Source of the DNA: Jiangella muralis
GTDB lineage: Bacteria; Actinomycetota; Actinomycetes; Jiangellales; Jiangellaceae
NCBI RefSeq assembly: GCF_001270745.1
Contig: NZ_KQ434757.1
Location: 203,392-267,391, forward strand
Length of the DNA: 64,000 bases
Direction: 5' to 3'
The notes beneath the pieces were generated by a model. The model was not told where the DNA came from and made no database searches. It saw only the letters and a program-made list of their open reading frames with translations. The translations under genes were made by a program, and so were the position numbers. Below are positions 1 through 64,000 of this stretch, piece by piece; the first letter of the stretch is position 1, and the number at the start of each line of letters is the position of its first letter.

Positions 1-1372
1 ACTGCTGCCGGTACCTCGCCATCCATTGTTCTGGAACATCGGTCTTGCGTGCCAGCCGGGCCCGTTCGGCCTGCTCCTCGGCGATGACGCGGGCCTCGGC
101 GGGCAGGCGGTGCGCGATGACGGCGTCGACCGGTCCGGGCGTGGTGTCGACGTGCACCGACGCCAGCCCGAGCCGGCGCTGCAGCGGCCCTTGCACGATG
201 CGCACGCTCTGCGTCTTCGCGTGCGGGACGGTGGTGAGGTTGCGGTACAGCACGCCCTCGCGCACCACGACGACGTGCTCGTCGACGCCGTAGGCCAGCT
301 TCTTCCAGCCGAACGGACGCAGCCAGCGAGCCGGCCGCGGGGCGTGCGTCAGCGGCACCGACAGCGGGTCGGTTCCCGGCAGCACGTGCCGCAACACCTC
401 GGCCGCCTCCTCGTACGTCGCCACTGGCAGCAGCGTGGACGTGCGGTGGCTGTCGTCAGACGACTCGCCGCTGTAGCCCGCGACGTCGACGTCCAGCCGC
501 ACCCAGCCCTTCCCTCTCCACAACAACGGCTGGCGCATGGCTACTCCCTGCACCCGGCCGGGCGGGACCGTCTGGTGCTGGGTGTCGAGCAGGCCCTTGC
601 GGATGCGGTAGCCGTCGGGCGACTCGGCCAGGACGAACGCGAAGTTGCGGCCCAGCTGCCCCCACAGCGCGGCGCCGATGGCGATGACGCCCGGCAGCAT
701 CGCCGACAGCAGCCCGACCGTCAGTTCGCTGTCGCGGTAGAAGAAGAACGCGACGCCGATGCCGACGATGAACACGACGCCGGCGACGAACGCGCCGGAC
801 AGCACCGTCGACCACACCAGCCGATCCAGCGGCACCTGGTGCACCACCCGCTCCGGCGCCTCCGGCGTGTCGGCGTCGATGCCGGCGGCCCGCGCCAGCA
901 GCTCGGCCCGCAGCCGGACCGCGTCGTCGACGGCGAGATACTGCAGCGGCGCCTCGGCCTTGCCGCCGCCGGCCACCTCCAGCCGCAGCTCCGAAACGCC
1001 GAGCAGCCGGCCGGCCAGTGGACGGTTGATGTCGACGGCCTGCAGGCGGTCCAGCCGGACCCGCCGGGAGCGGCGGTTCAGCATGCCGGAGTCGATGCGC
1101 AGCGCGTCGCCGTCGAAGCCGTATCGGGTGAACCACCAGGACAGCAGCCCGACGATCATCCCGAAGACGGCGAACGCGAGCACGGTGAGGCCGAACCGGC
1201 CCATCTCGCCGGAGCGCAGCGCGTCCTGCCCGCCGATGCCGATGGCCAACGCGAGGAAGCCCCAGCCGCGCAGCAGCGGGGTCAGCGGGTGGAGGCGGCG
1301 GAAGTGCTCGGGCGTCGGGTCGACCCGGGCGGGCTTGCTGCCGTCGGCCTCGCTCCCCGGCGTGGTGGTCAC
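1..1372 (-). CDS. PH-domain (YdbT/bPH_2) membrane protein, 3' end cut off by window
   Basis: The GTG start at 1372 overlaps the upstream gene's TGA (GTGA). The frame stays open for 457 codons to the window edge, so the C-terminus is missing. Conceptual translation shows two pairs of hydrophobic segments, near residues 28-75 and 165-218. Each is followed by a soluble stretch of the bacterial PH-like (bPH_2) type with repeats such as RRSRRVRLDRLQAVDI and LLDTQHQTVPPGRVQGV. A third such block near residue 345 contains YRNLTTVPHAKTQSVRIVQGP. This is the layout of the larger partner in YdbS/YdbT pairs, three PH-like domains between membrane helices. The pair is conserved in Firmicutes and Actinobacteria, and the molecular role is poorly known. 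It is cotranscribed with the small partner. Confidence 0.82.
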   Translation of the reverse strand, partial: MTTTPGSEADGSKPARVDPTPEHFRRLHPLTPLLRGWGFLALAIGIGGQDALRSGEMGRFGLTVLAFAVFGMIVGLLSWWFTRYGFDGDALRIDSGMLNRRSRRVRLDRLQAVDINRPLAGRLLGVSELRLEVAGGGKAEAPLQYLAVDDAVRLRAELLARAAGIDADTPEAPERVVHQVPLDRLVWSTVLSGAFVAGVVFIVGIGVAFFFYRDSELTVGLLSAMLPGVIAIGAALWGQLGRNFAFVLAESPDGYRIRKGLLDTQHQTVPPGRVQGVAMRQPLLWRGKGWVRLDVDVAGYSGESSDDSHRTSTLLPVATYEEAAEVLRHVLPGTDPLSVPLTHAPRPARWLRPFGWKKLAYGVDEHVVVVREGVLYRNLTTVPHAKTQSVRIVQGPLQRRLGLASVHVDTTPGPVDAVIAHRLPAEARVIAEEQAERARLARKTDVPEQWMARYRQQ

Positions 1373-1863
1373 AGACCGGCCGCCTGCGCCTCACCGAGCG
1401 CCGACAACCGGTCGCGCAGCCGCGCGGCCTCGGCGGCCGGCAGGCCGGGGATCTTCGCGTCGGTGGCCGGCGAGGCGGTGTGCAGCTGGACGGTGGCCAG
1501 GCCGTAGCGCCGCTCCAGCGGTCCCGATGCGACGTCGACGAACTGCATGCGGCCGTACGGCACCACCGTCAGCCGGCGGTACATGACGCCGTGGGTGACC
1601 AGCAGGTCGTCCAGCCGCTCGGCGTAGCCCCAGGCGCGCCAGTTGCGCGGGATCAGCCACAGCCCCCACACCAGCGCGATCAGCGCCGCGGCGACGACCG
1701 GGAGCACGCCGGCCGGCCCGAAGATCAGCCCCAGCACGACCCCGGCGCCGCCCGCGACCAGCGCCACCGTGATCAGCAGCACCAGCCGGCGCAGGTCGAC
1801 GAGCTTGCGCGACACCTGCTGCCAGGCCTCGCCGGGCGGCGCGAAGAGCTCCTCCTGGTCCAC
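1369..1863 (-). CDS. PH-domain (YdbS/bPH_2) membrane protein
   Basis: This 164-residue protein has two transmembrane helices, about residues 27-49 and 52-72. A single bPH_2 domain follows (about 76-158), including VTHGVMYRRLTVVPYGRMQF and a GLATVQLHTAS strand. This is the small partner of YdbS/YdbT pairs. Its TGA overlaps the GTG of the larger partner, so the two are translationally coupled and probably form one membrane complex. No catalytic motif is visible. Confidence is high for the family and low for function. Confidence 0.85.
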   Translation of the reverse strand: MDQEELFAPPGEAWQQVSRKLVDLRRLVLLITVALVAGGAGVVLGLIFGPAGVLPVVAAALIALVWGLWLIPRNWRAWGYAERLDDLLVTHGVMYRRLTVVPYGRMQFVDVASGPLERRYGLATVQLHTASPATDAKIPGLPAAEAARLRDRLSALGEAQAAGL

Positions 1864-1905
1864 GGCGTCGAGGCTACCGCGCTGCTCATCGCGCAGCGGC
1901 GCGGC

Positions 1906-2721
1906 TCAGCGGATGACGACCGTCTGGATCTCGGCGACCGGCAGGTCCAGCGACGTCGGCGGTGAGACCACGGCGCCCAGGCTGCCGCCCGCCACCGGGG
2001 TGCCGCCCTCCTGGCCGGACCACGACGCGACGTAGGCGCCGGTGGCCGTGACGGTGTAGGCGAGCCCCGGCACCCGGGCCGACGAGCGGGTGTGCAGCAG
2101 GCTGCAGCCGGCCGACTGGGGCATGCCGGCCGCGTAGGACGTGCTCGCCTGCTCGGCCGTGCAGCCCGCCGACGGTCCGGCCGACGAGCGGACCGTGAGG
2201 CGGTCGGGGTCGGCGACGACGGTGGCGGAGTTGTCGCCCGCCGTGGCGGTGACCTCGAGCGGGACGAAGCCGTCGCGCGGGCCGTCGCCGGACGCCACCC
2301 AGAACCAGGTGGGGAGGTTGACGTAGGACGCGGCGGCCGGGTTGCGCAGGGTGTCGGGCGCCGGGATCGAGAGGTGCTCGAACGCCACCTCGGCCAGCAG
2401 CTCCAGCGGAACCGGCGGCTGCGGCGGTGTGCTGCCCTCGGGCACCCAGATGGTGTGGGCGCCACCGTTGGCCGCGACCAACCGGTCGAAGCACTCGCTG
2501 GCCGCGTCGAACTCGCCGCCGACGTTGAGCAGCGTGCCGAAGGCCCAGTGACCGGGCTCGTCGCGGTGCGCCTCGATCTCCTCCAGCGGCGGGTAGACGA
2601 AGGTCTGCTCGTTACCGGGGCCGACGGGGTTGTCGAGGTCGTCGTACTCCAGCGCCCAGTTCTGGTACGCCCACTCGCCGGTGGCGAACTCCATGACCTC
2701 CCAGTAGCAGGGCGAGGGCAC
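1906..2721 (-). CDS. secreted protein of unknown function, apparently frameshifted in the signal peptide
   Basis: The open frame from GTG 2721 encodes 271 residues with paired cysteines (Cys5, and Cys187/Cys206 approximately) and a beta-rich C-terminus, as in an exported protein. It has no signal peptide of its own. A good start (GTG 2764, preceded by GGGAG at six bases) lies in another frame. It reads VRRVRVALFTGVTAGALAL, a typical signal peptide, and then runs straight across the start of this frame. The span 1906-2764 is 859 bases, one more than a multiple of three. The simplest reading is that one gene begins at 2764 and loses frame around 2705-2720, through a real mutation or a sequencing error. 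The product family is not recognised. Confidence 0.6.
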   Translation of the reverse strand: MPSPCYWEVMEFATGEWAYQNWALEYDDLDNPVGPGNEQTFVYPPLEEIEAHRDEPGHWAFGTLLNVGGEFDAASECFDRLVAANGGAHTIWVPEGSTPPQPPVPLELLAEVAFEHLSIPAPDTLRNPAAASYVNLPTWFWVASGDGPRDGFVPLEVTATAGDNSATVVADPDRLTVRSSAGPSAGCTAEQASTSYAAGMPQSAGCSLLHTRSSARVPGLAYTVTATGAYVASWSGQEGGTPVAGGSLGAVVSPPTSLDLPVAEIQTVVIR

Positions 2722-2819
2722 CGGCCGTCACGCCGGTGAACAGGGCCACTCGTACGCGTCGCACTGTCGTCTCCCGTGGGGGTGTCACTCGGCCAATAGG
2801 GCTGGATGCGGCGGAGCGG

Positions 2820-3449
2820 TCAACCGCAGTCATGATCGGCTCCCTGCACGTCGGCGACGACCCAGCCGTCGCCGTCGGCGGCCAGCTGCACCAGCACCGG
2901 CAGGAGGTCGCCGCGACTGCCGGTGACCTCGGCGCCCGCGGCGTCGACGTCGTAGGTGTCGCGGCCGTCCATGCAGTCCTGGATCGCGGCCGTCGGGCCG
3001 CTGACCGAGGCCACGAGCGGTTCGAGGCGCAGCGTGCCGATGGTGCGATGGTCGTCGGCCAGCAACTGTTGCGCCACGTCGACGACGCGTTGGCGCTGCG
3101 GGTCGGCGGAGAGGTCGAGCAGCGGCTGGTGAGCGGGGTCGGGCAGGCTCAACGCGGTGAGGTCGGCGCGCCAGAAGTCGAGGTACGCCTCGTACACCGC
3201 GAGGTCGGCCGGCGCCTCCGGCGGCTCGCCACCGACGTCGAGCGCCCAGTCCTGCTCGGCCGCCGGGCCGGTCGGGTCGCCGGTCGGCTCGGCGGACGGG
3301 TCGCTGGTCGGCTCGGCGCCGCCCGTGCCGTCGTCGCCCGGGGTGCTGTCGACGTCCAGCAGGCCCAGTGGCGGCTCGCCGGGCGCCTCACAGCCCGCCA
3401 GCAGCACGGCCGACACCGCCACCGCGGCGACCATCCCACGCACTCGCAT
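2820..3449 (-). CDS. putative lipoprotein
   Basis: The 209-residue product has a lipoprotein signal: basic MRVRG, a hydrophobic core, and lipobox LLAGC with Cys at about residue 19. A Pro/Thr/Glu/Asp-rich linker follows (about 24-70). Then comes a compact domain containing DFWRADLTALSLPDPAHQ and a C-terminal GDGWVVADVQG strand. That pattern is common in small NTF2-like or secreted domains of actinobacterial lipoproteins. I chose ATG 3449 because GAGG sits eight bases upstream; a GTG at 3458 is also in frame. The stop overlaps the first codons of the downstream signal-peptide frame, so the two genes are probably cotranscribed. Function is unknown. Confidence 0.72.
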   Translation of the reverse strand: MRVRGMVAAVAVSAVLLAGCEAPGEPPLGLLDVDSTPGDDGTGGAEPTSDPSAEPTGDPTGPAAEQDWALDVGGEPPEAPADLAVYEAYLDFWRADLTALSLPDPAHQPLLDLSADPQRQRVVDVAQQLLADDHRTIGTLRLEPLVASVSGPTAAIQDCMDGRDTYDVDAAGAEVTGSRGDLLPVLVQLAADGDGWVVADVQGADHDCG

Positions 3450-3520
3450 TCCGCCCACCTCGCGCGAAAGAGATCCATTGCGACAATCTGCCGAAGGTGA
3501 GCGTACCGCGTGTCAGCCGA

Positions 3521-4150
3521 TCATTCCCCGTGCCCCGTGGGCGGGATGTACTCACCCGCTGCGACGTCGACGCCGAGGGTGTTGCCGGGCGGCGCCAGCG
3601 GGCAGGTCCACGCGGGGTCGTAGGCGCAGGACGGGTTGTAGGCGAAGTTGAGGTCGGCGACCAGCGCGTCGTGCACCGAGCCGCCGAGGTCGGCGCCCTT
3701 GACGGTGTCGAGCAGGTAGCGCCCGCCGCCGTACGTCGCCCGCCCGGCCGACGCGTCCTTGACCGGCACGAACACCCCGCCGCCGTAGGAGTCGAGCCAC
3801 CACACGTCGAGGTCGCCGAGCGGCAGGTGCAGCCGTCCGGCCAGCACGAACGGCACGACGCCATCGGTGGCCGTGGGCACGTCGAGCCGCCGCGGCTCGA
3901 CGTCGGGGTCGACCGGGAGCACGAACCGCAGGGCGGGGTCGTACGGCGCGTGCCGCAGCCCCGCGAAACCGGCCCGCGCCTCGGGCGGGACCGGCGACGC
4001 GGGATGCGTCCGCACCAGCTCGTCGCGACCGGCGACCCACTGCTCGTGGGCCCGCGCCGGGTCCGTCGCGCTCTCGGCCCGCACGTGGGCGTAGAGCTCG
4101 TGGACCCGGCGCCGCCAGTCGAGAACGTCGAGCGCGCTGATCGAGGTCAG
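3521..4150 (-). CDS. DUF1684 family protein
   Basis: The protein carries the DUF1684 signature. It starts with a DWRRRVHELYAHVRAE helix, then GRDELVRTHPASPVP, and later LPLGDLDVWWLDSYGGGVFV, GGGRYLLDTVKGADLG, NFAYNPSCAYDP and CPLAPPGN. The family is widespread in actinobacteria and its activity is not established. A GTG at 4084 would drop the conserved first helix. The frame extends upstream to CTG 4150-4148, which overlaps the preceding gene's TGA, with GAGGAG about ten bases before it. I infer a coupled start there, giving 209 residues. It follows the osmoprotectant-binding-protein gene and is probably in the same transcript. Confidence 0.75.
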   Translation of the reverse strand: MTSISALDVLDWRRRVHELYAHVRAESATDPARAHEQWVAGRDELVRTHPASPVPPEARAGFAGLRHAPYDPALRFVLPVDPDVEPRRLDVPTATDGVVPFVLAGRLHLPLGDLDVWWLDSYGGGVFVPVKDASAGRATYGGGRYLLDTVKGADLGGSVHDALVADLNFAYNPSCAYDPAWTCPLAPPGNTLGVDVAAGEYIPPTGHGE

Positions 4151-5136
4151 AGCAGCCCCTTCTCCTCGAGGTACGCCTTCGCGACGTCGGCGGCCTGCTG
4201 CCGCTCGGCGTCGACCTGCGCGTTCATCGTGGCGAGGTCCTCGGTGGTGAGCACCTCGGCCAGCTGGTTGAGTGCGTCGGCGATGGCGGGGTCGCTGGCC
4301 GACTCGGTGTTGACGACCGGCACGAGGTTGTCGGCGGCCTGCAGGCCCTTGTCGTCCTCGAGGGTCACCAGGTCGAACTGGTCGAGCGTGCCGTCGGTGG
4401 TGCCGACCAGGCCGAGCTGCGCGTCGCCGCGCTGAACCGCCTGCTTGGTCTCACTGGTGCTGAACCCGGTGGCCAGCGGCGGGTCGACGATGTCGAGGCC
4501 GTAGACCGACTCGAGCCCCGGCTCGCAGAACGGGCGGTCGGGGCACTCCTCGACCGCGGCCAGCGTGATGGGCTGGCCCAGCGCGGCGAGGTCGGACAGT
4601 GTGGTGAGGTCGTTCTGCTCGGCGAACTCCTTCGTGACGGCGAACGCGTTCTGGCTGGCCGCCTCGGCGGGGTCGAGGATGGTCAGCCCGCGCTCCTCGG
4701 CCAGCGGCCGCGCCGCCTCGACCGTCTGCTGCGCGTCGGACGTGGCGACGGGCGAGGTAGACGGCGCGTCGGGGCCGTTGACGGCGCCGTTGAGGAACTC
4801 GGCGAACGTGGCCAGGTACTCGGGCACGACGTCGATGTCGCCGCTCTCGAGCGCCGGCTCGTAGATCTCCCGGGCGTCGACGGACTGGATGTCGACGTTG
4901 TAGCCGGCCTTCTCGAGCAGCGCCGCGTACATCTCCTGCATGATCACCATCTCGGTGAAGTTGGCGCCGCCGACCGTGAGGTCACCGCCGCCTCCACCCT
5001 CGGTGGCCGTCGAGTCGCTGTCGCCCTCGAACGGGTCGTCGTCGCCGCCGCACGCCGTCAACGACAGCGCCAGGCCGGCCGCGGCCGCCAGCACGGCCGC
5101 TCGTCTCCGCATGGTCATGACATTCACCGGTGTCAC
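4147..5136 (-). CDS. osmoprotectant ABC transporter substrate-binding lipoprotein (OpuCC/OsmF-like)
   Basis: This is a 329-residue lipoprotein with lipobox LTAC and a Gly/Asp-rich linker. The OpuAC-type fold follows: TVGGANFTEMVIMQEMYAALLE at the mature N-terminus, SGDIDVVPEYLATF, DPAEAASQNAFAVTKEFAEQ, and a FSTSETKQAVQRGDAQLGLV hinge region. Such proteins capture glycine betaine, choline, carnitine or related solutes outside the membrane and deliver them to the permease pair. GTG 5136 is the first start; ATG at 5118 or 5112 is also possible and would still keep the signal peptide. The gene lies 82 bases downstream of the permease genes. A single aromatic-box residue cannot be assigned from this view, so the substrate is open. 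Confidence 0.88.
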   Translation of the reverse strand: MTPVNVMTMRRRAAVLAAAAGLALSLTACGGDDDPFEGDSDSTATEGGGGGDLTVGGANFTEMVIMQEMYAALLEKAGYNVDIQSVDAREIYEPALESGDIDVVPEYLATFAEFLNGAVNGPDAPSTSPVATSDAQQTVEAARPLAEERGLTILDPAEAASQNAFAVTKEFAEQNDLTTLSDLAALGQPITLAAVEECPDRPFCEPGLESVYGLDIVDPPLATGFSTSETKQAVQRGDAQLGLVGTTDGTLDQFDLVTLEDDKGLQAADNLVPVVNTESASDPAIADALNQLAEVLTTEDLATMNAQVDAERQQAADVAKAYLEEKGLL

Positions 5137-5218
5137 CTTCTGTGTCCCGTGCCGGGCATCGGGCCCAGCACGCGTGTCCGGCGAGCACCCTCGTTAGCGC
5201 CCGCGTGGAATCAGTCAA

Positions 5219-5953
5219 CTACGCGCCACTGACAACCTCGTCCTGGACCAGCGGCATTCCCCGGTCACGATCGGGTCTCGACCGGCGCCGCCGCGCGCGC
5301 CGCATGGGGTCGACGGCCCGTTGCAGCCACGCCATCATGCCCTCGACCGACAGTGCGAGCAGCCCGACGATGATCGCCCCGCCGATGATCTGCGGGGTGT
5401 CCTGGCGGCCGAAGCCGCTGGTGATGATGCGGCCCAGGCCGGGGCCGGAGATGACGGCCGCGAGGGTCGCGGTGGCCACGATCTGCACCGTCGCCAGCCG
5501 GATACCGCCCATGATGAGCGGGACGGCCAGCGGCAGCTCGACGCCGCGCAGCAGCTGGGTGCCGCTCATGCCCATGCCACGGGCCGCCTCGACGGCGTCG
5601 CGGTCGACCTCGCGCATGCCGACGTAGGCGTTGGTGAGGATCGGCGGGATGCCGAACAGCACCAGCGCGATGATCGTCGTCCAGTTCGAGAGCCCCAGCG
5701 GGGTCATGTACAGCATCGCCAGGATCGCGAACGTCGGCACCGCCCGGCCGATGTTGCTGATGTTGATGGCCAGCGTGCCGCCCCGGCCGAGGTGCCCGAG
5801 CCACAGCCCGATCGGCAGCGCCACGAGGCAGGCCAGCAGCACCGACACGCCGCTTATCCACACGTGCTCCACGAGCCGCGTGCCCACCCCCGTCGGACCG
5901 GACCAGTTGTCCCCGTCGAACAGCCAGGCCAGGCCGTCCAGCAGCCCGTTCAT
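5219..5953 (-). CDS. osmoprotectant ABC transporter permease (OpuCB/OpuCD-like)
   Basis: The 244-residue integral membrane protein has about five to six helices. It carries the EAA-type coupling loop (VEAARGMGMSGTQLLRGVELP), conserved in glycine betaine/choline permeases, and a PTFAILAMLYMTPLG segment. I took ATG 5953, which overlaps the upstream permease stop (ATGA), as the start. The open frame continues far upstream, but those residues are not membrane-like and belong to the antisense of neighbouring genes. It pairs with the next permease to form the heterodimeric channel of an OpuC-type importer. Confidence 0.9.
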   Translation of the reverse strand: MNGLLDGLAWLFDGDNWSGPTGVGTRLVEHVWISGVSVLLACLVALPIGLWLGHLGRGGTLAINISNIGRAVPTFAILAMLYMTPLGLSNWTTIIALVLFGIPPILTNAYVGMREVDRDAVEAARGMGMSGTQLLRGVELPLAVPLIMGGIRLATVQIVATATLAAVISGPGLGRIITSGFGRQDTPQIIGGAIIVGLLALSVEGMMAWLQRAVDPMRRARRRRSRPDRDRGMPLVQDEVVSGA

Positions 5954-6654
5954 GCGGTCACCGTCCGTCGCCAGGGCGTGAGCCAGCGTTGCAGGCCGAG
6001 CAGCAGCGCGTCGGCGACCAGCGCCAGCACCACGCAGAGCACGGAGGCCGTCAGCACCTCGGCGTGGAAGTTGCTGCTCAGGCCGCGATTGATGAGGTTG
6101 CCCAGGCCGCCGTGGTTGACGATCATGCCGATGGTCGTCAGCGCCACGGTCGACACCGTCGCCACCCGCAGCGCCGCGAAGATCGCCGGGACGGCCAGCG
6201 GCAGTTCCACCTTGCGCAGCAGCCGCAGACCGTCGTAGCCCATGCCGACCGCCGCCTCGCGGACGTCGTCGGGCACGGCGTCGAGCCCGGTCAGGATGCC
6301 GCGGACCAGGATCGTCAGCGAGTACAGCACCAAGCCGACCACGACCGTGCTGGTCGTGATGCCGGTGAACGGCAGCAGCAGCGAGAACATCGCCAGCGAC
6401 GGGATGGTGTAGAGCGCCGTCGACGTGCCGAGGATCGCGCCACGCAGCCACCGAACCCGGCGGGCGACGACGGCCAGCACCAGCGCGACCACGAAGCCGA
6501 TGACCACCGAGATCACGGTGATGTAGATGTGCTGGACGAGGGCGTCGGTGATGTCGTCGCGGCGGGTTCTGAGGTACTCGCCACACACCCAGTCGTTGCG
6601 AACGAGGCAGTTGTCGGTCAGGGTTGCCGTATGAACGGGCCCGGAGAGCGCCAT
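5950..6654 (-). CDS. osmoprotectant ABC transporter permease (OpuCB-like, first gene)
   Basis: The 234-residue permease has a CLVRNDWVCGEYLRTRRDDI periplasmic-type N-terminus. About six helices follow, with the coupling loop VREAAVGMGYDGLRLLRKVELP. ATG 6654 is used; the longer open frame upstream runs antisense into the ATPase gene and has no family resemblance. It is first in the permease-permease-binding protein operon. It faces the ATPase gene across 24 bases, an unusual split for one transporter. Both transcripts may therefore start very close to, or inside, each other's first codons. Confidence 0.88.
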   Translation of the reverse strand: MALSGPVHTATLTDNCLVRNDWVCGEYLRTRRDDITDALVQHIYITVISVVIGFVVALVLAVVARRVRWLRGAILGTSTALYTIPSLAMFSLLLPFTGITTSTVVVGLVLYSLTILVRGILTGLDAVPDDVREAAVGMGYDGLRLLRKVELPLAVPAIFAALRVATVSTVALTTIGMIVNHGGLGNLINRGLSSNFHAEVLTASVLCVVLALVADALLLGLQRWLTPWRRTVTA

Positions 6655-6678
6655 TCCGCTGACGCTACCGAAGAACCG

Positions 6679-7833
6679 ATGATTCGTCTCGACCGCGTCT
6701 CCAAGCGGTACCCCGACGGCACCGTCGCGGTGCAGGAGCTGACCCTCGAAGTGCAGCGCGGCGAGCTGGTCGTCCTCGTCGGGCCATCGGGCTGCGGCAA
6801 GACCACCACCATGAAGATGGTCAACCGCCTGGTCGAGCCGACCGGCGGGCGCATCGTGGTCGACGGCGTCGACGTCACCGACGCCGACCCGGTCGCGCTG
6901 CGCCGCGGCATCGGCTACGTCATCCAGAACGTCGGGCTGTTCCCGCACCGCACCATCGAAGAGAACATCGCCGTCGTGCCCGAGCTGGTCGGCTGGCCGC
7001 GCAAGCGCCGCCACGAGCGGGCTCGCGAGCTGATGGAGCTGGTCGGCCTCGACCCCGCGGTACACGGCAAGCGGTACCCGCACGAGCTCTCCGGCGGCCA
7101 GCGGCAGCGCGTCGGCGTGGCCCGCGCGCTCGCCGTCGATCCGCCCGTCCTCCTCATGGACGAGCCGTTCAGCGCCGTCGACCCGGTGGTCCGGGCGCAG
7201 CTACAGGACGAGTTCCTGCGGCTGCAGGACGACGTCCGCAAGACCATCCTGTTCGTCACGCACGACATCGAGGAGGCGGTCCGGCTGGGCGACCGCATCG
7301 CGGTGTTCAAGCAGGGCGGCCGGCTGGAGCAGTTCGACACCCCGGCGGCCATCCTCGGCGCGCCGGCCACCGACTTCGTCGCCGACTTCGTGGGCGCCGA
7401 CCGCGGCCTCAAGCGGCTCTCCGTCACCGCCATCACGCCAGCCGATCTCGAGCACCCGCCGGTGGTCGACGTCGACGACGACCTCGCCACGGCCGGCGCC
7501 GCCCTCGGCGACGGGCGCTGGGCCGTCGTCCTCGACGGCGACGGCGGGCTGGCCGGCTGGGTGGGCCAAGGCATGCTGACCGGCGCCGGGAAGGTCCGCG
7601 ACCACGCGCGGCGCATGGAGGCATGGGTCGAGCTGGACGACTCCCTCAAAGTGGCGTTCGCGGAGATGCTGCAGTGGAACGCCGGCTGGATCGCCGTCCT
7701 GGACGACGACGACCACTACGTGGGCGTGCTGACGCCGGCAACACTGCACGCGGCGCTGCGCCGGTCGATCGAGGCCGAGGCGCAGGACGTCGCGCGGGCC
7801 GAGGTGGTGCTGGAGACGGTGCAGAACGCCTGA
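6679..7833 (+). CDS. osmoprotectant ABC transporter ATP-binding protein (OpuCA/ProV-like)
   Basis: The 384-residue ATPase begins MIRLDRVSKRYPDGTVAV. It has Walker A GPSGCGKTT (about residues 36-44), the Q-loop QNVGLFPH, signature LSGGQRQRVGVARAL, Walker B VLLMDEPFSAVDP and the switch His in FVTHDIEEAV. The C-terminal part (about 255-375) contains two weak CBS-like repeats (DDDLATAGAALGDGRWAVVLD; DDSLKVAFAEMLQWNAGWIA). Such repeats sense ionic strength in OpuA-type ATPases. The gene is transcribed away from the permease and binding-protein genes. I set the start at ATG 6679 from the canonical N-terminus; the open frame reaches further back only as an overlap with the permease gene. It ends one base before the convergent coiled-coil protein gene. 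Confidence 0.9.
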   Translation: MIRLDRVSKRYPDGTVAVQELTLEVQRGELVVLVGPSGCGKTTTMKMVNRLVEPTGGRIVVDGVDVTDADPVALRRGIGYVIQNVGLFPHRTIEENIAVVPELVGWPRKRRHERARELMELVGLDPAVHGKRYPHELSGGQRQRVGVARALAVDPPVLLMDEPFSAVDPVVRAQLQDEFLRLQDDVRKTILFVTHDIEEAVRLGDRIAVFKQGGRLEQFDTPAAILGAPATDFVADFVGADRGLKRLSVTAITPADLEHPPVVDVDDDLATAGAALGDGRWAVVLDGDGGLAGWVGQGMLTGAGKVRDHARRMEAWVELDDSLKVAFAEMLQWNAGWIAVLDDDDHYVGVLTPATLHAALRRSIEAEAQDVARAEVVLETVQNA

Positions 7834-7834
7834 C

Positions 7835-8434
7835 TCAGGCGCTGCGCTCCTGGCGCTGCTGCGGCGCCGGGGCGGCCTTCTTCTTGTGGTCGGCCTCGGG
7901 CAGCAGGTCGGTGTTCTTGTCTTCCCACTTGATGAGGTCGACCACCGTCGGGGCCTCGGAGAGGTCGGGCCACAGGTCGTTCCACTCCGCGCCCTCGGCC
8001 AGCCGGGCCAGCTCGACGCTCGGGGTGGACGCGCCGGGACGGGCGCTGCGGGCGGCCGCGATCTCGGCCTCCAGCAGGTCCAGCTTCGACCGCATGACGT
8101 CGATGCGCTCGGACGCGACGTCGAGCAGGCCGACCATGTGGTCGGTGAACTCGCGGTGCTCCTCGGAGTAGCGGGCGTGTGCCTGGGAGTACTCCGCCGC
8201 CTGCTCGGCGCGGACCGACGCCACCTCTACCCGCAGCCGCCGCTCCAGCCGGAGCACGAACCCGCCGAGGACCGCCGCACCGATGGCGCCCGCGGCGGCC
8301 GCGATGCGCGGCCACGGCCCGTCCAGGACCATGGCGGCGACCGTCAGCGCGATGGCCGCCGCGGGAGCGGCGACGGCGAGCAGACGGACAGCGGTCAGAC
8401 GGCGGCGGTGACGGACGGAGGCCATGGGCGTCAC
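7835..8434 (-). CDS. membrane-anchored coiled-coil protein, unknown function
   Basis: The 199-residue protein has two hydrophobic helices near residues 17-37 and 44-63. A long charged helical stretch follows (about 64-135: RLERRLRVEVASVRAEQAAE, HARYSEEHREFTDHMVGLLD) that looks like a coiled coil. The tail contains EWNDLWPDLSEAPTVVDLIK and ends KKKAAPAPQQRQE. I do not recognise a named family. The anchored coiled-coil layout suggests a scaffold or envelope role, which is inference only. GTG 8434 has AGAAGG just upstream; ATG 8425 is an alternative start. It converges with the osmoprotectant ATPase gene with one base between stops, and I see no terminator hairpin. Confidence 0.7.
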   Translation of the reverse strand: MTPMASVRHRRRLTAVRLLAVAAPAAAIALTVAAMVLDGPWPRIAAAAGAIGAAVLGGFVLRLERRLRVEVASVRAEQAAEYSQAHARYSEEHREFTDHMVGLLDVASERIDVMRSKLDLLEAEIAAARSARPGASTPSVELARLAEGAEWNDLWPDLSEAPTVVDLIKWEDKNTDLLPEADHKKKAAPAPQQRQERSA

Positions 8435-8576
8435 CGTACCTTCTTGTACGGCGCGAATCGGACTTCACACGCCGCGCCACACCGGGAACTTCCGTCCCGC
8501 GTTCACCACCGCCTGCCGGGCGCCCGCAGGCGGAAACCCGGGTGACCCCAGCGCGCTGTCTGGGTAGGGTCGGGCG

Positions 8577-9071
8577 GTGCCCGAGCTGCAGCGGCTGCAT
8601 GCTGATCACGCCCCGGCGGTGCTGGCCTTCGAGCTGGCGAACCGCGCCTACTTCGCCGCCTCCATCTCCGACCGCGGCGACGCGTACTTCGAGCGGTTCG
8701 CCGAGCGGTTCCACGCCCTGCTGGCCGAGCAGGAGGCCGGCGTCTGCGCCTTCTACGTGCTGGTCGACGCGGACGGCTCGGTACTCGGGCGGTTCAACCT
8801 GGTCGACCTCGAGGACGGCGCCGCGACACTCGGCTACCGGGTCGCGCAGCACGTCACGGGCCGTGGCGTGGCGACCGCGACCGTCCGGGAACTGTGCCGG
8901 CTCGCGGCGTCGCGGCACGGGCTGCGCACGCTGCGGGCGGCCACCGCCGAGACGGGCGTCGCGTCCCTGAAGGTGCTGACCAAGGCAGGGTTCGTCCTGG
9001 TCGGGCCGGCCGACCCGGACGAGCTCGGCGGCAAGCCGGGCAGTTGGTACCAGCGTGACCTGGAGACCTGA
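8577..9071 (+). CDS. GNAT acetyltransferase (RimJ/RimL-like)
   Basis: The 164-residue GNAT-fold protein has strands AFYVLVDADGSVLGRFNLVD and TLGYRVAQHVTGRGVATATV. The latter contains the acetyl-CoA loop (QHVTGRGVATA, a Q/R-x-x-G-x-G/A variant), followed by VASLKVLTKAGFVLVG. This is the arrangement of ribosomal-protein or amino-acid N-acetyltransferases, but the acceptor cannot be told. A TAGGGT -10 box at 8564-8569 lies seven bases before the GTG, so the transcript is probably leaderless. It is followed by a 439-base gene-free stretch. Confidence 0.8.
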   Translation: MPELQRLHADHAPAVLAFELANRAYFAASISDRGDAYFERFAERFHALLAEQEAGVCAFYVLVDADGSVLGRFNLVDLEDGAATLGYRVAQHVTGRGVATATVRELCRLAASRHGLRTLRAATAETGVASLKVLTKAGFVLVGPADPDELGGKPGSWYQRDLET

Positions 9072-9141
9072 ATGAGTGGGTCCGATTGATCGTGGCTACG
9101 CGGCCAAGAACGGGCACCTATCAGGGGGCAGTCTGGGCACA

Positions 9142-9235
9142 CCTCGATGCCCGGAGCCGTCTTCGATGGCGAGAAACGTCCGAAAGGCCCCTCGAACACG
9201 ACTCCCGCCATCGAAGACGACTCCGGGAGTCGAGG
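9142..9235. repeat. large imperfect hairpin, 30-bp arms
   Basis: The arm at 9142-9171 is the reverse complement of 9206-9235 at 27 of 30 positions; both carry CATCGAAGACG and CTCCGGG. The loop is 34 bases. The right arm contains a smaller perfect palindrome, CGACTCC-G-GGAGTCG. It lies in the 9072-9510 interval, where all six frames are open only because of base composition and nothing resembles a known protein. There is no T-run, so it is not a standard terminator. It could be a dispersed palindromic element or a structured RNA. Confidence 0.6.
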
Positions 9236-9385
9236 ACGACCAAACGGCGCACCGGCACGAACGACGAACGCCAGCCAGCCAGGCGAACTGCGCACCCGGG
9301 CGGGCTCTGCCCGCACTTCCCCCGTCCCCCTGTGGCCATGACGGCCAACCGCCGCACGACGGCGAACCGTCCACTCACCGTGTGA

Positions 9386-9464
9386 GATCACTGCGCCGGG
9401 TGGGGCGGATCACTGTTCCCCTGGCAACAGCAACGCCACCCAGCACACACAGTGATCCCACCCA
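9386..9464. repeat. iterated GATCACTG / GGGTGGG motif with inverted arms
   Basis: GATCACTG occurs at 9386-9393 and 9409-9416 on this strand and at 9450-9457 on the other. The second and third copies carry GGGTGGGG-C-GGATCACTG and, inverted, CAGTGATCCCACCC, forming a hairpin with arms near 9398-9416 and 9450-9464. It sits 50-120 bases beyond the stop of the DUF3180 gene. It may be a terminator-like structure or a protein-binding array. No gene is visible in this gap. Confidence 0.45.
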
Positions 9465-9510
9465 GTGACGGCGCGTGTCACCGAACGTGGCTGGTCGGAG
9501 CCTAGGCAGG

Positions 9511-9984
9511 CTAGGCGGGGTGGGCGCCGTTCTCCTCGTCGGACGGCGGCGGGACCTCGCCGGCGCGTTCGAGGCGGACAGCGGCCACCGTCAGCACGAC
9601 CGCGGCCACCACGACGATGGCGGAGAGGATGGCGCGGTTGCGGCCCATCGGCGAGTCGAGCAGGCCGAGCGCCAGCAGGCCGAGCCCCGTGTAGACGCCG
9701 GTGAGCAGGGCGCCGAAGTACGCCGACGCCTTGGCGAGGGCGACGGAGCGGGCGACGCGGAGTGCGTCGATGCGCCGGTCGAAGCGCCGCTCGGTGATCC
9801 AGCCACGCACCGCCCGTTCGCCGGCGAACATGCCGATGGCCAGGAACAGCAGCAGCAACGGGAGCACCCACGGGATCGGCGGGAGCGCACCCGACGCGGC
9901 GTCGACGATGCGGCCGATCGACCAGCCGACCGGGACCGCCACCACGGCGACCCAGATCAGCGAGCCGATCTTCGTCCGTTGCAC
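9511..9984 (-). CDS. DUF3180 family membrane protein
   Basis: The 157-residue protein has four predicted helices. The first pair lies near residues 6-28 and 38-56, and the second pair near 92-113 and 121-143. Between them is a charged loop (ERRFDRRIDALRVARSVALA), and the tail is acidic (PPPSDEENG). This is the DUF3180 family, found in actinobacteria immediately after folK, as here. Its function is unknown. I took GTG 9984 as the start because family members begin MxRTxxGxL (here VQRTKIGSL); the open frame upstream is antisense-like. It is 20 bases downstream of folK, in the same operon. Confidence 0.85.
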   Translation of the reverse strand: MQRTKIGSLIWVAVVAVPVGWSIGRIVDAASGALPPIPWVLPLLLLFLAIGMFAGERAVRGWITERRFDRRIDALRVARSVALAKASAYFGALLTGVYTGLGLLALGLLDSPMGRNRAILSAIVVVAAVVLTVAAVRLERAGEVPPPSDEENGAHPA

Positions 9985-10004
9985 GGTGTGCCGCGACCCG
10001 CGGG

Positions 10005-10571
10005 TCAGGCCGGGATCTCGAGCGCCTCGTCCAGCCGGCGTACGCCGGTGGCGTCGACGGCCGAGCTCAGCTCCACGACGCGGCCCAGGCCGGGCACCGC
10101 GAAGTCGGGGTCGACGTCGGCCCACGGGATGAGCACGAACGCCCGCTCCGCGAGCCGCGGGTGCGGCACGTGCAGGTCGTCGTCGTCGGAGGTGACGTCG
10201 CCGACGGCGAGCACGTCGATGTCGAGCGTGCGCGGGCCGTTCGGGACGTCGCGGGTGCGGCCGTAGGCGGTCTCGGTGGACTGGGCCCGCTCCATCAGCG
10301 AGCGCGGCGACAGGGTGGTGTCGACGACCAGGACGGCGTTGAAGAAGTTCGGCGAGCCGTCGGGGGTGTCGACCGGCTCGGACTCGTAGACCGGCGAGAC
10401 CGCGACCGGCACGATCTCGGAGGAGTCGGTGAGGGTGTCGACGGCCGCCTGCAGGAACTCGAGACGGTCGCCGAGGTTGCTGCCCAGCGCGAACGCCGTA
10501 CGCCGCAGCGGGCGCAGATCACCCGTCAGGGTGTCGGCGTCGACGACGTTGGGGTTGGGGACATTGGTCAC
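10005..10571 (-). CDS. folK: 2-amino-4-hydroxy-6-hydroxymethyldihydropteridine diphosphokinase
   Basis: FolK transfers pyrophosphate from ATP to hydroxymethyl-dihydropterin in folate synthesis. The 188-residue protein has a 25-residue N-terminal extension before the core. Then come GSNLGDR (30-36), the substrate-gripping NFFNAV segment, PRTLDIDVL (113-121, with the two metal-binding aspartates) and HPRLAERAFVL (137-147). The start overlaps the folB stop by four bases. It is the fourth gene of purD-folP-folB-folK-DUF3180. Confidence 0.95.
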   Translation of the reverse strand: MTNVPNPNVVDADTLTGDLRPLRRTAFALGSNLGDRLEFLQAAVDTLTDSSEIVPVAVSPVYESEPVDTPDGSPNFFNAVLVVDTTLSPRSLMERAQSTETAYGRTRDVPNGPRTLDIDVLAVGDVTSDDDDLHVPHPRLAERAFVLIPWADVDPDFAVPGLGRVVELSSAVDATGVRRLDEALEIPA

Positions 10572-10930
10572 GTTCGGGCCCTTCGAATCGTCACGGTCAC
10601 GTCGTCGAACGGCACCGCCACCGGCGCCTCCGGCTTGTGCACGGTCACTTCCGCCGCCTCTACCCTGGAATCGTCCAGGCAGAGGTCCGCGATGCGCTGA
10701 GCGAGGGTCTCGACCAGCCGGACCGGCTCCCCCGAGACGAGGCCGACCACCCGTTCAGCAAGACTGCCATAGTCCACGGTGTCGGTCAGGTCGTCACTCT
10801 GGGCCGCCGCACGGGTGTCGACGCTCAAGGCGACGTCGACGCGGAACAGCTGGCCGTTCTCCCGTTCATGGGGGAACCAGCCGTGATGTCCGCGCGCGGT
10901 CAGGCCGCGCAGCTCGATACGGTCAGGCAC
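10568..10930 (-). CDS. folB: dihydroneopterin aldolase
   Basis: FolB cleaves dihydroneopterin to hydroxymethyl-dihydropterin and glycolaldehyde. The 120-residue length is typical. Visible family features are GLTARGHHGWFPHERENGQ (9-27), DTVDYGSLAERV with the active-site Tyr (about 50-61), the LVETLAQRIAD helix and VHKPEAP near residue 97 with the catalytic Lys. It couples to folK by a 4-base overlap and lies 68 bases downstream of folP. Confidence 0.95.
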   Translation of the reverse strand: MPDRIELRGLTARGHHGWFPHERENGQLFRVDVALSVDTRAAAQSDDLTDTVDYGSLAERVVGLVSGEPVRLVETLAQRIADLCLDDSRVEAAEVTVHKPEAPVAVPFDDVTVTIRRART

Positions 10931-10998
10931 CCCACGACCCTACTGGCCCGCACACGCACATCGTGCACTCGGACGAGGGTGGGATTGGCCACGCCCGC

Positions 10999-11859
10999 TC
11001 ACCCTTGCGCGAGCCGGGCCGCGACGCGCACCGCGTCCAGGGTCGCGGGGACGGTGTGGACGCGGACGCACCAGGCTCCGGCCAGCGCGATCGTCGTCGA
11101 CAGCGCGTCGGTGGCGGCGTCGCGGCCGACCGGCGGGCGGCGTTCCCCGGTCGCCGGGTCGGCCAGCAGCTCGCCCAGGAACGTCTTGCGCGACGCGGCG
11201 ACGAGCAGCGGCAGTTCCAGCGCGTGCAGCTCGGCCAGCCGGGCCAGCAGCGTCCAGTTGTGGTCCCACGTCTTGGCGAAGCCGAGCCCGGGGTCGACGG
11301 CGATGTGCTCCGGCTTCACCCCGGCGGCGAGGGCGGCGTCGACCCGCGGCCGCAGCTCGGCGAGCACGTCGGCGACGACGTCGTCGTAGGCGATCCGCTC
11401 CTGCATGTGGTCAGAGTGCCCGCGCCAGTGCATGAGGACGACCGGCACGTCCGCCTCGGCGACGACGCGCAGCATATCCGGATCGGCCAGCCCGCCCGAC
11501 ACGTCGTTGACCAGCCGCGCACCGGCCTCCAGTGCGGGCGCGGCGACCTCGGCCCGCATGGTGTCGATCGAGACGATGGCGCCCGCGGCGGCCAGCTCGC
11601 GGATCACCGGCAGCACCCGGCGCCGTTCCTCGTCCGGTGACGGCCGGTCGGCGCCGGGCCGGGTGGACTCGCCGCCGACGTCGACGAGGTCGGCGCCCTG
11701 CTCGATCAGCTGCAGCCCGTGCTCGATCGCGTCGCCGGGCTCGTACCAGAAGCCGCCGTCGGAGAAGGAGTCGGGCGTGACGTTCACGACGCCCATGACG
11801 AGCGTGCGGTCCGGCCGCGGCAGCCCCGCGACGTAGCGCACCGGGCGGCCGTCGCTCAT
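10999..11859 (-). CDS. folP: dihydropteroate synthase
   Basis: FolP condenses hydroxymethyl-dihydropterin diphosphate with p-aminobenzoate and is the sulfonamide target. The 286-residue TIM barrel shows [11 protein letters not shown] (26-36), [11 protein letters not shown] (60-70), [20 protein letters not shown] and ASRKTFLG, all canonical. ATG 11859 overlaps the purD TGA by four bases, so purD and the folate genes are one operon. folE and ftsH, which often precede folP in actinobacteria, are not in this window. Confidence 0.95.
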
Positions 11860-13094
11860 CGGCGCAACGCGATGTCGGTGCGGTGGTGGCTGCCGTCGAG
11901 CCTGATGTGCCCGACCGCCTCGTACGCGCGGGCCCGCGCCTCGTCGATGTCGTCGCCGACCGCCGTGACCGACAGGACGCGGCCGCCGCTGGAGACGACG
12001 GCGCCGTCAGTGTCGATCCGGGTGCCGGCGTGCAGCACCTCGACCCCCTTGACGGCGGCCGCGTCGTCCAGCCCGTCGATCCGGTCGCCGGTGCGCGGCG
12101 CCGCCGGGTACCCGTGCGCCGCGACGACGACGGTGACCGCGGCGCCGTCCCGCCACACCGGCTCCGGGTGCTGGGCGAGCATGCCGGTGGCCGCGGCCCG
12201 CAGCAGCCCGCCGAGCCCGGACCGCAGCCGGGCCAGCACGGCCTGCGTCTCCGGGTCGCCGAAGCGGGCGTTGAACTCGACGACGCGCACACCGCGCGAG
12301 GTCAGCGCGAGCCCCACGTACAGCAGGCCGGCGAACGGGGTGCCGCGGCGCAGCATCTCGTCGATGGTCGGCTGGACGACCCGCGCCATGACGTCGTCGA
12401 CCAGGCCCTCGGGCGCCCACGGCAGCGGCGTGTACGCACCCATGCCGCCGGTGTTGGGGCCCTCGTCGCCGTCGTAGGCGCGCTTGAAGTCCTGCGCCGG
12501 GGTGAGCGGCACGGCGACCCGGCCGTCGGTGACGCAGAACAGCGACACCTCGGGGCCGTCGAGGTACTCCTCGATGACGACGCGGCCGCAGGCCTCGGCG
12601 TGCGCGAGCGCGGCCGCGCGGTCGTCGGTGACGACGACGCCCTTGCCGGCGGCCAGGCCGTCGTCCTTGACGACGTACGGCGCACCGAAGCGGTCCAGCG
12701 CGGCCTCGGCCTCGGCGCGGGTCTCGCAGACCACGGCCATGGCCGTGGGCACCTCGGCCGCGGCCATGACCTCCTTCGCGAAGGCCTTCGACCCCTCCAG
12801 CCGGGCGGCCCGCCCGGACGGGCCGAAGCAGGCGATGCCGCGCGCCTTGACGGCGTCGGCGACGCCCGCGACCAGCGGCACCTCGGGACCCACTACGACG
12901 AGATCGGCGTCGAGCCGGGCGGCGAGGTCGGCCACGGCCTCGGGCTGGTCGGCGACGACGGAGTGGACGGCGACGTCCGCGGCGATGCCGGCGTTGCCCG
13001 GTGCGGCGTGCACCTCGGAGACCTCGGGGTCGCGCAGAAGGCAGCGCACGAGGGCGTGCTCGCGGGCGCCGGAACCGATGACGAGTACCTTCAC
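11856..13094 (-). CDS. purD: phosphoribosylamine--glycine ligase (GAR synthetase)
   Basis: PurD ligates glycine to phosphoribosylamine with ATP, in step 2 of purine synthesis. The 412-residue protein starts at GTG 13094 with the Rossmann-like [14 protein letters not shown]. It has the ATP-grasp core: [62 protein letters not shown], and metal-binding [13 protein letters not shown]. The open frame extends upstream of 13094, but those residues are antisense to the LLM oxidoreductase. purD leads the folate operon, and purA lies 4 kb away. Confidence 0.95.
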
Positions 13095-13105
13095 GGACGC
13101 CGACC

Positions 13106-14017
13106 CTATCGGGCGAGGGCGGCCGCCACTTCCAGTGTCCGCACCTGGTCCTGCGCCGGGCCGACCGGCAGCACCATCAGCTCGTCCACGCCGGCGTCGG
13201 CGAGGGCGCGGAAGGCCCGGCCGACGACCGCCTCGTCGCCGACGACGACGGTCTCGGCGGGGGTCCGGACGCCCTCGCGGTCCAGCTGGGCCCGGTAGCT
13301 CGGCAGGTCGCCTGCGATGCCGAAATGCCGCTGCACCCAGTCGCGCGCGCCGTCCGGGTCGCTGGTGACCGCGACGCCGACCCCGGCGACGACGGCGGGC
13401 CGTTCGCGCCCGGCCGCGGCAGCGGCGGCGGTGAGCGCCGGGACGACGTGCTCGCCGATCGAGCGCGGCCCGGCCCACATGGTGACGACGCCGTCGGCGA
13501 GTTCGCCGGCCACCCGCAGCATCGCCGGGCCGAGCGCGGCCAGCAGCAGCGGCGGCGTCTCCACCCCGGCCACGGTGACCTGCCCGTTCGCCGTCAGCAG
13601 CTCGCCGGAGTATTCGACCGGCTCGCCGCGCAGCAGCGGTCGCAGCGCGGTCAGGTACTCGCGGGTGTGCCGGACCGGCCGGTCGAACGGCAGGCCGTAC
13701 TGCCCCTCGACGATCGGCGCGTGGCTCGGCCCGACGCCCAGCCGCAGCCGCCCGCCGGTCGCGGCCTGCGCCGTCAGCGCCTGGGCGGCCAGCGCCAGCG
13801 GATGCCGCGGGTGGGTGCGGACGACGGACGTGCCCAGGCGCACGTCCGGCACGGCCGCGCCGACCGCCGTCAGCAGCGTCAGCGGGTCCCAGCCGGACCG
13901 CTCGCTCAGCCACACGGTCTCGTACCCGGCCGATGCCGCCGCCCGGGCCCGTTCGGCCACGGCCGCGACGCTCACGCCGTCGTCGTCGATCCACACTCCG
14001 GTGCGCAGGTTGTCCAT
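13106..14017 (-). CDS. LLM-class (F420-type) oxidoreductase
   Basis: The 303-residue bacterial-luciferase-like TIM barrel shows [67 protein letters not shown], and [20 protein letters not shown]. This layout fits the F420-dependent LLM subfamily of actinobacteria rather than FMN luciferases, but the cofactor is inferred from the family. The substrate is unknown. The LysR gene diverges from it across 91 bases, so that regulator probably controls this enzyme. The gene ends 11 bases before the purD start and could share a transcript with it. Confidence 0.85.
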
Positions 14018-14108
14018 GTCCCTGAGTCAAGCCGCCGGAACAGTGCGGACCAACGGCCAGTTGTGCTGTGCAGCGATCACGCCCGGTGATCGACACGGGA
14101 GGTCGAGG

Positions 14109-14990
14109 GTGGAGCTGCGCCAGCTCAGGTACTTCGTCGCGGTCGCCGAGGAGCTGCACTTCGGCCGGGCCGCCGAGCGGCTGCACATCGTCCAGCCCGC
14201 GGTCAGCCAGCAGATCGGCCGGCTGGAGCGGGAGTTCGGCGTGCGGCTGTTCGACCGCTCGTCGCGCCACGTGCGGCTCACCGACGCCGGCCGCCGGCTG
14301 CTGGAGCGGGCCCGGCGGGTGCTGGCCGCGGCCGCCGACACGACCGCGCTGGCGGACGAGCTGGCCGGACGGTCCGGCGTGCTGCGGCTGGGCGCCGGCG
14401 CCGGGCTGGAGCGACGGGTCGCGCGCGGGCTGGCGGCGCTACGGGCGGACCGGCCGGACCTCGGGGTGGAGTTCGCCGACGGCCCGATGAGCGCCCACCT
14501 GGACGCGCTGCGCCGCGGCGACCTGCACGCCGTCCTGGTCCGCGGCGCCGTCGAGAGCGACGACGAGCTGGTCGCCACGCCGGCGTGGTCCGACGAGGTC
14601 GTGGCGGCGCTCCCTGCCGGGCATCCGCGGGCCGGCGCCGACGCCGTCCGCGTCGCCGACCTCGCCGGTCACCCGGCCCGGCTGCCCGCACCACAGTGCG
14701 ACGGGCCGTTCCACCACCTGCTGGCCGGGGCTGGGGTGCGGCCGGCGCCGGACCGCCCGGCGGGCACTGTCGAGCGGACCCTGCTGGAGCTGGCCGGCGG
14801 CACCGACCAGTGGGCTCCGATCCCGGCCAGCGGACCTCCGCCGCCCGCCGGCGTGCGCACGCTCCGGTTCGACCCGCCGCTGCCGTTGCCGGGCGTCGTC
14901 GTGACGTCGGCGCGGATGCTCGCGGACTGCCGGGCCGGGCTGGTGGCTGCCTTCGGCGGGCCCGACATCATCGACTACGGTGGACGCTGA
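14109..14990 (+). CDS. LysR-family transcriptional regulator
   Basis: The 293-residue protein has the N-terminal winged helix-turn-helix ([53 protein letters not shown]). A linker helix and a periplasmic-binding-like effector domain from about residue 90 follow. GTG 14109 is the start because the HTH begins immediately. It is divergent from the LLM oxidoreductase, the usual LysR arrangement with its target. Its last base is shared with the ATG of the phosphatase gene, so the two are coupled. Confidence 0.9.
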
Positions 14991-15766
14991 TGAGCGAACG
15001 ATGGATCGACCTCGTCGGCGCGGTCAACGTCCGCGACCTCGGCGGGCTGCCCACCACCGACGGCGGCGTCACCCGGTTCGGCCAGGTGCTGCGCTCCGAC
15101 AACCTGCAGGACCTCATCGGCGACGACATCGGCCGGCTCACCGGCGAGCACGGCCTGCGCGACGTCGTCGACCTGCGCACGACGTACGAGGTGACGTCCG
15201 AGGGCCCCGGCCCGCTGGCCCGCGTCCCCGACGTCACCATCCACCACCTGTCGCTCTACCCCGAGACCGGCGTCGCCACCGACGTCGAGGCCGACAGCGT
15301 GCTGCCGTGGACCGCCAAGACCGGCGGCGAAGCCAGCTGGGTGAACACCGGCGTCTACTACACGAACTACCTGCGGCACCGGCCCGGCAACGTCGTCGCG
15401 GCGCTGCGGACGATGGCGACGTCAGGCGGCTCCACGCTGGTGCACTGCGCGGCCGGCAAGGACCGCACCGGCGTCGTGTGCGCGCTGGCGCTGTCCGTCG
15501 TCGGCGTCGACCGCCAGGCCGTCGTCGACGACTACGCGCAGACCGGCGAGCGGATCGACGCCATCATGAGCCGGCTCAAGGCCACGGCCACCTACGCCGC
15601 CGATCTCGATGGCCGCCCCAACGACAGCAACGTGCCGCGGCCCGAGTCGATGCACACATTCCTCGACTTCATCGACACCGAGTTCGGCGGGCCGGCCGGC
15701 TGGCTGGGGCAGCACGGCTGGACCGACGCCGAGACGGCCGAGCTGCGCGCCCGGCTGGTCGGCTGA
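14990..15766 (+). CDS. tyrosine-protein phosphatase (PtpB-like, DSP fold)
   Basis: The 258-residue protein has the N-terminal NVRDLGGLPTTDGG motif of the Mycobacterium PtpB/IphP-type family and the P-loop HCAAGKDRTG with catalytic Cys153. The Lys after Gly in the loop (AGKDRTG) is typical of the PtpB/lipid-phosphatase-like branch, so phosphoinositides are possible substrates as well as phospho-Tyr. There is no signal peptide. ATG overlaps the LysR stop by one base. Confidence 0.88.
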   Translation: MSERWIDLVGAVNVRDLGGLPTTDGGVTRFGQVLRSDNLQDLIGDDIGRLTGEHGLRDVVDLRTTYEVTSEGPGPLARVPDVTIHHLSLYPETGVATDVEADSVLPWTAKTGGEASWVNTGVYYTNYLRHRPGNVVAALRTMATSGGSTLVHCAAGKDRTGVVCALALSVVGVDRQAVVDDYAQTGERIDAIMSRLKATATYAADLDGRPNDSNVPRPESMHTFLDFIDTEFGGPAGWLGQHGWTDAETAELRARLVG

Positions 15767-15774
15767 CGCGGCCG

Positions 15775-16371
15775 TCAGACACCCCCTAGCGCCGCCTCCA
15801 GCCGTGTCCGCACGCCCGGCCACTCGTCGCGCAGGATCGAGTAGTAGACGGTGTCGCGCCAGCTGCCGTCGGAGCGGCGCATGTGGTGACGGAGCACGCC
15901 CTCGCGCACCGCGCCCAGCCGCTCGATCGCGCGCTGCGACCGGACGTTGAGGTGATCGGTCTTCAGCGCCACCCGTTCCAGCCCCAGCGTCTCGAACGCG
16001 TGCCCGATGACCAGCAGCTTCGTCGCGGTGTTGACCTCGGTGCGCCACCACGCCGGCCCGATCCAGGTGGCGCCCACCTCGACCCGCCGATTCGCGGCGT
16101 CGACGTCGAGGTAGGACGTCGACCCGACGACCTGGCCGTCGGCGCGGCGCCGGATCGCCCACGGCACGACCTCGCCATGAGCGGCCGCCGCCAGCGCCCG
16201 CTCCAGCGGTCCGGCCAGCCCGTCCGGCCCCGGCCGCCAGATGTAGACCCAGCGGAACAGCTCGTCCGGCTCGGACACGGCGGCGTCCAGCTCGGCCAGG
16301 TGGGCCGGGGACAGCGGCTCCAGCTCGATCCAGTCGTTGGCCAGTGGGACGGCGGCGATGCTCGTGGTCAC
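15775..16371 (-). CDS. GNAT acetyltransferase (RimJ/RimL type)
   Basis: The 198-residue protein contains IELEPLSPAHLAELDAAVSE, VVGSTSYLDVDAANRRVEVG, TWIGPAWWRTEVNTATKLLV and VALKTDHLNVRSQRAIERLG. These are the usual strands of the RimJ/RimL N-acetyltransferase branch, with GAVREGVLRHHMRRSDGSWR near the end. GTG 16371 is chosen because the fold starts there; 29 upstream codons without homology are excluded. It converges with the phosphatase gene (8-base gap) and diverges from the next GNAT gene. Confidence 0.85.
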   Translation of the reverse strand: MTTSIAAVPLANDWIELEPLSPAHLAELDAAVSEPDELFRWVYIWRPGPDGLAGPLERALAAAAHGEVVPWAIRRRADGQVVGSTSYLDVDAANRRVEVGATWIGPAWWRTEVNTATKLLVIGHAFETLGLERVALKTDHLNVRSQRAIERLGAVREGVLRHHMRRSDGSWRDTVYYSILRDEWPGVRTRLEAALGGV

Positions 16372-16450
16372 CGACCCATCATCGCCGATTTGCCAGCCGG
16401 GGCGGCTTCTGGCCAAGCTCGGTGCCGAGCCTGACGAAAGGACCATCCGC

Positions 16451-17044
16451 GTGATCATCCGGCCGTACGAGCCCGCCGACAGCGACGCGCTCTACGACAT
16501 CTGCCTGCGCACCGGCGACAACGGCGGCGACGCCACCGGCCAGTTCGCCGACCCGCGCCTGCTCGGCGAGATCTTCGTCGGGCCGTACCTGCGCTACGAA
16601 CCGGACCTGGCGTTCGTCATCGACGACGGCGCACCGGCCGGCTACGTGCTGGGCGTGCGCGACACCCCGGCGTTCGAGCGGGTCTGCGAGCGGGAGTGGT
16701 GGCCGCCGCTGCGGGAGAAGTACCCGCCCGGCTCGTTCCCGGCCGGCACCCGCGACGCCTCCTATGTCGAGCGGCTGCACGTGTCCCGCACGGCCAACCC
16801 CGAGATCGTCGCCGAGTACCCGGCCCACTTGCACATCGACCTGCTGCCCCGGGCGCAGGGCCAGGGCATGGGCCGGGCGCTGATGGAACGGCTGCTGGCA
16901 GCGCTGCACACGGCCGGCGCGCCCGCCGTCCATCTGGGTGTCAGCGCGGGCAACACCCGCGCCCTCGCGTTCTACGAGCGGCTCGGCTTCCAGACCCTGT
17001 ACCAGTCGCCGAACGGCCGCACGATGGGCCGCCCGACAACCTGA
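16451..17044 (+). CDS. GNAT acetyltransferase
   Basis: The 197-residue protein begins VIIRPYEPADSDALYDICLR. It has the CoA-binding region LHIDLLPRAQGQGMGRALME (R/Q-G-x-G-x-G/A) and VHLGVSAGNTRALAFYERLG, followed by GFQTLY. It resembles the O-GlcNAcase-associated or mycothiol-type acetyltransferases of actinobacteria, and the substrate is unknown. I set the start at GTG 16451; upstream codons in frame overlap the divergent acetyltransferase gene and lack similarity. It converges with purA. Confidence 0.85.
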   Translation: MIIRPYEPADSDALYDICLRTGDNGGDATGQFADPRLLGEIFVGPYLRYEPDLAFVIDDGAPAGYVLGVRDTPAFERVCEREWWPPLREKYPPGSFPAGTRDASYVERLHVSRTANPEIVAEYPAHLHIDLLPRAQGQGMGRALMERLLAALHTAGAPAVHLGVSAGNTRALAFYERLGFQTLYQSPNGRTMGRPTT

Positions 17045-17054
17045 GCGGACGGCG

Positions 17055-19838
<2,784 letters not shown>

Positions 19839-20044
19839 AGACGCTCCGTTCCGGTCGGACGGCAGTACCCAGCCGCCCGGGCTCAGCCCCACGTCTACGG
19901 GGGGCACGCATGTCAGGCCCAGTATTCACTGTAACCCGGCGGTAACGCGAAACCGCCCGCACCGGCGCCGCGAACGGGCACGCCACAAGGCCCGGCCGAT
20001 AGGCTGGGGGTCGCTTTACCCACGAGCTCAGCAGAGGAGACGCC

Positions 20045-20311
20045 GTGCCTGAGCGCACCGCAGTCGTCGCAAGCAAGGCCGGTCTGCATGCCCGGCCCGC
20101 CGCGGTCTTCGTCAAGGCCGCCGCGGAACAGCCCACCAAGGTGTCGATCCGCAAACCCGACGGAGACCCGGTCGACGCGTCCAGCATCCTGTCGATCATG
20201 ACGCTCGGTGTCGAGCAGGGCGACCAGGTGATCCTGTCCGCCGATGGCGAGAAGGCCGACGACGCCCTCGACGCCCTCGTTGCGCTGCTGGAACGCGACC
20301 TCGACGAGTAG
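20045..20311 (+). CDS. ptsH: phosphocarrier protein HPr
   Basis: The 88-residue HPr relays phosphate from EI (ptsI at 50.8-52.5 kb here) to EIIA proteins. It has GLHARPA with phosphorylated His15. Ser46, in DASSILSIM, is where Gram-positive HPr is phosphorylated, though actinobacteria do not always use it. GAGGAGA precedes GTG 20045 at a normal distance, and a TAGGCT -10 box lies at about 20001-20006. A strong terminator follows, so it is monocistronic. It lies about 30 kb from the rest of the PTS genes. Confidence 0.95.
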   Translation: MPERTAVVASKAGLHARPAAVFVKAAAEQPTKVSIRKPDGDPVDASSILSIMTLGVEQGDQVILSADGEKADDALDALVALLERDLDE

Positions 20312-20331
20312 GCGGCACTTCGCACTTCGCT

Positions 20332-20366
20332 CGACGCTGCAGGTGGCTCGTCCACCTGCAGCGTCG
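20332..20366 (+). terminator. rho-independent-like terminator after ptsH
   Basis: Perfect 15-bp arms (CGACGCTGCAGGTGG and complement) enclose a 5-base loop CTCGT, 20 bases after the ptsH stop. TCGTTTACG follows. This is a convincing intrinsic terminator for a high-GC genome. Confidence 0.85.
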
Positions 20367-20392
20367 TCGTTTACGGGTGGGTCCGGCGGCGC

Positions 20393-20426
20393 TTGTGGTC
20401 CCGGACATTACTCGGTTATCCTACAA
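20393..20426 (+). promoter_or_regulatory. promoter and possible FadR-type operator for the GntR gene
   Basis: TTGTGG (20393-20398), an 18-base spacer and TATCCT (20417-20422) make a plausible sigma-70-type promoter 30 bases before the GTG. TTATCCTACAA at 20416-20426 overlaps the -10. It is a near-palindrome (TTRT-N3-AYAA) of the kind bound by FadR-subfamily GntR proteins, so autoregulation is likely. Confidence 0.5.
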
Positions 20427-20453
20427 ATCAACGCCATGCCGGGAGGAGTTCAC

Positions 20454-21179
20454 GTGGCCCAGGGGGATCAGCTCACGCGACTGACGGCGCTGCCGCGGCC
20501 GCCGAGCCTGCACGAGTCCGTGCAGGCAGCGCTGCGCGACTACATCCTCACCAACGGACTGCGCGCCGGCGACGGCCTACCGGCCGAGGGCGCGCTGGCC
20601 CAGCAGCTCGGCGTCAGCCGCAACTCCGTCCGCGAGGCGGTCAAGGGACTGGTGTCCCTCGGCATCCTCGAGACCCGGCGCGGCAGCGGCGTGTTCGTCA
20701 AGGACTTCTCGCTGTCCCTGCTCATCGACAACCTCCCGTTCAACCTGCTGTTCGACTTCAGCGAGCTGGCCGACCTGCTCGAAGTGCGCCGCGCCGTCGA
20801 GAACGACCTCATCGAGCGGGCCGTGCGCGACATGACCGACCGCACCCGGTCCGAGCTCGGGCAGATCCTCAGCGAGATGAAGGAGAAGGCCGACCGTGGC
20901 GCGGACGTGCTCGACGAGGACCGCCGGTTCCACCGCACCCTCTTCGCCGACGCCGGCAACGCCGTCGCGCTGAAGCTGCTCGACGCGTTCTGGCTGACGA
21001 TGAGCCGCGCGGTGTCGCAGCGCGCCGAGATCGCCGACGACCGGCCGTCCGACACCTACCGCCAGCACGACGCCATCTACCGGGCCGTGCTCGACGGCGA
21101 CGTCGCGGCCGTCCACGACGCCCTGTCCGACCACTACTCGCCGATCCTGACCCGGCTCGACCGCACCAAGCCGCTCTGA
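20454..21179 (+). CDS. FadR-subfamily GntR transcriptional regulator
   Basis: The 241-residue regulator has an N-terminal GntR winged helix (LHESVQAALRDYILTNGLRA, LPAEGALAQQLGVSRNSVRE, LETRRGSGVFV). The C-terminal all-helical FCD domain contains LLEVRRAVENDLIERAVRDM, RRFHRTLFADAGN and a terminal Y-x-x-H-x-x-I helix (YRQHDAIYRAVLDGD), with metal-binding Asp/His positions. GTG 20454 is preceded by GGAGGAG at five bases; an ATG at 20436 lacks this. It is separated from ptsH by a terminator. The target is unknown, and an adjacent metabolic gene is absent. Confidence 0.88.
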   Translation: MAQGDQLTRLTALPRPPSLHESVQAALRDYILTNGLRAGDGLPAEGALAQQLGVSRNSVREAVKGLVSLGILETRRGSGVFVKDFSLSLLIDNLPFNLLFDFSELADLLEVRRAVENDLIERAVRDMTDRTRSELGQILSEMKEKADRGADVLDEDRRFHRTLFADAGNAVALKLLDAFWLTMSRAVSQRAEIADDRPSDTYRQHDAIYRAVLDGDVAAVHDALSDHYSPILTRLDRTKPL

Positions 21180-21389
21180 GTCCTGCCGTTGCGGGCGCGG
21201 ACCTCCGCTGGTCCCGCGCCCGGCTTCGCCCTGCTCTCTTCCGTTCGCATCGATGCCTTCGAGGAGCTGCCATGTCCGTGTCGCCGATGACCCGGCGTGG
21301 TGGGGTGGTAGCGAACATCGTGCCGCGCCAGAGCCCCGGCCCTGACGGCCGAAGCCGTCGTCCGGCACTTCGGTTCGCCGAGTCTGTCG

Positions 21390-21434
21390 GTGCCCGCCCG
21401 TAGGGTGGGCACCCTCCCTAGAGGGGCGGGTCAT
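21390..21434. repeat. dispersed hairpin element, copy A (GCCCGCCC...GGGCGGG)
   Basis: This 45-base element shares its first 20 bases exactly with 58852-58896 (36 of 45 identical overall). It folds into an outer CCCGCCC/GGGCGGG stem and an inner GGGTGGG/CCTCCC stem. It lies between the convergent GntR and MFS genes. A bidirectional terminator-like role is inferred. The rest of 21180-21389 shows no gene. Confidence 0.6.
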
Positions 21435-21436
21435 AC

Positions 21437-21472
21437 CTACCCGTCGTTCGCGGCCTACCCGTCGTTCGCACC
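21437..21472. repeat. 18-bp tandem duplication at the MFS stop codon
   Basis: Two 18-base units share CTACCCGTCGTTCGC. On the coding strand each encodes AANDG-stop or GANDG-stop, so the second copy repeats the end of the MFS gene with its own TAG. Confidence 0.7.
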
Positions 21473-22873
21473 AGCGCCACTGGCCGCCGGAGTCCGCGGC
21501 AGCCGCAACGCGGCCACCAGTCCCAACAGCCCGGCGGCCGCGAGCACGACCATCGCCAGCCCGTAGGCACGGTCCGGCGTGGCCGTCAGCCCGGCCACCA
21601 GCACGGTGCCGGCGATCGCCGTCCCCAGCGTCGAGCCGAGGTTCGAGACGCTGCGCGACAGGCCGGAGATCTCACCCTGCAGGTCCTCACCGAAGCTGGA
21701 CTGGACGACGTTCACCGACGGCGTCAGCATCAGGCCCAGCCCGAGGCCGATCACCAGCAGGCCCGGCGCGAACGCCCATACCGACGGCGACCCGATCACC
21801 AGTGCCAGCAGCACCCCGATCCCGACAATCGCCAGGACGAAACCGGCGACGATCAGCGTGCGCTGCGCCCGTCGCCGGGCCAACCGCTCCGCCGTCAGCG
21901 ACGACACCAGCAGGCCGGCCGTCGCGGCGGTGAAGATCACGCCCGTTTCGATGGCGTCGTACCCGCGCACCACCTGCAGGAACGTCGCGACGACGAAGGA
22001 CGTGCCGAGCAGTATCAGCCACTGGGCGTTCTGTGTGACCAGCCCGAGGTTCGCGGTCCGGCTGCGGAACACCGCGGTGGACAGCAGCGGCTCCTCACCG
22101 GCCCGCTCCTTCGCCCGGATCGACCACACGAACCCCGCCAGCAGCAGCGCGCCGGCGACCAGCAGCACCACCATCAGCACCGCGCTGTTGTCGGCCGCCA
22201 GGATGCCCATGACCACCGCCGCCAGCCCGACCGCCGACAACACCGCGCCCCGCACGTCGAACGGACGACTGGGGTCGGGCGGCAGCGGGTCGCGCAGGTC
22301 GCGGCTGAGCCAGACGATCACGGCGACCACCAGCGCCTGGAACACGAACGCCGCGCGCCAGCTGATCGCCCACGTGATCAGCCCGCCGATCAGCGGCCCG
22401 GCCGCGCCGCCGACCCCGCCCATCGCGCTGATCAGGCCGAACGCCCGCGCCCGCGACGTCACCTCGGTGAACAGCAGCGTCGCCAGGATGTAGACCGGCG
22501 GGATCAGCAGCGCCGTCCCGACGCCCTCCAAGATCGAGTTGCCCAGGATCAGCACGCCGAGTCCGGGCGCCGCGGCGCTGAGCAGCGCGCCGACGCCGTA
22601 GATCGTCAGGCCGACCCGGAAGCACAGCTTGCGCCCGTACTTGTCCGTCAGCTTGCCGCCCGGGATCATCAGCGCCGCCATCACCAGCAGGAACACGGTG
22701 ATCGCGACCTGGACGCCCTGCACGCTGGTGTCCAGGTCACGGCTGATGTCGTTGATCATCACGTTCATGTTCGAGCCGGCGAAGCTGCAGATGAACTGCG
22801 CGAGCGCGAGCGGGACCAGAACCTTCCGCAGCGCCTTCGCCGGCCGGCCCGACGACATCGTGTGCTCGGCCAC
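21455..22873 (-). CDS. MFS transporter, DHA2-type (14 TMS)
   Basis: The 472-residue protein has about 14 hydrophobic segments. Motif A is GGKLTDKYGRK (72-82), and the motif C region is GGVGGAAGPLIGGLITWAIS. It belongs to the DHA2-type drug/proton antiporter class, and its substrates are unknown. The C-terminus (PRTPAASGAGANDG) ends within a duplicated 18-base unit. It is followed on the other side by dispersed repeat A. It lies 51 bases downstream of the uridine-kinase-like gene, so the two may be cotranscribed. Confidence 0.9.
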   Translation of the reverse strand: MAEHTMSSGRPAKALRKVLVPLALAQFICSFAGSNMNVMINDISRDLDTSVQGVQVAITVFLLVMAALMIPGGKLTDKYGRKLCFRVGLTIYGVGALLSAAAPGLGVLILGNSILEGVGTALLIPPVYILATLLFTEVTSRARAFGLISAMGGVGGAAGPLIGGLITWAISWRAAFVFQALVVAVIVWLSRDLRDPLPPDPSRPFDVRGAVLSAVGLAAVVMGILAADNSAVLMVVLLVAGALLLAGFVWSIRAKERAGEEPLLSTAVFRSRTANLGLVTQNAQWLILLGTSFVVATFLQVVRGYDAIETGVIFTAATAGLLVSSLTAERLARRRAQRTLIVAGFVLAIVGIGVLLALVIGSPSVWAFAPGLLVIGLGLGLMLTPSVNVVQSSFGEDLQGEISGLSRSVSNLGSTLGTAIAGTVLVAGLTATPDRAYGLAMVVLAAAGLLGLVAALRLPRTPAASGAGANDG

Positions 22874-22924
22874 GGTGCACCCCTGCCCTTGATGCTGGCA
22901 CGGCGGCGGGGCCGCGGCCAGTGA

Positions 22925-23590
22925 TCAGCGGCGGTCGGTGATGATCCGCGGCCGGGCCGGGTCGGTGTGGTCGACGACGAGGTCGGCGCGGTCCAGCGGC
23001 CGGTCCCGCTCGCGGTAGAGCGCCTGGGCGGGCAGGTAGCGGTGGGTGTACCGCTCGACGACGCGCTGCTCGCCGCCGAACAGGTCGCGGTCGCGGACCA
23101 CGGCGCGGCGCAGCGTCTCGTCCGGCTCGACGTGCAGGTAGACGCTGAGCTCCCACGCGTCGCGGAGCTCCGGGCGCAGCAGCAGCACCCCGTCGACGAT
23201 GACGACGGCGTCGGGCGGCGCCTCGGCGGTGGCCCGCTCCGTCGGGCGGCCGGCCCGGTAGTCGAAGGTCGACCGTAGGTAGCGACGATCACCGCCGGGG
23301 CCGAGCGGGCGGAGCACATCGTCGCGGATGGCGTCCAGGTCGAACGCGTCGAGGTAGTAGCCCTCCGCCGACAGGGGACCGCGCCGCGACCGCACCTCCG
23401 GCGGCTGGTGGAAGTCGTCGACGCCGAGCCGGATCACCGGCCGGACGCCGTCGAGCGTCGCGGCGAGCTCGTCGGCGAACGTCGTCTTCCCGGCCGCGTC
23501 CGGCCCGTCGACGGCGACGCGGACCGGGTGGCCGGGATCGCGCGCCCGCAACGTCGTCGCGATCGATTCCAGCAGTCGCTGGCGTTCCAT
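22925..23590 (-). CDS. uridine kinase-like P-loop protein
   Basis: The 221-residue P-loop protein has Walker A GPDAAGKT (29-36), IRLGVDDFHQPPEVR (the substrate-lid region), GYYLDAFDLDAIRDDVL, VIVDGVLLLRPELRDAWELS (Walker B-like) and RERDRPLDRADLVVDHTDP. This is the actinobacterial uridine-kinase-like branch of the phosphoribulokinase/uridine kinase superfamily. Nucleoside phosphorylation is likely but not proven. There is a 102-base gap to the divergent lipoprotein gene. Confidence 0.82.
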   Translation of the reverse strand: MERQRLLESIATTLRARDPGHPVRVAVDGPDAAGKTTFADELAATLDGVRPVIRLGVDDFHQPPEVRSRRGPLSAEGYYLDAFDLDAIRDDVLRPLGPGGDRRYLRSTFDYRAGRPTERATAEAPPDAVVIVDGVLLLRPELRDAWELSVYLHVEPDETLRRAVVRDRDLFGGEQRVVERYTHRYLPAQALYRERDRPLDRADLVVDHTDPARPRIITDRR

Positions 23591-23692
23591 GTCCGGGCCC
23601 TTCTCTCGGCGTTCGGCGATTGTCCCCTGGTTGGCTGCGGGTGCGTGCTAGCCTGCCGCGCGGTTCTGCCACCTCTTGCTGGGACGTCCCCC

Positions 23693-24292
23693 ATGTCGTT
23701 GTCGTTCGTCCGCCGCGCCGCCATGCTCTGCGCCGGCGTCGTCCTCGCCCTCACCGCATGCGGCTCCTCCGACGACGACCCGTCCGCGGGCGGGACGGAC
23801 ACCCCGGCCCCGACCTCGGCGGCGCCGTCGGAGGAGCCGACGTCGGACCCGACGACCGAGCCGCCGGCGGAACCGTCGGAGCCACCCGCGGAGACGCCCG
23901 CCGAGACCCCGGCCGCGCCGCCGGCCGGCGGGTCGGGGTCGCCGGAGACCACCGACGCGGCGATCACGCGATTCGAGACGTTCCTGCACGCGCTCGGCGC
24001 GGCCGACGTCCCGACGATGTGCGCCATCGCCGGCCCGGCGGCCGCGCAGGCCGAGGCGGACGGCTTCGGCCCGTGCGAGTCGACCATGGCGATCATGGCG
24101 GGCATGGTGTCGGAGGAGCAGCTGACCGCGCTGCAGACCGCCACCGTCGACCCCGAGCTGGTCGACGACAGCACGCCCAGCCAGGTGACGATCCCGATCG
24201 AGGCCGTGGTGGCCGACGCCTCGTTCAGCGAGGAAGAGCTGGGCGACACCGTCCTCGCCTACCAGGACGGCGACTGGTTCATCGTCGACTAG
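23693..24292 (+). CDS. lipoprotein with Pro/Thr/Glu-rich linker
   Basis: The 199-residue protein has a lipobox LTAC (signal MSLSFVRRAAMLCAGVVLAL), and a low-complexity Pro/Thr/Glu/Ala linker spans about residues 30-85. The C-terminal domain (about 88-199) has TRFETFLHALGAADVPTMCA, Cys pairs, and the ending LAYQDGDWFIVD. That resembles NTF2/SnoaL-type secreted domains. A -10-like TAGCCT lies at 23649-23654. The stop TAG overlaps the convergent methyltransferase stop (CTAG). The role is unknown. Confidence 0.8.
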   Translation: MSLSFVRRAAMLCAGVVLALTACGSSDDDPSAGGTDTPAPTSAAPSEEPTSDPTTEPPAEPSEPPAETPAETPAAPPAGGSGSPETTDAAITRFETFLHALGAADVPTMCAIAGPAAAQAEADGFGPCESTMAIMAGMVSEEQLTALQTATVDPELVDDSTPSQVTIPIEAVVADASFSEEELGDTVLAYQDGDWFIVD

Positions 24293-24942
24293 GGATCCTT
24301 GCTCTTCGCCAGGAAGTAGGCGAACGACCGCCCGGCGCCCTTCGGGTTCGGCTCGTCCAGCCGCGCCACCACCGTCAGCCCCGCCTCGTCGATGAGGGCC
24401 GCGATGCGCTCGCCCGGCAGCAGGTACCACTCGTACGAGACCGGGTGCCCGCCGTACGCCTCGGCCGGGCGCAGGTGCTCGTCCTGGCCGAGGTGGGTGG
24501 CCAGCAGCAGGTGGCCGCCCGGCGCGAGCACCCGGCGGAACTCGGCGAACACGGCCGGCAGATGCGCGGGCGGCGTGTGGTGAGTGGAGAAGTGCGCGAC
24601 GAGGCCGCCCAGGCCGCCGTCGGGGAGGTCGAGCGCCGTCATGGAGCCGACCGAGAACGCCAGCTCCGGGTGCGCCGCGCGGGCCAGCTCGACCATGCGC
24701 GGCGAGAGGTCGATGCCCGACACGTCCAGCCCGTGCCCCGCCAGCTCGGCCGTCAAGCCACCCGGCCCGCACCCGACGTCGGCCACCGGTCCCTTGCTCT
24801 CGGCCAGCACGACCTCGGCGAACGCGCGCAGCATGGCGTGGCCCAGCGGTCCCAGCCGCGACGGCGGGAACCGCTCGACATAGGTGTCGGCGACGGTGTC
24901 GTAGGAGCTGCTGATGGCGGCGAGGAACGCGGGTTCGGTCAC
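24289..24942 (-). CDS. class I SAM-dependent methyltransferase
   Basis: The 217-residue protein begins VTEPAFLAAISSSYDTVADTY (first 20 shown in part) and has SAM motif I VADVGCGPGGLTAELA, motif II ISGIDLS-like VSGIDLSPRMVELAR, acidic GSMTALDLPDGGLGGLVAHF and EFRRVLAPGGHLLLA. It is a methyltransferase-11/25 type; the acceptor is unknown. GTG 24942 fits the family N-terminus, and upstream in-frame codons run into the 25-kb duplication and are excluded. Its stop overlaps that of the convergent lipoprotein gene. Confidence 0.88.
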   Translation of the reverse strand: MTEPAFLAAISSSYDTVADTYVERFPPSRLGPLGHAMLRAFAEVVLAESKGPVADVGCGPGGLTAELAGHGLDVSGIDLSPRMVELARAAHPELAFSVGSMTALDLPDGGLGGLVAHFSTHHTPPAHLPAVFAEFRRVLAPGGHLLLATHLGQDEHLRPAEAYGGHPVSYEWYLLPGERIAALIDEAGLTVVARLDEPNPKGAGRSFAYFLAKSKDP

Positions 24943-25000
24943 ACGGCCGACGCTAGCCGCCGCCACCGACAGCCTCGCCTGAGTCCCCCTCGGCAACCGG

Positions 25001-25129
25001 CGGGCCGGACGCAGTCCGCATGAGTGGCCGGAGCGGGTTGTACGGGCGGGGACGGGTGACCTGAGCGCCAACAGTTGGCGCTCATGTCAACACGTCGGAT
25101 CGCAACAGCCCCAGCACAGGCCGCGGCGG
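25001..25129. repeat. 129-bp direct repeat, copy 1
   Basis: The copy is identical at about 123 of 129 positions to 25149-25277; five of six differences fall in the first 40 bases. It contains a perfect 11-bp-armed palindrome (TGAGCGCCAAC-A-GTTGGCGCTCA). It lies in the 415-base interval between the methyltransferase start and the lyase start. No convincing protein is encoded; a 42-codon frame starting at its ATGTCAACACG (25084) runs into copy 2. Confidence 0.9.
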
Positions 25130-25148
25130 TGAAGAAATCTCCACCCAG

Positions 25149-25277
25149 CGGGCCGAACGCCGTCGGCATGAGTGGCCGGAACCGGTGGTACGGGCGGGGA
25201 CGGGTGACCTGAGCGCCAACAGTTGGCGCTCATGTCAACACGTCGGATCGCAACAGCCCCAGCACAGGCCGCGGCGG
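25149..25277. repeat. 129-bp direct repeat, copy 2
   Basis: This is the second copy, offset 148 bases from copy 1 (19 bases between), with the same palindrome and ATGTCAACACGTCGG segment. Its downstream end is four bases before the LacI-type palindrome. The near-identity indicates a recent local duplication. Confidence 0.9.
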
Positions 25278-25280
25278 CAC

Positions 25281-25296
25281 CGGCAAGCGCTTGCCG
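25281..25296 (+). promoter_or_regulatory. LacI-family operator upstream of PL8 lyase
   Basis: CGGCAAGCGCTTGCCG is a perfect 16-base palindrome with the AAGCGCTT core of LacI/GalR-family operators. It lies 62 bases before the lyase GTG, and a TTGACT at 25314-25319 follows. Control by a LacI-type repressor is inferred; no lacI gene is in the window. Confidence 0.7.
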
Positions 25297-25357
25297 ACGG
25301 GCGGTTCGTCTGTTTGACTCCGCTCTGTCAGGTCTAGGCCTCTGCCGAGGAGGACCC

Positions 25358-27892
25358 GTGGAACTCAGTCGCCGCCGAGTGCTGTCGATCCTGTCCGCCG
25401 CGGGCCTGGCCGCGGTCGTCCACCCGCCGCCAGTGGGAGCGGCCCGCGCGGCCGCCACCGCCAACCCGGCCACAGCAGGCACCGACCGGCTGCTCGCCAA
25501 CACCGGCACGATCTTCGCCGGCACGCCGGACGTCAACGCGCACCCGGCCGTGGCCGCGAAACTGGCCGCCATCGACCGGACCGCCGCCACCTGGCGGGCC
25601 GCCCTCGACGGCGCCGGCGCGGGCGAGTTGTTCGCCGCCCTGCCGCTCGGGACCAGCGACCCGAACCTCAACGCGACCTTCCAGCACCTCTACGAGATCG
25701 CGCTGGCGACCGCCACCCCGGGCGCAGCCCTGCACGGCGACGCCACCGCCCAGACGCAAGTGCGAGACGGCCTGCGATGGCTGTACGACCACTACTACGG
25801 CGACCAGCAGGCCGGCTACTACGGCAACTGGTTCACCTGGGAAATCGGCGTCTCGACGCACGTCGGCAAGACCCTCGCACTGCTCGGTGAGACCGGCGAC
25901 CTCGTCCAGACCTACGTCGCCTCCATGGACGCGTACCTGCGCAACGGCATCGACGGCGACGTGAACCTGGACTCCCGCTTCCACACCGGCGCCAACCTCG
26001 CCGACATCACGACCAACCGGATGATCCAGGGCGCCCTGCTCGGCGACGAGGCGCGCATCCGCAAGGCGATCGAGGACCAGCTCACCGTCTTCGCGACGAT
26101 CGACCCGTACGCGCTGCGGCACGGCAACACCGACGGCTACTACGCGGACGGCTCGTTCATCCAGCACCACTCGGTCGCGTACACCGGCGCGTACGGCCGC
26201 GCGCTGCTGACCCGCGTCGTGCAGACGCTGAAGATCCTGGAAGGCACCGGGTTCGCCGACGGCGCCGTGCTGGCCCCGATCGTGCAGCGGTGGGTGACCG
26301 ACGGGTTCGCGCCGCTGATCTTCGAGGGCTGGATGATGGAGATCGTCAAGGGGCGGTCGGTCTCGCGCACGTCGACGGGGTACACCGACGTCGCGCAGGT
26401 GGTCGAGGCCGTCGTCGACCTCGCCGGCCACGTGCCCGACCCGGCGCCGCTGCGCGGCTACGTGAAGTTCATCCGGTCGACGTCGCGGGCGGCGCTGGAC
26501 CCGGCGACGTTCGTCTCGCCGGTCAGCGTCGCACGCTTCGCCGACCTCATCGCCGACGACACGGTCGAGCCCGCCGACCTCAACCCGCGCGAGCGCTGCG
26601 TCGCCTTCAACGCCATGGACAAGACGGTGCACCGCCGCCCCGGCTACGCGTTCGCGCTGGCCCGCAGCTCGGACCGGATCAGCAAGTACGAGTACATGAG
26701 CGGCGAGAACCTGCTGTCGTGGTTCCAGGGCGACGGCGCGCACTACCTGTACCTGTCCGGCGGCGACCAGACGCAGGCGTTCGGCGTCGACTACTTCACG
26801 ACGGTGTCGCCGTACGGCCTCGCGGGCGTGACGGCGCCGGTCGAGGAGCGGCGGACGATCCCGCAGCTCTACGGCACGCCGTACTACGACAACCCGGGCC
26901 ACCCGCTGAACTTCACGTCCTCGTCGGAGTCGCAGAACGCCTACGTGTACTTCCCACGCGGCACGAACGCGCACTCCGGCGGCGCGACACTGGACGCGTA
27001 CGGCGCCGCGGCCCTGGTCCAGTCCAGCGACGTCGCGTGGCGCGACAAGGCGGAGGGCATCCTGCCGGACGACTTCGTCGTGTACCGCAACGCCACGGCG
27101 ACGAAGTCGTGGTTCCTGTTCGACGACGAGATCGTCGTGCTCGCGGCCGGGGTCGGAGGCGACGCGGGCCGGGCGGCGACGACGTCGGTCGACGCGCGCA
27201 TCGCGGGGGCGGCGGACCCGGTGACGGCCGCCGGCGCGCTGCGCTCCGGCGGCGCGTGGACCGGGCCCGGCACCGCCGATCTCGCCTGGCTGCGCTGGGC
27301 GAACCCGTCCCAGGACGCCGCCGTCGGCTACGTGTTCCTCTCCGCGCAGCCGGTCCGCGTCGCGCTCGACACCATCACCCGCAGCCGCCGCGTCGTCCGC
27401 ACCGCGAACCCGGACACCGCCGTGACCAAGCGGGTCCTCGGGGTGACGATCGACCACCCGGCCGGCGCGGCACCGGCCGCGCTGGCCTACGCGCTGGTCC
27501 CGAACGCGACGGAGGCGGCGCTGACGGCGTACGCGGACGGCCCGCTGGAGGTACTCGCGAACACCACCGGCGTCCAGGCCGTGCGCCACACCGGGCTCCA
27601 GCTGACCGGCGTCAACACGTTCACCGCCGGCCGGCACGACGCCGGCGGGCTGCGCGTCGACGGACCGGCGTCGGTGCTGACGCGGGCCCGGGCCGGCCGG
27701 CTCACCAACGTCGCGGTGTCGGACCCGACGATGGACCGCGACGTCGTCGAGGTCGTCGTCACCGGCCGGACGCTGACCCGCGTGGCCGGCGACCGCGCCG
27801 TCACCGTCCGGCACACGACCGAGGGCACGCTGCTGCGCGTCGCGACCCGGCATGCCTACGGCCGCTCGCTCACCGTGACGCTGCGCGGCTGA
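25358..27892 (+). CDS. family 8 polysaccharide lyase (hyaluronate/chondroitin/xanthan lyase type), Tat-exported
   Basis: The 844-residue secreted lyase acts by beta-elimination on uronic-acid polysaccharides. GTG 25358 has GAGGAGG at about six bases. The signal VELSRRRVLSILSAAGLAAV has a twin Arg, with cleavage near GAARA. The catalytic alpha/alpha toroid (about 50-390) has NWFTWEIG, TGANLADITTNRMIQGALLG and GSFIQHHSVAYTGAYG (catalytic His/Tyr). The central beta domain has FNAMDKTVHRRPGYAFALA, YEYMSGENLLSWFQGDGAHY and SSSESQNAYVYFP. C-terminal beta domains complete the PL8 layout. The exact substrate cannot be told. A LacI-type site lies upstream. Confidence 0.92.
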   Translation: MELSRRRVLSILSAAGLAAVVHPPPVGAARAAATANPATAGTDRLLANTGTIFAGTPDVNAHPAVAAKLAAIDRTAATWRAALDGAGAGELFAALPLGTSDPNLNATFQHLYEIALATATPGAALHGDATAQTQVRDGLRWLYDHYYGDQQAGYYGNWFTWEIGVSTHVGKTLALLGETGDLVQTYVASMDAYLRNGIDGDVNLDSRFHTGANLADITTNRMIQGALLGDEARIRKAIEDQLTVFATIDPYALRHGNTDGYYADGSFIQHHSVAYTGAYGRALLTRVVQTLKILEGTGFADGAVLAPIVQRWVTDGFAPLIFEGWMMEIVKGRSVSRTSTGYTDVAQVVEAVVDLAGHVPDPAPLRGYVKFIRSTSRAALDPATFVSPVSVARFADLIADDTVEPADLNPRERCVAFNAMDKTVHRRPGYAFALARSSDRISKYEYMSGENLLSWFQGDGAHYLYLSGGDQTQAFGVDYFTTVSPYGLAGVTAPVEERRTIPQLYGTPYYDNPGHPLNFTSSSESQNAYVYFPRGTNAHSGGATLDAYGAAALVQSSDVAWRDKAEGILPDDFVVYRNATATKSWFLFDDEIVVLAAGVGGDAGRAATTSVDARIAGAADPVTAAGALRSGGAWTGPGTADLAWLRWANPSQDAAVGYVFLSAQPVRVALDTITRSRRVVRTANPDTAVTKRVLGVTIDHPAGAAPAALAYALVPNATEAALTAYADGPLEVLANTTGVQAVRHTGLQLTGVNTFTAGRHDAGGLRVDGPASVLTRARAGRLTNVAVSDPTMDRDVVEVVVTGRTLTRVAGDRAVTVRHTTEGTLLRVATRHAYGRSLTVTLRG

Positions 27893-27919
27893 CCGTCTGC
27901 CCCGGACCGAGGAGGTGCG

Positions 27920-28054
27920 TCAGCGCTTCTTTGTCGACGGGATGATCTCGATCTTGGACTTCGCGTCGGCCTTGGCGGCCTTGTCGGCGCGCTTCTCCTT
28001 GAGCGACTTGCCGGCCTTCTTGGTCAGGTGTTGTCGCGGCGACTTGTCGGCCAT
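27920..28054 (-). CDS. small highly basic protein, 44 residues
   Basis: ATG 28054, with GGGAGAG six bases upstream, opens a 44-residue frame. It is very Lys/Arg/Ala-rich (MADKSPRQHLTKKAGKSLKE ... KKR). Nearly a third of the residues are Lys or Arg, with one acidic-rich turn. Similar short MADKSPRQ-type proteins are common in actinobacteria. Function is unknown, and the composition suggests nucleic-acid or ribosome contact (inference). It ends 28 bases from the convergent lyase stop and lies 70 bases downstream of rnhA. Confidence 0.8.
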   Translation of the reverse strand: MADKSPRQHLTKKAGKSLKEKRADKAAKADAKSKIEIIPSTKKR

Positions 28055-28124
28055 GGCTGCTCTCCCTGTTCGGGGAGCCTGGTCAGCCCCTTGTGGTGGC
28101 CACAGTACGCCTCATTCGCCGTCG

Positions 28125-28763
28125 TCAGGACTGGGCGATCTTGGCGGCGACGGCCAGCTCGTCGACGAGGTCGTTCATGGGGTCGCCGGAGTGGCCCTTG
28201 ACCCAGTGGAAGACGACGTCGCCGCGGTCCTCGACGAGGTCGACGAACGGCTCCCAGAGGTCGCGGTTGGCCACCGGCGACTTGGTGGACGTGACCCAGC
28301 CGCGCGTGCGCCAGTTGCGCCACCAGCCGTCGCGGAAGCAGTTGACGACGTAGGCGGAGTCGCTGACGACGACCAGCGGGCCGGACAGCGCCTTGACCGC
28401 CTCGAGCGCCGCCGTGATCTCCATGCGCTGGTTGGTGGTGCTCGGCGCGGACCCGGACGCGGACCGCTCGCGCGAGATGGCCCACGCCCAGCCGCCCGGG
28501 CCGGGCGTGCCGGAGCAGGCGCCGTCGGTGTAGACCTCGACCGCGCCCTCGGGCGCCACCATGGCCGGCGGACGCGGCCGCTTGGCCCGCGCCGGTTTCG
28601 CGGCGAGTTCGGCGTCGCCGGGGACCGGGATCAGGGCGGGCGCGCCGGCGCAGGCCGCGTGCACCCAGGCGCGGTTGCGGCCGTTGCCCGAGCTCTCGAG
28701 CTCGTCGCCGGGATGGATGTCTCCACCGCACGCACCACACCGGCCGGCGTACTTCGCGAGCAC
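28125..28763 (-). CDS. rnhA: ribonuclease HI with Cys-rich N-terminal extension
   Basis: The C-terminal RNase HI domain (about 73-212) has the catalytic set Asp80 (YTDGACSG), Glu115 (QRMEITAAL), Asp135 (SDSAYVV) and Asp201 (NDLVDELA), with His191 in KGHSGD. It degrades RNA in RNA/DNA hybrids. The first 40 residues carry CGAC (Cys9, Cys12), His35 and Cys38, a putative zinc-binding knuckle. A Pro/Ala/Arg linker joins the parts. I chose GTG 28763 because GGGAGAG lies six bases before it; GTG 28769 touches that site. The N-terminal element is not part of standard RNase HI and may help bind nucleic acid. Confidence 0.92.
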   Translation of the reverse strand: MLAKYAGRCGACGGDIHPGDELESSGNGRNRAWVHAACAGAPALIPVPGDAELAAKPARAKRPRPPAMVAPEGAVEVYTDGACSGTPGPGGWAWAISRERSASGSAPSTTNQRMEITAALEAVKALSGPLVVVSDSAYVVNCFRDGWWRNWRTRGWVTSTKSPVANRDLWEPFVDLVEDRGDVVFHWVKGHSGDPMNDLVDELAVAAKIAQS

Positions 28764-28829
28764 GAGCACCTCTCCCTTCGACGAACGGACTCCCGGCACC
28801 TTACCCGCGGCCGCCGACGGGACCGTGGA

Positions 28830-29741
28830 TCACACTCGGCGCCGCAGCAGGACGCTCGCGAGGGCGACGTCGGCGGGGTCCAGCGCGGCCTTGCCGTCCT
28901 CGATCTCCCAGAGCGCGTTCTGCAGGACGCGGCCCAGCGTCCAGCCCGCGGCCCGCCGTCGATCGACGCCGGTCAGCTCGCCGAGCAGGTCGAACCGGCG
29001 CAGCACGACGCGCTCGAGCCCACCGGTGACGACATCGTCCCAGCGGCTGTTCAGCGCCGGCCACAGGTCGAAGCCGGGATCGCCGGCCAGCGGCACGGGA
29101 TCGATCGCCAGCCACGGCTCCCGCCCGCCGGCCAGGACGTTCTCGTCGTGCAGGTCCCAGTGCAGCAGGCGGTCGCCGGACTCGGGCAGCAGCTCCGCGA
29201 CGGCGGCCGCGCAGGTCTCGACCAGCCGGCGTTCGGCGGGGTCGGCCAGCGACGGCACCGCCTCGGGCGCAGCGGCGACCATCGCCGCGGCGACGTCGGC
29301 CAGCCGCGGCAGGCCGTCCGGCGCGGGCCGCGTGGTCAGCCGGGCCAGCAGCCCGCCGAGCACCGTCATGACGGCGTCGTCGTCGCGCAGCGCCGCCAGC
29401 GGCCGCCCGCCGTCGAGCCGCTCCAGCAGCATCGCGCCGGTGCCGGCGTCATGGTCGAGCAGCCGGACGGCGCCGTCGCCGGCCCACGTCCGCAGCCCGA
29501 CGACGGCGGCCGCGGACTCCTCGTTGGCCGGCTGCAGCCGGAGCACCGCGGGCCTGCCGTCGGCCCGGACGACCGGCTGGACCAGCGCCGCCATGCCGTT
29601 CGCGGCCGGCCCGTCCGGGCGCAGCTCCCACTGCTCAATGGTCACGGCCAGCAGCCGGGGCAGGTCCGCCAGCCAGGCCCGCCCGGCGTCGTCGCGCCCG
29701 TACGACGCGACGAGCGTCGGTGGAGCCTCGTCGATGATCAC
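28830..29741 (-). CDS. aminoglycoside/hydroxyurea phosphotransferase family (APH_6-like) kinase
   Basis: The 303-residue kinase-like protein has the catalytic loop LLHWDLHDENVLAGG and the metal site LAIDPVPLAGDPGFDLWPAL, characteristic of the APH(6)/streptomycin-6-phosphotransferase branch. The N-lobe has AAVVGLRTWAGDGAVRLLD and MLLERLDGGRPL. Antibiotic phosphorylation is possible, but chromosomal homologs often have unknown substrates. It lies 23 bases downstream of the UvrA-like gene stop, in the same direction, and may be the last gene of the resistance operon. Confidence 0.87.
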   Translation of the reverse strand: MIIDEAPPTLVASYGRDDAGRAWLADLPRLLAVTIEQWELRPDGPAANGMAALVQPVVRADGRPAVLRLQPANEESAAAVVGLRTWAGDGAVRLLDHDAGTGAMLLERLDGGRPLAALRDDDAVMTVLGGLLARLTTRPAPDGLPRLADVAAAMVAAAPEAVPSLADPAERRLVETCAAAVAELLPESGDRLLHWDLHDENVLAGGREPWLAIDPVPLAGDPGFDLWPALNSRWDDVVTGGLERVVLRRFDLLGELTGVDRRRAAGWTLGRVLQNALWEIEDGKAALDPADVALASVLLRRRV

Positions 29742-29764
29742 CCCGCCATCGTAGGAACCGCCGC

Positions 29765-32032
29765 TCAGTCGGCGAGGTAGCGGGCCAGGTACTCGGCGGT
29801 GTACGTCGACCCGTCAGCGGCCAGGGCGGCGGGCGTGCCCTCGAACACGACGCGGCCGCCGTCGTGGCCGGCGCCGGGGCCGAGGTCGATCACCCAGTCG
29901 GCGGCCGCGACGACGTCGAGGTTGTGCTCGATGACGATGAGGGTGTTGCCGTCGTCGACCAGCCGGTGCAGCAGCGCGACCAGGTGCTCGACGTCGGCGA
30001 GGTGCAGGCCGGTGGTGGGCTCGTCGAGCACGTAGAGCTTGCCGCCGACGACCAGCTCGCTGGCCAGCTTCAGCCGCTGCCGCTCGCCGCCGGACAGCGT
30101 GGTGAGGGTCTGGCCGAGCGTGAGGTAGTCGAGGCCGACGTCGCTGAGGCGCTGCAGCGTGGGCCGGATCGCCTTCTCGGTGAAGAACTCCAGCGCCTCG
30201 GCGACGCTCAGCTCGAACACGTCGGCGATCGACCGGCCGCGCACGAGGTGCTGCTGCGCCTCGTCCTTGAACCGGCGGCCGCGGCAGACCTCGCAGATCG
30301 TCGTGACACCGTCCATGAACGCGAGGTCGGTGAAGATGACCCCGGCGCCCTGGCACTCCGGGCAGCCGCCGTCGGAGTTCGGGCTGAACAGCGCCGCCGG
30401 CGCGCCCGTCGCCCGGGCGAACAGCGACCGGATCGGGTCGAGCACGCCGGTGAACGTCGCCGGGCTGGACCGCCGCGACCCGCGCACCGGGCTCTGGTCC
30501 AGCATGATGGCGTCGGGGCGGACGGCGGGCAGATGGCCGCGGATCAGGCTGCTCTTCCCCGACCCCGCCACCCCCGTGACGACCGTCAGCACCCCCAGCG
30601 GCAGGTCGACGGTGACGTCGCGCAGGTTGTGCGTCGACGCGTGCTCGACGCGCACGTGCCCCGACGGCGTCCGTACGGCGCCGGCGTCGCGCGTCACCCG
30701 GGCCGCCCGCAGCCCCAGCCCCGTCCGCGTCTCCGACTTCACCAGCCCGTCGTAGGACCCCTCGTACGTGACGGCGCCACCCGCCCGCCCCGCCCCCGGC
30801 CCCATGTCGATGCAGTGGTCCGCGATGGCCATGATCTCCGGATCGTGCTCCACGACGACCACCGTGTTGCCCTTGTCGCGCAGCTCGATCAGCAGCTCGC
30901 CGAGGCGGTGCACGTCGCGCGGGTGCAGCCCGACCGTCGGCTCGTCGAACACGTACAGCAGGTCGGACAGGCTGCTGCCGAGGTGCCGGACCATCTTCAC
31001 CCGTTGCGACTCGCCACCCGACAGCGTCGACGTGGCGCGGTCGAGGCTGAGGTAGCCGAGGCCCAGGATGCCCAGCCGCTCGACCTGCTCCGCGGCGTCC
31101 TGCACCAGCGGCGCGACCGACGGCTCGTCGATGGCCCGGATGACGTCGACCAGGTCGTCGGCCTGCAGGGCGTTGAGGTCGGCGATGGAGCGGCCGTCGA
31201 TCAGCGACGAGCGCGGGCCCTCCGCCAGCCGCGTCCCCCCGCAGTCCGGGCACACCCCGCGCGTGACGATGCGCTCGAACGCCTCACGCGTCTTGCCCTT
31301 GTAGGCGTCGGCCTCCTTGTGCAGGTAGAGCCGGTTGAACCGGGCGATGACGCCCTCGTAGCTGGTGACCTCGTCGTTCGGCGCCTTCAGCTCGCCCTGC
31401 TCGGCGTACATGAGGATGCGCCACTGCTCGTCGGTGTACTCACGCAGCGGCACCGACGGGTCGAAGAATCCGCTCCGCGCGTAGGACCGCCAGAACCAGT
31501 GCCCCACGCCGAACGCCGGCCAGTCCAGCGCGCCGTCCTCGAGCGACCGGTCGCGGTCGACCAGCTGCGACTCGTCCACCACGCTCACGACGCCCAGCCC
31601 CTGGCACGCCGGGCACATCCCCTGCGGGTCGTTGAACGAGAACGCGTTGGAGTACCCGGCGAACGGCCGCCCGGCACGGGAGAAGACCAGCCGTAGCCGG
31701 GCGCCGATGTCGGTCACGGTGCCGACGGTGGACCGCGCGCCGCCGCCGAGCCGCTTCTGGTCGACGACGGTGACGGCGCACAGGTGCGCCATGCGGTCGA
31801 CGTCGGGCTGGCCATAGCTGGGCAGCCGGTTCCGCGCGAACGCGCTGAACGTGGCGTTGAGCTGGCGTTGCGACTCGGCGGCCAGGGTGTCGAAGACCAG
31901 CGACGACTTGCCCGACCCGGACACGCCGGTGACCACGGTCAGCTGGAGTTTCGGGATGTCGACGTCGATGTTCTTGAGGGTGTGCTCACGGGCACCACGG
32001 ACCTCGATATGGCCGTGTCGGGCCAGTGTCAT
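29765..32032 (-). CDS. UvrA-like ABC protein, DrrC type
   Basis: The 755-residue protein with two ABC modules resembles excision-repair UvrA. It has Walker [10 protein letters not shown] (36-44) and GVAGSGKSS, signatures [11 protein letters not shown] and [11 protein letters not shown], Walker [12 protein letters not shown] and [11 protein letters not shown], and zinc Cys pairs [26 protein letters not shown] and CEVCRGRRF. It is about 200 residues shorter than housekeeping UvrA, as in the DrrC-type proteins that protect anthracycline producers by acting on drug-bound DNA. ATG 32032 overlaps the permease stop (ATGA). The position directly after a DrrA/DrrB-like pair supports this role; it is inferred. 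Confidence 0.88.
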
Positions 32033-32808
32033 CGGTTCAGCCTCCGGTAGGCAGCAGCGGACAGCGGCGCGAACACCGCCACCATCAGGATCGGCCATAT
32101 CACTGACAACTCCTGTCCGTGATCGGCCGGCCAACTTCCACCGGCGACGCCGGGGTTGCCGAACAGCTCGCGCACCGCGTCGGCCGTCGCCGAGAGCGGG
32201 TTCCACTCCGCCACGGCGCCCAGCCACGACGGCATCGTCGCCGGGTCGAGGAACACCGTGGACAGGAACCCGACCGGCCAGACCATGATCTGCACCGCCG
32301 CGACGGCCTCCGGGCCGGACGCCTTCAGGCCGGCCCACACGCCCACCCACAGCAGCCCGAACCGCAGCAGGAGCAGCAGCCCGTACGCCGCCAGCACCTC
32401 GCCCGGACCGGCCGACCACCGCCAGCCCAGCGCGAACCCGGCCAGCGTCATCGCGGCCAGCCCGGCCACCGACGCGGCGAGGTCGGCGAGGCACCGCCCG
32501 GCGACCACCGACCCGCTGTGCAGCGGCAGCGACCGGAACCGGTCCGTCACCCCGCGCGACGCGTCGGCCGTGATCGCCGCCATCGTGGTCTCGAGCCCGA
32601 ACAGCATCGTCAGCGCCAGCACGCCGGGCACGACGAATGGAACGTAGTCGCCCGCGCTGCCGGCGATGGCGCCGCCGAACAGGCCGCCCATCATCAGCAC
32701 GATCAGCACCGGGAACAGCAGCGTCACCACGAACGGCACCGGCTGCGCCCGCCAGTGCCCGAACGTGCGACCGGCCAGCACCAGCGAGCCATGGACCAGC
32801 GAACTCAT
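32029..32808 (-). CDS. ABC-2 type permease, DrrB-like
   Basis: The 259-residue membrane protein has six helices. It starts [19 protein letters not shown] and has [40 protein letters not shown] and the [25 protein letters not shown] region of the DrrB/ABC2 family; only the first twenty residues of that run matter ([15 protein letters not shown]). It partners the upstream ATPase for drug export. ATG 32808 overlaps the ATPase stop, and its own stop overlaps the UvrA-like ATG. The longer open frame upstream is antisense-like. Confidence 0.9.
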
Positions 32809-33749
32809 CGCGTCCCCTCCGAGACCGTGTTGACGTGCATGAAGACGTCGTCGAGCGTGGGCCGGCGGACGGCGACGTCGACCGGCGCCAGGCCGGCCCC
32901 GGCCAGCGCCGCACAGAACCCAGTGACGGCGCCCGCGTCGGCCACCGGGACGGCGACGCCCACGCCGGACACCTCCACCGGCCCGACGGCGTACCGCCCG
33001 GCCGCCCGCCCCGCCGCCGCGGCGTCGTCCGGTGCTCCGAACCGCGCCTCGACCCGCGTCTCCCCGATCAGCGACGTCAGCTCGGCCGGGCTGCCCTCCA
33101 GCACGACCCGGCCGTCGCGGAGCATGGCCACGTGGTCGGCCAGCTCGTCGGCCTCTTCCAGATACTGCGTGGTGAGCAGCACCGTGACGCCGTCGTCCAC
33201 CAGCCGCCGGACCGTCGCCCACACGTCGCGGCGGGCGTCCGGGTCGAGGCCGGTCGTCGGCTCGTCGACGAACAGCACCGACGGCGGCACGACCAGGCTC
33301 GCGGCGAGGTCGAGCCGGCGTCGCATGCCGCCCGAGTAGGTGCCCACGGCGCGCCCGGCCGCGTCGGACAGTCCGAACCGCGAGATCAACTCGTCCGCCC
33401 GGGCCCGCGCGGCGGCCTTGGCCAGCCCGCGCAGCCGGCCGAACAGCACCAGGTTGGCCCGGCCGCCCAGGATCTCGTCGACGGCGGCGTTCTGCCCGAC
33501 CAGCCCGATGGCCCGCCGTACGCCGTCGCCGTCGGTCCGCACGTCGTGTCCCGCCACCGTCGCCGCGCCGTCGTCCATGGCCAGCAAGGTCGTCATGATC
33601 CGTACCGCCGTCGTCTTGCCCGCGCCGTTGCGGCCCAGCAGCGCGCACACCGTCCCGGCGGCGACCCGCAGGTCGAACCCGTCCAGCGCCGGCCGCTCCG
33701 CCCCGCGGTAGTGCTTGCGCACCGCCCGCGCCTCGATGGCTGCGTCCAC
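32805..33749 (-). CDS. ABC transporter ATP-binding protein, DrrA-like
   Basis: The 314-residue ATPase has VRKHYRGAERPALDGF, Walker A GRNGAGKTT, Q-loop QNAAVDEILGG, signature YSGGMRRRLDLAASL, Walker B VLFVDEPTTGLDP and the DrrA-type LTTQYLEEADELAD. The C-terminal domain ends in RRPTLDDVFMHV, the conserved regulatory tail of DrrA-family exporters. It is the first gene of a three- or four-gene operon with a TetR gene opposite. The exported compound is unknown. Confidence 0.92.
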   Translation of the reverse strand: MDAAIEARAVRKHYRGAERPALDGFDLRVAAGTVCALLGRNGAGKTTAVRIMTTLLAMDDGAATVAGHDVRTDGDGVRRAIGLVGQNAAVDEILGGRANLVLFGRLRGLAKAAARARADELISRFGLSDAAGRAVGTYSGGMRRRLDLAASLVVPPSVLFVDEPTTGLDPDARRDVWATVRRLVDDGVTVLLTTQYLEEADELADHVAMLRDGRVVLEGSPAELTSLIGETRVEARFGAPDDAAAAGRAAGRYAVGPVEVSGVGVAVPVADAGAVTGFCAALAGAGLAPVDVAVRRPTLDDVFMHVNTVSEGTR

Positions 33750-33772
33750 TCACCCTCCTCGTCGTCGATTGT

Positions 33773-33787
33773 CCGTACAGTGTACGG
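33773..33787. promoter_or_regulatory. TetR operator between tetR and the drrA-like gene
   Basis: CCGTACA-G-TGTACGG is palindromic except for the central base, in the 69-base divergent gap. A related half-site pair (GTACGG...CGTACGG) follows to 33799. This is the expected place for the TetR protein to repress both directions. Confidence 0.75.
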
Positions 33788-33818
33788 TACAACGTACGGA
33801 AGGTGAGAGGATATTTCC

Positions 33819-34562
33819 GTGCCCTCGAACGCGCCCCGCCCGTCCGACCCCAGCCGGCTGGTCTCACTGCTCTGGGAGCCGTCCGACCGGCCCGGCCGCA
33901 CCGGGCTCACGAAGCAGGCCGTGGTCGAGAACGCCATCGCCATCGCCGACGCCGAGGGCATCGGCGCGCTCACCATGCGGCGGGTCGCCGACCGCCTCGG
34001 CGTCGGCGCGATGACCCTCTACACGCACGTCCCGGGCAAGCCCGAGCTGGTCGAGCTGATGATCGACGCCGTCGCCGGCGAGGCGTACGCCGACGGCGCG
34101 CTGCCGGGCGAGCAGGACGGCTGGCGGGCCGGGCTGCGGCACATCGCCGAGCGCAACTGGCGCCACCACCTGCGGCACCCGTGGACCGTCGAGGTGGTGC
34201 CCGGACGGCCGGTGCTCGGGCCCGGCGTCTCCGCGAAGTACGAGCTGGAGCTGGCGCCGCTGGACGGCATCGGGCTGTCCGACCTCGAGATGGACCAGGT
34301 GCTGTGCGGCGTGCTCGCGCTGGTCGAGTCGACGGCGCGGCAGCAGGTCGGCCTCGACCGCGTGCGCGCCGGCGGCGGCGACCTCGACTGGTGGGCGACG
34401 GTGAGTCCGGCGCTCGCGCGGTCGATGAGCGGATCCCGGTTCCCGCTGGCCGAGCGGGTCGGCGCAGCATCCGGCGAGGCGGTCGAGGCGGGCGACCCGC
34501 ACGCCGTCATGCGACTGTCGCTGGAGCTCCTCCTCGACGGCGTCGCCGGCCGGCTGCGCTGA
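33819..34562 (+). CDS. TetR-family regulator
   Basis: The 247-residue protein has an HTH at about residues 30-75 (VVENAIAIADAEGIGALTMR, RVADRLGVGAMTLYTHVPGK). A C-terminal ligand domain follows, of the TetR_C type seen in exporter regulators (RHPWTVEVVPGRPVLGPG, LVESTARQQVG). The start GTG 33819 has GAGAGG eight bases upstream. It diverges from the DrrABC-like genes over a palindromic site. Derepression by the exported drug is inferred. Confidence 0.9.
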   Translation: MPSNAPRPSDPSRLVSLLWEPSDRPGRTGLTKQAVVENAIAIADAEGIGALTMRRVADRLGVGAMTLYTHVPGKPELVELMIDAVAGEAYADGALPGEQDGWRAGLRHIAERNWRHHLRHPWTVEVVPGRPVLGPGVSAKYELELAPLDGIGLSDLEMDQVLCGVLALVESTARQQVGLDRVRAGGGDLDWWATVSPALARSMSGSRFPLAERVGAASGEAVEAGDPHAVMRLSLELLLDGVAGRLR

Positions 34563-34568
34563 CCCGCG

Positions 34569-34946
34569 TCAGGCCGCCGACGGCGCCCCGTCAGTGAGGA
34601 ACGCGGTCTGGGTGAGGTGCACCCTGGTCCCGCCGCGCTCCGGGACCAGGGCGAACGCGACCAGCAGCGGCGGGCGTCCACCGTACTCGGGCGAGGACGA
34701 GCGGTAGCAGATCCGCCGCGGCGGGTCGGCGTCGACGACGGCGAGCGCGACCGTCCCCGACCCGGCGATGACCGTGTTGCGCCACATCAGCTCGCCCCGT
34801 GCGCCCACGACCGGCTCGAACCGTTGATCGTCGGGCCACCACCGGCGCAGGTGCTCGGGCCGGCTGAGCACCTCGTAGACCACATGCGGAGGCGCCTCGA
34901 CGTGGATGACGCGTTCGATGGAGCCCTGCTCCACCGGGTCGATCAC
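34569..34946 (-). CDS. SRPBCC (AHSA1-like) protein, C-terminally short
   Basis: The 125-residue protein begins IERVIHVEAPPHVVYEVLSR and has the AHSA1 pattern PEHLRRWWPDD, GELMWRN, and RGGTRVHLTQTAF. Family members usually run about 20-30 residues further, into a helix that closes the ligand cavity. Here the frame ends at TDGAPSAA, six bases from the convergent TetR stop. It may be a shortened but stable variant. The ligand is unknown. It is separated by three bases from the SnoaL-like gene and is probably cotranscribed with it. Confidence 0.75.
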   Translation of the reverse strand: MIDPVEQGSIERVIHVEAPPHVVYEVLSRPEHLRRWWPDDQRFEPVVGARGELMWRNTVIAGSGTVALAVVDADPPRRICYRSSSPEYGGRPPLLVAFALVPERGGTRVHLTQTAFLTDGAPSAA

Positions 34947-34949
34947 GGG

Positions 34950-35441
34950 CTACTGCGCCGGCGCCGGGAACGCGGTGCCCTGGTCGTAGATCGACAGCCA
35001 GCGGCCGCGCTCGAACGTGTACGTCACAACGGTGAGCGCGCGCGACTTGAAGCCGACACGGGGCAGCTCGTAGGTGGCGTCGTACTCGATGGTCGCGGTC
35101 TTGCAGCCGTGGACGTGCCGGTCGATCTCGGTCCACGTCCAGATCGCCTCGCGGTTCTCGAAGTGGCTCTTCTGCGCGGCCATGATCGCGTCGATGCCCG
35201 AGAACCGGTGGCCGCTGGCGAAGACGCTGACGGCGTCCTCGTGGTGGCCGTCGCGCCACGTCTCGGCGTCGAAGTCGCGGAACGACTCCATGTCGGCCCG
35301 CTGCGCCTCGTCGAACCTCGCGGCGCACCCGCGGTTCTCGCCGCGCGCGTCGTCGGTCGCCGCCGCGATGCCGGGCAGCGCCACCGCGCCCGCGGCCAGC
35401 ACCGCGACGAGCGTCCGTACCGTGTTCTTTCGCATCGTCAC
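34950..35441 (-). CDS. secreted SnoaL-like (NTF2-fold) protein
   Basis: The 163-residue protein has a Sec signal (KNTVRTLVAVLAAGAVALPG, cleavage near IAAA) and two Cys (39, 113 approximately). The domain contains FDAETWRDGHHEDAVSVFAS, HRFSGIDAIMAAQKSHFENR, WTWTEIDRHVHGCKTATIEY and VVTYTFERGRWLSIYDQGTA, a SnoaL/DUF4440-like fold. No catalytic assignment can be made. It lies just upstream of the SRPBCC gene. Confidence 0.8.
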   Translation of the reverse strand: MTMRKNTVRTLVAVLAAGAVALPGIAAATDDARGENRGCAARFDEAQRADMESFRDFDAETWRDGHHEDAVSVFASGHRFSGIDAIMAAQKSHFENREAIWTWTEIDRHVHGCKTATIEYDATYELPRVGFKSRALTVVTYTFERGRWLSIYDQGTAFPAPAQ

Positions 35442-35567
35442 CCCTCTGTCGTCCTGCCGATGCCCGGCACGCTAGCCAGGTCCGGACGGCGTCCGCTGGG
35501 CCACAGCGAGGGGTTCCGCGCTGAGCCGGTCACGGCGGGGTCACCGACACCCCTAGGCTCAGGCTCC

Positions 35568-36986
35568 ATGGACCTGCACGTGCGGCTGGACGGCCGGGGC
35601 GACCTGTCCGGGCAGCTGTACCGGCAGGTCCGCGCGGCGATCCTGGCCGGACGGCTGCCGGCCGGACAGCCGCTGCCGCCGTCCCGCGAGCTGGCCGGCG
35701 ACCTCGGCATCGCGCGCAACACCGTCAGCATGGCCTACGACCGGCTGGCCGCCGAGGGCTTCCTCACCGCCCGTCCCGGCGTCGGCACCTTCGTCGCCGA
35801 CGACCTCGCCCAGGACGGACCGTCCGGCGACGACGATGACCAGGTCGCCCTCGCGCCGCGGGCGGTGTGGGCCGGGCTGCCCGAGGCGACCGACCTCGCC
35901 TCGGCCGACGCCGAGTACGACTTCCGGCCCGGTGTCCCGGACGCGACGCTGTTCCCGTACGCGACGTGGCGCCGGGTGACCGCCCGCCAGCTGCGCGCGT
36001 CGGCGGTCGGGACGGGCGCGCACATCGCGTCGGCCGGGCACCCGCCACTGCGGGCCGCCATCGCCCGCCACGTCGCCGTCGCTCGTGGCGTCCCGGCGTC
36101 GGCCGACGACGTGATCGTGACCAGCGGCAGCCAGCAGGCCGTCGACCTCCTCACCCGGGTCCTGCTGGCGCCCGGCGACGTCGTCGCGGTCGAGGATCCC
36201 GGGTACCCGCTGCCGCGCAGGATGCTGACGTCGTCCGGCTTCACCGTGGTGCCGGTCCCGGTGGACGCTGACGGCCTGGTGGTCGGCTCGCTGCCGGACA
36301 CCGCCCGCCTGGTCTACGTCACGCCGTCGCATCAGTTCCCGCTCGGCCCGTCGATGTCGCTGGGGCGGCGGCTGGCGCTGCTGGAGTGGGCCCGGCGGAC
36401 CGGCGCCCTGATCGTCGAGGACGACTACGACAGCGAGTTCCGGTTCGCCGGGCGCCCGTTCGAGCCGCTGGCCGGGCTCGGCGCCCCCGGCCACGTCGCC
36501 TATGTCGGCTCGTTCTCGAAGACGCTGCTGCCCACGCTGCGCCTCGGCTTCGTCGTCGCGCCGCGATCCCTGCGCGACGCCATGCACAAGGCCAAGCAAC
36601 TGCTCGACTGGCACACCGCGGTGCCCGCCCAGGCGGCGCTCGCCGAGCTGATCGACGACGGCCTGTTCGCCCGGCACCTCAAGGCGATGCGCCGCGTGTA
36701 CGCGCGGCGGCACCACCTGGTGACGTCGCTGCTGCGCCGCGACTTCGCCGGCCTGCTCGAACCGGTCCCGTCGCTGGTCGGCCTGCACGTGACGGCGCTG
36801 CTCACCGACCCCTCCGCCGACGACGTCGAGGTCGCCGCCCGCGCCCGCTCGGCCGGGGTCGAGGTGCTGCCGCTGTCGCCGCTGGCGATGACGCACCCGG
36901 TCCAGGGGCTGGCGCTCGGCTACGGGGCGATCGCCGACGACCGCATCGCCGCCGGCCTCGCCCGCCTCCGCGAGAGCCTGCCCTGA
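35568..36986 (+). CDS. MocR/PdxR-type GntR-aminotransferase regulator
   Basis: The 472-residue fusion has an N-terminal GntR HTH (GQLYRQVRAAILAGRLPAGQ, LPPSRELAGDLGIARNTVSM). The class I aminotransferase-like domain (about 115-470) contains TSGSQQAVDLLTRVLL, EDPGYPLPRRML, VTPSHQFPLG, EDDYDSEFRF and SFSKTLLPTLRLG, with the PLP-binding Lys in SFSKTL. The closest type is PdxR, the activator of vitamin B6 synthesis, but pdxS/pdxT are not in the window. A TAGGCT -10 box at 35554-35559 lies eight bases before the ATG, so the mRNA is probably leaderless. Confidence 0.9.
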   Translation: MDLHVRLDGRGDLSGQLYRQVRAAILAGRLPAGQPLPPSRELAGDLGIARNTVSMAYDRLAAEGFLTARPGVGTFVADDLAQDGPSGDDDDQVALAPRAVWAGLPEATDLASADAEYDFRPGVPDATLFPYATWRRVTARQLRASAVGTGAHIASAGHPPLRAAIARHVAVARGVPASADDVIVTSGSQQAVDLLTRVLLAPGDVVAVEDPGYPLPRRMLTSSGFTVVPVPVDADGLVVGSLPDTARLVYVTPSHQFPLGPSMSLGRRLALLEWARRTGALIVEDDYDSEFRFAGRPFEPLAGLGAPGHVAYVGSFSKTLLPTLRLGFVVAPRSLRDAMHKAKQLLDWHTAVPAQAALAELIDDGLFARHLKAMRRVYARRHHLVTSLLRRDFAGLLEPVPSLVGLHVTALLTDPSADDVEVAARARSAGVEVLPLSPLAMTHPVQGLALGYGAIADDRIAAGLARLRESLP

Positions 36987-37014
36987 GGACTCCCAGCGAC
37001 GAAACGGACCCACC

Positions 37015-37578
37015 ATGCCTCCTGTGCACGTCCGCCCTTACGACGACGCCGACGCGCCGAACTGGCTTCGCTGCCGGCTCCTGAGCTTCTTCACCACCCA
37101 GTACTACGACGATGTCGTCACGCGGCGGCCCCGCTACGACGAACCATCGATCCAGCTCGTGGCGGCCGACTGCGCCGAGATCGTCGGAATCCTCGACGTG
37201 AGCATCGGGGCCGGCGCCGCCACGATCGAGACCGTGGCCGTTCTGCCCGAGCACTCGCGTGCGGGCATCGCCACCCGGCTGCTGCACGCCGCGCTTCCCG
37301 AGCTCGAACAACGGGAACTCCCGACCCTGGATGCATGGACGCGGGAGGACCCGGCGGCCAACGCGTGGTACCGGCGCAACGGGTTCCGCGAGGAGCACCG
37401 CTACCTGCACGTCTACCAGGACTGGGACGAGCGCGACGCCGAGTCCACCGCGCACGGCGACCTCGGCACGCCCGTCCGGGTGTTCGCCCATGCCCCGATC
37501 GAACGGGAAGCGCAGCTGCGCGCCCGGTTCCGCCGGGTCCATGTGTGCCGGCAGTACGTGCTGAGCCTCGCACGCTAG
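37015..37578 (+). CDS. GNAT acetyltransferase
   Basis: The 187-residue protein has VHVRPYDDADAPNWLRCRLL, IETVAVLPEHSRAGIATRLL (CoA loop HSRAGIA), LDAWTREDPAANAWYRRNGF and a short C-terminal extension. The N-terminal FFTTQYYDDVV and the YLHVY strand are those of a small-molecule acetyltransferase. It lies 28 bases after the MocR gene in the same direction and could be controlled with it. It converges on the alpha-galactosidase remnant with overlapping ends (4 bases). Confidence 0.85.
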   Translation: MPPVHVRPYDDADAPNWLRCRLLSFFTTQYYDDVVTRRPRYDEPSIQLVAADCAEIVGILDVSIGAGAATIETVAVLPEHSRAGIATRLLHAALPELEQRELPTLDAWTREDPAANAWYRRNGFREEHRYLHVYQDWDERDAESTAHGDLGTPVRVFAHAPIEREAQLRARFRRVHVCRQYVLSLAR

Positions 37579-39697
37579 ACCGCGGTCAGCTCCAGCGTGA
37601 GCACCTGGGCCGGGTTCAGCGTCGGAGCCTGCAGGCCGACCGTCGCGAGCACCCGGCCGGGGAGCTCCACCGCGCCCGCCTCCAGCCAGGCCGCCGGCCG
37701 GGCCCACCGCGGCAACGCGCTGCTCAACCCCGGCACCGGAACGACCCGGTAGGTGGTGGACGGGTCGAGGCCGGGCAGGCGCAGGCGGGGCGGGATGTCG
37801 GCGGTCATCGTCTCCAGGGCGACGTAGCTGAACACCGCCTGACCCGGGCCCACCACGCCATGGAGGACGTGCGCGTCGTCGGTGTCGGCGCGGACGACGC
37901 GGCCGGTGTGCAGGAGCGGACGCAGCCGCTTGTACGTCGCCGCCCACTCGCGCAGCACGGCGAGCTCGGACGGCGAGCACTCGGTGATGTCCCACTCGAT
38001 GCCGGCGTGCCCGAACAACGCCGTGGCGCAGCGCAGCTCCAGCGAGGTCACCCGCCCCGACACGTGCGTGTGCGACGGGCCGACATGCGCGCCGATCAGC
38101 TCCGGCGGCAGCAGCAGCGACGTCCACCGCTGGATCGCCTGGCGGTCCAGCGGGTCGTTGCTGTCCGACGCCCACACGCGGTCGGTGCGCTGGATGATGC
38201 CGAGGTCGACCCGGGCGCCGCCGGACGAGCACGACTCGATCTCCAGCGCCGGGTGCCGCGACCGCAGCTCGTCCAGCAGCCGGTACACGGCGGCGGTCTG
38301 CTCGTGCACGCCGGCGCGGCCCTCGTGGACGGCCTCCAGCAGGTCGCGGTTGTGGTCCCACTTGAGGTAGTCGATGCCGTACTCGCTCACCAGCGCGTCC
38401 AGCCGTTCCAGCAGGTAGGCGTAGGCCTTCGGGTTCGCGACGTCGACGGTGTGCTGGTTGCGCCATTCCCGTGGCACCCGCGAAGGGTCGTTGAGCAGCC
38501 AGTCGGGGTGCTCCTCGACCAGCCGCGACCGCGGGTTCGCCATCTCCGGCTCCACCCACAGCCCGAACTGCATGCCCAGCGACTTCACGTGGTCGACCAG
38601 CGGGTGCAGCCCGTCCGGCCACAGGTCGGGGTCGACGTACCAGTCGCCGAGGCCGCCGAGGTCGTTGCGGCGGCCGAGGAACCAGCCGTCGTCGACGACG
38701 AAGCGCTCGACCCCCACCGACGCCGCGACATCGGCCAGCCCGCGCATCCGATCGAGGTCGTGGTCGAAATAGACCGCCTCCCACGTGTTCAGCACCAGCG
38801 GCCGCGGCGTCGACGGGTGCGCCGGCCGGGACCGCAGCGACGCGTGCAGCCGCGAGGACAACCCGTCCAGCCCGGAGTCGGAGTAGACGAAGTACACGTC
38901 CGGCGTCGCGTACGACTCCCCCGGCGCCAGCACGACCTCGCCGGATGCCAGCAGCTCACCGGCGCCCAGCGTCGACCAGCCCTCGGCGACCCGCTCCGCG
39001 TCGTGCACCGTCCAGCCGCTCCAGCCGGCGTGCACGCCCCACACCTCGCCGGACCCGAAACCGAACCCGGCCGAGCCGGCCACCAGCAGCCCGGTGTGCG
39101 AGTGGCCGGTGCGCCCGCGCCGCGTCTCCAGCGACCGGATGCCGGGCCGGAACGCCTCGCGCTGCGGGATCTTCTCCAGCCCCCACCGGCCACTGAAGTG
39201 CAGCAGCTCGGCGGCGTGGTCGGGCACCGGCAGGACGGCGCGCAGCCCGCCCACCGTCCACGCACTGGAACCCTCGTTGGTGAGCATGTGCCGCACCCGC
39301 AGCACACCGGCATCGTCGAGGACGAGCGAGCTGACGACGGACACACCGGCGTCCGAATCGCGCGACGTCACCTCGACGCCGCCGCCGTCAGGCGCGACGG
39401 AGACCTCGACCGGCGCCAGCCGCAGGTGCGGGTAGGCACGGTCGCGCGCTCCCTCGACGCCGAGCCGCCCGGCCCACCGGCCCACCCGTCGGCCTGGGCC
39501 GGCAGCAGCGACGGCGCCGCCGGGTCGGCCGGCGCCCCACCTCTCCGGCCGGGGACCGCCACGGACCGCAGCGCAGCGCCGTCGACCCCGGGGCCGAGGT
39601 CGGCGCCCCAGTGCAGCACCCGCGGCAGCCACGGCGTGTCCAGGTCGAGCACCAGGCCGGCACCGGCCCGGGCCAGCACCACCAGCGACAGGTCCAT
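37575..39697 (-). pseudogene. alpha-galactosidase (GH36), frame broken by an 8-bp tandem duplication
   Basis: The reading begins at ATG 39697 (GGGAGA eight bases upstream) with MDLSLVVLARAGAGLVLDLD, and is in frame through LLPAQADGWAG. It then continues in a different frame as RLGVEGARDRAYPHLRLAPV to the end. The frames join exactly if one unit of a TGGGCCGG tandem pair (39469-39484) is removed, giving 704 residues, the usual GH36 length. The catalytic parts are intact: DDGWFLGRRNDLGGLGDW, YGIDYLKWDHNRD (nucleophile Asp), ESCSSGGARVDLG, and SDSNDPLDRQAIQ (acid/base). Removal of terminal alpha-galactose is the family activity. Without correction a translated N-terminus is lost. Confidence 0.88.
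39469..39484. repeat. 8-bp tandem duplication (TGGGCCGG)2
   Basis: On the minus strand, TGGGCCGG occurs twice in a row inside the alpha-galactosidase gene and shifts the frame by +8. A single copy restores DGWAGRLGVEG. Confidence 0.9.
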
Positions 39698-39740
39698 CGG
39701 GCGAATCTCCCTCACGCGGCGACACGTCCGGACCAGCCTG

Positions 39741-40667
39741 TCAGACCCCGCGCAGCGGTCCGGCGGCGGCCGCCTCGAGCTCCTTGACCAGCGCGTCGAC
39801 CGCGGCGAGCGCGTCGGCGCCCAGCCGCCCCCACGGCGCCCGGGCCGACCCCGCGTCCGGCCCGAACCGGTTGATCAGCTCCTTGACGACCGCGATCGAG
39901 CCCCACCGGTCGGCGACCGCGGCGATCTGCCGGAACGGACGGTGCAGCGCCAGCGCCGACTCGACCTCGCCGGCCAGGATCCGCGACCGCACCTCGCGGG
40001 CCACCGGCGCCAGCACGTTGTACAGGCTGCCGATGGCACCGGTCGCGCCGCAGGCCACAGCGGCCGGCAGCAGCTCGTCCTTGCCGAAGTAGACGCGGAC
40101 GCCGTCGGCGGCCTCGCGGGTGCGGATGAACTCCAGCAGGTCGCCGTCGGTGAACTTGACGGCGCGCAGGCTCGGCACCCGGGCGGCGGCCTGCTCGACC
40201 ACCGCCGACGGCGCCGCGCGCAGCCCCGTCATCGACGGGATGTGGTAGTAGCACAGCGGGACGTCCGGCGCGGCCGACGCGATCTCGGCCAGGTAGTCGA
40301 CGATCGCCGTGACCGAGGGCGGCTCGCCGTAGAACGGCGCCACCGCGGCGATCAGGTCGACGCCGGCGTCGGCCGCGTGCCGGGCCAGCCGCCGCGCGTC
40401 CACCAGGCTGAGGTCGCCCACGTGCGCCCCGAGCAGCAGGCGGTCGCCGCGGTGCTCGGCCCACGCGCCGATCAGCTCGGCCCGCTCGTCCACCGTCAGC
40501 GCCATCGACTCACCGGTGGTGCCGCCGACGAACGCGCCGTCGATGCCCAGCTCGACCAGGTGCGCTGCCTGGGCGGGCACGACCTCGGCGGCCAGGCTCT
40601 CGTCGGCCCGGAACGGGGTCGGCGTCGCCGCCCACAGCTCGAACGAGTCGGTGGTCTCTGTGCTCAT
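39741..40667 (-). CDS. N-acetylneuraminate lyase-like / DHDPS-family aldolase
   Basis: The 308-residue class I aldolase of the DapA superfamily has GIDGAFVGGTTGESMALTVD with the GTTGE motif. CYYHIPSMTGLRAAPSAVVE carries the catalytic Tyr, and LRAVKFTDGDLLEF carries the Schiff-base Lys. The YYHIPxxTG and KFxDxDL signatures match N-acetylneuraminate lyases better than DapA, so cleavage of a sialic-acid-like or other 2-keto-3-deoxy acid is likely. ATG 40667 has AGGAGAG six bases upstream; a longer frame to 40703 is rejected. It lies 20 bases after the permease gene, in the same operon. Confidence 0.85.
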   Translation of the reverse strand: MSTETTDSFELWAATPTPFRADESLAAEVVPAQAAHLVELGIDGAFVGGTTGESMALTVDERAELIGAWAEHRGDRLLLGAHVGDLSLVDARRLARHAADAGVDLIAAVAPFYGEPPSVTAIVDYLAEIASAAPDVPLCYYHIPSMTGLRAAPSAVVEQAAARVPSLRAVKFTDGDLLEFIRTREAADGVRVYFGKDELLPAAVACGATGAIGSLYNVLAPVAREVRSRILAGEVESALALHRPFRQIAAVADRWGSIAVVKELINRFGPDAGSARAPWGRLGADALAAVDALVKELEAAAAGPLRGV

Positions 40668-40686
40668 GCACTGCTCTCCTCTAGTA

Positions 40687-41520
40687 CTAGCTCTTGGTGG
40701 CACCGGCGGTGAGGCCGCCGACGATGTAGCGCTGCAGGAAGACGAAGACGACGATGATCGGCAGCGCGACCACGACGGAGACGGCCATCAGGTCGTTCCA
40801 GCGGGTCCCGAACGAGTTCGTCAGCCCGGCCAGCACGACGGTGATCGGCTGCATGCCCGCGTCCGACGCCAGCGCCAGCCCGAACACGAACTCGCCCCAG
40901 GCGCCGAGGAAGCTGATGACCGCGACGGTGATCACCCCCGGCACCGAGACCGGCAGCGCGACCCGCAGGAACGCCGTCCAGGTGTTGCAGCCGTCGATCT
41001 TGGCGGCCTCGATCACCTCGCCCGGCACCGACAGGAAGTACGGCCGCAGGATCGTGATGGCCAGCGGGATCGCCAGCGAGCAGTTCGCCAGGATCAGCCC
41101 CACGTACGAGTTCACCAGGTCGGCCCGGCTGAAGATCACGAACATCGGCAGCGCGAGGTTCACCGCCGGGATCATCTGCACGACCAGGAACAGCAGCATC
41201 AGCAGCGCGACGAACCGCACCCGCAGCCGGGCCAGCGCGTACGCCGCCGGCACCGCGACCGCCAGCGACACGACGGTCGTCCCGACGGCGATGACGGTGC
41301 TGTTCAGCAGCCCGCGGCCGATGCCGGCGTGGTTGACGACCGTCTCGGTGTACGACGTCAGGCTGATCGGCGACGGGAACAGGTCCGGCGGCGTGGAGAA
41401 GATGTCCGAGGACTGCTTCAGTGACGTCGCCAGCATCCAGTACACCGGCAGCAGGTAGACGACGGTGATGAGCACGCCGCCCACGCTCAGCCAGCCGCGC
41501 TTGCGCCGGGCCGCCGTCAC
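40687..41520 (-). CDS. carbohydrate ABC transporter permease (MalG-like)
   Basis: The 277-residue permease has six helices and the EAA loop EVIEAAKIDGCNTWTAFLRV, typical of CUT1 sugar importers. The N-terminal VTAARRKRGWLSVGGVLITV has the short charged head of MalG-type proteins. GTG 41520 overlaps the upstream stop (GTGA). The next gene is the aldolase. Confidence 0.9.
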   Translation of the reverse strand: MTAARRKRGWLSVGGVLITVVYLLPVYWMLATSLKQSSDIFSTPPDLFPSPISLTSYTETVVNHAGIGRGLLNSTVIAVGTTVVSLAVAVPAAYALARLRVRFVALLMLLFLVVQMIPAVNLALPMFVIFSRADLVNSYVGLILANCSLAIPLAITILRPYFLSVPGEVIEAAKIDGCNTWTAFLRVALPVSVPGVITVAVISFLGAWGEFVFGLALASDAGMQPITVVLAGLTNSFGTRWNDLMAVSVVVALPIIVVFVFLQRYIVGGLTAGATKS

Positions 41521-42455
41521 GACAGTTCCTCGCGGCGCAGCGAGCGGAAGTAGAAGACCGACAGGCCGAGCGGCACCACCAGCATCAGCGTCGTCGCGAC
41601 GGCGCCGGTGTCGAACCGGAAGAACTCGAACGCCTCGTTGTAGGCGTAGATCGGCAGGATCATCGTCGCCTCGCCCGGACCGCCGCGGGTCATCAGGAAC
41701 ACCGTGTCGAAGGTCTTGAAGGTGGAGATGAAGCAGAGCAGCAGCGCCGTCAGGTTGACCGGCTTCAGCAGCGGCAGCGTCACACTGGTGAACCGCCGCC
41801 ACGCGCCCGCGCCGTCGATCTTCGCGGCCTCGTACAACGTGTCCGGGATGCCCTGCAGGCCGGCCAGCAGCAGGATCATGATGAACGGCGTGAACGACCA
41901 CGCCGTCGCGATGACCACGGCGAACAGCGCCGGCACCGGCCGGGCCAGCCAGAACACGTCGCCGTCGACCAGCCCGACCGCGCCGAGCAGCGTGTTGATC
42001 AGCCCGTAGCTGCCGTCGAGCATCCAGCGCCAGACGTTCGCGCTGACGACCGTCGGCAGGATCCAGGCGAGCAGCAGCAGCGACCGCATGAGGTTGCGGC
42101 CCGGGAAGCGCTGGTTGAAGTAGACCGCCAGCGCCATGCCGAGCGCGAACGCGACGGCCACGGCGAGCCCGGTGTAGAGCAGCGAGATCACCAGCGCGTG
42201 CCAGAAGGAGTCCCGGCCCAGCTGGTCGGCGTAGTTCTCCCAGCCGACCCATTCGGCCCCGCCCGTGACGATCTGGGCGACGCCGACGTCACGGAAGCTG
42301 AGGTCGATGTTGAAGATCAGCGGGTAGAGCACGGTCGCCGCGACGAAGAGGACCGCGGGGACGACGAACAGGTGGTCGCCCCAGCGCCGGGCCCGCCGAG
42401 GGGCCCGGGCCGGAGTGGTGCTCGCCGTTCCCGGCGGGGCGACGGTGGTGGTCAC
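41517..42455 (-). CDS. carbohydrate ABC transporter permease (MalF-like)
   Basis: The 312-residue protein has a basic Pro/Ala-rich head (RAPRRARRWGDHLFVVPAVL) and about six helices. The EAA loop is TLYEAAKIDGAGAWRRFTSV. It is a CUT1 family permease. GTG 42455 overlaps the binding-protein stop, making a tight operon. No ATPase gene is present in the operon; such importers in actinobacteria commonly use a shared MsiK ATPase. Confidence 0.9.
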   Translation of the reverse strand: MTTTVAPPGTASTTPARAPRRARRWGDHLFVVPAVLFVAATVLYPLIFNIDLSFRDVGVAQIVTGGAEWVGWENYADQLGRDSFWHALVISLLYTGLAVAVAFALGMALAVYFNQRFPGRNLMRSLLLLAWILPTVVSANVWRWMLDGSYGLINTLLGAVGLVDGDVFWLARPVPALFAVVIATAWSFTPFIMILLLAGLQGIPDTLYEAAKIDGAGAWRRFTSVTLPLLKPVNLTALLLCFISTFKTFDTVFLMTRGGPGEATMILPIYAYNEAFEFFRFDTGAVATTLMLVVPLGLSVFYFRSLRREELS

Positions 42456-43726
42456 TCGACGTTCGCCAGCGCCTCGTCGATCTGGCCCTGCGCGTCGGCC
42501 AGCGCGTCCTGGACACTCGCCCCGCCGCCCGCGGCGGCCTGCAGCGCGCCCTGGATGCGGGTCAGCACCTCCGACGACGCGGCCGCGAGGTCGCCCTCGG
42601 GCGCCCACGCCTGCTGCAGTTGCTCGGCGAAGATGGCCCGGACCGGGTCGTCGCCGGTGTCGACGTCGTCGCGCGCGGCCAGCTTGTTGCGCTCCGGCAG
42701 GTACTCGGCCAGCACGTCCGGCTGCTGCATCCACGCGATGACGTCCCACGCGGCGTCCGCGTTCTCCGTCGACGTGCTGATGGCGAGGTTCTCCTGGCTG
42801 AGGAACGTCGACGCCTGGACGTCGGACGGCAGCAGCGCGACGTTCCACCGCAGCTCCGGGTTCTCCTCGGCCAGGATGCTCAGGTAGGTCGCCGAGTTGA
42901 TCATCATCGCGGCCTGGCCGTTGGCGAACTGGTTCTTGACGTCCTCCTCGTTCCAGGTGAGGACACCGCCGGACACCGCGCCGCCGGCGATCATGTCCGC
43001 GAACTGGGTGAGCGCCGTGGCACCGGCCTCGGTGTCGATGTCGGCGGGGTCGCCGCCGGCCGCGAGCAGCCGGATCACCAGCGCCGTCGCCCCCTCGTCA
43101 CCCTCGATGCCGCTGAACGCGAGGCCGTAGCGCTCGCCGTCGGACAACCGGGTGGCGTGGTCCTGCATCTCCGCCCACGTGGTCGGGGGCTCGAGGCCGG
43201 CCTCGGCCAGCATGGTCTCGTTGTAGTAGACGGCGTACGCGTCGGCCACGTGCGGGACGGCATAGGTGGCGCCGTCGACCTGCGTGGTCTCCCAGCCGGT
43301 CTCGAAGTAGGCGTCGGCCTCGCCCCACTCGTCGACGCGGTCGCTGAGGTCCTGGATGACCCCGGCGTCGGCCAGCGCCTGCGTGCTGAAGCCGTTGATC
43401 AGCGCGATGTCCGGCAGGTCGCCGCCGGCCGCGGACTGCAGCAGCGTGCGGGTGAAGTCGCCGAACGGGATGTGCCGCGCCTCGATGGTGACGCCGTCGT
43501 GCTCGTCCTCGTACCGGTCGAGCAGGCCCTGCAACGCCGCCCCCGTCGGGGTGTCCGGCGTCCCGTAGTAGTGCCACAGCGAGAGCGTCGTCGTGCCGCC
43601 GTCGCCACCGCTGGCCTCGTCGTCGGAGCCGCCGCTGCCGCACGCGGCGAGCAGTCCCGCCGCGGCGAGCACCCCCACCGCCCGTGCCGTCCATGCGGCC
43701 GCCGACCGCCCGCCTGTCGTACCCAT
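42452..43726 (-). CDS. sugar ABC transporter substrate-binding lipoprotein
   Basis: The 424-residue lipoprotein has signal RAVGVLAAAGLLAAC with lipobox LAAC. The CUT1 binding-protein fold follows: LSLWHYYGTPDTPTGAALQG, DLPDIALINGFSTQALADAG, TYAVPHVADAYAVYYN, EAGLEPPTTWAEM and LSQENLAISTST. The start is ATG 43726, with GGAGGTGTC just before it. It is the first gene of the operon, preceded by a promoter with an embedded palindrome. The ligand is unknown; the aldolase and alpha-galactosidase genes nearby suggest an oligosaccharide. Confidence 0.9.
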   Translation of the reverse strand: MGTTGGRSAAAWTARAVGVLAAAGLLAACGSGGSDDEASGGDGGTTTLSLWHYYGTPDTPTGAALQGLLDRYEDEHDGVTIEARHIPFGDFTRTLLQSAAGGDLPDIALINGFSTQALADAGVIQDLSDRVDEWGEADAYFETGWETTQVDGATYAVPHVADAYAVYYNETMLAEAGLEPPTTWAEMQDHATRLSDGERYGLAFSGIEGDEGATALVIRLLAAGGDPADIDTEAGATALTQFADMIAGGAVSGGVLTWNEEDVKNQFANGQAAMMINSATYLSILAEENPELRWNVALLPSDVQASTFLSQENLAISTSTENADAAWDVIAWMQQPDVLAEYLPERNKLAARDDVDTGDDPVRAIFAEQLQQAWAPEGDLAAASSEVLTRIQGALQAAAGGGASVQDALADAQGQIDEALANVE

Positions 43727-43763
43727 GACACCTCCCTGTGTCCGCGATTCGCGCCTCGCGGAG

Positions 43764-43793
43764 ACAGTAGTCAGATATCCCATATCCCGTCAA
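43764..43793 (-). promoter_or_regulatory. promoter with palindromic operator between -35 and -10
   Basis: On the minus strand TTGACG (43793-43788), an 18-base spacer and TACTGT (43769-43764) form a good promoter 38 bases before the binding-protein ATG. GATAT-GGG-ATATC (43786-43774), a perfect 5-bp-armed palindrome, fills the spacer. A repressor there would block polymerase. Confidence 0.65.
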
Positions 43794-43833
43794 TGGGTGG
43801 ATCTGCGGCAGCAGATCCAGGGTGATGACGGAC

Positions 43834-44595
43834 TCAGACGGCCGGTCCGCCGGACACGTAGACCACCTGCCCGGTGACGAAGCCGGCATCGGGACTGACC
43901 AGGTACGACGCGGTGTGCGCGATGTCTTCGGGGTGGCCCACCCGGCCGACCGGGATGGACTCGGCGGCGATGCGCTGGTGCTCCTCGACGTCGCGGCCCA
44001 GCCGCCGTGCCGTGGCCGCCGTCATGTCGCTGACGATGAACCCGGGCGCGATCGCGTTGACGGTGACCCCGTTCCGGCCGAGCTCGAGCGCCAGCGACTT
44101 GGTGAAGCCGAGCAACCCGGCCTTCGCGCTGGAGTAGTGCGACCGGCCGTCGTCGCCGAGCGCGGAGACGCTGGAGACGTTGACGATGCGCCCCCAGCCG
44201 GCCGCGACCAGGTGCCCGACGACGGCGCGGGTGACCAGGAAGTGCCCGCGCAGGTTGATGCCGAGCAACTGGTCCCACTGCTCGACGGTCATCTCGGTGA
44301 TGGCGGCGGGCGGGCCGACGCCGGCGTTGTTCACCAGCACGGTGGGCGCTCCGAGTTCGGCGACGACCTGGTCGGTCGCGGCCGTCACGGCGGCCTCGTC
44401 GGCGATGTCGCAGCGCAGGCCGATGGCGCGCCCGCCGGCGGCGGTGATGGCGGCCGCGGTCTCCACGGCGCCGGATTCATTCAGGTCCAGAACGGCGACG
44501 GCATGTCCGTCGCGGGCCAGCCGTGCGGCGACGGCTGCGCCGATGCCATGGGCGCCGCCGGTCACGACGGCCACCGGGGTGTCGGGTCGAGTCAT
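43834..44595 (-). CDS. SDR-family oxidoreductase
   Basis: The 253-residue classical SDR has TGGAHGIG (12-19), VLVNNAGVG, GRIVNVSSVSALG (catalytic Ser), HYSSAKAGLLGFTKSLALEL (Tyr-x-x-x-Lys) and NAIAPGFIVSDM. It is FabG-like in form, with NAD(P) binding. Its substrate is unknown, and in this context a sugar or sugar acid is likely. ATG 44595 is preferred; an upstream frame to 44655 runs into the hairpin element. It may be transcribed with the MDR gene upstream, although a hairpin lies between them. Confidence 0.88.
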   Translation of the reverse strand: MTRPDTPVAVVTGGAHGIGAAVAARLARDGHAVAVLDLNESGAVETAAAITAAGGRAIGLRCDIADEAAVTAATDQVVAELGAPTVLVNNAGVGPPAAITEMTVEQWDQLLGINLRGHFLVTRAVVGHLVAAGWGRIVNVSSVSALGDDGRSHYSSAKAGLLGFTKSLALELGRNGVTVNAIAPGFIVSDMTAATARRLGRDVEEHQRIAAESIPVGRVGHPEDIAHTASYLVSPDAGFVTGQVVYVSGGPAV

Positions 44596-44617
44596 GGGCA
44601 GCAGCATCGCGCCAGCT

Positions 44618-44675
44618 CCCATGATCATCAACCTTTCGCGCTGCCCTGACGACACAAAAGGTTGATGATCATGGG
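44618..44675. terminator. long hairpin, CATGATCATC family copy 1
   Basis: Perfect 19-bp arms, 44618-44636 and 44657-44675 (starting CCCATGATCATCAAC), enclose a 20-base loop. The right arm contains the stop codon of the MDR dehydrogenase (TGA at 44671-44669). It lies between that gene and the SDR gene on the same strand. A/T-rich arm ends suggest terminator function. Confidence 0.7.
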
Positions 44676-45718
44676 GCGGCGGGGAACCGGAGCACCACCT
44701 GAAGCGCCTCGGCCGGACGGTGGTCGAGCAGCTCGAACGCGCCGGCCACCTCCGTCACCGGCAGGACGTGCGACAGCAGCGGGGCGACGTCCAGGCGGCC
44801 GGACGCGACCAGGTCCATGACCACCTGCAGCAGCCGGTCGTGGTTCCACCGGTCGCCGAGGGCCCGCGGCGTGCCGCCGATCTGGCTGGCCACGATCTCG
44901 ACCCGGTTGTGGTGGAACTCCTCCCCCAGTAGCAGCCCACCCGCCTCACCCTGATAGAAGCCGGCCGCCACGACCCGTCCGCCAGGACGCACCGACCGGA
45001 TCGCCTCGTGCAACGCGCGGTAGTTGCCACTCAGCTCGATCGCCGTGTCGGCGCCGACCCCACCGGTGACCGACCGCACCGCGACCGCCGCACCGCCGGC
45101 CACGTCCGCCGGGACCGCCCGCACCGCGCCGAACCGCGACGCCAGCGCGACCCGGTCCGGCAACCCGTCGACCGCCACCACGGAGCCGCCGTTGAGCTCC
45201 GCGAGCCGGGTGGCCAGCAGCCCGATGACGCCCTGGCCGAAGATCGCCACGTGCTCGCCGAGGTGCACGTCGGCGGCGAGCACGGCGTTCAGCGCGATGG
45301 CGCCGACCCGTGCGAACACGCCGTGCACCGGGTCGACGCCGGCCGGGAGCAGCCGTCGCGCGGCGATGACGGCCGGCACGACCGTCTCGGCGCGGTGGCC
45401 CCAGATGCCGTAGACGACGTCGCCGACCCGCGGCGTCGCGACGTCCGGCGCGACCTCGGTGACCTGCCCGACCTCCTGGTAGCCCCAGCCGGAGACGGGG
45501 TAGGTGAACGCCGGCGCGCCGTCGGTGAACAGCCGCGCCGCCGCGTCCCACGTCTTCGTCAGGTACGGGTTGGAGCCGCGGTAGGCGGTCAGCTCGGTGC
45601 CGGCGGAGATGCCGGAGTACCAGGTGGCGATGCGAACCTGCCCCGCACCCAGCGGCGATGCCGCCTCCTCGGCCACGCCGACCTGACCGGGTCCGGTGAA
45701 CTGCACGACCAGCGGCAT
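44669..45718 (-). CDS. MDR (zinc-type alcohol dehydrogenase-like) oxidoreductase
   Basis: The 349-residue medium-chain dehydrogenase has an N-terminal GroES-like domain (SGISAGTELTAYRGSNPYLT, VSGWGYQEVGQVTEVAP) and a Rossmann domain with GQGVIGLLATRLAELNGG and DTAIELSGNYRALHEAI. The usual zinc-site Cys/His and GHE motifs are missing. It belongs to a zinc-independent or altered branch often annotated as bacteriochlorophyllide/sugar dehydrogenase-like (inference). It faces the second binding-protein gene across 128 bases with a candidate operator. Confidence 0.85.
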   Translation of the reverse strand: MPLVVQFTGPGQVGVAEEAASPLGAGQVRIATWYSGISAGTELTAYRGSNPYLTKTWDAAARLFTDGAPAFTYPVSGWGYQEVGQVTEVAPDVATPRVGDVVYGIWGHRAETVVPAVIAARRLLPAGVDPVHGVFARVGAIALNAVLAADVHLGEHVAIFGQGVIGLLATRLAELNGGSVVAVDGLPDRVALASRFGAVRAVPADVAGGAAVAVRSVTGGVGADTAIELSGNYRALHEAIRSVRPGGRVVAAGFYQGEAGGLLLGEEFHHNRVEIVASQIGGTPRALGDRWNHDRLLQVVMDLVASGRLDVAPLLSHVLPVTEVAGAFELLDHRPAEALQVVLRFPAAP

Positions 45719-45750
45719 GGGCTCTCCAATTTAGTCCAGCAAGCGTACAG

Positions 45751-45775
45751 ATTATGTCTTGCCATCGGACATTAT
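45751..45775. promoter_or_regulatory. near-palindrome in divergent MDR/binding-protein region
   Basis: ATTATGTC and GACATTAT, 7 of 8 complementary, are spaced by nine bases in an unusually AT-rich patch. It lies 32-76 bases from the two start codons. It may be the operator for the ROK regulator at 49.1 kb; this is inference. Confidence 0.45.
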
Positions 45776-45846
45776 TAGGTGTTTCATGACCGTAACCCAG
45801 AGGCTGTCACCCAAGAACTTTCCACTCTCGACGATGAGAGGTTCGC

Positions 45847-47247
45847 ATGAGAGCAACCAGCATCGGCCGCGGGGCCGCCGCCGTCCTGGCCGGGTCCATC
45901 GCGCTCGCCGCCTGCGGCGGTGGCGACGACAGCAGCGGCGGGTCGCAGGCTGCCGACAGCATCACCGTGTGGGTGGTCGAGGACATCGCCGACCGCGTCA
46001 CCGCCATCGAGGCGATCACCGACGCCTTCAGCCAGTCCTCCGGCGTCGACGTCGAGCTGGTGTCGGTGGCCGAGAACGACTTCGACCAGCTCGTCACGTC
46101 GTCAGCGGCGGCCGGCGACCTGCCCGACGTCATCGGCGCGACGTCGCTGGCCGGCGTGCAGTCGATGGCCGTCAACGAGCTGCTGGACACCGAGACGCCG
46201 GCGAGCATCGTCGACGACCTCGGCGAAGACACCTTCGCGCAGGCCGCACTCGAGCTGACCCGCGACGGCGACGTCCAGCTGGCGGTGCCCAGCGACGGCT
46301 GGCCGCAGCTCATGGTCTACCGCAAGGACCTGTTCGACGCAGCCGGGCTGGAGCCGCCGACGACGTTCGACGCCATCACGACCGCCGCCGAGATGCTGGA
46401 CGGCGACGCGGTCGCCGGCATCGCCGCGCCGACCATCCCCGGCGACGCGTTCACCCAGCAGAGCTTCGAGTACTTCGCGCTGGGCAACGGCTGCGAGCTG
46501 GTCGACGACGAGGGCACCGTCACGCTGGACTCGCCGGAGTGCGCCGAGACGTTCGACTTCTACGCGAACCTCGTCCGCGACTACTCGGTGGCCGGCAACC
46601 AGGACGTCGACACCACCCGGGCCACCTACTTCGCCGGCCAGGCCGCGATGGTCGTGTGGTCGTCGTTCATCCTCGACGAGCTGGCCGGGCTGCGCAACGA
46701 CGCGCTGCCGACCTGCCCCGAGTGCCGGGCCGACCCCACGTTCCTGGCGCAGAACAGCGGCGTCGTCACGGCGGTCCAGGGGCCCAGCGGCGACGAGCCG
46801 GCGTCGTACGGCGAGATCACGTCGTGGGTGCTGACCGCGGACTCCGCCACCGACCCGGCGTCGGAGTTCGTCCGGTACGTCATGTCCGATGGCTACGTCG
46901 ACTGGCTCGCCGTCGCGCCGGAGGGCCGCATCCCGACCCGTCAGGGCACGGCCGACGACCCGGAGGAGTACGTCACGGCGTGGGAGGGCCTGGACGCCGG
47001 CGTCGACACGCTGGCGCCGCTCGGCGACTTCTACGACGCCGAGACGCTGGAGACCGTGCGCACCAGTCCGGAGACCATCCAGCGGTGGGGGTTCGAGCAG
47101 GGCCAGGGCCAGCTGGTCGGCGCCACGCTCGGCGAGCTGCCCGTCGCGGCCGCGCTGAACGAGCTGGTCAGCGGCAGCGGCACCGGTGAGGAGGCCGCCC
47201 AGCAGGCGCAGGACGCCGTCGCCGAGATCCAGCAGAGCCTGGAGTGA
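45847..47247 (+). CDS. sugar ABC transporter substrate-binding lipoprotein (second set)
   Basis: The 466-residue lipoprotein has signal AAAVLAGSIALAAC (lipobox LAAC) and a CUT1 binding fold: SITVWVVEDIADRVTAIEAI, AAGDLPDVIGATSLAGVQSM, LAVPSDGWPQLMVYRKDLFD, AGLEPPTTFDAIT, YFAGQAAMVVWSS and GEITSWVLTADSATDPASEF. A CPEC-type Cys pair (near residue 298) is present in the middle. ATG 45847 has GAGAGG at about five bases. It leads the operon SBP-permease-permease-ROK. Confidence 0.9.
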   Translation: MRATSIGRGAAAVLAGSIALAACGGGDDSSGGSQAADSITVWVVEDIADRVTAIEAITDAFSQSSGVDVELVSVAENDFDQLVTSSAAAGDLPDVIGATSLAGVQSMAVNELLDTETPASIVDDLGEDTFAQAALELTRDGDVQLAVPSDGWPQLMVYRKDLFDAAGLEPPTTFDAITTAAEMLDGDAVAGIAAPTIPGDAFTQQSFEYFALGNGCELVDDEGTVTLDSPECAETFDFYANLVRDYSVAGNQDVDTTRATYFAGQAAMVVWSSFILDELAGLRNDALPTCPECRADPTFLAQNSGVVTAVQGPSGDEPASYGEITSWVLTADSATDPASEFVRYVMSDGYVDWLAVAPEGRIPTRQGTADDPEEYVTAWEGLDAGVDTLAPLGDFYDAETLETVRTSPETIQRWGFEQGQGQLVGATLGELPVAAALNELVSGSGTGEEAAQQAQDAVAEIQQSLE

Positions 47248-48194
47248 CGACGGTGCCCCGCACCGACACACTCGCCCGCCAGGAATCCCGGCTGGCGTTC
47301 CGGCTGCTCTCGCCGACGCTGCTCATCGTGGTCGTCGTCGTGGTGCTGCCGGTGATCTGGACGATCTCGCTGGCGTTCCAGGACGTCCGGCTGATCAACC
47401 TGCGCGACGCCGGGTTCTTCGGCGAGTACAGCCTGGACAACTTCGCGACGGTGTTCGGCTCGGCCGGGTTCTGGTCGTCGCTGTGGACGACGGTCGTGTA
47501 CACCGTCGGCGCGACGCTCGGCTCGATCGCCATCGGGCTGATCGCCGCGCTGGCGCTGCGCAAGCCGTTCCGCGGCCGCGGCATGCTGCGGGCGGCGATG
47601 CTGCTGCCGTACGTCGCGCCCGTCGTCGCCGTGACGTTCGTGTGGTCGGTGGCGCTGAACCCGCAGTTCGGCATCGTCAACGCCTGGGGCACCCGGTTCC
47701 TGGGCTGGGACGAGCCGGTGCCGTTCCTGTCGCAGCGCGACTACACCGTCGGCCTGTTCGGGGTGGACGTGACGGTGCCGCTGGCGCTGCTGACGGTCAT
47801 CGCGTTCGAGGCGTGGCGGTACTTCCCGTTCGCGTTCCTGTTCATCATCGCCCGGCTGCAGGCGCTGCCCGGCGAGCTGGACGAGGCCGCCATGGTGGAC
47901 GGGACGTCGATCTGGCAGCGGTTCCGCCACATCACGCTGCCGCAGCTGATGCCAGTCATCGCGCTGCTGACGATCCTGCGGTTCATCTTCACGTTCAACA
48001 AGTTCGACGACGTGTACCTGCTGACCGGCGGCGGCGCGGGCACCGACGTGGTGTCGATCCGGGTGTACGAGTTCCTGACCGCCCGCACCGACATCGGCGC
48101 GGCGGCGGCCCAGTCGCTGGTGCTGGCCGGCGTGCTGGTCGTCTTCATCGCCGTCTACCTGCGGACGGCCGCGGCCCGAGGGGAGACGTCGTGA
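47244..48194 (+). CDS. carbohydrate ABC transporter permease (MalF-like, second set)
   Basis: The 316-residue permease has about six helices, an N-terminal LARQESRLAFRLLSPTLLIV segment and the EAA loop ELDEAAMVDGTSIWQRFRHI. GTG 47244 overlaps the binding-protein TGA by four bases. It is a CUT1-type heterodimer partner of the following gene. Confidence 0.9.
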   Translation: MTTVPRTDTLARQESRLAFRLLSPTLLIVVVVVVLPVIWTISLAFQDVRLINLRDAGFFGEYSLDNFATVFGSAGFWSSLWTTVVYTVGATLGSIAIGLIAALALRKPFRGRGMLRAAMLLPYVAPVVAVTFVWSVALNPQFGIVNAWGTRFLGWDEPVPFLSQRDYTVGLFGVDVTVPLALLTVIAFEAWRYFPFAFLFIIARLQALPGELDEAAMVDGTSIWQRFRHITLPQLMPVIALLTILRFIFTFNKFDDVYLLTGGGAGTDVVSIRVYEFLTARTDIGAAAAQSLVLAGVLVVFIAVYLRTAAARGETS

Positions 48195-49120
48195 GCGTGG
48201 ACACCGTCACGACCGCACCGCCCACGGCGCCGGACCGCCCGCCGTCGCGCCGGCGCCGTCCCCGCAGCCGCGAGGAACGGGTCTGGGGCACCCTGCGGGT
48301 CGTCACGATCGTCGGGCTGGCACTGGTCACGATCGTGCCGTTCGTCTACATGCTGGTGCTGTCGGTGCGCCCGATCGCCGAGGTGCTGCTGGAGCCCGGC
48401 CGGCTGTGGGTGTCGCCGTCGGAGGTCACCACCGACACCTACCGCGAGGTGCTGACGTCCGTCGACGACGGCGGCCAGGGCTTCCTGCAGTACATGGGCA
48501 ACAGCGCGCTGGTGGCCACCGTGACCGTCGTGGTGACGCTGGTGGCGTCGGTCCTCGGCGCCTACGCGGTGAGCCGGCTGGCGTTCCGCGGCCGCGGCGC
48601 GTCGGGCTTCCTGTTCCTCATCGTCTACCTGTTCCCGCCGATCCTGCTGGCGATCCCGCTGTTCGTGCTGTTCTCGCAGCTCAGCCTCCGCGGCAACCTG
48701 CTGGCCCTGGCGATCGTCTACGTGGCGCAGACTGTGCCCGTGGCGATCTACATGCTGCGCAACTACTTCGCGACCATCCCGGTGTCACTGGAGGAGGCGG
48801 CGCTGATCGACGGGTGCACGCGCTTCGGCGTCATCCGGCGCATCAGCCTGCCGCTGTCGATGCCGTCGCTGATCGCCACGGGGCTGTACGTGTTCATGAT
48901 CGCGTGGAACGAGTTCCTGTTCGCGCTGCTGTTCCTGGTCGAGCGGCGCGACAACTGGACGGTCAGCCTCGGGCTGTCGCGGCTGTCCGGGTCGATCGAG
49001 GTGCCGACGACGGTGCTGATGGCCGGCTCGGTGGTGCTCACGCTGCCGATCATCGCGTTGTTCTTCCTGGCCGAGCGGATGCTCGTCGAGGGCCTCACCA
49101 GCGGCGCGGAGAAGGGATGA
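48191..49120 (+). CDS. carbohydrate ABC transporter permease (MalG-like, second set)
   Basis: The 309-residue permease has a basic head (RPPSRRRRPRSREERV), six helices and the EAA loop VSLEEAALIDGCTRFGVIRR. GTG 48191 is used because it overlaps the upstream TGA (GTGA); the upstream open frame is antisense-like. It overlaps the ROK ATG. No ATPase gene is present in this operon either. Confidence 0.9.
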   Translation: MSVDTVTTAPPTAPDRPPSRRRRPRSREERVWGTLRVVTIVGLALVTIVPFVYMLVLSVRPIAEVLLEPGRLWVSPSEVTTDTYREVLTSVDDGGQGFLQYMGNSALVATVTVVVTLVASVLGAYAVSRLAFRGRGASGFLFLIVYLFPPILLAIPLFVLFSQLSLRGNLLALAIVYVAQTVPVAIYMLRNYFATIPVSLEEAALIDGCTRFGVIRRISLPLSMPSLIATGLYVFMIAWNEFLFALLFLVERRDNWTVSLGLSRLSGSIEVPTTVLMAGSVVLTLPIIALFFLAERMLVEGLTSGAEKG

Positions 49121-50289
49121 CGGGGACGACGGCGGGGCAGATCCTGCAGCTGGTCCGCTCCGGCGAGGTGAGCACCCGCCGCGAGTTGCTGGAGCAGACC
49201 GGGCTGTCCCGGTCGACGCTGACCCAGCGGCTGGCCATGCTGACGGCGGCCGGCTATCTGAGCGAGGCGGCAGCGCAGCACTCGGGCGTGGCCGGGCGGC
49301 CGGCGAAGGGGCTGTCGTTCGTCGACACCGACAAGTACGTGCTGACCGCCGACCTCGGCGCGACGCACGCGCGGCTGGCGCTGCAGGACGCCGCCGGGGC
49401 GATCCTGGCCGAGAGCACCAGCCGCATCCGCATCCAGGACGGCCCGGACCCGGTGCTGACGGCGGTTCTGGACGGGTTCGCGGCGCTGCTCGCGTCGGCC
49501 GGGCCGGCGGCCCGCGACGGCCTGTGCGGCATCGGCATCGGCGTGCCCGGGCCAGTCAACGTCGCGACGAAACGGCTGCAGCAGCCGCCGATCATGCCCG
49601 GCTGGGACGACCACCCGGTGACGACGGTGTTCGAGGCGCGGTTCGGGGTGCCCACCCTGATCGACAACGACGCCAACCTCATGGGGCTGGGCGAGGCGCG
49701 ACGGTTCCATCCGGACGTGCCGAGCCTGCTCTACGTCAAGGTCGGCACCGGAATCGGCGCCGGGCTGATCATCGGCGGACGGCCGGAACGCGGCATCGCG
49801 GGCGGCGCCGGCGACATCGGCCACATCCGCATCGCGCACCCCGTCGCCGGGGCGGTCTGCGCGTGCGGCGCCAACGGCTGCCTCGCCGCGCACGCCAGCG
49901 GCGGCGCGCTGGTCCGGCAGCTCACCGACCGCGGCATCGCGGCCGAGACCGCCACCGACGTCGCCCGCCTGGTGCGGGCCGGCAACGCCGACGCCATCGC
50001 GCTGGTGCGCACCGCCGGCCAGCTGGTCGGCGAGGTGCTGGCGACGGCGGTGGCGCTGCTCAACCCGGGCGTGCTGGTGATCGGCGGGTCGATGGCGCTG
50101 ACGCACGAGCACTTCCTCATCGGCGTGCGCGAGTCGCTGTACGAGCGGACGGTGCCGCTGGCCACCCGCGACCTCACCATCACGGCGTCGGCCCTGCAGG
50201 ACCGCGCCGCCGTCGAGGGCGCCCGCATCATGGTCGTCGACCACGTGTTCTCCGCCGCCGCCGTCGACGCCCGCCTCGGCGCCACCTGA
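49117..50289 (+). CDS. ROK-family transcriptional regulator
   Basis: The 390-residue protein starts with a winged HTH (STRRELLEQTGLSRSTLTQR, LTAAGYLSEA). A ROK/sugar-kinase-like domain from about residue 75 follows: LTADLGATHARLALQDAAGA, GIGIGVPGPVNVATKRLQQP and LIDNDANLMGLGEARRF. The zinc site is VCACGANGCLAAHASGG, keeping the C-x-C-G-x-x-G-C pattern. The Glu normally following (GCLE) is Ala here, so kinase activity is unlikely and repression is the probable role. ATG 49117 overlaps the permease TGA. It probably regulates its own operon. Confidence 0.9.
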   Translation: MTGTTAGQILQLVRSGEVSTRRELLEQTGLSRSTLTQRLAMLTAAGYLSEAAAQHSGVAGRPAKGLSFVDTDKYVLTADLGATHARLALQDAAGAILAESTSRIRIQDGPDPVLTAVLDGFAALLASAGPAARDGLCGIGIGVPGPVNVATKRLQQPPIMPGWDDHPVTTVFEARFGVPTLIDNDANLMGLGEARRFHPDVPSLLYVKVGTGIGAGLIIGGRPERGIAGGAGDIGHIRIAHPVAGAVCACGANGCLAAHASGGALVRQLTDRGIAAETATDVARLVRAGNADAIALVRTAGQLVGEVLATAVALLNPGVLVIGGSMALTHEHFLIGVRESLYERTVPLATRDLTITASALQDRAAVEGARIMVVDHVFSAAAVDARLGAT

Positions 50290-50326
50290 CCCCGTCGTCC
50301 CGCCGGGATCATCGCTGCCTCAGCGA

Positions 50327-50707
50327 TCAGGAGCCGGTGACCGCCGTCATGCGGATCGAGACGAGGATCCCAGGAATCTCGGCTCCGAGCTTCGCGGCGT
50401 AGCGCGCCGGGGGCGGGTCCGAGAACCAGTTGGCGTACTCCTCGTTCATGCCCGGGAAGTCCGCCGGATCGCTCAACAGGATTCCGACCTCTACGACGTC
50501 ATCAAGGGTGGCGCCCTCTGAGCGAAGCACCGCCTCACAGTTGGCAATCGCCTGTCGCGTCTGCTCCTGAATCGTCGGACCGGCGGGCTCGCCGGTCGCT
50601 ACATCGACGCCTACCAACCCCGACACGAAGATGTGCTGGCCCGCCTTGATCGCCTGACTGAAGAGCGGCGAGGCCGGGGCCTCCGAGATAGCGATCGCTT
50701 CGCGCAC
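50327..50707 (-). CDS. RidA/YjgF-family protein with atypical codon use
   Basis: The 126-residue protein has the RidA pattern: SPLFSQAIKAGQHIFVSGLV, TIQEQTRQAIANCEAVLRSE, ATLDDVVEVGILLSDPADFP, YANWFSDPPPARYAAK and GAEIPGILVSIRMTA. The catalytic-type Arg of 2-aminoacrylate deaminases is retained near the C-terminus (PPPARY). Codon choice differs from the neighbours, with repeated ATT, GTA, CTT, TTG, GGA and GAT, suggesting later acquisition. Start GTG 50707 is from family length. The 130 bases to the ptsI stop hold no recognisable gene. Confidence 0.82.
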   Translation of the reverse strand: MREAIAISEAPASPLFSQAIKAGQHIFVSGLVGVDVATGEPAGPTIQEQTRQAIANCEAVLRSEGATLDDVVEVGILLSDPADFPGMNEEYANWFSDPPPARYAAKLGAEIPGILVSIRMTAVTGS

Positions 50708-50837
50708 GCGACGCAAGGTACTGCGCCCCCTCCGGCGCTGTCCAGCCCCCACGGGCGGTAAGGATGGGCCTCAGTCGGATGAATTCGACGTCGCCATCGA
50801 GGTCGCGCATCCGCAGCCCGGCGACGCACGCGTTCAG

Positions 50838-52499
50838 TCAGGTGAGGGGTGGGAGCTCCGCGTGGACGGCGGCGCGGGCGGCCTTGGCGTCCGGCGCGGC
50901 CAGCGCCAGTTCGGCCAGCCGCACGCACTCGGCCCGCGTGACGGAGAGCAGCGTCGCCGCGACCTCGGGGATGGCCCGCGCCGTCATCGACAGGCTGGTC
51001 ACGCCGAGGCCGGCCAGCACGACGGCGAGCGCGGGGTCGGCCGCGGCCTCGCCGCAGACGCCGACCGGACGGTCCGCCTGCCGGCCCGCCTCCGCCGTCA
51101 GGTGCACCAGCCGCAACACCGCCGGCTGCCACCCGTCGCTCAGCTCGGCCAGCTCGCCGAGCAGGCGGTCGGCCGCCATCGTGTACTGGGTGAGGTCGTT
51201 GGTGCCGAGGCTGGCGAAGCCGACCTTCGCCATCAGGTGGTCGGGCGTCAGCGCGAGGGCCGGCACCTCGACCATCACCCCGGCGGTGGCCAGGCCGAAC
51301 GTGGCGGCCCGGGCGACGAAGTCGGCGGCCTCGGCGGGCGTGGAGATCATCGGCGCCATCACCCACACCTCGGCGCCGGACGCCTCGCCCGCCCGGGCGA
51401 TCGCCTCCAGCTGGTGGTCGAGCACCTCCGGGTGCCGCCACGCGGTGCGGTAGCCGCGCACGCCCAGCGCCGGGTTCGCCTCGGACGCGTCGGTCAGGAA
51501 CGGCAGCGGCTTGTCCGCGCCCGCGTCGAGGGTCCGGACCACCACCTTCTTGCCGGCGAACGGCGCCAGCACGGCCGTGTACTGCGCGACCTGCTCGTCG
51601 ACGGTCGGCTCCTCGGCGCGGTCGAGGAAGCAGAACTCGGTGCGGAACAGCCCGACGCCCTCGGCGCCGGCCTCCGCGGCGGCCGCGGCGCCCTTCGGGT
51701 CGCCGACGTTGGCCAGCAGCTGGACGCGGTGGCCGTCGGACGTGCGGCCGACGCCGTCGAACGTCAGCACCCGGGCGGCCGCGGCCCGGACCTGCGCGAC
51801 GATGTCGGCCGGCGGGTCCGGCTGGACCGTCCCGGCGCCGCCGTCGACCAGCACGACGGTGTCCTCGGCGACGTCCAGGATGCCGGGCGCCGCGACGACG
51901 GCGGGCAGGCCGAGCGCCCGGGCCAGGATCGCCGTGTGCGACGTCGGCCCGCCGCCCTCGGTCACCAGCGCCAGGCAGGTCGCCGGGTCCAGCGTCGCGG
52001 TGTCGGCCGGGGCGAGATCGTGCGCCACCAGGACGAACGGCTCGGCCCGCTCGGGCACGCCCGGCGCCGGGCGGCCGTCGAGCACGGCGACGATGCGGTC
52101 GCGGACGTCGGCGACGTCGCGGGCCCGCTCGGCCATGTACCCGCCCAGCGACTCCAGCATCGCCTGCACCTCGGCCGCCGCGTCCCACACCGAGCGGGCC
52201 GCCGTCGTACCGTCGGACAGCTTCTTCTGCGCTGCCGTGACCAGCGCGGGGTCGGCCGCCATCAGCGCCGTCGCCTCCAGCACCGCGACGCCGTCGCCGT
52301 GTGCCGCCGCCGCCCGCCGCTCGAGGTCGGCGCGGACCTGCTCCGCGGCCGCGGCGATGCGGGCACCCTCGGCCGCGACGTCGGCGCCGTCAGGCAAGGT
52401 CGCGCCGGCCGGCGGCTCATCCACCGGATCCGGCATCCGGACCACCGGACCCACCGCGCGTCCGGAACTGACACCCACACCGCTGATCACTGCCACCAC
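50838..52499 (-). CDS. ptsI: phosphoenolpyruvate--protein phosphotransferase (EI)
   Basis: The 553-residue EI starts the PTS by autophosphorylating with PEP. The phosphohistidine is His188 in GGGPTSHTAILA, with an N-terminal HPr-binding domain before it. The C-terminal PEP domain has GVGLFRTEFCFLDR, VVRTLDAGADKPLPF, NPALGVRGYR, MVEVPALAL, SLGTNDLTQYTMAADR and GVCGEAAADPA (catalytic Cys). It lies 83 bases downstream of the EIIC gene. A strong hairpin occupies that gap. Its HPr partner is at 20 kb. Confidence 0.95.
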   Translation of the reverse strand: MVAVISGVGVSSGRAVGPVVRMPDPVDEPPAGATLPDGADVAAEGARIAAAAEQVRADLERRAAAAHGDGVAVLEATALMAADPALVTAAQKKLSDGTTAARSVWDAAAEVQAMLESLGGYMAERARDVADVRDRIVAVLDGRPAPGVPERAEPFVLVAHDLAPADTATLDPATCLALVTEGGGPTSHTAILARALGLPAVVAAPGILDVAEDTVVLVDGGAGTVQPDPPADIVAQVRAAAARVLTFDGVGRTSDGHRVQLLANVGDPKGAAAAAEAGAEGVGLFRTEFCFLDRAEEPTVDEQVAQYTAVLAPFAGKKVVVRTLDAGADKPLPFLTDASEANPALGVRGYRTAWRHPEVLDHQLEAIARAGEASGAEVWVMAPMISTPAEAADFVARAATFGLATAGVMVEVPALALTPDHLMAKVGFASLGTNDLTQYTMAADRLLGELAELSDGWQPAVLRLVHLTAEAGRQADRPVGVCGEAAADPALAVVLAGLGVTSLSMTARAIPEVAATLLSVTRAECVRLAELALAAPDAKAARAAVHAELPPLT

Positions 52500-52524
52500 T
52501 CCTCCTTGCGTGTCCTCACACGAT

Positions 52525-52566
52525 CATCGGCACTTCCCGGCCCGCGTGGGCCGGAAAGTGCCGATG
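52525..52566 (-). terminator. strong hairpin between EIIC gene and ptsI
   Basis: The 19-bp arms (52525-52543 and 52548-52566) differ at one position, which is a G-T wobble, with a 4-base loop. The hairpin starts 17 bases after the EIIC stop on the transcribed strand. There is no T-run. It may terminate or attenuate, giving ptsI a lower or separate expression. Confidence 0.7.
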
Positions 52567-52582
52567 GTCACTGTGGTGCTGG

Positions 52583-54040
<1,458 letters not shown>

Positions 54041-54093
54041 CAGGCTGCTCCTCTCGTCGTCGTATGGATGCGAGGGTTCACGTGCGTTCTCCT

Positions 54094-54852
54094 CTACAGG
54101 TGGTGTCCGGGCCCGGCACCTGCCGAGCCCGTGGTGGGGGTGCGTTCCAGCGTCATGTGCACCTGGTACCGGTCGGCGCGGTACCACGAGGTGACGTGCT
54201 CCATCGGCCGCCCGGCGGCGTAGGAGGTCTTGCGGAACACCAGCAGCGGCGCGGCCGGCGGCACGCGCAGCAGCCGGGCCCGCAGCGGGTCCGCGCCCTC
54301 CGCCCACACCGTCTGGGCGGCAGAGTCGAGGACGCGGCCGTAGTCGTGGGCCAGGATCGAGTAGACGGAACTGGTGAGATCGCGCTCGAGCAGCCCGGGT
54401 AGCGGCGCGGCCGGCAGCCAGGACACCTCGTGCGCCATCGGGGCGCCGTCGGCCGAGCGCAGCCGCTCGATCCGGTAGGCGCGGTCGGTGACGTCCAGGC
54501 CGAGCGCGGCGCGGGCCGGCGGCGGCGCCGCGGTCTCGTCGGCGCCCAGCACCACGGTCGACGGCTTGTGCCCGCGGCGGCGCATGTCCTCGGTGAACGA
54601 GGACAGGTGCATCTGCGATTCGATGCTGGCCGCCGCGACGAACGTGCCCTTCCCGCGCACGCGGTAGAGGCGGCCCTCGGCGACGAGGCGCCCGACGGCC
54701 TCGCGTACTGTGGCACGGCTGACCTTGAAGCGGGCCACCAGCTCGCGTTCGGAGGGCACCGGTGCGTCGGGCACCAGCTCGCCCTCGATCATCGCGAGCA
54801 GGATCTCCCTCAGTTGCCGGTGTTTGGGCACCGGTCCGTCGACCACGTTCAC
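54094..54852 (-). CDS. GntR/HutC regulator, DasR-like
   Basis: The 252-residue protein has a GntR HTH (about 10-75: VPSERELVARFKVSRATVRE, RLYRVRGKGTFVAAASI). The UTRA effector domain contains MHLSSFTEDMRRRGHKPSTV, APMAHEVSWLPAAPLPGLLE and AAPLLVFRKTSYAAGRPMEH. UTRA domains of this type bind phosphorylated amino sugars. It lies 53 bases upstream of the EIIC gene, in the same direction, and faces a second HutC regulator across a dre-like site. Repression of the GlcNAc-PTS genes relieved by glucosamine-6-phosphate is the DasR paradigm and is inferred here. Confidence 0.9.
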   Translation of the reverse strand: MNVVDGPVPKHRQLREILLAMIEGELVPDAPVPSERELVARFKVSRATVREAVGRLVAEGRLYRVRGKGTFVAAASIESQMHLSSFTEDMRRRGHKPSTVVLGADETAAPPPARAALGLDVTDRAYRIERLRSADGAPMAHEVSWLPAAPLPGLLERDLTSSVYSILAHDYGRVLDSAAQTVWAEGADPLRARLLRVPPAAPLLVFRKTSYAAGRPMEHVTSWYRADRYQVHMTLERTPTTGSAGAGPGHHL

Positions 54853-54891
54853 GGAGACCCCTCTTTCCCGACATCTCGGTCAGTGGTAGGA

Positions 54892-54915
54892 ACTGGTCTA
54901 GATGACTTGACCAGT
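54892..54915. promoter_or_regulatory. dre-like operator between the two GntR genes
   Basis: ACTGGTCTAGATGACT matches the Streptomyces dre consensus ACTGGTCTAGACCACT at 14 of 16 positions. It overlaps an inverted ACTGGTC-N10-GACCAGT (54892-54898, 54909-54915). A TACAAT -10 box follows at 54922-54927. It is the probable site for one or both HutC regulators. Confidence 0.75.
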
Positions 54916-55014
54916 GGCCCATACAATGTGGCTGCACCTCGAACTTGTCAAGGGGTGTGTACCGAATCGACCGGCCGGCCGGATGCCCGGTGGCCCCGAC
55001 CCGATGCGAGTCCT

Positions 55015-55794
55015 GTGCTGTCCTTGCGCCGATCGACGCTCAAGTACCTGCAGGTGCGCGACTACCTGCGGAGTCTCGTCGTCAGTGAGCTGCGTCCGGG
55101 CGACCCCGTCCCGTCAGAGCGCATGCTGTGCGAGCGGTTCGCCGTGTCCCGCATGACGGTGCGCCAGGCCGTCGACGCACTGGTCGTCGAGGGCGTGCTG
55201 GAACGCGTCCAGGGCCGCGGCACGTTCGTCGCGCCGCCCAAGGTCGACCTGCAGGTCCGGCTGGCGTCGTTCACCGAGGAGATGACCCGCCGCGGCATGA
55301 CCGCCGGCGTCAAGGTGCTCGCGTCCGAACTGGTGCGGGCCGAGCCCGACATCGCCGAGGCGCTCAAGGTCGCGCCCGGCGAGCAGTTGGTGCACCTGCA
55401 CCGGCTGCGCTACGCCGACGACGAGCCGATGGCCGTCGAGCACACCTGGCTGCCCGCCGACCGGCTGCCCGGCTTCCTCGACGGCGGCACCCCTGACAGC
55501 GTGTACGTCGAACTGGACGCCCGCGGGCTGATCCCCGACTGGGGCGAGGACACCATAGACGCCGGCGAGGCCGACCACGAGGAGGCCAAGCTGCTGATGA
55601 TCAAGCCCGGCAAGCCGGTGCTGCGCATCTCGCGGCGCGCGTTCACCGGCGACTCCGCCATCGAGTACAGCCGGTCCGCGTTCCGGTCCGACCGCTACAC
55701 CCTGTGGGTGCCGGTCGCCCGGCCGCAACCGGCGGTGGTGCCGCGCAAACGCACCGAAGAGACCGGCGCCGCCGCACCCGGCGCCACCACCTGA
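55015..55794 (+). CDS. GntR/HutC regulator (second, divergent)
   Basis: The 259-residue regulator has an HTH (YLQVRDYLRSLVVSELRPGD, PSERMLCERFAVSRMTVRQA, VLERVQGRGTFVAPPKVDLQ). The UTRA domain has VRLASFTEEMTRRGMTAGVK, DEPMAVEHTWLPADRLPGFL and VLRISRRAFTGDSAIEYSRS. It is close to the DasR-like neighbour in layout but is not a duplicate. The start is uncertain: GTG 55015 is used, and GTG 54955 would add 20 residues without strong family support. It is followed after 45 bases by the SIS gene, so it may lead the SIS-EIIB-EIIA-HAD operon. Confidence 0.87.
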   Translation: MLSLRRSTLKYLQVRDYLRSLVVSELRPGDPVPSERMLCERFAVSRMTVRQAVDALVVEGVLERVQGRGTFVAPPKVDLQVRLASFTEEMTRRGMTAGVKVLASELVRAEPDIAEALKVAPGEQLVHLHRLRYADDEPMAVEHTWLPADRLPGFLDGGTPDSVYVELDARGLIPDWGEDTIDAGEADHEEAKLLMIKPGKPVLRISRRAFTGDSAIEYSRSAFRSDRYTLWVPVARPQPAVVPRKRTEETGAAAPGATT

Positions 55795-55839
55795 AACCCG
55801 TCCACGTCACCGACCCACCCCGACAGGAGAGATCGCCTC

Positions 55840-56895
55840 GTGACCCACACGATCATGGCCCGTGAGATCGCCGAGCAGCCGGAGGCGCTGGCCCGTACCT
55901 TCGAGTCGCTGCTGCCGCTGCGCGCGGAGCTGAAGGCGCTGGCCGCGGACCGCCGCGTGGTGCTGTTCGTCGCCCGCGGGTCGTCGGACAACGCCGCGAT
56001 CTACGGCCGGTACCTGCTCGAGGTGCACGCCGGCGTCCCGGGCGGGCTGGCCGCGCCGAGCGTCGCCACGCACTACCACTCCGACCTCGACCTGTCCGAG
56101 GCGCTGGTCGTGTCGGTGTCGCAGTCCGGTGAGACCGAGGAGATCGTCGAGACCCAGGCGTGGGCCGCCGCGCACGGCGCCCGCACCATCGCCGTCACCA
56201 ATGACGGCGACAGCGCGCTGGCCGGCGCCGCCGACCTCGCGCTGGTGACCCGCGCCGGCGCCGAGAAGGCCGTGCCCGCGACGAAGTCGTACCTCACCCA
56301 GCTGGCCGCGATGGTGGTGCTGGCCGACTCGCTCGCCGCGAAGCCCGGCACGCTCGACCCCGAACTCGACCGCGTGCCCGACGAGGTGCAGCGGCTGATC
56401 GAGCGACGCGAGGGCATCGACGAGGCGGCCGAGCGGCTCGCGTCCACGCCGGAGACGCTGGTCAGCGGCCGCGGCATCACGTTCGGCACCGCGCTGGAGG
56501 CGGCGCTGAAGCTGGAGGAGACCTGCCTGCGGCCGGTGCGCGGGCTGTCCTACGCCGACCTGCGGCACGGCCCGATCGCCGTCGTCGACGCCGAGCACGT
56601 CGCGCTGCTGGTGTCGGCCGCCGACGGGCCGATGGTGGCCGGCATGACCGAGCTGGCGCACGACCTGCGCCGCCGTGGCGCCGCCGCGACCATCGGCATC
56701 GGCGGCGACATCGGGTTCGCCGACGCCGTCGACGTCTCCGTGCCGGGGCCGGCGCTGCGTGAGCTGGTGGCGCCGCTGGCACTGGTCGTGCCGGCCCAGT
56801 TGACCGTCGAGGCGCTGGCGCGCAGGCTCGGGCTCGACCCGGACGCGCCCCGCGGACTCTCGAAGGTCACCCAGACCGACCCGGCCGGCAGCTGA
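55840..56895 (+). CDS. SIS-domain protein, GlmS-isomerase/NagB2-like
   Basis: The 351-residue protein has two SIS domains. The N-terminal one has VVLFVARGSSDNAAIYGRYL, VVSVSQSGETEEIVETQAWA and TIAVTNDGDSALAGAADLAL; the C-terminal one has VSGRGITFGTALEAALKLEE, SYADLRHGPIAVVDAEH and the terminal FADAVDVSVP. There is no N-terminal glutaminase, unlike GlmS. In GlcNAc clusters such proteins act as glucosamine-6-phosphate deaminases/isomerases of the NagB-II type. GTG 55840 has GGAGAG upstream. Confidence 0.9.
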   Translation: MTHTIMAREIAEQPEALARTFESLLPLRAELKALAADRRVVLFVARGSSDNAAIYGRYLLEVHAGVPGGLAAPSVATHYHSDLDLSEALVVSVSQSGETEEIVETQAWAAAHGARTIAVTNDGDSALAGAADLALVTRAGAEKAVPATKSYLTQLAAMVVLADSLAAKPGTLDPELDRVPDEVQRLIERREGIDEAAERLASTPETLVSGRGITFGTALEAALKLEETCLRPVRGLSYADLRHGPIAVVDAEHVALLVSAADGPMVAGMTELAHDLRRRGAAATIGIGGDIGFADAVDVSVPGPALRELVAPLALVVPAQLTVEALARRLGLDPDAPRGLSKVTQTDPAGS

Positions 56896-56929
56896 GCCGG
56901 CCGCTCGCATCGTCAATCGGAGGGGACAC

Positions 56930-57160
56930 ATGGACAAGGCCGAGCAGATCCTGAAAGCGCTGGGCGGCGCCGGCAACATCGTCGAGATCGAGCCGTGCGC
57001 CACACGGCTGCGCACCGAGGTCCACGACGCCGCGCTGGTCGACGAGAAGGCACTCAAGGCGGCCGGCGCGTTCGGCGTCATCTCGGCCGGCCAGGTCGTC
57101 CAGGTCGTCGTCGGGCCAGAGGCTGACACCATCGCCACCGACATCGAGGATCTGATGTGA
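56930..57160 (+). CDS. PTS EIIB component (GlcNAc/glucose type)
   Basis: The 76-residue EIIB has phosphorylated Cys23 in IEIEPCATRLR-like EIEPCATRLR, then DEKALKAAGAFGVISAGQVV. This is the compact free-standing EIIB of actinobacterial GlcNAc systems. GGAGGGG lies just before the ATG. It overlaps the EIIA start by four bases. It receives phosphate from EIIA and gives it to sugar bound in EIIC. Confidence 0.93.
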   Translation: MDKAEQILKALGGAGNIVEIEPCATRLRTEVHDAALVDEKALKAAGAFGVISAGQVVQVVVGPEADTIATDIEDLM

Positions 57161-57618
57161 CGCAGTTCGACGTGCTGTCGCCGGTGCCCGGGCGGGTGAT
57201 CGAGCTGGCCGACGTGCCGGACCCGGTCTTCGCCCAGGCACTGGTCGGCCCCGGGCTGGCAGTCGACCCCGACCGGTCCGGCCCGGTGACGGCGGTCGCG
57301 CCAGTGCCGGGGCGGCTGGTCAAGCTGCACCCGCACGCATTCGTCGTCCAGACCGACGACGGCGCGGGCGTGCTCACCCACCTCGGCATCGACACCGTCC
57401 AGCTGGCCGGCGAGGGTTTCCGGCTGCACGTCGCCGAGGGCGACGTCGTGGCCGCCGGTGCCGCCGTCGTCACCTGGGACCCAGCCGCCGTCGAGGCGAG
57501 CGGCCGGTCGCCGGTGGTGCCGGTCGTCGCGCTGGAGGCCACGCCCGGCCAGCTCGGCGGGTTGCGCGCCGCCGGCCCGGCCGAGGCGGGCGACGTCCTG
57601 TTCACGTGGGCGCGGTGA
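57157..57618 (+). CDS. PTS EIIA component (Crr-type)
   Basis: The 153-residue EIIA of the glucose family begins DVLSPVPGRVIELADVPDPV. It has HPHAF with His60 and the phosphorylated His75 in GVLTHLGIDTVQL, then FRLHVAEGDVVAAGAAVVTW. It links HPr to EIIB. It overlaps EIIB by four bases and the HAD gene start by four, so the genes are tightly coupled. Confidence 0.93.
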   Translation: MTQFDVLSPVPGRVIELADVPDPVFAQALVGPGLAVDPDRSGPVTAVAPVPGRLVKLHPHAFVVQTDDGAGVLTHLGIDTVQLAGEGFRLHVAEGDVVAAGAAVVTWDPAAVEASGRSPVVPVVALEATPGQLGGLRAAGPAEAGDVLFTWAR

Positions 57619-58280
57619 GCGCCGGGCTCGACGCGGCGCTCATCGGCCGGCGGGCCGCGCTGCTGGACCTCGACGGCACCCTGGTCGACAGCGAGCCGGC
57701 CAACCAGGCCGCCTACCGGTCGTACTTCGCCGCCCGCGGCTGGGACGTCGGCCCGGACGTGCTGCGCGCGTTCGCCGGCCGCCGCGGCGCCGAGGTGTTC
57801 GCCGAACTCGACGGGCCGTGGACCGGGGAGGACGCCTCCGCTCTGGTCGACGATGTCGTGGCGCGGCTGGACCACCAGTCGCACCCGCCGCGGCCGGTGC
57901 CCGGCGCGGCCGAACTGATCCGCCGCCTGCACGCGGCCGGCATCCCGGTCGCGCTGGTGACGTCGGCCGGACGGGGGTGGGCGGAGCGCGCGGTCGGCGA
58001 CGTCCTCGGCGTCCGCGACCTCTTCGCCGCGTTCGTCACCGCCGAGACGACGTCCGCGGGCAAACCCGACCCGGCGCCCTACCTCGCCGGCGCCGCCGCC
58101 CTCGGCGTCGACCCGTCCGACGCCGTCGCGCTGGAGGACACCGTCGCGGGCGTGCACTCGGCGCTGTCCGCCGGCGTCGGCCTGGTCATCGGCATCGGCA
58201 CCGGCGCCCCGTCCGGCCTCCTGCTCGACGGCGGCGCGGGGCGGGTGGTCTCCGGACCGGCGGAGCTGCTGCGGTCCTGA
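57615..58280 (+). CDS. HAD-family phosphatase / beta-phosphoglucomutase-like
   Basis: The 221-residue HAD protein has motif I LLDLDGTLVDSE (nucleophile Asp18, acid Asp20), motif II VALVTSAG, Lys in AGKPDPAPYLAGAAALGVDP and the ALEDTVAGVHSALSAGVGLV loop. The small cap places it in the beta-PGM/sugar-phosphate phosphatase branch. GTG 57615 overlaps the EIIA TGA; the 57606 GTG is rejected. It is the end of the PTS operon. Sugar-phosphate detoxification is a likely job. Confidence 0.88.
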   Translation: MSAGLDAALIGRRAALLDLDGTLVDSEPANQAAYRSYFAARGWDVGPDVLRAFAGRRGAEVFAELDGPWTGEDASALVDDVVARLDHQSHPPRPVPGAAELIRRLHAAGIPVALVTSAGRGWAERAVGDVLGVRDLFAAFVTAETTSAGKPDPAPYLAGAAALGVDPSDAVALEDTVAGVHSALSAGVGLVIGIGTGAPSGLLLDGGAGRVVSGPAELLRS

Positions 58281-58346
58281 CCACGCGGTTTGGCCGACGT
58301 CCGGGCGGGTATGGGCTCGGGCAGACTACGGAGGAGGTCGGGAGCC

Positions 58347-58865
58347 ATGTTGATCGTGCTCGCACTGCTCTTGTTCGCCGTCGCCGGCGCCGCCGTGTAC
58401 GTGATCGCGGCGGACGGCACCGGTGACGTGCTGCTGGACTCGCTCGGCCTGAACGCCACCATCCCGGTCTGGGGCGTGTTCGTCGCCGGCGCCGTGACGG
58501 TGCTCGTGGTGCTCGTCGCGGTGGCCGCGCTCGCCGCCGGCCTGCGGGCCGCCCGGGCACGGCGGACGGAGATCCGCTACCTGCGTCAGAAGGTGGCCCA
58601 CCAGGACCTGGCCGACGACCGCTCCGGCGCCGACCGCCCGGCGACGACGATGCCGGCGGCAGGCGCCGAGCTGGGCGGCCCCGGCCGGGCTGGCGTCGGC
58701 ACTGCCGATGGTGGCGCAGGTGCAGGTGGTGGCGCTGGGACTGGTGCCGCCGACGCGCCGGCCGGCGAGGACGGCAGGACCGGCCGGCTGAGCCGCTGGC
58801 GCCGTCGACGGACCGACGACAGCGACACCGGCCAGTCGACGTCGAGTGTCAGTGCCCGCCCGTAG
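58347..58865 (+). CDS. LapA-like membrane protein with low-complexity tail
   Basis: The 172-residue protein starts MLIVLALLLFAVAGAAVYVI. Two helices (2-20 and about 38-62) flank a short loop, then a charged linker (RAARARRTEIRYLRQKVAH), similar in topology to LapA/DUF1049-type proteins. The C-terminal half is Gly/Ala/Asp/Arg-rich and without fold. ATG 58347 has GGAGG about nine bases upstream. Its TAG falls inside dispersed repeat B. Function is unknown. Confidence 0.65.
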   Translation: MLIVLALLLFAVAGAAVYVIAADGTGDVLLDSLGLNATIPVWGVFVAGAVTVLVVLVAVAALAAGLRAARARRTEIRYLRQKVAHQDLADDRSGADRPATTMPAAGAELGGPGRAGVGTADGGAGAGGGAGTGAADAPAGEDGRTGRLSRWRRRRTDDSDTGQSTSSVSARP

Positions 58866-58896
58866 GGTGGGACTCCCTCCCAGCCGGGCGGGCCAT
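58852..58896. repeat. dispersed hairpin element, copy B
   Basis: This is the second copy of the 21390-21434 element, with outer arms GCCCGCCC/GGGCGGGC (8 bp, perfect) and inner GGGTGGG/CCCTCCC with one T-T mismatch. The stop codon of the LapA-like gene (TAG 58863-58865) lies within it. The next gene converges from 59748. Confidence 0.65.
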
Positions 58897-59268
58897 GCAC
58901 CCGGCTCCGAACGTGACCTGGCGCGGCGTCGGTAGCGAGGCGCACGTCGACGCCGGCAGGGCAGGACGAGCGGCGCCTGGGCCGGGGCGGGAGCGGGCGA
59001 CAGGCCCGGCTTGCGGCGTCAGACCGGCCGAATGGGGCGGGCTGACGCCGCGCGAGATGGCGGTTCTGCGCCCGGGCCTGACACGAGCCGGGCACAGGGG
59101 TCCACACCGGCCGATCCACCCGCTAGGCTCCGACGACCATCGGCCGCCGGCAATGGCGCCGGCGGCCGATGCCCGCGACCGTGCCCGAGACCGGTAACGA
59201 CGCCCGCGGCCGGTGACCACGACCGACGCCCGCGACCGACGTCGACGGCCGATGACCCGCGACCGCGG
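58897..59268. other. gene-free, CGACCG-rich interval
   Basis: No convincing gene is seen. From 59158 to 59270 the text is dominated by degenerate CGACCG/GCCCGCGACCG repeats (for example CGACGCCCGCGACCG). The open frames on both strands here come from composition only. Confidence 0.6.
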
Positions 59269-59748
59269 CTACGGGCGGGGCGCCGGCTGCAGTCCGCCGG
59301 GCAGTTCGTAGCCGTCGTCCCAGAGGAAGCGGCCGGCGGAGTCGTCCCAGATGAGCTGGAGGACGGGCACCGGGTCGGCCGGGCCGCGGTGGTAGTAGCG
59401 CTGCGCCGACCCGAGTACCGGCGGCTCGTCGCCGTCGTGGAAGGGGAACAGCTGCAGCCGGTGCGACCAGCCGGACAGGCGCAGCGGCCGGCCCGGGCCG
59501 AACCGTTCGCCGTCGCGGACGCGGTCGCCGAACTGGTTCAGCACCCAGGCGCTGGCCTGGAGGTCGAGCCCGTACACCAGCAACTCGGGGTGGCCGAACC
59601 CGTACAGCCCGACGGTGTAGGCGAACGGCGGAGCGCCGGCCGCGTACTGGACCGCCCAGCCATGCCGGCGTACGGTGTCGCGCAGCCACGCGTCCTCCTG
59701 GTCCTGCCACTGCTGCAGCTGAAGCGACGTGCACGCATCCAACGCCAT
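59269..59748 (-). CDS. DUF4262 family protein
   Basis: The 159-residue protein has a DUF4262 core: TVRRHGWAVQYAAGAPPFAY, TVGLYGFGHPELLVYGLDLQ, AWVLNQFGDRVRDGERF, HRLQLFPFHDGDEPP, ALGSAQRYYHRG-like GSAQRYYHRG, and LQLIWDDSAGRFLWDDGYE. Function is unknown. ATG 59748 has GGAGG seven bases upstream; a longer frame to 59913 is rejected. It diverges from the PNPOx-like gene. Confidence 0.85.
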   Translation of the reverse strand: MALDACTSLQLQQWQDQEDAWLRDTVRRHGWAVQYAAGAPPFAYTVGLYGFGHPELLVYGLDLQASAWVLNQFGDRVRDGERFGPGRPLRLSGWSHRLQLFPFHDGDEPPVLGSAQRYYHRGPADPVPVLQLIWDDSAGRFLWDDGYELPGGLQPAPRP

Positions 59749-59943
59749 GGTTCGACCTCCGGGGAAAAGACTCACTGGAACAGGAGTTCGAACACTAGCA
59801 GCGGCCACCGACAACGTCCGAGTGAATGCCTCGACGAACACAGGCCGCGAAACTGGGCCGCGCCGGCATGTCGAGAACGTCGCGCCGGCTCCGTCCCAGG
59901 GGTGAGCGGCCACGACGAGGCCGCGTCACGAGAGGACACCATC

Positions 59944-60462
59944 ATGCAGCCGAACGAGATCGCCGAGATCCTGAACCGCCCGCTCAGCCAGGAGTTGCTG
60001 GCCCGCGACATCACCCGGCTGGCCTACGTGGCGGCCGACGGCACACCGCGCACCGTCCCGATCGGGTTCACCTGGAACGGCACCGAGATCGTCATGTGCA
60101 CGACGACGAACGCGCCGAAGCTGGCCGCCCTGCGGCAGAACCCGGCGGTCGCGCTGACGATCGACACCGAGGTGCACCCGCCGAAGATCCTGCTGCTGCG
60201 CGGCCGCGCCGAGCTGGACCTCGTCCAGGGCATCCCGGAGGAGTACCTGGAGATGAACGGCAGCTACGAGATGACGCCCGAGCAGCGGGTCGTGTGGGAG
60301 GCCGAGGTCCGCTCGCTCTACGACGCGATGGTGCGCGTCGTCGTGACGCCGACGTGGGCGAAGCTGATCGACTTCGAGACGACCCTGCCGAGCGCCGTCG
60401 AGGAGCTGGTGCGGCAGCGGGCCGAGCGCCAAGGAGCCCCCGGCTTCTCCATGATCATCTAA
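59944..60462 (+). CDS. pyridoxamine 5'-phosphate oxidase-like FMN/F420-binding protein
   Basis: The 172-residue split-barrel protein contains RLAYVAADGTPRTVPIGFTW, CTTTNAPKLAALRQNPAVAL and KILLLRGRAELDLVQGIPEE. This is the PNPOx-like family that binds FMN, F420 or haem. The reaction is not inferable. ATG 59944 has GAGAGG ten bases upstream. Its TAA is inside the left arm of the CATGATCATC hairpin. It converges on the ABC operon. Confidence 0.85.
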   Translation: MQPNEIAEILNRPLSQELLARDITRLAYVAADGTPRTVPIGFTWNGTEIVMCTTTNAPKLAALRQNPAVALTIDTEVHPPKILLLRGRAELDLVQGIPEEYLEMNGSYEMTPEQRVVWEAEVRSLYDAMVRVVVTPTWAKLIDFETTLPSAVEELVRQRAERQGAPGFSMII

Positions 60463-60503
60463 GTTTTGGGGCGTGATAGCGCCGCAAAACTTGGATGATC
60501 ATG
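60450..60503. terminator. long hairpin, CATGATCATC family copy 2
   Basis: The 19-bp arms at 60450-60468 and 60485-60503 differ at one position. The loop is 16 bases and can itself pair GGCG/CGCC. The left arm includes the TAA of the PNPOx-like gene. It lies between convergent genes, so bidirectional termination is likely. It shares CATGATCATC with the element at 44.6 kb. Confidence 0.75.
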
Positions 60504-60519
60504 AAGTGCACCTGAGCGC

Positions 60520-61236
60520 TCACTCCTCGCCGGCCAGCGAGAGCACCCGCAGCCGCTGGCCGGCGTACCAGGTGGCGCCGACGATGACGACGGCCAGCAG
60601 GACCCCGGCCACCGCGAGCCGCACGTCGGACGACACGAGGTCGCGGGTGCTGATCGCCTCGGTGAGCGACAGCGACCACTGTTGCACGCTCAGCGTCCGC
60701 GCGCCGGGGACGAACGAGCCGAGCAGCCCTTCCCAGATCAGCGCGTACGCCAGCCCGTACACGACCGCGTGCCGGGTGACGACGGACAGCAGCAGGAAGA
60801 TCGCGCTGTACGCCACCGACGCGACCAGCGCCGCGGCGCCGAAGCCGAGCGCGATACGGCTGGCCGTGCCGGACATCACCAGGCCGGCGACGAACGTCGG
60901 CACGGCGGCGAACAGCACCGTCGCGCAGGCGGCGACGAGGAACTTGCTGAGGATGATCCGCGGCCGTGCGATCGGCTTCGACAGCACGTAGACGATGGAG
61001 CCGTCGTCGATCTCGGGGCCGATGACGCCGGTGCCGACGATCAGCCCGAACAGCGGCACCAGCGCGGCCACGGCGACGGCGCCGAGGAAGTCGGCGGTGA
61101 TCTGGTGGTCGACGCCGACGGTGACGCGCAGCAGCACCGCCATGGCGAGCAGCAGCACCGACATCAGCAACAGCAGCCAGGCCCGCCGGCCCCCGAGCAG
61201 CGCTCGGTAGGTCAGCCGGACAACGGTCCCGTTCAT
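60520..61236 (-). CDS. ABC-2 type transporter permease (second pair)
   Basis: The 238-residue protein has six helices; LIVGTGVIGPEIDDGSIVYV and LSKPIARPRIILSKFLVAAC are typical of ABC-2 exporters of the NosY/CcmB-like kind. It lies ten bases after its ATPase gene. Substrate unknown. It is the last gene of the four-gene operon and ends before the bidirectional hairpin. Confidence 0.88.
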   Translation of the reverse strand: MNGTVVRLTYRALLGGRRAWLLLLMSVLLLAMAVLLRVTVGVDHQITADFLGAVAVAALVPLFGLIVGTGVIGPEIDDGSIVYVLSKPIARPRIILSKFLVAACATVLFAAVPTFVAGLVMSGTASRIALGFGAAALVASVAYSAIFLLLSVVTRHAVVYGLAYALIWEGLLGSFVPGARTLSVQQWSLSLTEAISTRDLVSSDVRLAVAGVLLAVVIVGATWYAGQRLRVLSLAGEE

Positions 61237-61246
61237 GCCAGTACCC

Positions 61247-62157
<911 letters not shown>

Positions 62158-62158
<1 letters not shown>

Positions 62159-63054
62159 CAGATGGAGACCTTCCGGTAGCGCAGGTTCAGCAGGGCCCAG
62201 CAGGCGCCGATGGCGGCGAACGTCACGAGCACGAACACCACGCCGCCGGCGTCGCCCGGTGGCGGCGCGACGGCCCGGCCCGAGGCGTCCAGCACCCAGA
62301 CCTGGAAGCCGTCGACGAGCGTGACCGGCGACAGCAGCCCCAGCCAGCCGGCCAGGTCGGCGTTGCCGACCTCGTAGCGGATGATCCCCTGCAGGGTGCT
62401 GATGGCGGCGAAGCTCAGCGCGAAGACGGTGATGATGGCCGCGACGCCGAGCCCACGACGCGGCGTCAGCGACGCGACGACCAGTCCGACGCCGGCGAAC
62501 ACCACCGCGAACACCACCGTTCCGAGCAGCGCCAGCAGCAGGTCGCCGGTCTCGCGGCCGGCCGGGAACTCGGCCAGCAACGCGCCGACGTACATGATCA
62601 GCAGCGGCGCCGTCAGCAGCAGGAACAGCGCCGTCGCCAGTCCGCCGAACTTCGCCAGCACGTAGTCGGAGCGCTCCAGTGGGCGTGAGAAGTACAGCGG
62701 CACGGTCCTGAACCGCAGGTCGCGCGAGAGCGACACCGGCGCCTGTGCGGCCACGAAGATGGTCAGGATGGCCTGTGTCGTGAAGGTGTAGGCCGAGTAC
62801 GGCAGCACGAGCTCACTGGTGATGCCAGCCCCGACGTTCGCGATGACGGCGATGATGAACGCCACGAGGCACATGACGCCCAGCAGCATCATCGGCAGCA
62901 CCTTCGACCGGCCGGACCGGCCCAGCCCGTACGCGCCGCGCAGGCTGTGCGAGTACAGCGCCCGGGCGACGCGGGCGCGGCCGAGCCGCGGGCCGTCGTA
63001 CTTGCGGTAGCCGATGTCGTGGATGACGCCCGTGCGGGCGGTGGGCTCAGACAT
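62158..63054 (-). CDS. ABC-2 type transporter permease (first pair)
   Basis: The 298-residue protein has an N-terminal soluble head (YRKYDGPRLGRARVARALYS), at least six helices, and the cytoplasmic loop DLRFRTVPLYFSRPLERSDY that contacts the ATPase. Its stop overlaps the next ATG and its start lies inside the end of the first ATPase gene. Substrate unknown. Confidence 0.88.
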
Positions 63055-63955
63055 CGGCCTGGTCCTCTCCGAAGACCTCGGAAATGTGGTGCCGGCGTTG
63101 CTCCAGCCGGATCAGCCCGACGCCCTGGGCGGCGACGGCGTCGCGGACGAGGTCGTACGTCTCGTCGTCGTCGAGTGACAGCACCAGCTGGTGGCCGTCG
63201 CGCTTCACCGTCAGCCCGGCCTCGGTGAGGGTGGCGGCGACGGCGTCGGTCTCGGCCGACACCTCGACGACCAGGAACTGGCTGGTGCGGGTGAAGTCGG
63301 ACGTCGACGACGACCGGAGCAGCGCGCCCGCGTCGATGACCACCACGTGGTCGGAGATGCGCTCCAGCTCGCCCAGCATGTGCGACGTCACCAGGACCGT
63401 GATGCCGAACTCGACCCAGATGCGCCGGATCAGCGCCAGCATCTCGTCGCGGCCGACAGGGTCGAGCCCGTTGGTCGGCTCGTCGAGCATGACGATCTCG
63501 GGGTCGTGTACCAGCGCCTGGGCCAACTTGACCCGTTGCTTCATGCCGGTGGAGTAGCCGCCGATGGGGCGGTACCGCTCTTCGTAGAGGCCGACGTGGC
63601 GCAGGGTGTCGGCGGTCCGTTCGCGGGCGGCGTCGGCCGGCAGCCCGGACATGCGGGCCATGTGCACGACGAACTCGGTGGCGGAGACGTCGGCGGGGAG
63701 GCAGTCGTGCTCGGGCATGTAGCCGACCCGCTCGCGGATCTCCGGGCCGTCCTTGATGACGTCGAGCCCGAAGACGCTGGCCCGTCCCGACGTGGCCGGC
63801 GAGAGCCCCAGCAGGATCTTGATCAGCGTCGACTTGCCCGCGCCGTTGGCGCCGACCAGGCCGACGACACCCGGCTCGACGTCGATGGTGAGCCGATCGA
63901 GCGCGGTGGTCGCCGGGAACCGCTTCGTGAGTTCCTCGGTCTGGATGACAGGCAC
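63047..63955 (-). CDS. ABC transporter ATP-binding protein (first pair)
   Basis: The 302-residue ATPase has LTKRFPATTALDRLTIDVEP, Walker A GANGAGKST, Q-loop MPEHDCLPADVS, signature YSTGMKQRVKLAQAL, Walker B IVMLDEPTNGLDP and LVTSHMLGELERISD. It is the first gene of the operon and overlaps its permease by eight bases. The 45 bases beyond its start to the window end hold no assignable promoter. Confidence 0.92.
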   Translation of the reverse strand: MPVIQTEELTKRFPATTALDRLTIDVEPGVVGLVGANGAGKSTLIKILLGLSPATSGRASVFGLDVIKDGPEIRERVGYMPEHDCLPADVSATEFVVHMARMSGLPADAARERTADTLRHVGLYEERYRPIGGYSTGMKQRVKLAQALVHDPEIVMLDEPTNGLDPVGRDEMLALIRRIWVEFGITVLVTSHMLGELERISDHVVVIDAGALLRSSSTSDFTRTSQFLVVEVSAETDAVAATLTEAGLTVKRDGHQLVLSLDDDETYDLVRDAVAAQGVGLIRLEQRRHHISEVFGEDQADV

Positions 63956-64000
63956 GGATCGACGCTACCGCCGCGGCGAGGTATCGCGCGTCGGGCGGTG

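Follow-up and report, generated by a model that had tools for sequence, protein, structure and literature searches.

The minus strand of a 64,000-nucleotide stretch of Jiangella muralis DNA (the window, in which all positions below are counted unless the contig is named) carries a GH36 alpha-galactosidase gene whose beginning and catalytic part lie in different reading frames. We asked what parts the frames, whether the break is a true mutation, and whether the gene could still yield an enzyme or be switched back on. The initial annotation had proposed that an 8-bp tandem duplication either inactivates the gene or makes it phase-variable.

Reading frames of the GH36 gene

The ORF that holds the catalytic domain runs for 716 amino acids from GTG 39725 (37575-39725, minus strand) and, judged from the ORF list and from GC content by codon position, joins the catalytic frame to an out-of-frame N-terminus. 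It matched the Melibiase family (Pfam PF02065) with an E value of 1.9e-114 and 382.7 bits against a cut-off of 27, over profile positions 1-347 of 347. The KWDxNR and SDxxD motifs are presumably the sites of the nucleophile and the acid/base Asp. The catalytic frame contains YLKWDHNR and WASDSND, which align with YVKWDMNR and WTSDNTD of AgaB (4fnq), confirming that the catalytic motifs are intact as had been claimed; the roles assumed for them accord with the GH36 catalytic Asp dyad named in excerpts of PMC7688924. The GH36 N-terminal domain (PF16875) was matched in the window ORF over profile positions 97-251 only, and in the ortholog L084 over positions 3-252, so that the window gene does not hold a complete N-terminal domain in one frame.

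The N-terminal reading frame opens at ATG 39697 and runs for 71 codons to the duplication (39485-39697, minus strand), as determined from translation, codon-position GC and ortholog alignment. A Shine-Dalgarno-like GAGGGAG at 39707-39713 (minus strand), 9 nt before this ATG, is a candidate ribosome-binding site. The rest of the gene (37575-39464, minus strand), recognized by Pfam, by its congeners and by the AgaB motifs, comprises the remainder of the N-terminal domain, the Melibiase catalytic domain, the C-terminal part and the stop. Past the duplication the shifted N-terminal frame meets a premature TGA at 39368-39370 on the minus strand (ORF list and translation), and the product from ATG 39697 is, by arithmetic, 109 residues long. 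A start-codon scan found a GTG in the catalytic frame that overlaps this TGA (GTGA; 39369-39371, minus strand) and is a possible re-initiation site. The catalytic frame is open past the break, upstream to GTG 39725, and a return to it from the shifted frame would take a -1 shift.

Upstream of the break, GC content at the three codon positions was 0.89, 0.59 and 0.94 in the N-terminal frame (0.86, 0.60 and 0.95 for the N-part in the contig comparison below) and 0.93, 0.86 and 0.60 when read as the 716-aa ORF; downstream of the break it was 0.75, 0.50 and 0.96 in the catalytic frame. Because this pattern changes frame at the duplication, the coding frame changes there, in agreement with the initial annotation, which had the N-terminal frame (from 39697) and the catalytic frame part at this site. 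The first ~80 codons of the 716-aa ORF have a GC pattern that is not coding-like, and the upstream part of this ORF is an accident of composition. Removal of one unit had been said to restore 704 residues, and our count is the same: positions 39697 and 37575 span 2123 bases, which after subtraction of 8 make 705 codons including the stop.

In the model of AgaSK from R. gnavus described in excerpts of PMC7688924, N- and C-terminal regions of adjacent subunits also take part in the binding pocket, to which the neighbouring subunit contributes Asp52, Phe55 and Arg66. Our alignment to solved structures stopped short of the N-terminal part of the window protein. Loss of the first ~100 profile positions of the GH36 N-terminal domain should remove elements of both the fold and the pocket, so that an enzyme made from the split gene would probably be inactive.

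The duplication and its absence from relatives

The duplication itself (39469-39484, minus strand) was borne out by direct reading, pattern search and a period scan. It consists of two head-to-tail units of TGGGCCGG, at 39469-39476 and 39477-39484, within a period-8 tract of 18 bp in all (39469-39486). A perfect 8-bp tandem pair is by itself not above chance in the DNA of the window, where two exact period-8 tandems of 16 bp or more were seen; 50 first-order Markov sequences had 3.18 on average (range 0-8). The evidence for a lesion is therefore the comparison with relatives.

In a DNA alignment, the 8 bp were absent from all 11 congeneric Jiangella orthologs. These were the best matches in each congener in a genus search (77-93% identity to the catalytic-part protein); the nearest genome, 93% identical in the GH36 protein, is not of the same species, and one ortholog (L089) starts within the gene at a contig end yet covers the duplication site. 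The frame was also examined in a wider set by using the N-part and the C-part of an ortholog as separate queries, with the window copy as positive control. The related loci tested numbered 91, from the 11 congeners together with the best 80 of 588 confirmed relatives (at least two genomes belong to both sets), and in every one the two parts lay in a single frame. Of all 92 loci only the window copy was split, and no relative had the shifted frame. These results support the earlier description of a clean lesion that struck an otherwise conserved gene in a single event. The lesion is derived and absent from the orthologs, as in a pseudogene made by a recent frameshift.

The flanks of the duplicated tract suggest how it may have formed. 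GG stands at both ends, a 2-bp microhomology that would be compatible with slippage. Only the window has G immediately ahead of the duplication (C in 10 of the 11 orthologs, A in one), a change of GGC to GGG that is synonymous for glycine. With this G the GG beside the unit becomes longer, and the change may have arisen before or together with the duplication. An inverted copy of the TGGGCCGG unit, found by pattern search on the plus strand at 39495-39502, 10 nt upstream of the duplication in the sense of the gene, could pair with either unit as a hairpin. The predicted fold was no better than that of shuffled sequences (z = -0.84; 39 of 200 shuffles folded equally well or better), and we rejected hairpin-driven mutation as a special mechanism in spite of the inverted copy. 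No RNA element of Rfam was matched in 39300-39800.

The catalytic frame contains neither a stop nor a second frameshift. Omega per branch, calculated from Nei-Gojobori distances, was 0.219 (bootstrap 0.143-0.320) on the window branch, compared to 0.161 (0.066-0.324) and 0.176 (0.100-0.261) on the sister branches L084 and L085; the window value is the highest of the three and the intervals overlap widely. Purifying selection still acts on the catalytic part, with no clear relaxation. Since constraint is not clearly relaxed and no second lesion has accrued, either the duplication is young on this branch or it is not real.

The contig and the gene neighbourhood

To see whether the lesion is an isolated one, we compared contig C8 (324,980 bases) with 400 kb from each of two relatives, G001 and G010, flagging those genes of a relative, picked mechanically and not from annotation, whose match on C8 falls in two frames; orthologs below 75% identity or 40% coverage were left out of this screen. 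Nine of 215 C8 orthologs were flagged against G001 and eight of 225 against G010. A search in the opposite direction, with C8 genes as queries on the two relatives, flagged 9 rows among 218 tested and 9 among 219, indicating a detector background of ~4%; here the GH36 ORF was flagged against G010 and not against G001. A screen confined to the window flagged 5 of 50 in each comparison. When the flagged proteins were rerun on the other relative, nine distinct genes proved to be split in this genome alone. A 10-N scaffold gap interrupts one of these genes, which leaves eight. In seven of them the N-terminal piece that is split off has 19-98 predicted residues and third-position GC values of 0.46-0.73, such as over-called starts would show. 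The GH36 N-part, with a third-position GC of 0.95, is the only coding-like detached N-part found along the 325-kb contig.

The scaffold gap is a run of 10 N at C8:203382-203391, directly before position 1 of the window, and it interrupts a gene that lies in one frame in the two relatives. At 20382-20470 of the window, two single-base differences from both relatives shift the first 19 predicted residues of a predicted gene; the codon GC of this segment is not coding-like, which makes GTG 20454, after GGAG, the likelier start. At 16389-16446, insertions of 8, 18, 2 and 1 bp relative to both relatives lie at the overlapping starts of two divergent predicted genes. A list of C8 insertions of at least 4 bp relative to both relatives, taken from alignments of at least 500 bp and 85% identity, had 21 entries, one of them the N run. 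Two were exact tandem duplications, that of TGGGCCGG and a 6-bp one; the other indels may be gains in C8 or losses in both relatives.

The GH36 gene is preceded, in the same direction, by a gene for a DapA-family (DHDPS) aldolase/lyase at 39741-40703 on the minus strand (Pfam PF00701, profile positions 6-288 of 289). Further upstream on the minus strand, at 40687-45718, Pfam recognized two ABC permeases, a sugar-type solute-binding protein, a short-chain dehydrogenase and a zinc dehydrogenase. This segment aligns with both relatives over most of its length. In the order of transcription, the genes encode the zinc dehydrogenase, the short-chain dehydrogenase, the solute-binding protein, the two permeases, the DapA-family protein and the GH36 enzyme, a series that may form one operon. 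One of the flagged rows touches the DapA-family gene; its 98 detached residues are read in another frame over the neighbouring permease gene and have a non-coding GC pattern (0.97/0.63/0.46). The best NCBIfam match of the solute-binding protein was a galacto-oligosaccharide binder, at 52 bits against a cut-off of 700, and any part of this system in the use of alpha-galactosides is a guess.

The rest of the genome was searched as well. No second long copy of the stretch was found among the 40 of 1097 candidates that were scored, the seven other matches to the 357-base query being weak and 25-75 bases long. A profile search likewise gave no other full-length Melibiase match in the genome, and no match to Melibiase_2 (PF16499). 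One partial Melibiase match on another contig exceeded the cut-off (38.6 bits), in a 440-aa ORF that fits GH31 slightly better, and there was one GH4-family match; these two proteins might supply a related activity. The catalytic-part query had two matches in this genome, compared to three to eight in ten congeners and one in G007, and GH36-like paralogs of the sister species seem to be missing here.

Origin and consequences of the lesion

We consider it likely that the duplication is recent and a true mutation, which shifts the frame of the sole full-length Melibiase-family gene and probably inactivates it. An 8-bp tandem duplication would have arisen, presumably by slippage, in this Jiangella lineage inside a GH36 alpha-galactosidase gene that sits at the end of a same-strand series of sugar-transport genes. 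Translation from ATG 39697 would then shift after ~71 codons and stop at the TGA at 39368-39370, yielding the 109-residue fragment and leaving the catalytic part out of frame. We infer here that the base calls are correct, that slippage was the mechanism and that activity is lost.

The initial annotation had allowed for a recent mutation or an assembly error, and these are indeed the two readings that carry most weight. The main rival to mutation is that the true genome has one unit and an intact gene, the duplication being an artefact of sequencing or assembly, which we judge to be unlikely. The assembly is a draft in 76 contigs, a 10-N scaffold gap directly precedes the window, and the duplication lies in GC-rich sequence close to an inverted copy of its unit. 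Sequence-specific Illumina errors have been reported at inverted repeats and GGC (Nakamura et al., as cited in excerpts of PMC4787001) and would be relevant here if the platform was Illumina. The purifying selection seen without clear relaxation is also expected of an intact gene that was misassembled, and the window-only base beside the duplication could be a local sequence error as well as part of a complex mutation. Against an artefact, the contig yielded no further frame break that is both coding-like and confined to this genome, sequencing errors do not usually take the form of an exact 8-bp expansion, and the hairpin at the site is no more stable than shuffled sequence. Illumina indel errors are moreover ~1000 times rarer than substitutions according to excerpts of PMC4787001.

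Two further readings assume that the duplication is real but that the enzyme is not simply lost, and we hold both to be highly improbable. Enzyme might still be made through -1 recoding, re-initiation at GTG 39371 or translation of the 716-aa variant from GTG 39725. The GTGA overlap of TGA and GTG is in the right frame for re-initiation, the catalytic frame is open from 39725, and purifying selection persists in the catalytic part. A re-initiated product would, however, be without about the first 110 residues, and GTG 39725 has no clear Shine-Dalgarno-like sequence ahead of it and is followed by 80 codons with a non-coding GC pattern. A programmed -1 frameshift was rejected, as the overlap of the frames contains no canonical X XXY YYZ heptamer in phase; it also lacks any homopolymer of 5 or more, as does the whole of 39368-39725. 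The other reading is that of a phase-variable ON/OFF locus, at which the duplication often arises and collapses and both cell states are kept in the population. Catabolic enzymes are not typical contingency genes. There are only two 8-bp copies and no multi-copy tract, and the extra unit was found in none of the 11 congeners, among which copy number at the site does not vary. Spontaneous sequence duplications do switch pneumococcal capsule genes (Waite et al. 2001 and 2003, as cited in excerpts of PMC4022640), and a work cited there has high-frequency phase variation of pneumococcus by such duplications in its title; the reversion expected for insertions of up to 9 bp is at most ~1e-5 in the same excerpts, which argues against frequent switching. 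Of the phase switch suggested in the initial annotation, what stands is that a two-copy duplication may in principle collapse precisely and revert; switching itself found no positive support and, with no extra unit in 11 congeners, we do not accept it. Equally slight, in our estimate, is the chance of a reversible two-state allele that the living population keeps because loss of the alpha-galactosidase is at times favoured, with the open alternative frame and the GTGA allowing some enzyme to be made meanwhile.

Returning to a recent inactivating duplication, the mutation looks like an ordinary one, lineage-specific and of an already known kind, and it raises no new biological question. A genuine duplication would be expected to leave the strain without the product of its sole full-length Melibiase-family gene, with the reservation that the partial Melibiase/GH31-type protein and the GH4-family protein are encoded as well. 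Among the papers that searches on Jiangella alpha-galactosidases and pseudogenes listed, titles and opening lines of abstracts do not mention the lesion. The case is mainly a caution on hidden frameshifts in high-GC DNA. In DNA of ~73% GC an open neighbouring frame can keep a frameshift hidden: the 716-codon ORF can conceal the lesion from a gene caller, frameshift screens based on ORF length would miss it, and the gene may stand recorded as an intact 716-aa alpha-galactosidase despite ~80 initial codons that are out of frame.

In domain order and catalytic motifs the gene resembles known GH36 alpha-galactosidases (AgaA/AgaB, 4fnp-4fnu; RgAgaSK, 2yfn; 2xn0), from which it differs in that its frame is broken in the N-terminal domain. 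The likeness to the pneumococcal capsule duplications is that a tandem duplication within coding sequence abolishes function, here presumably, and may revert; in contrast to those genes, this one encodes a metabolic enzyme in an actinomycete, and there is no sign that it switches, exists in more than one state or has a selected phenotype. Bacterial pseudogenes with one recent lesion have a single frameshift, no further decay and intact orthologs in sister species. The only difference found between these and the window gene is the open alternative frame that conceals the lesion.
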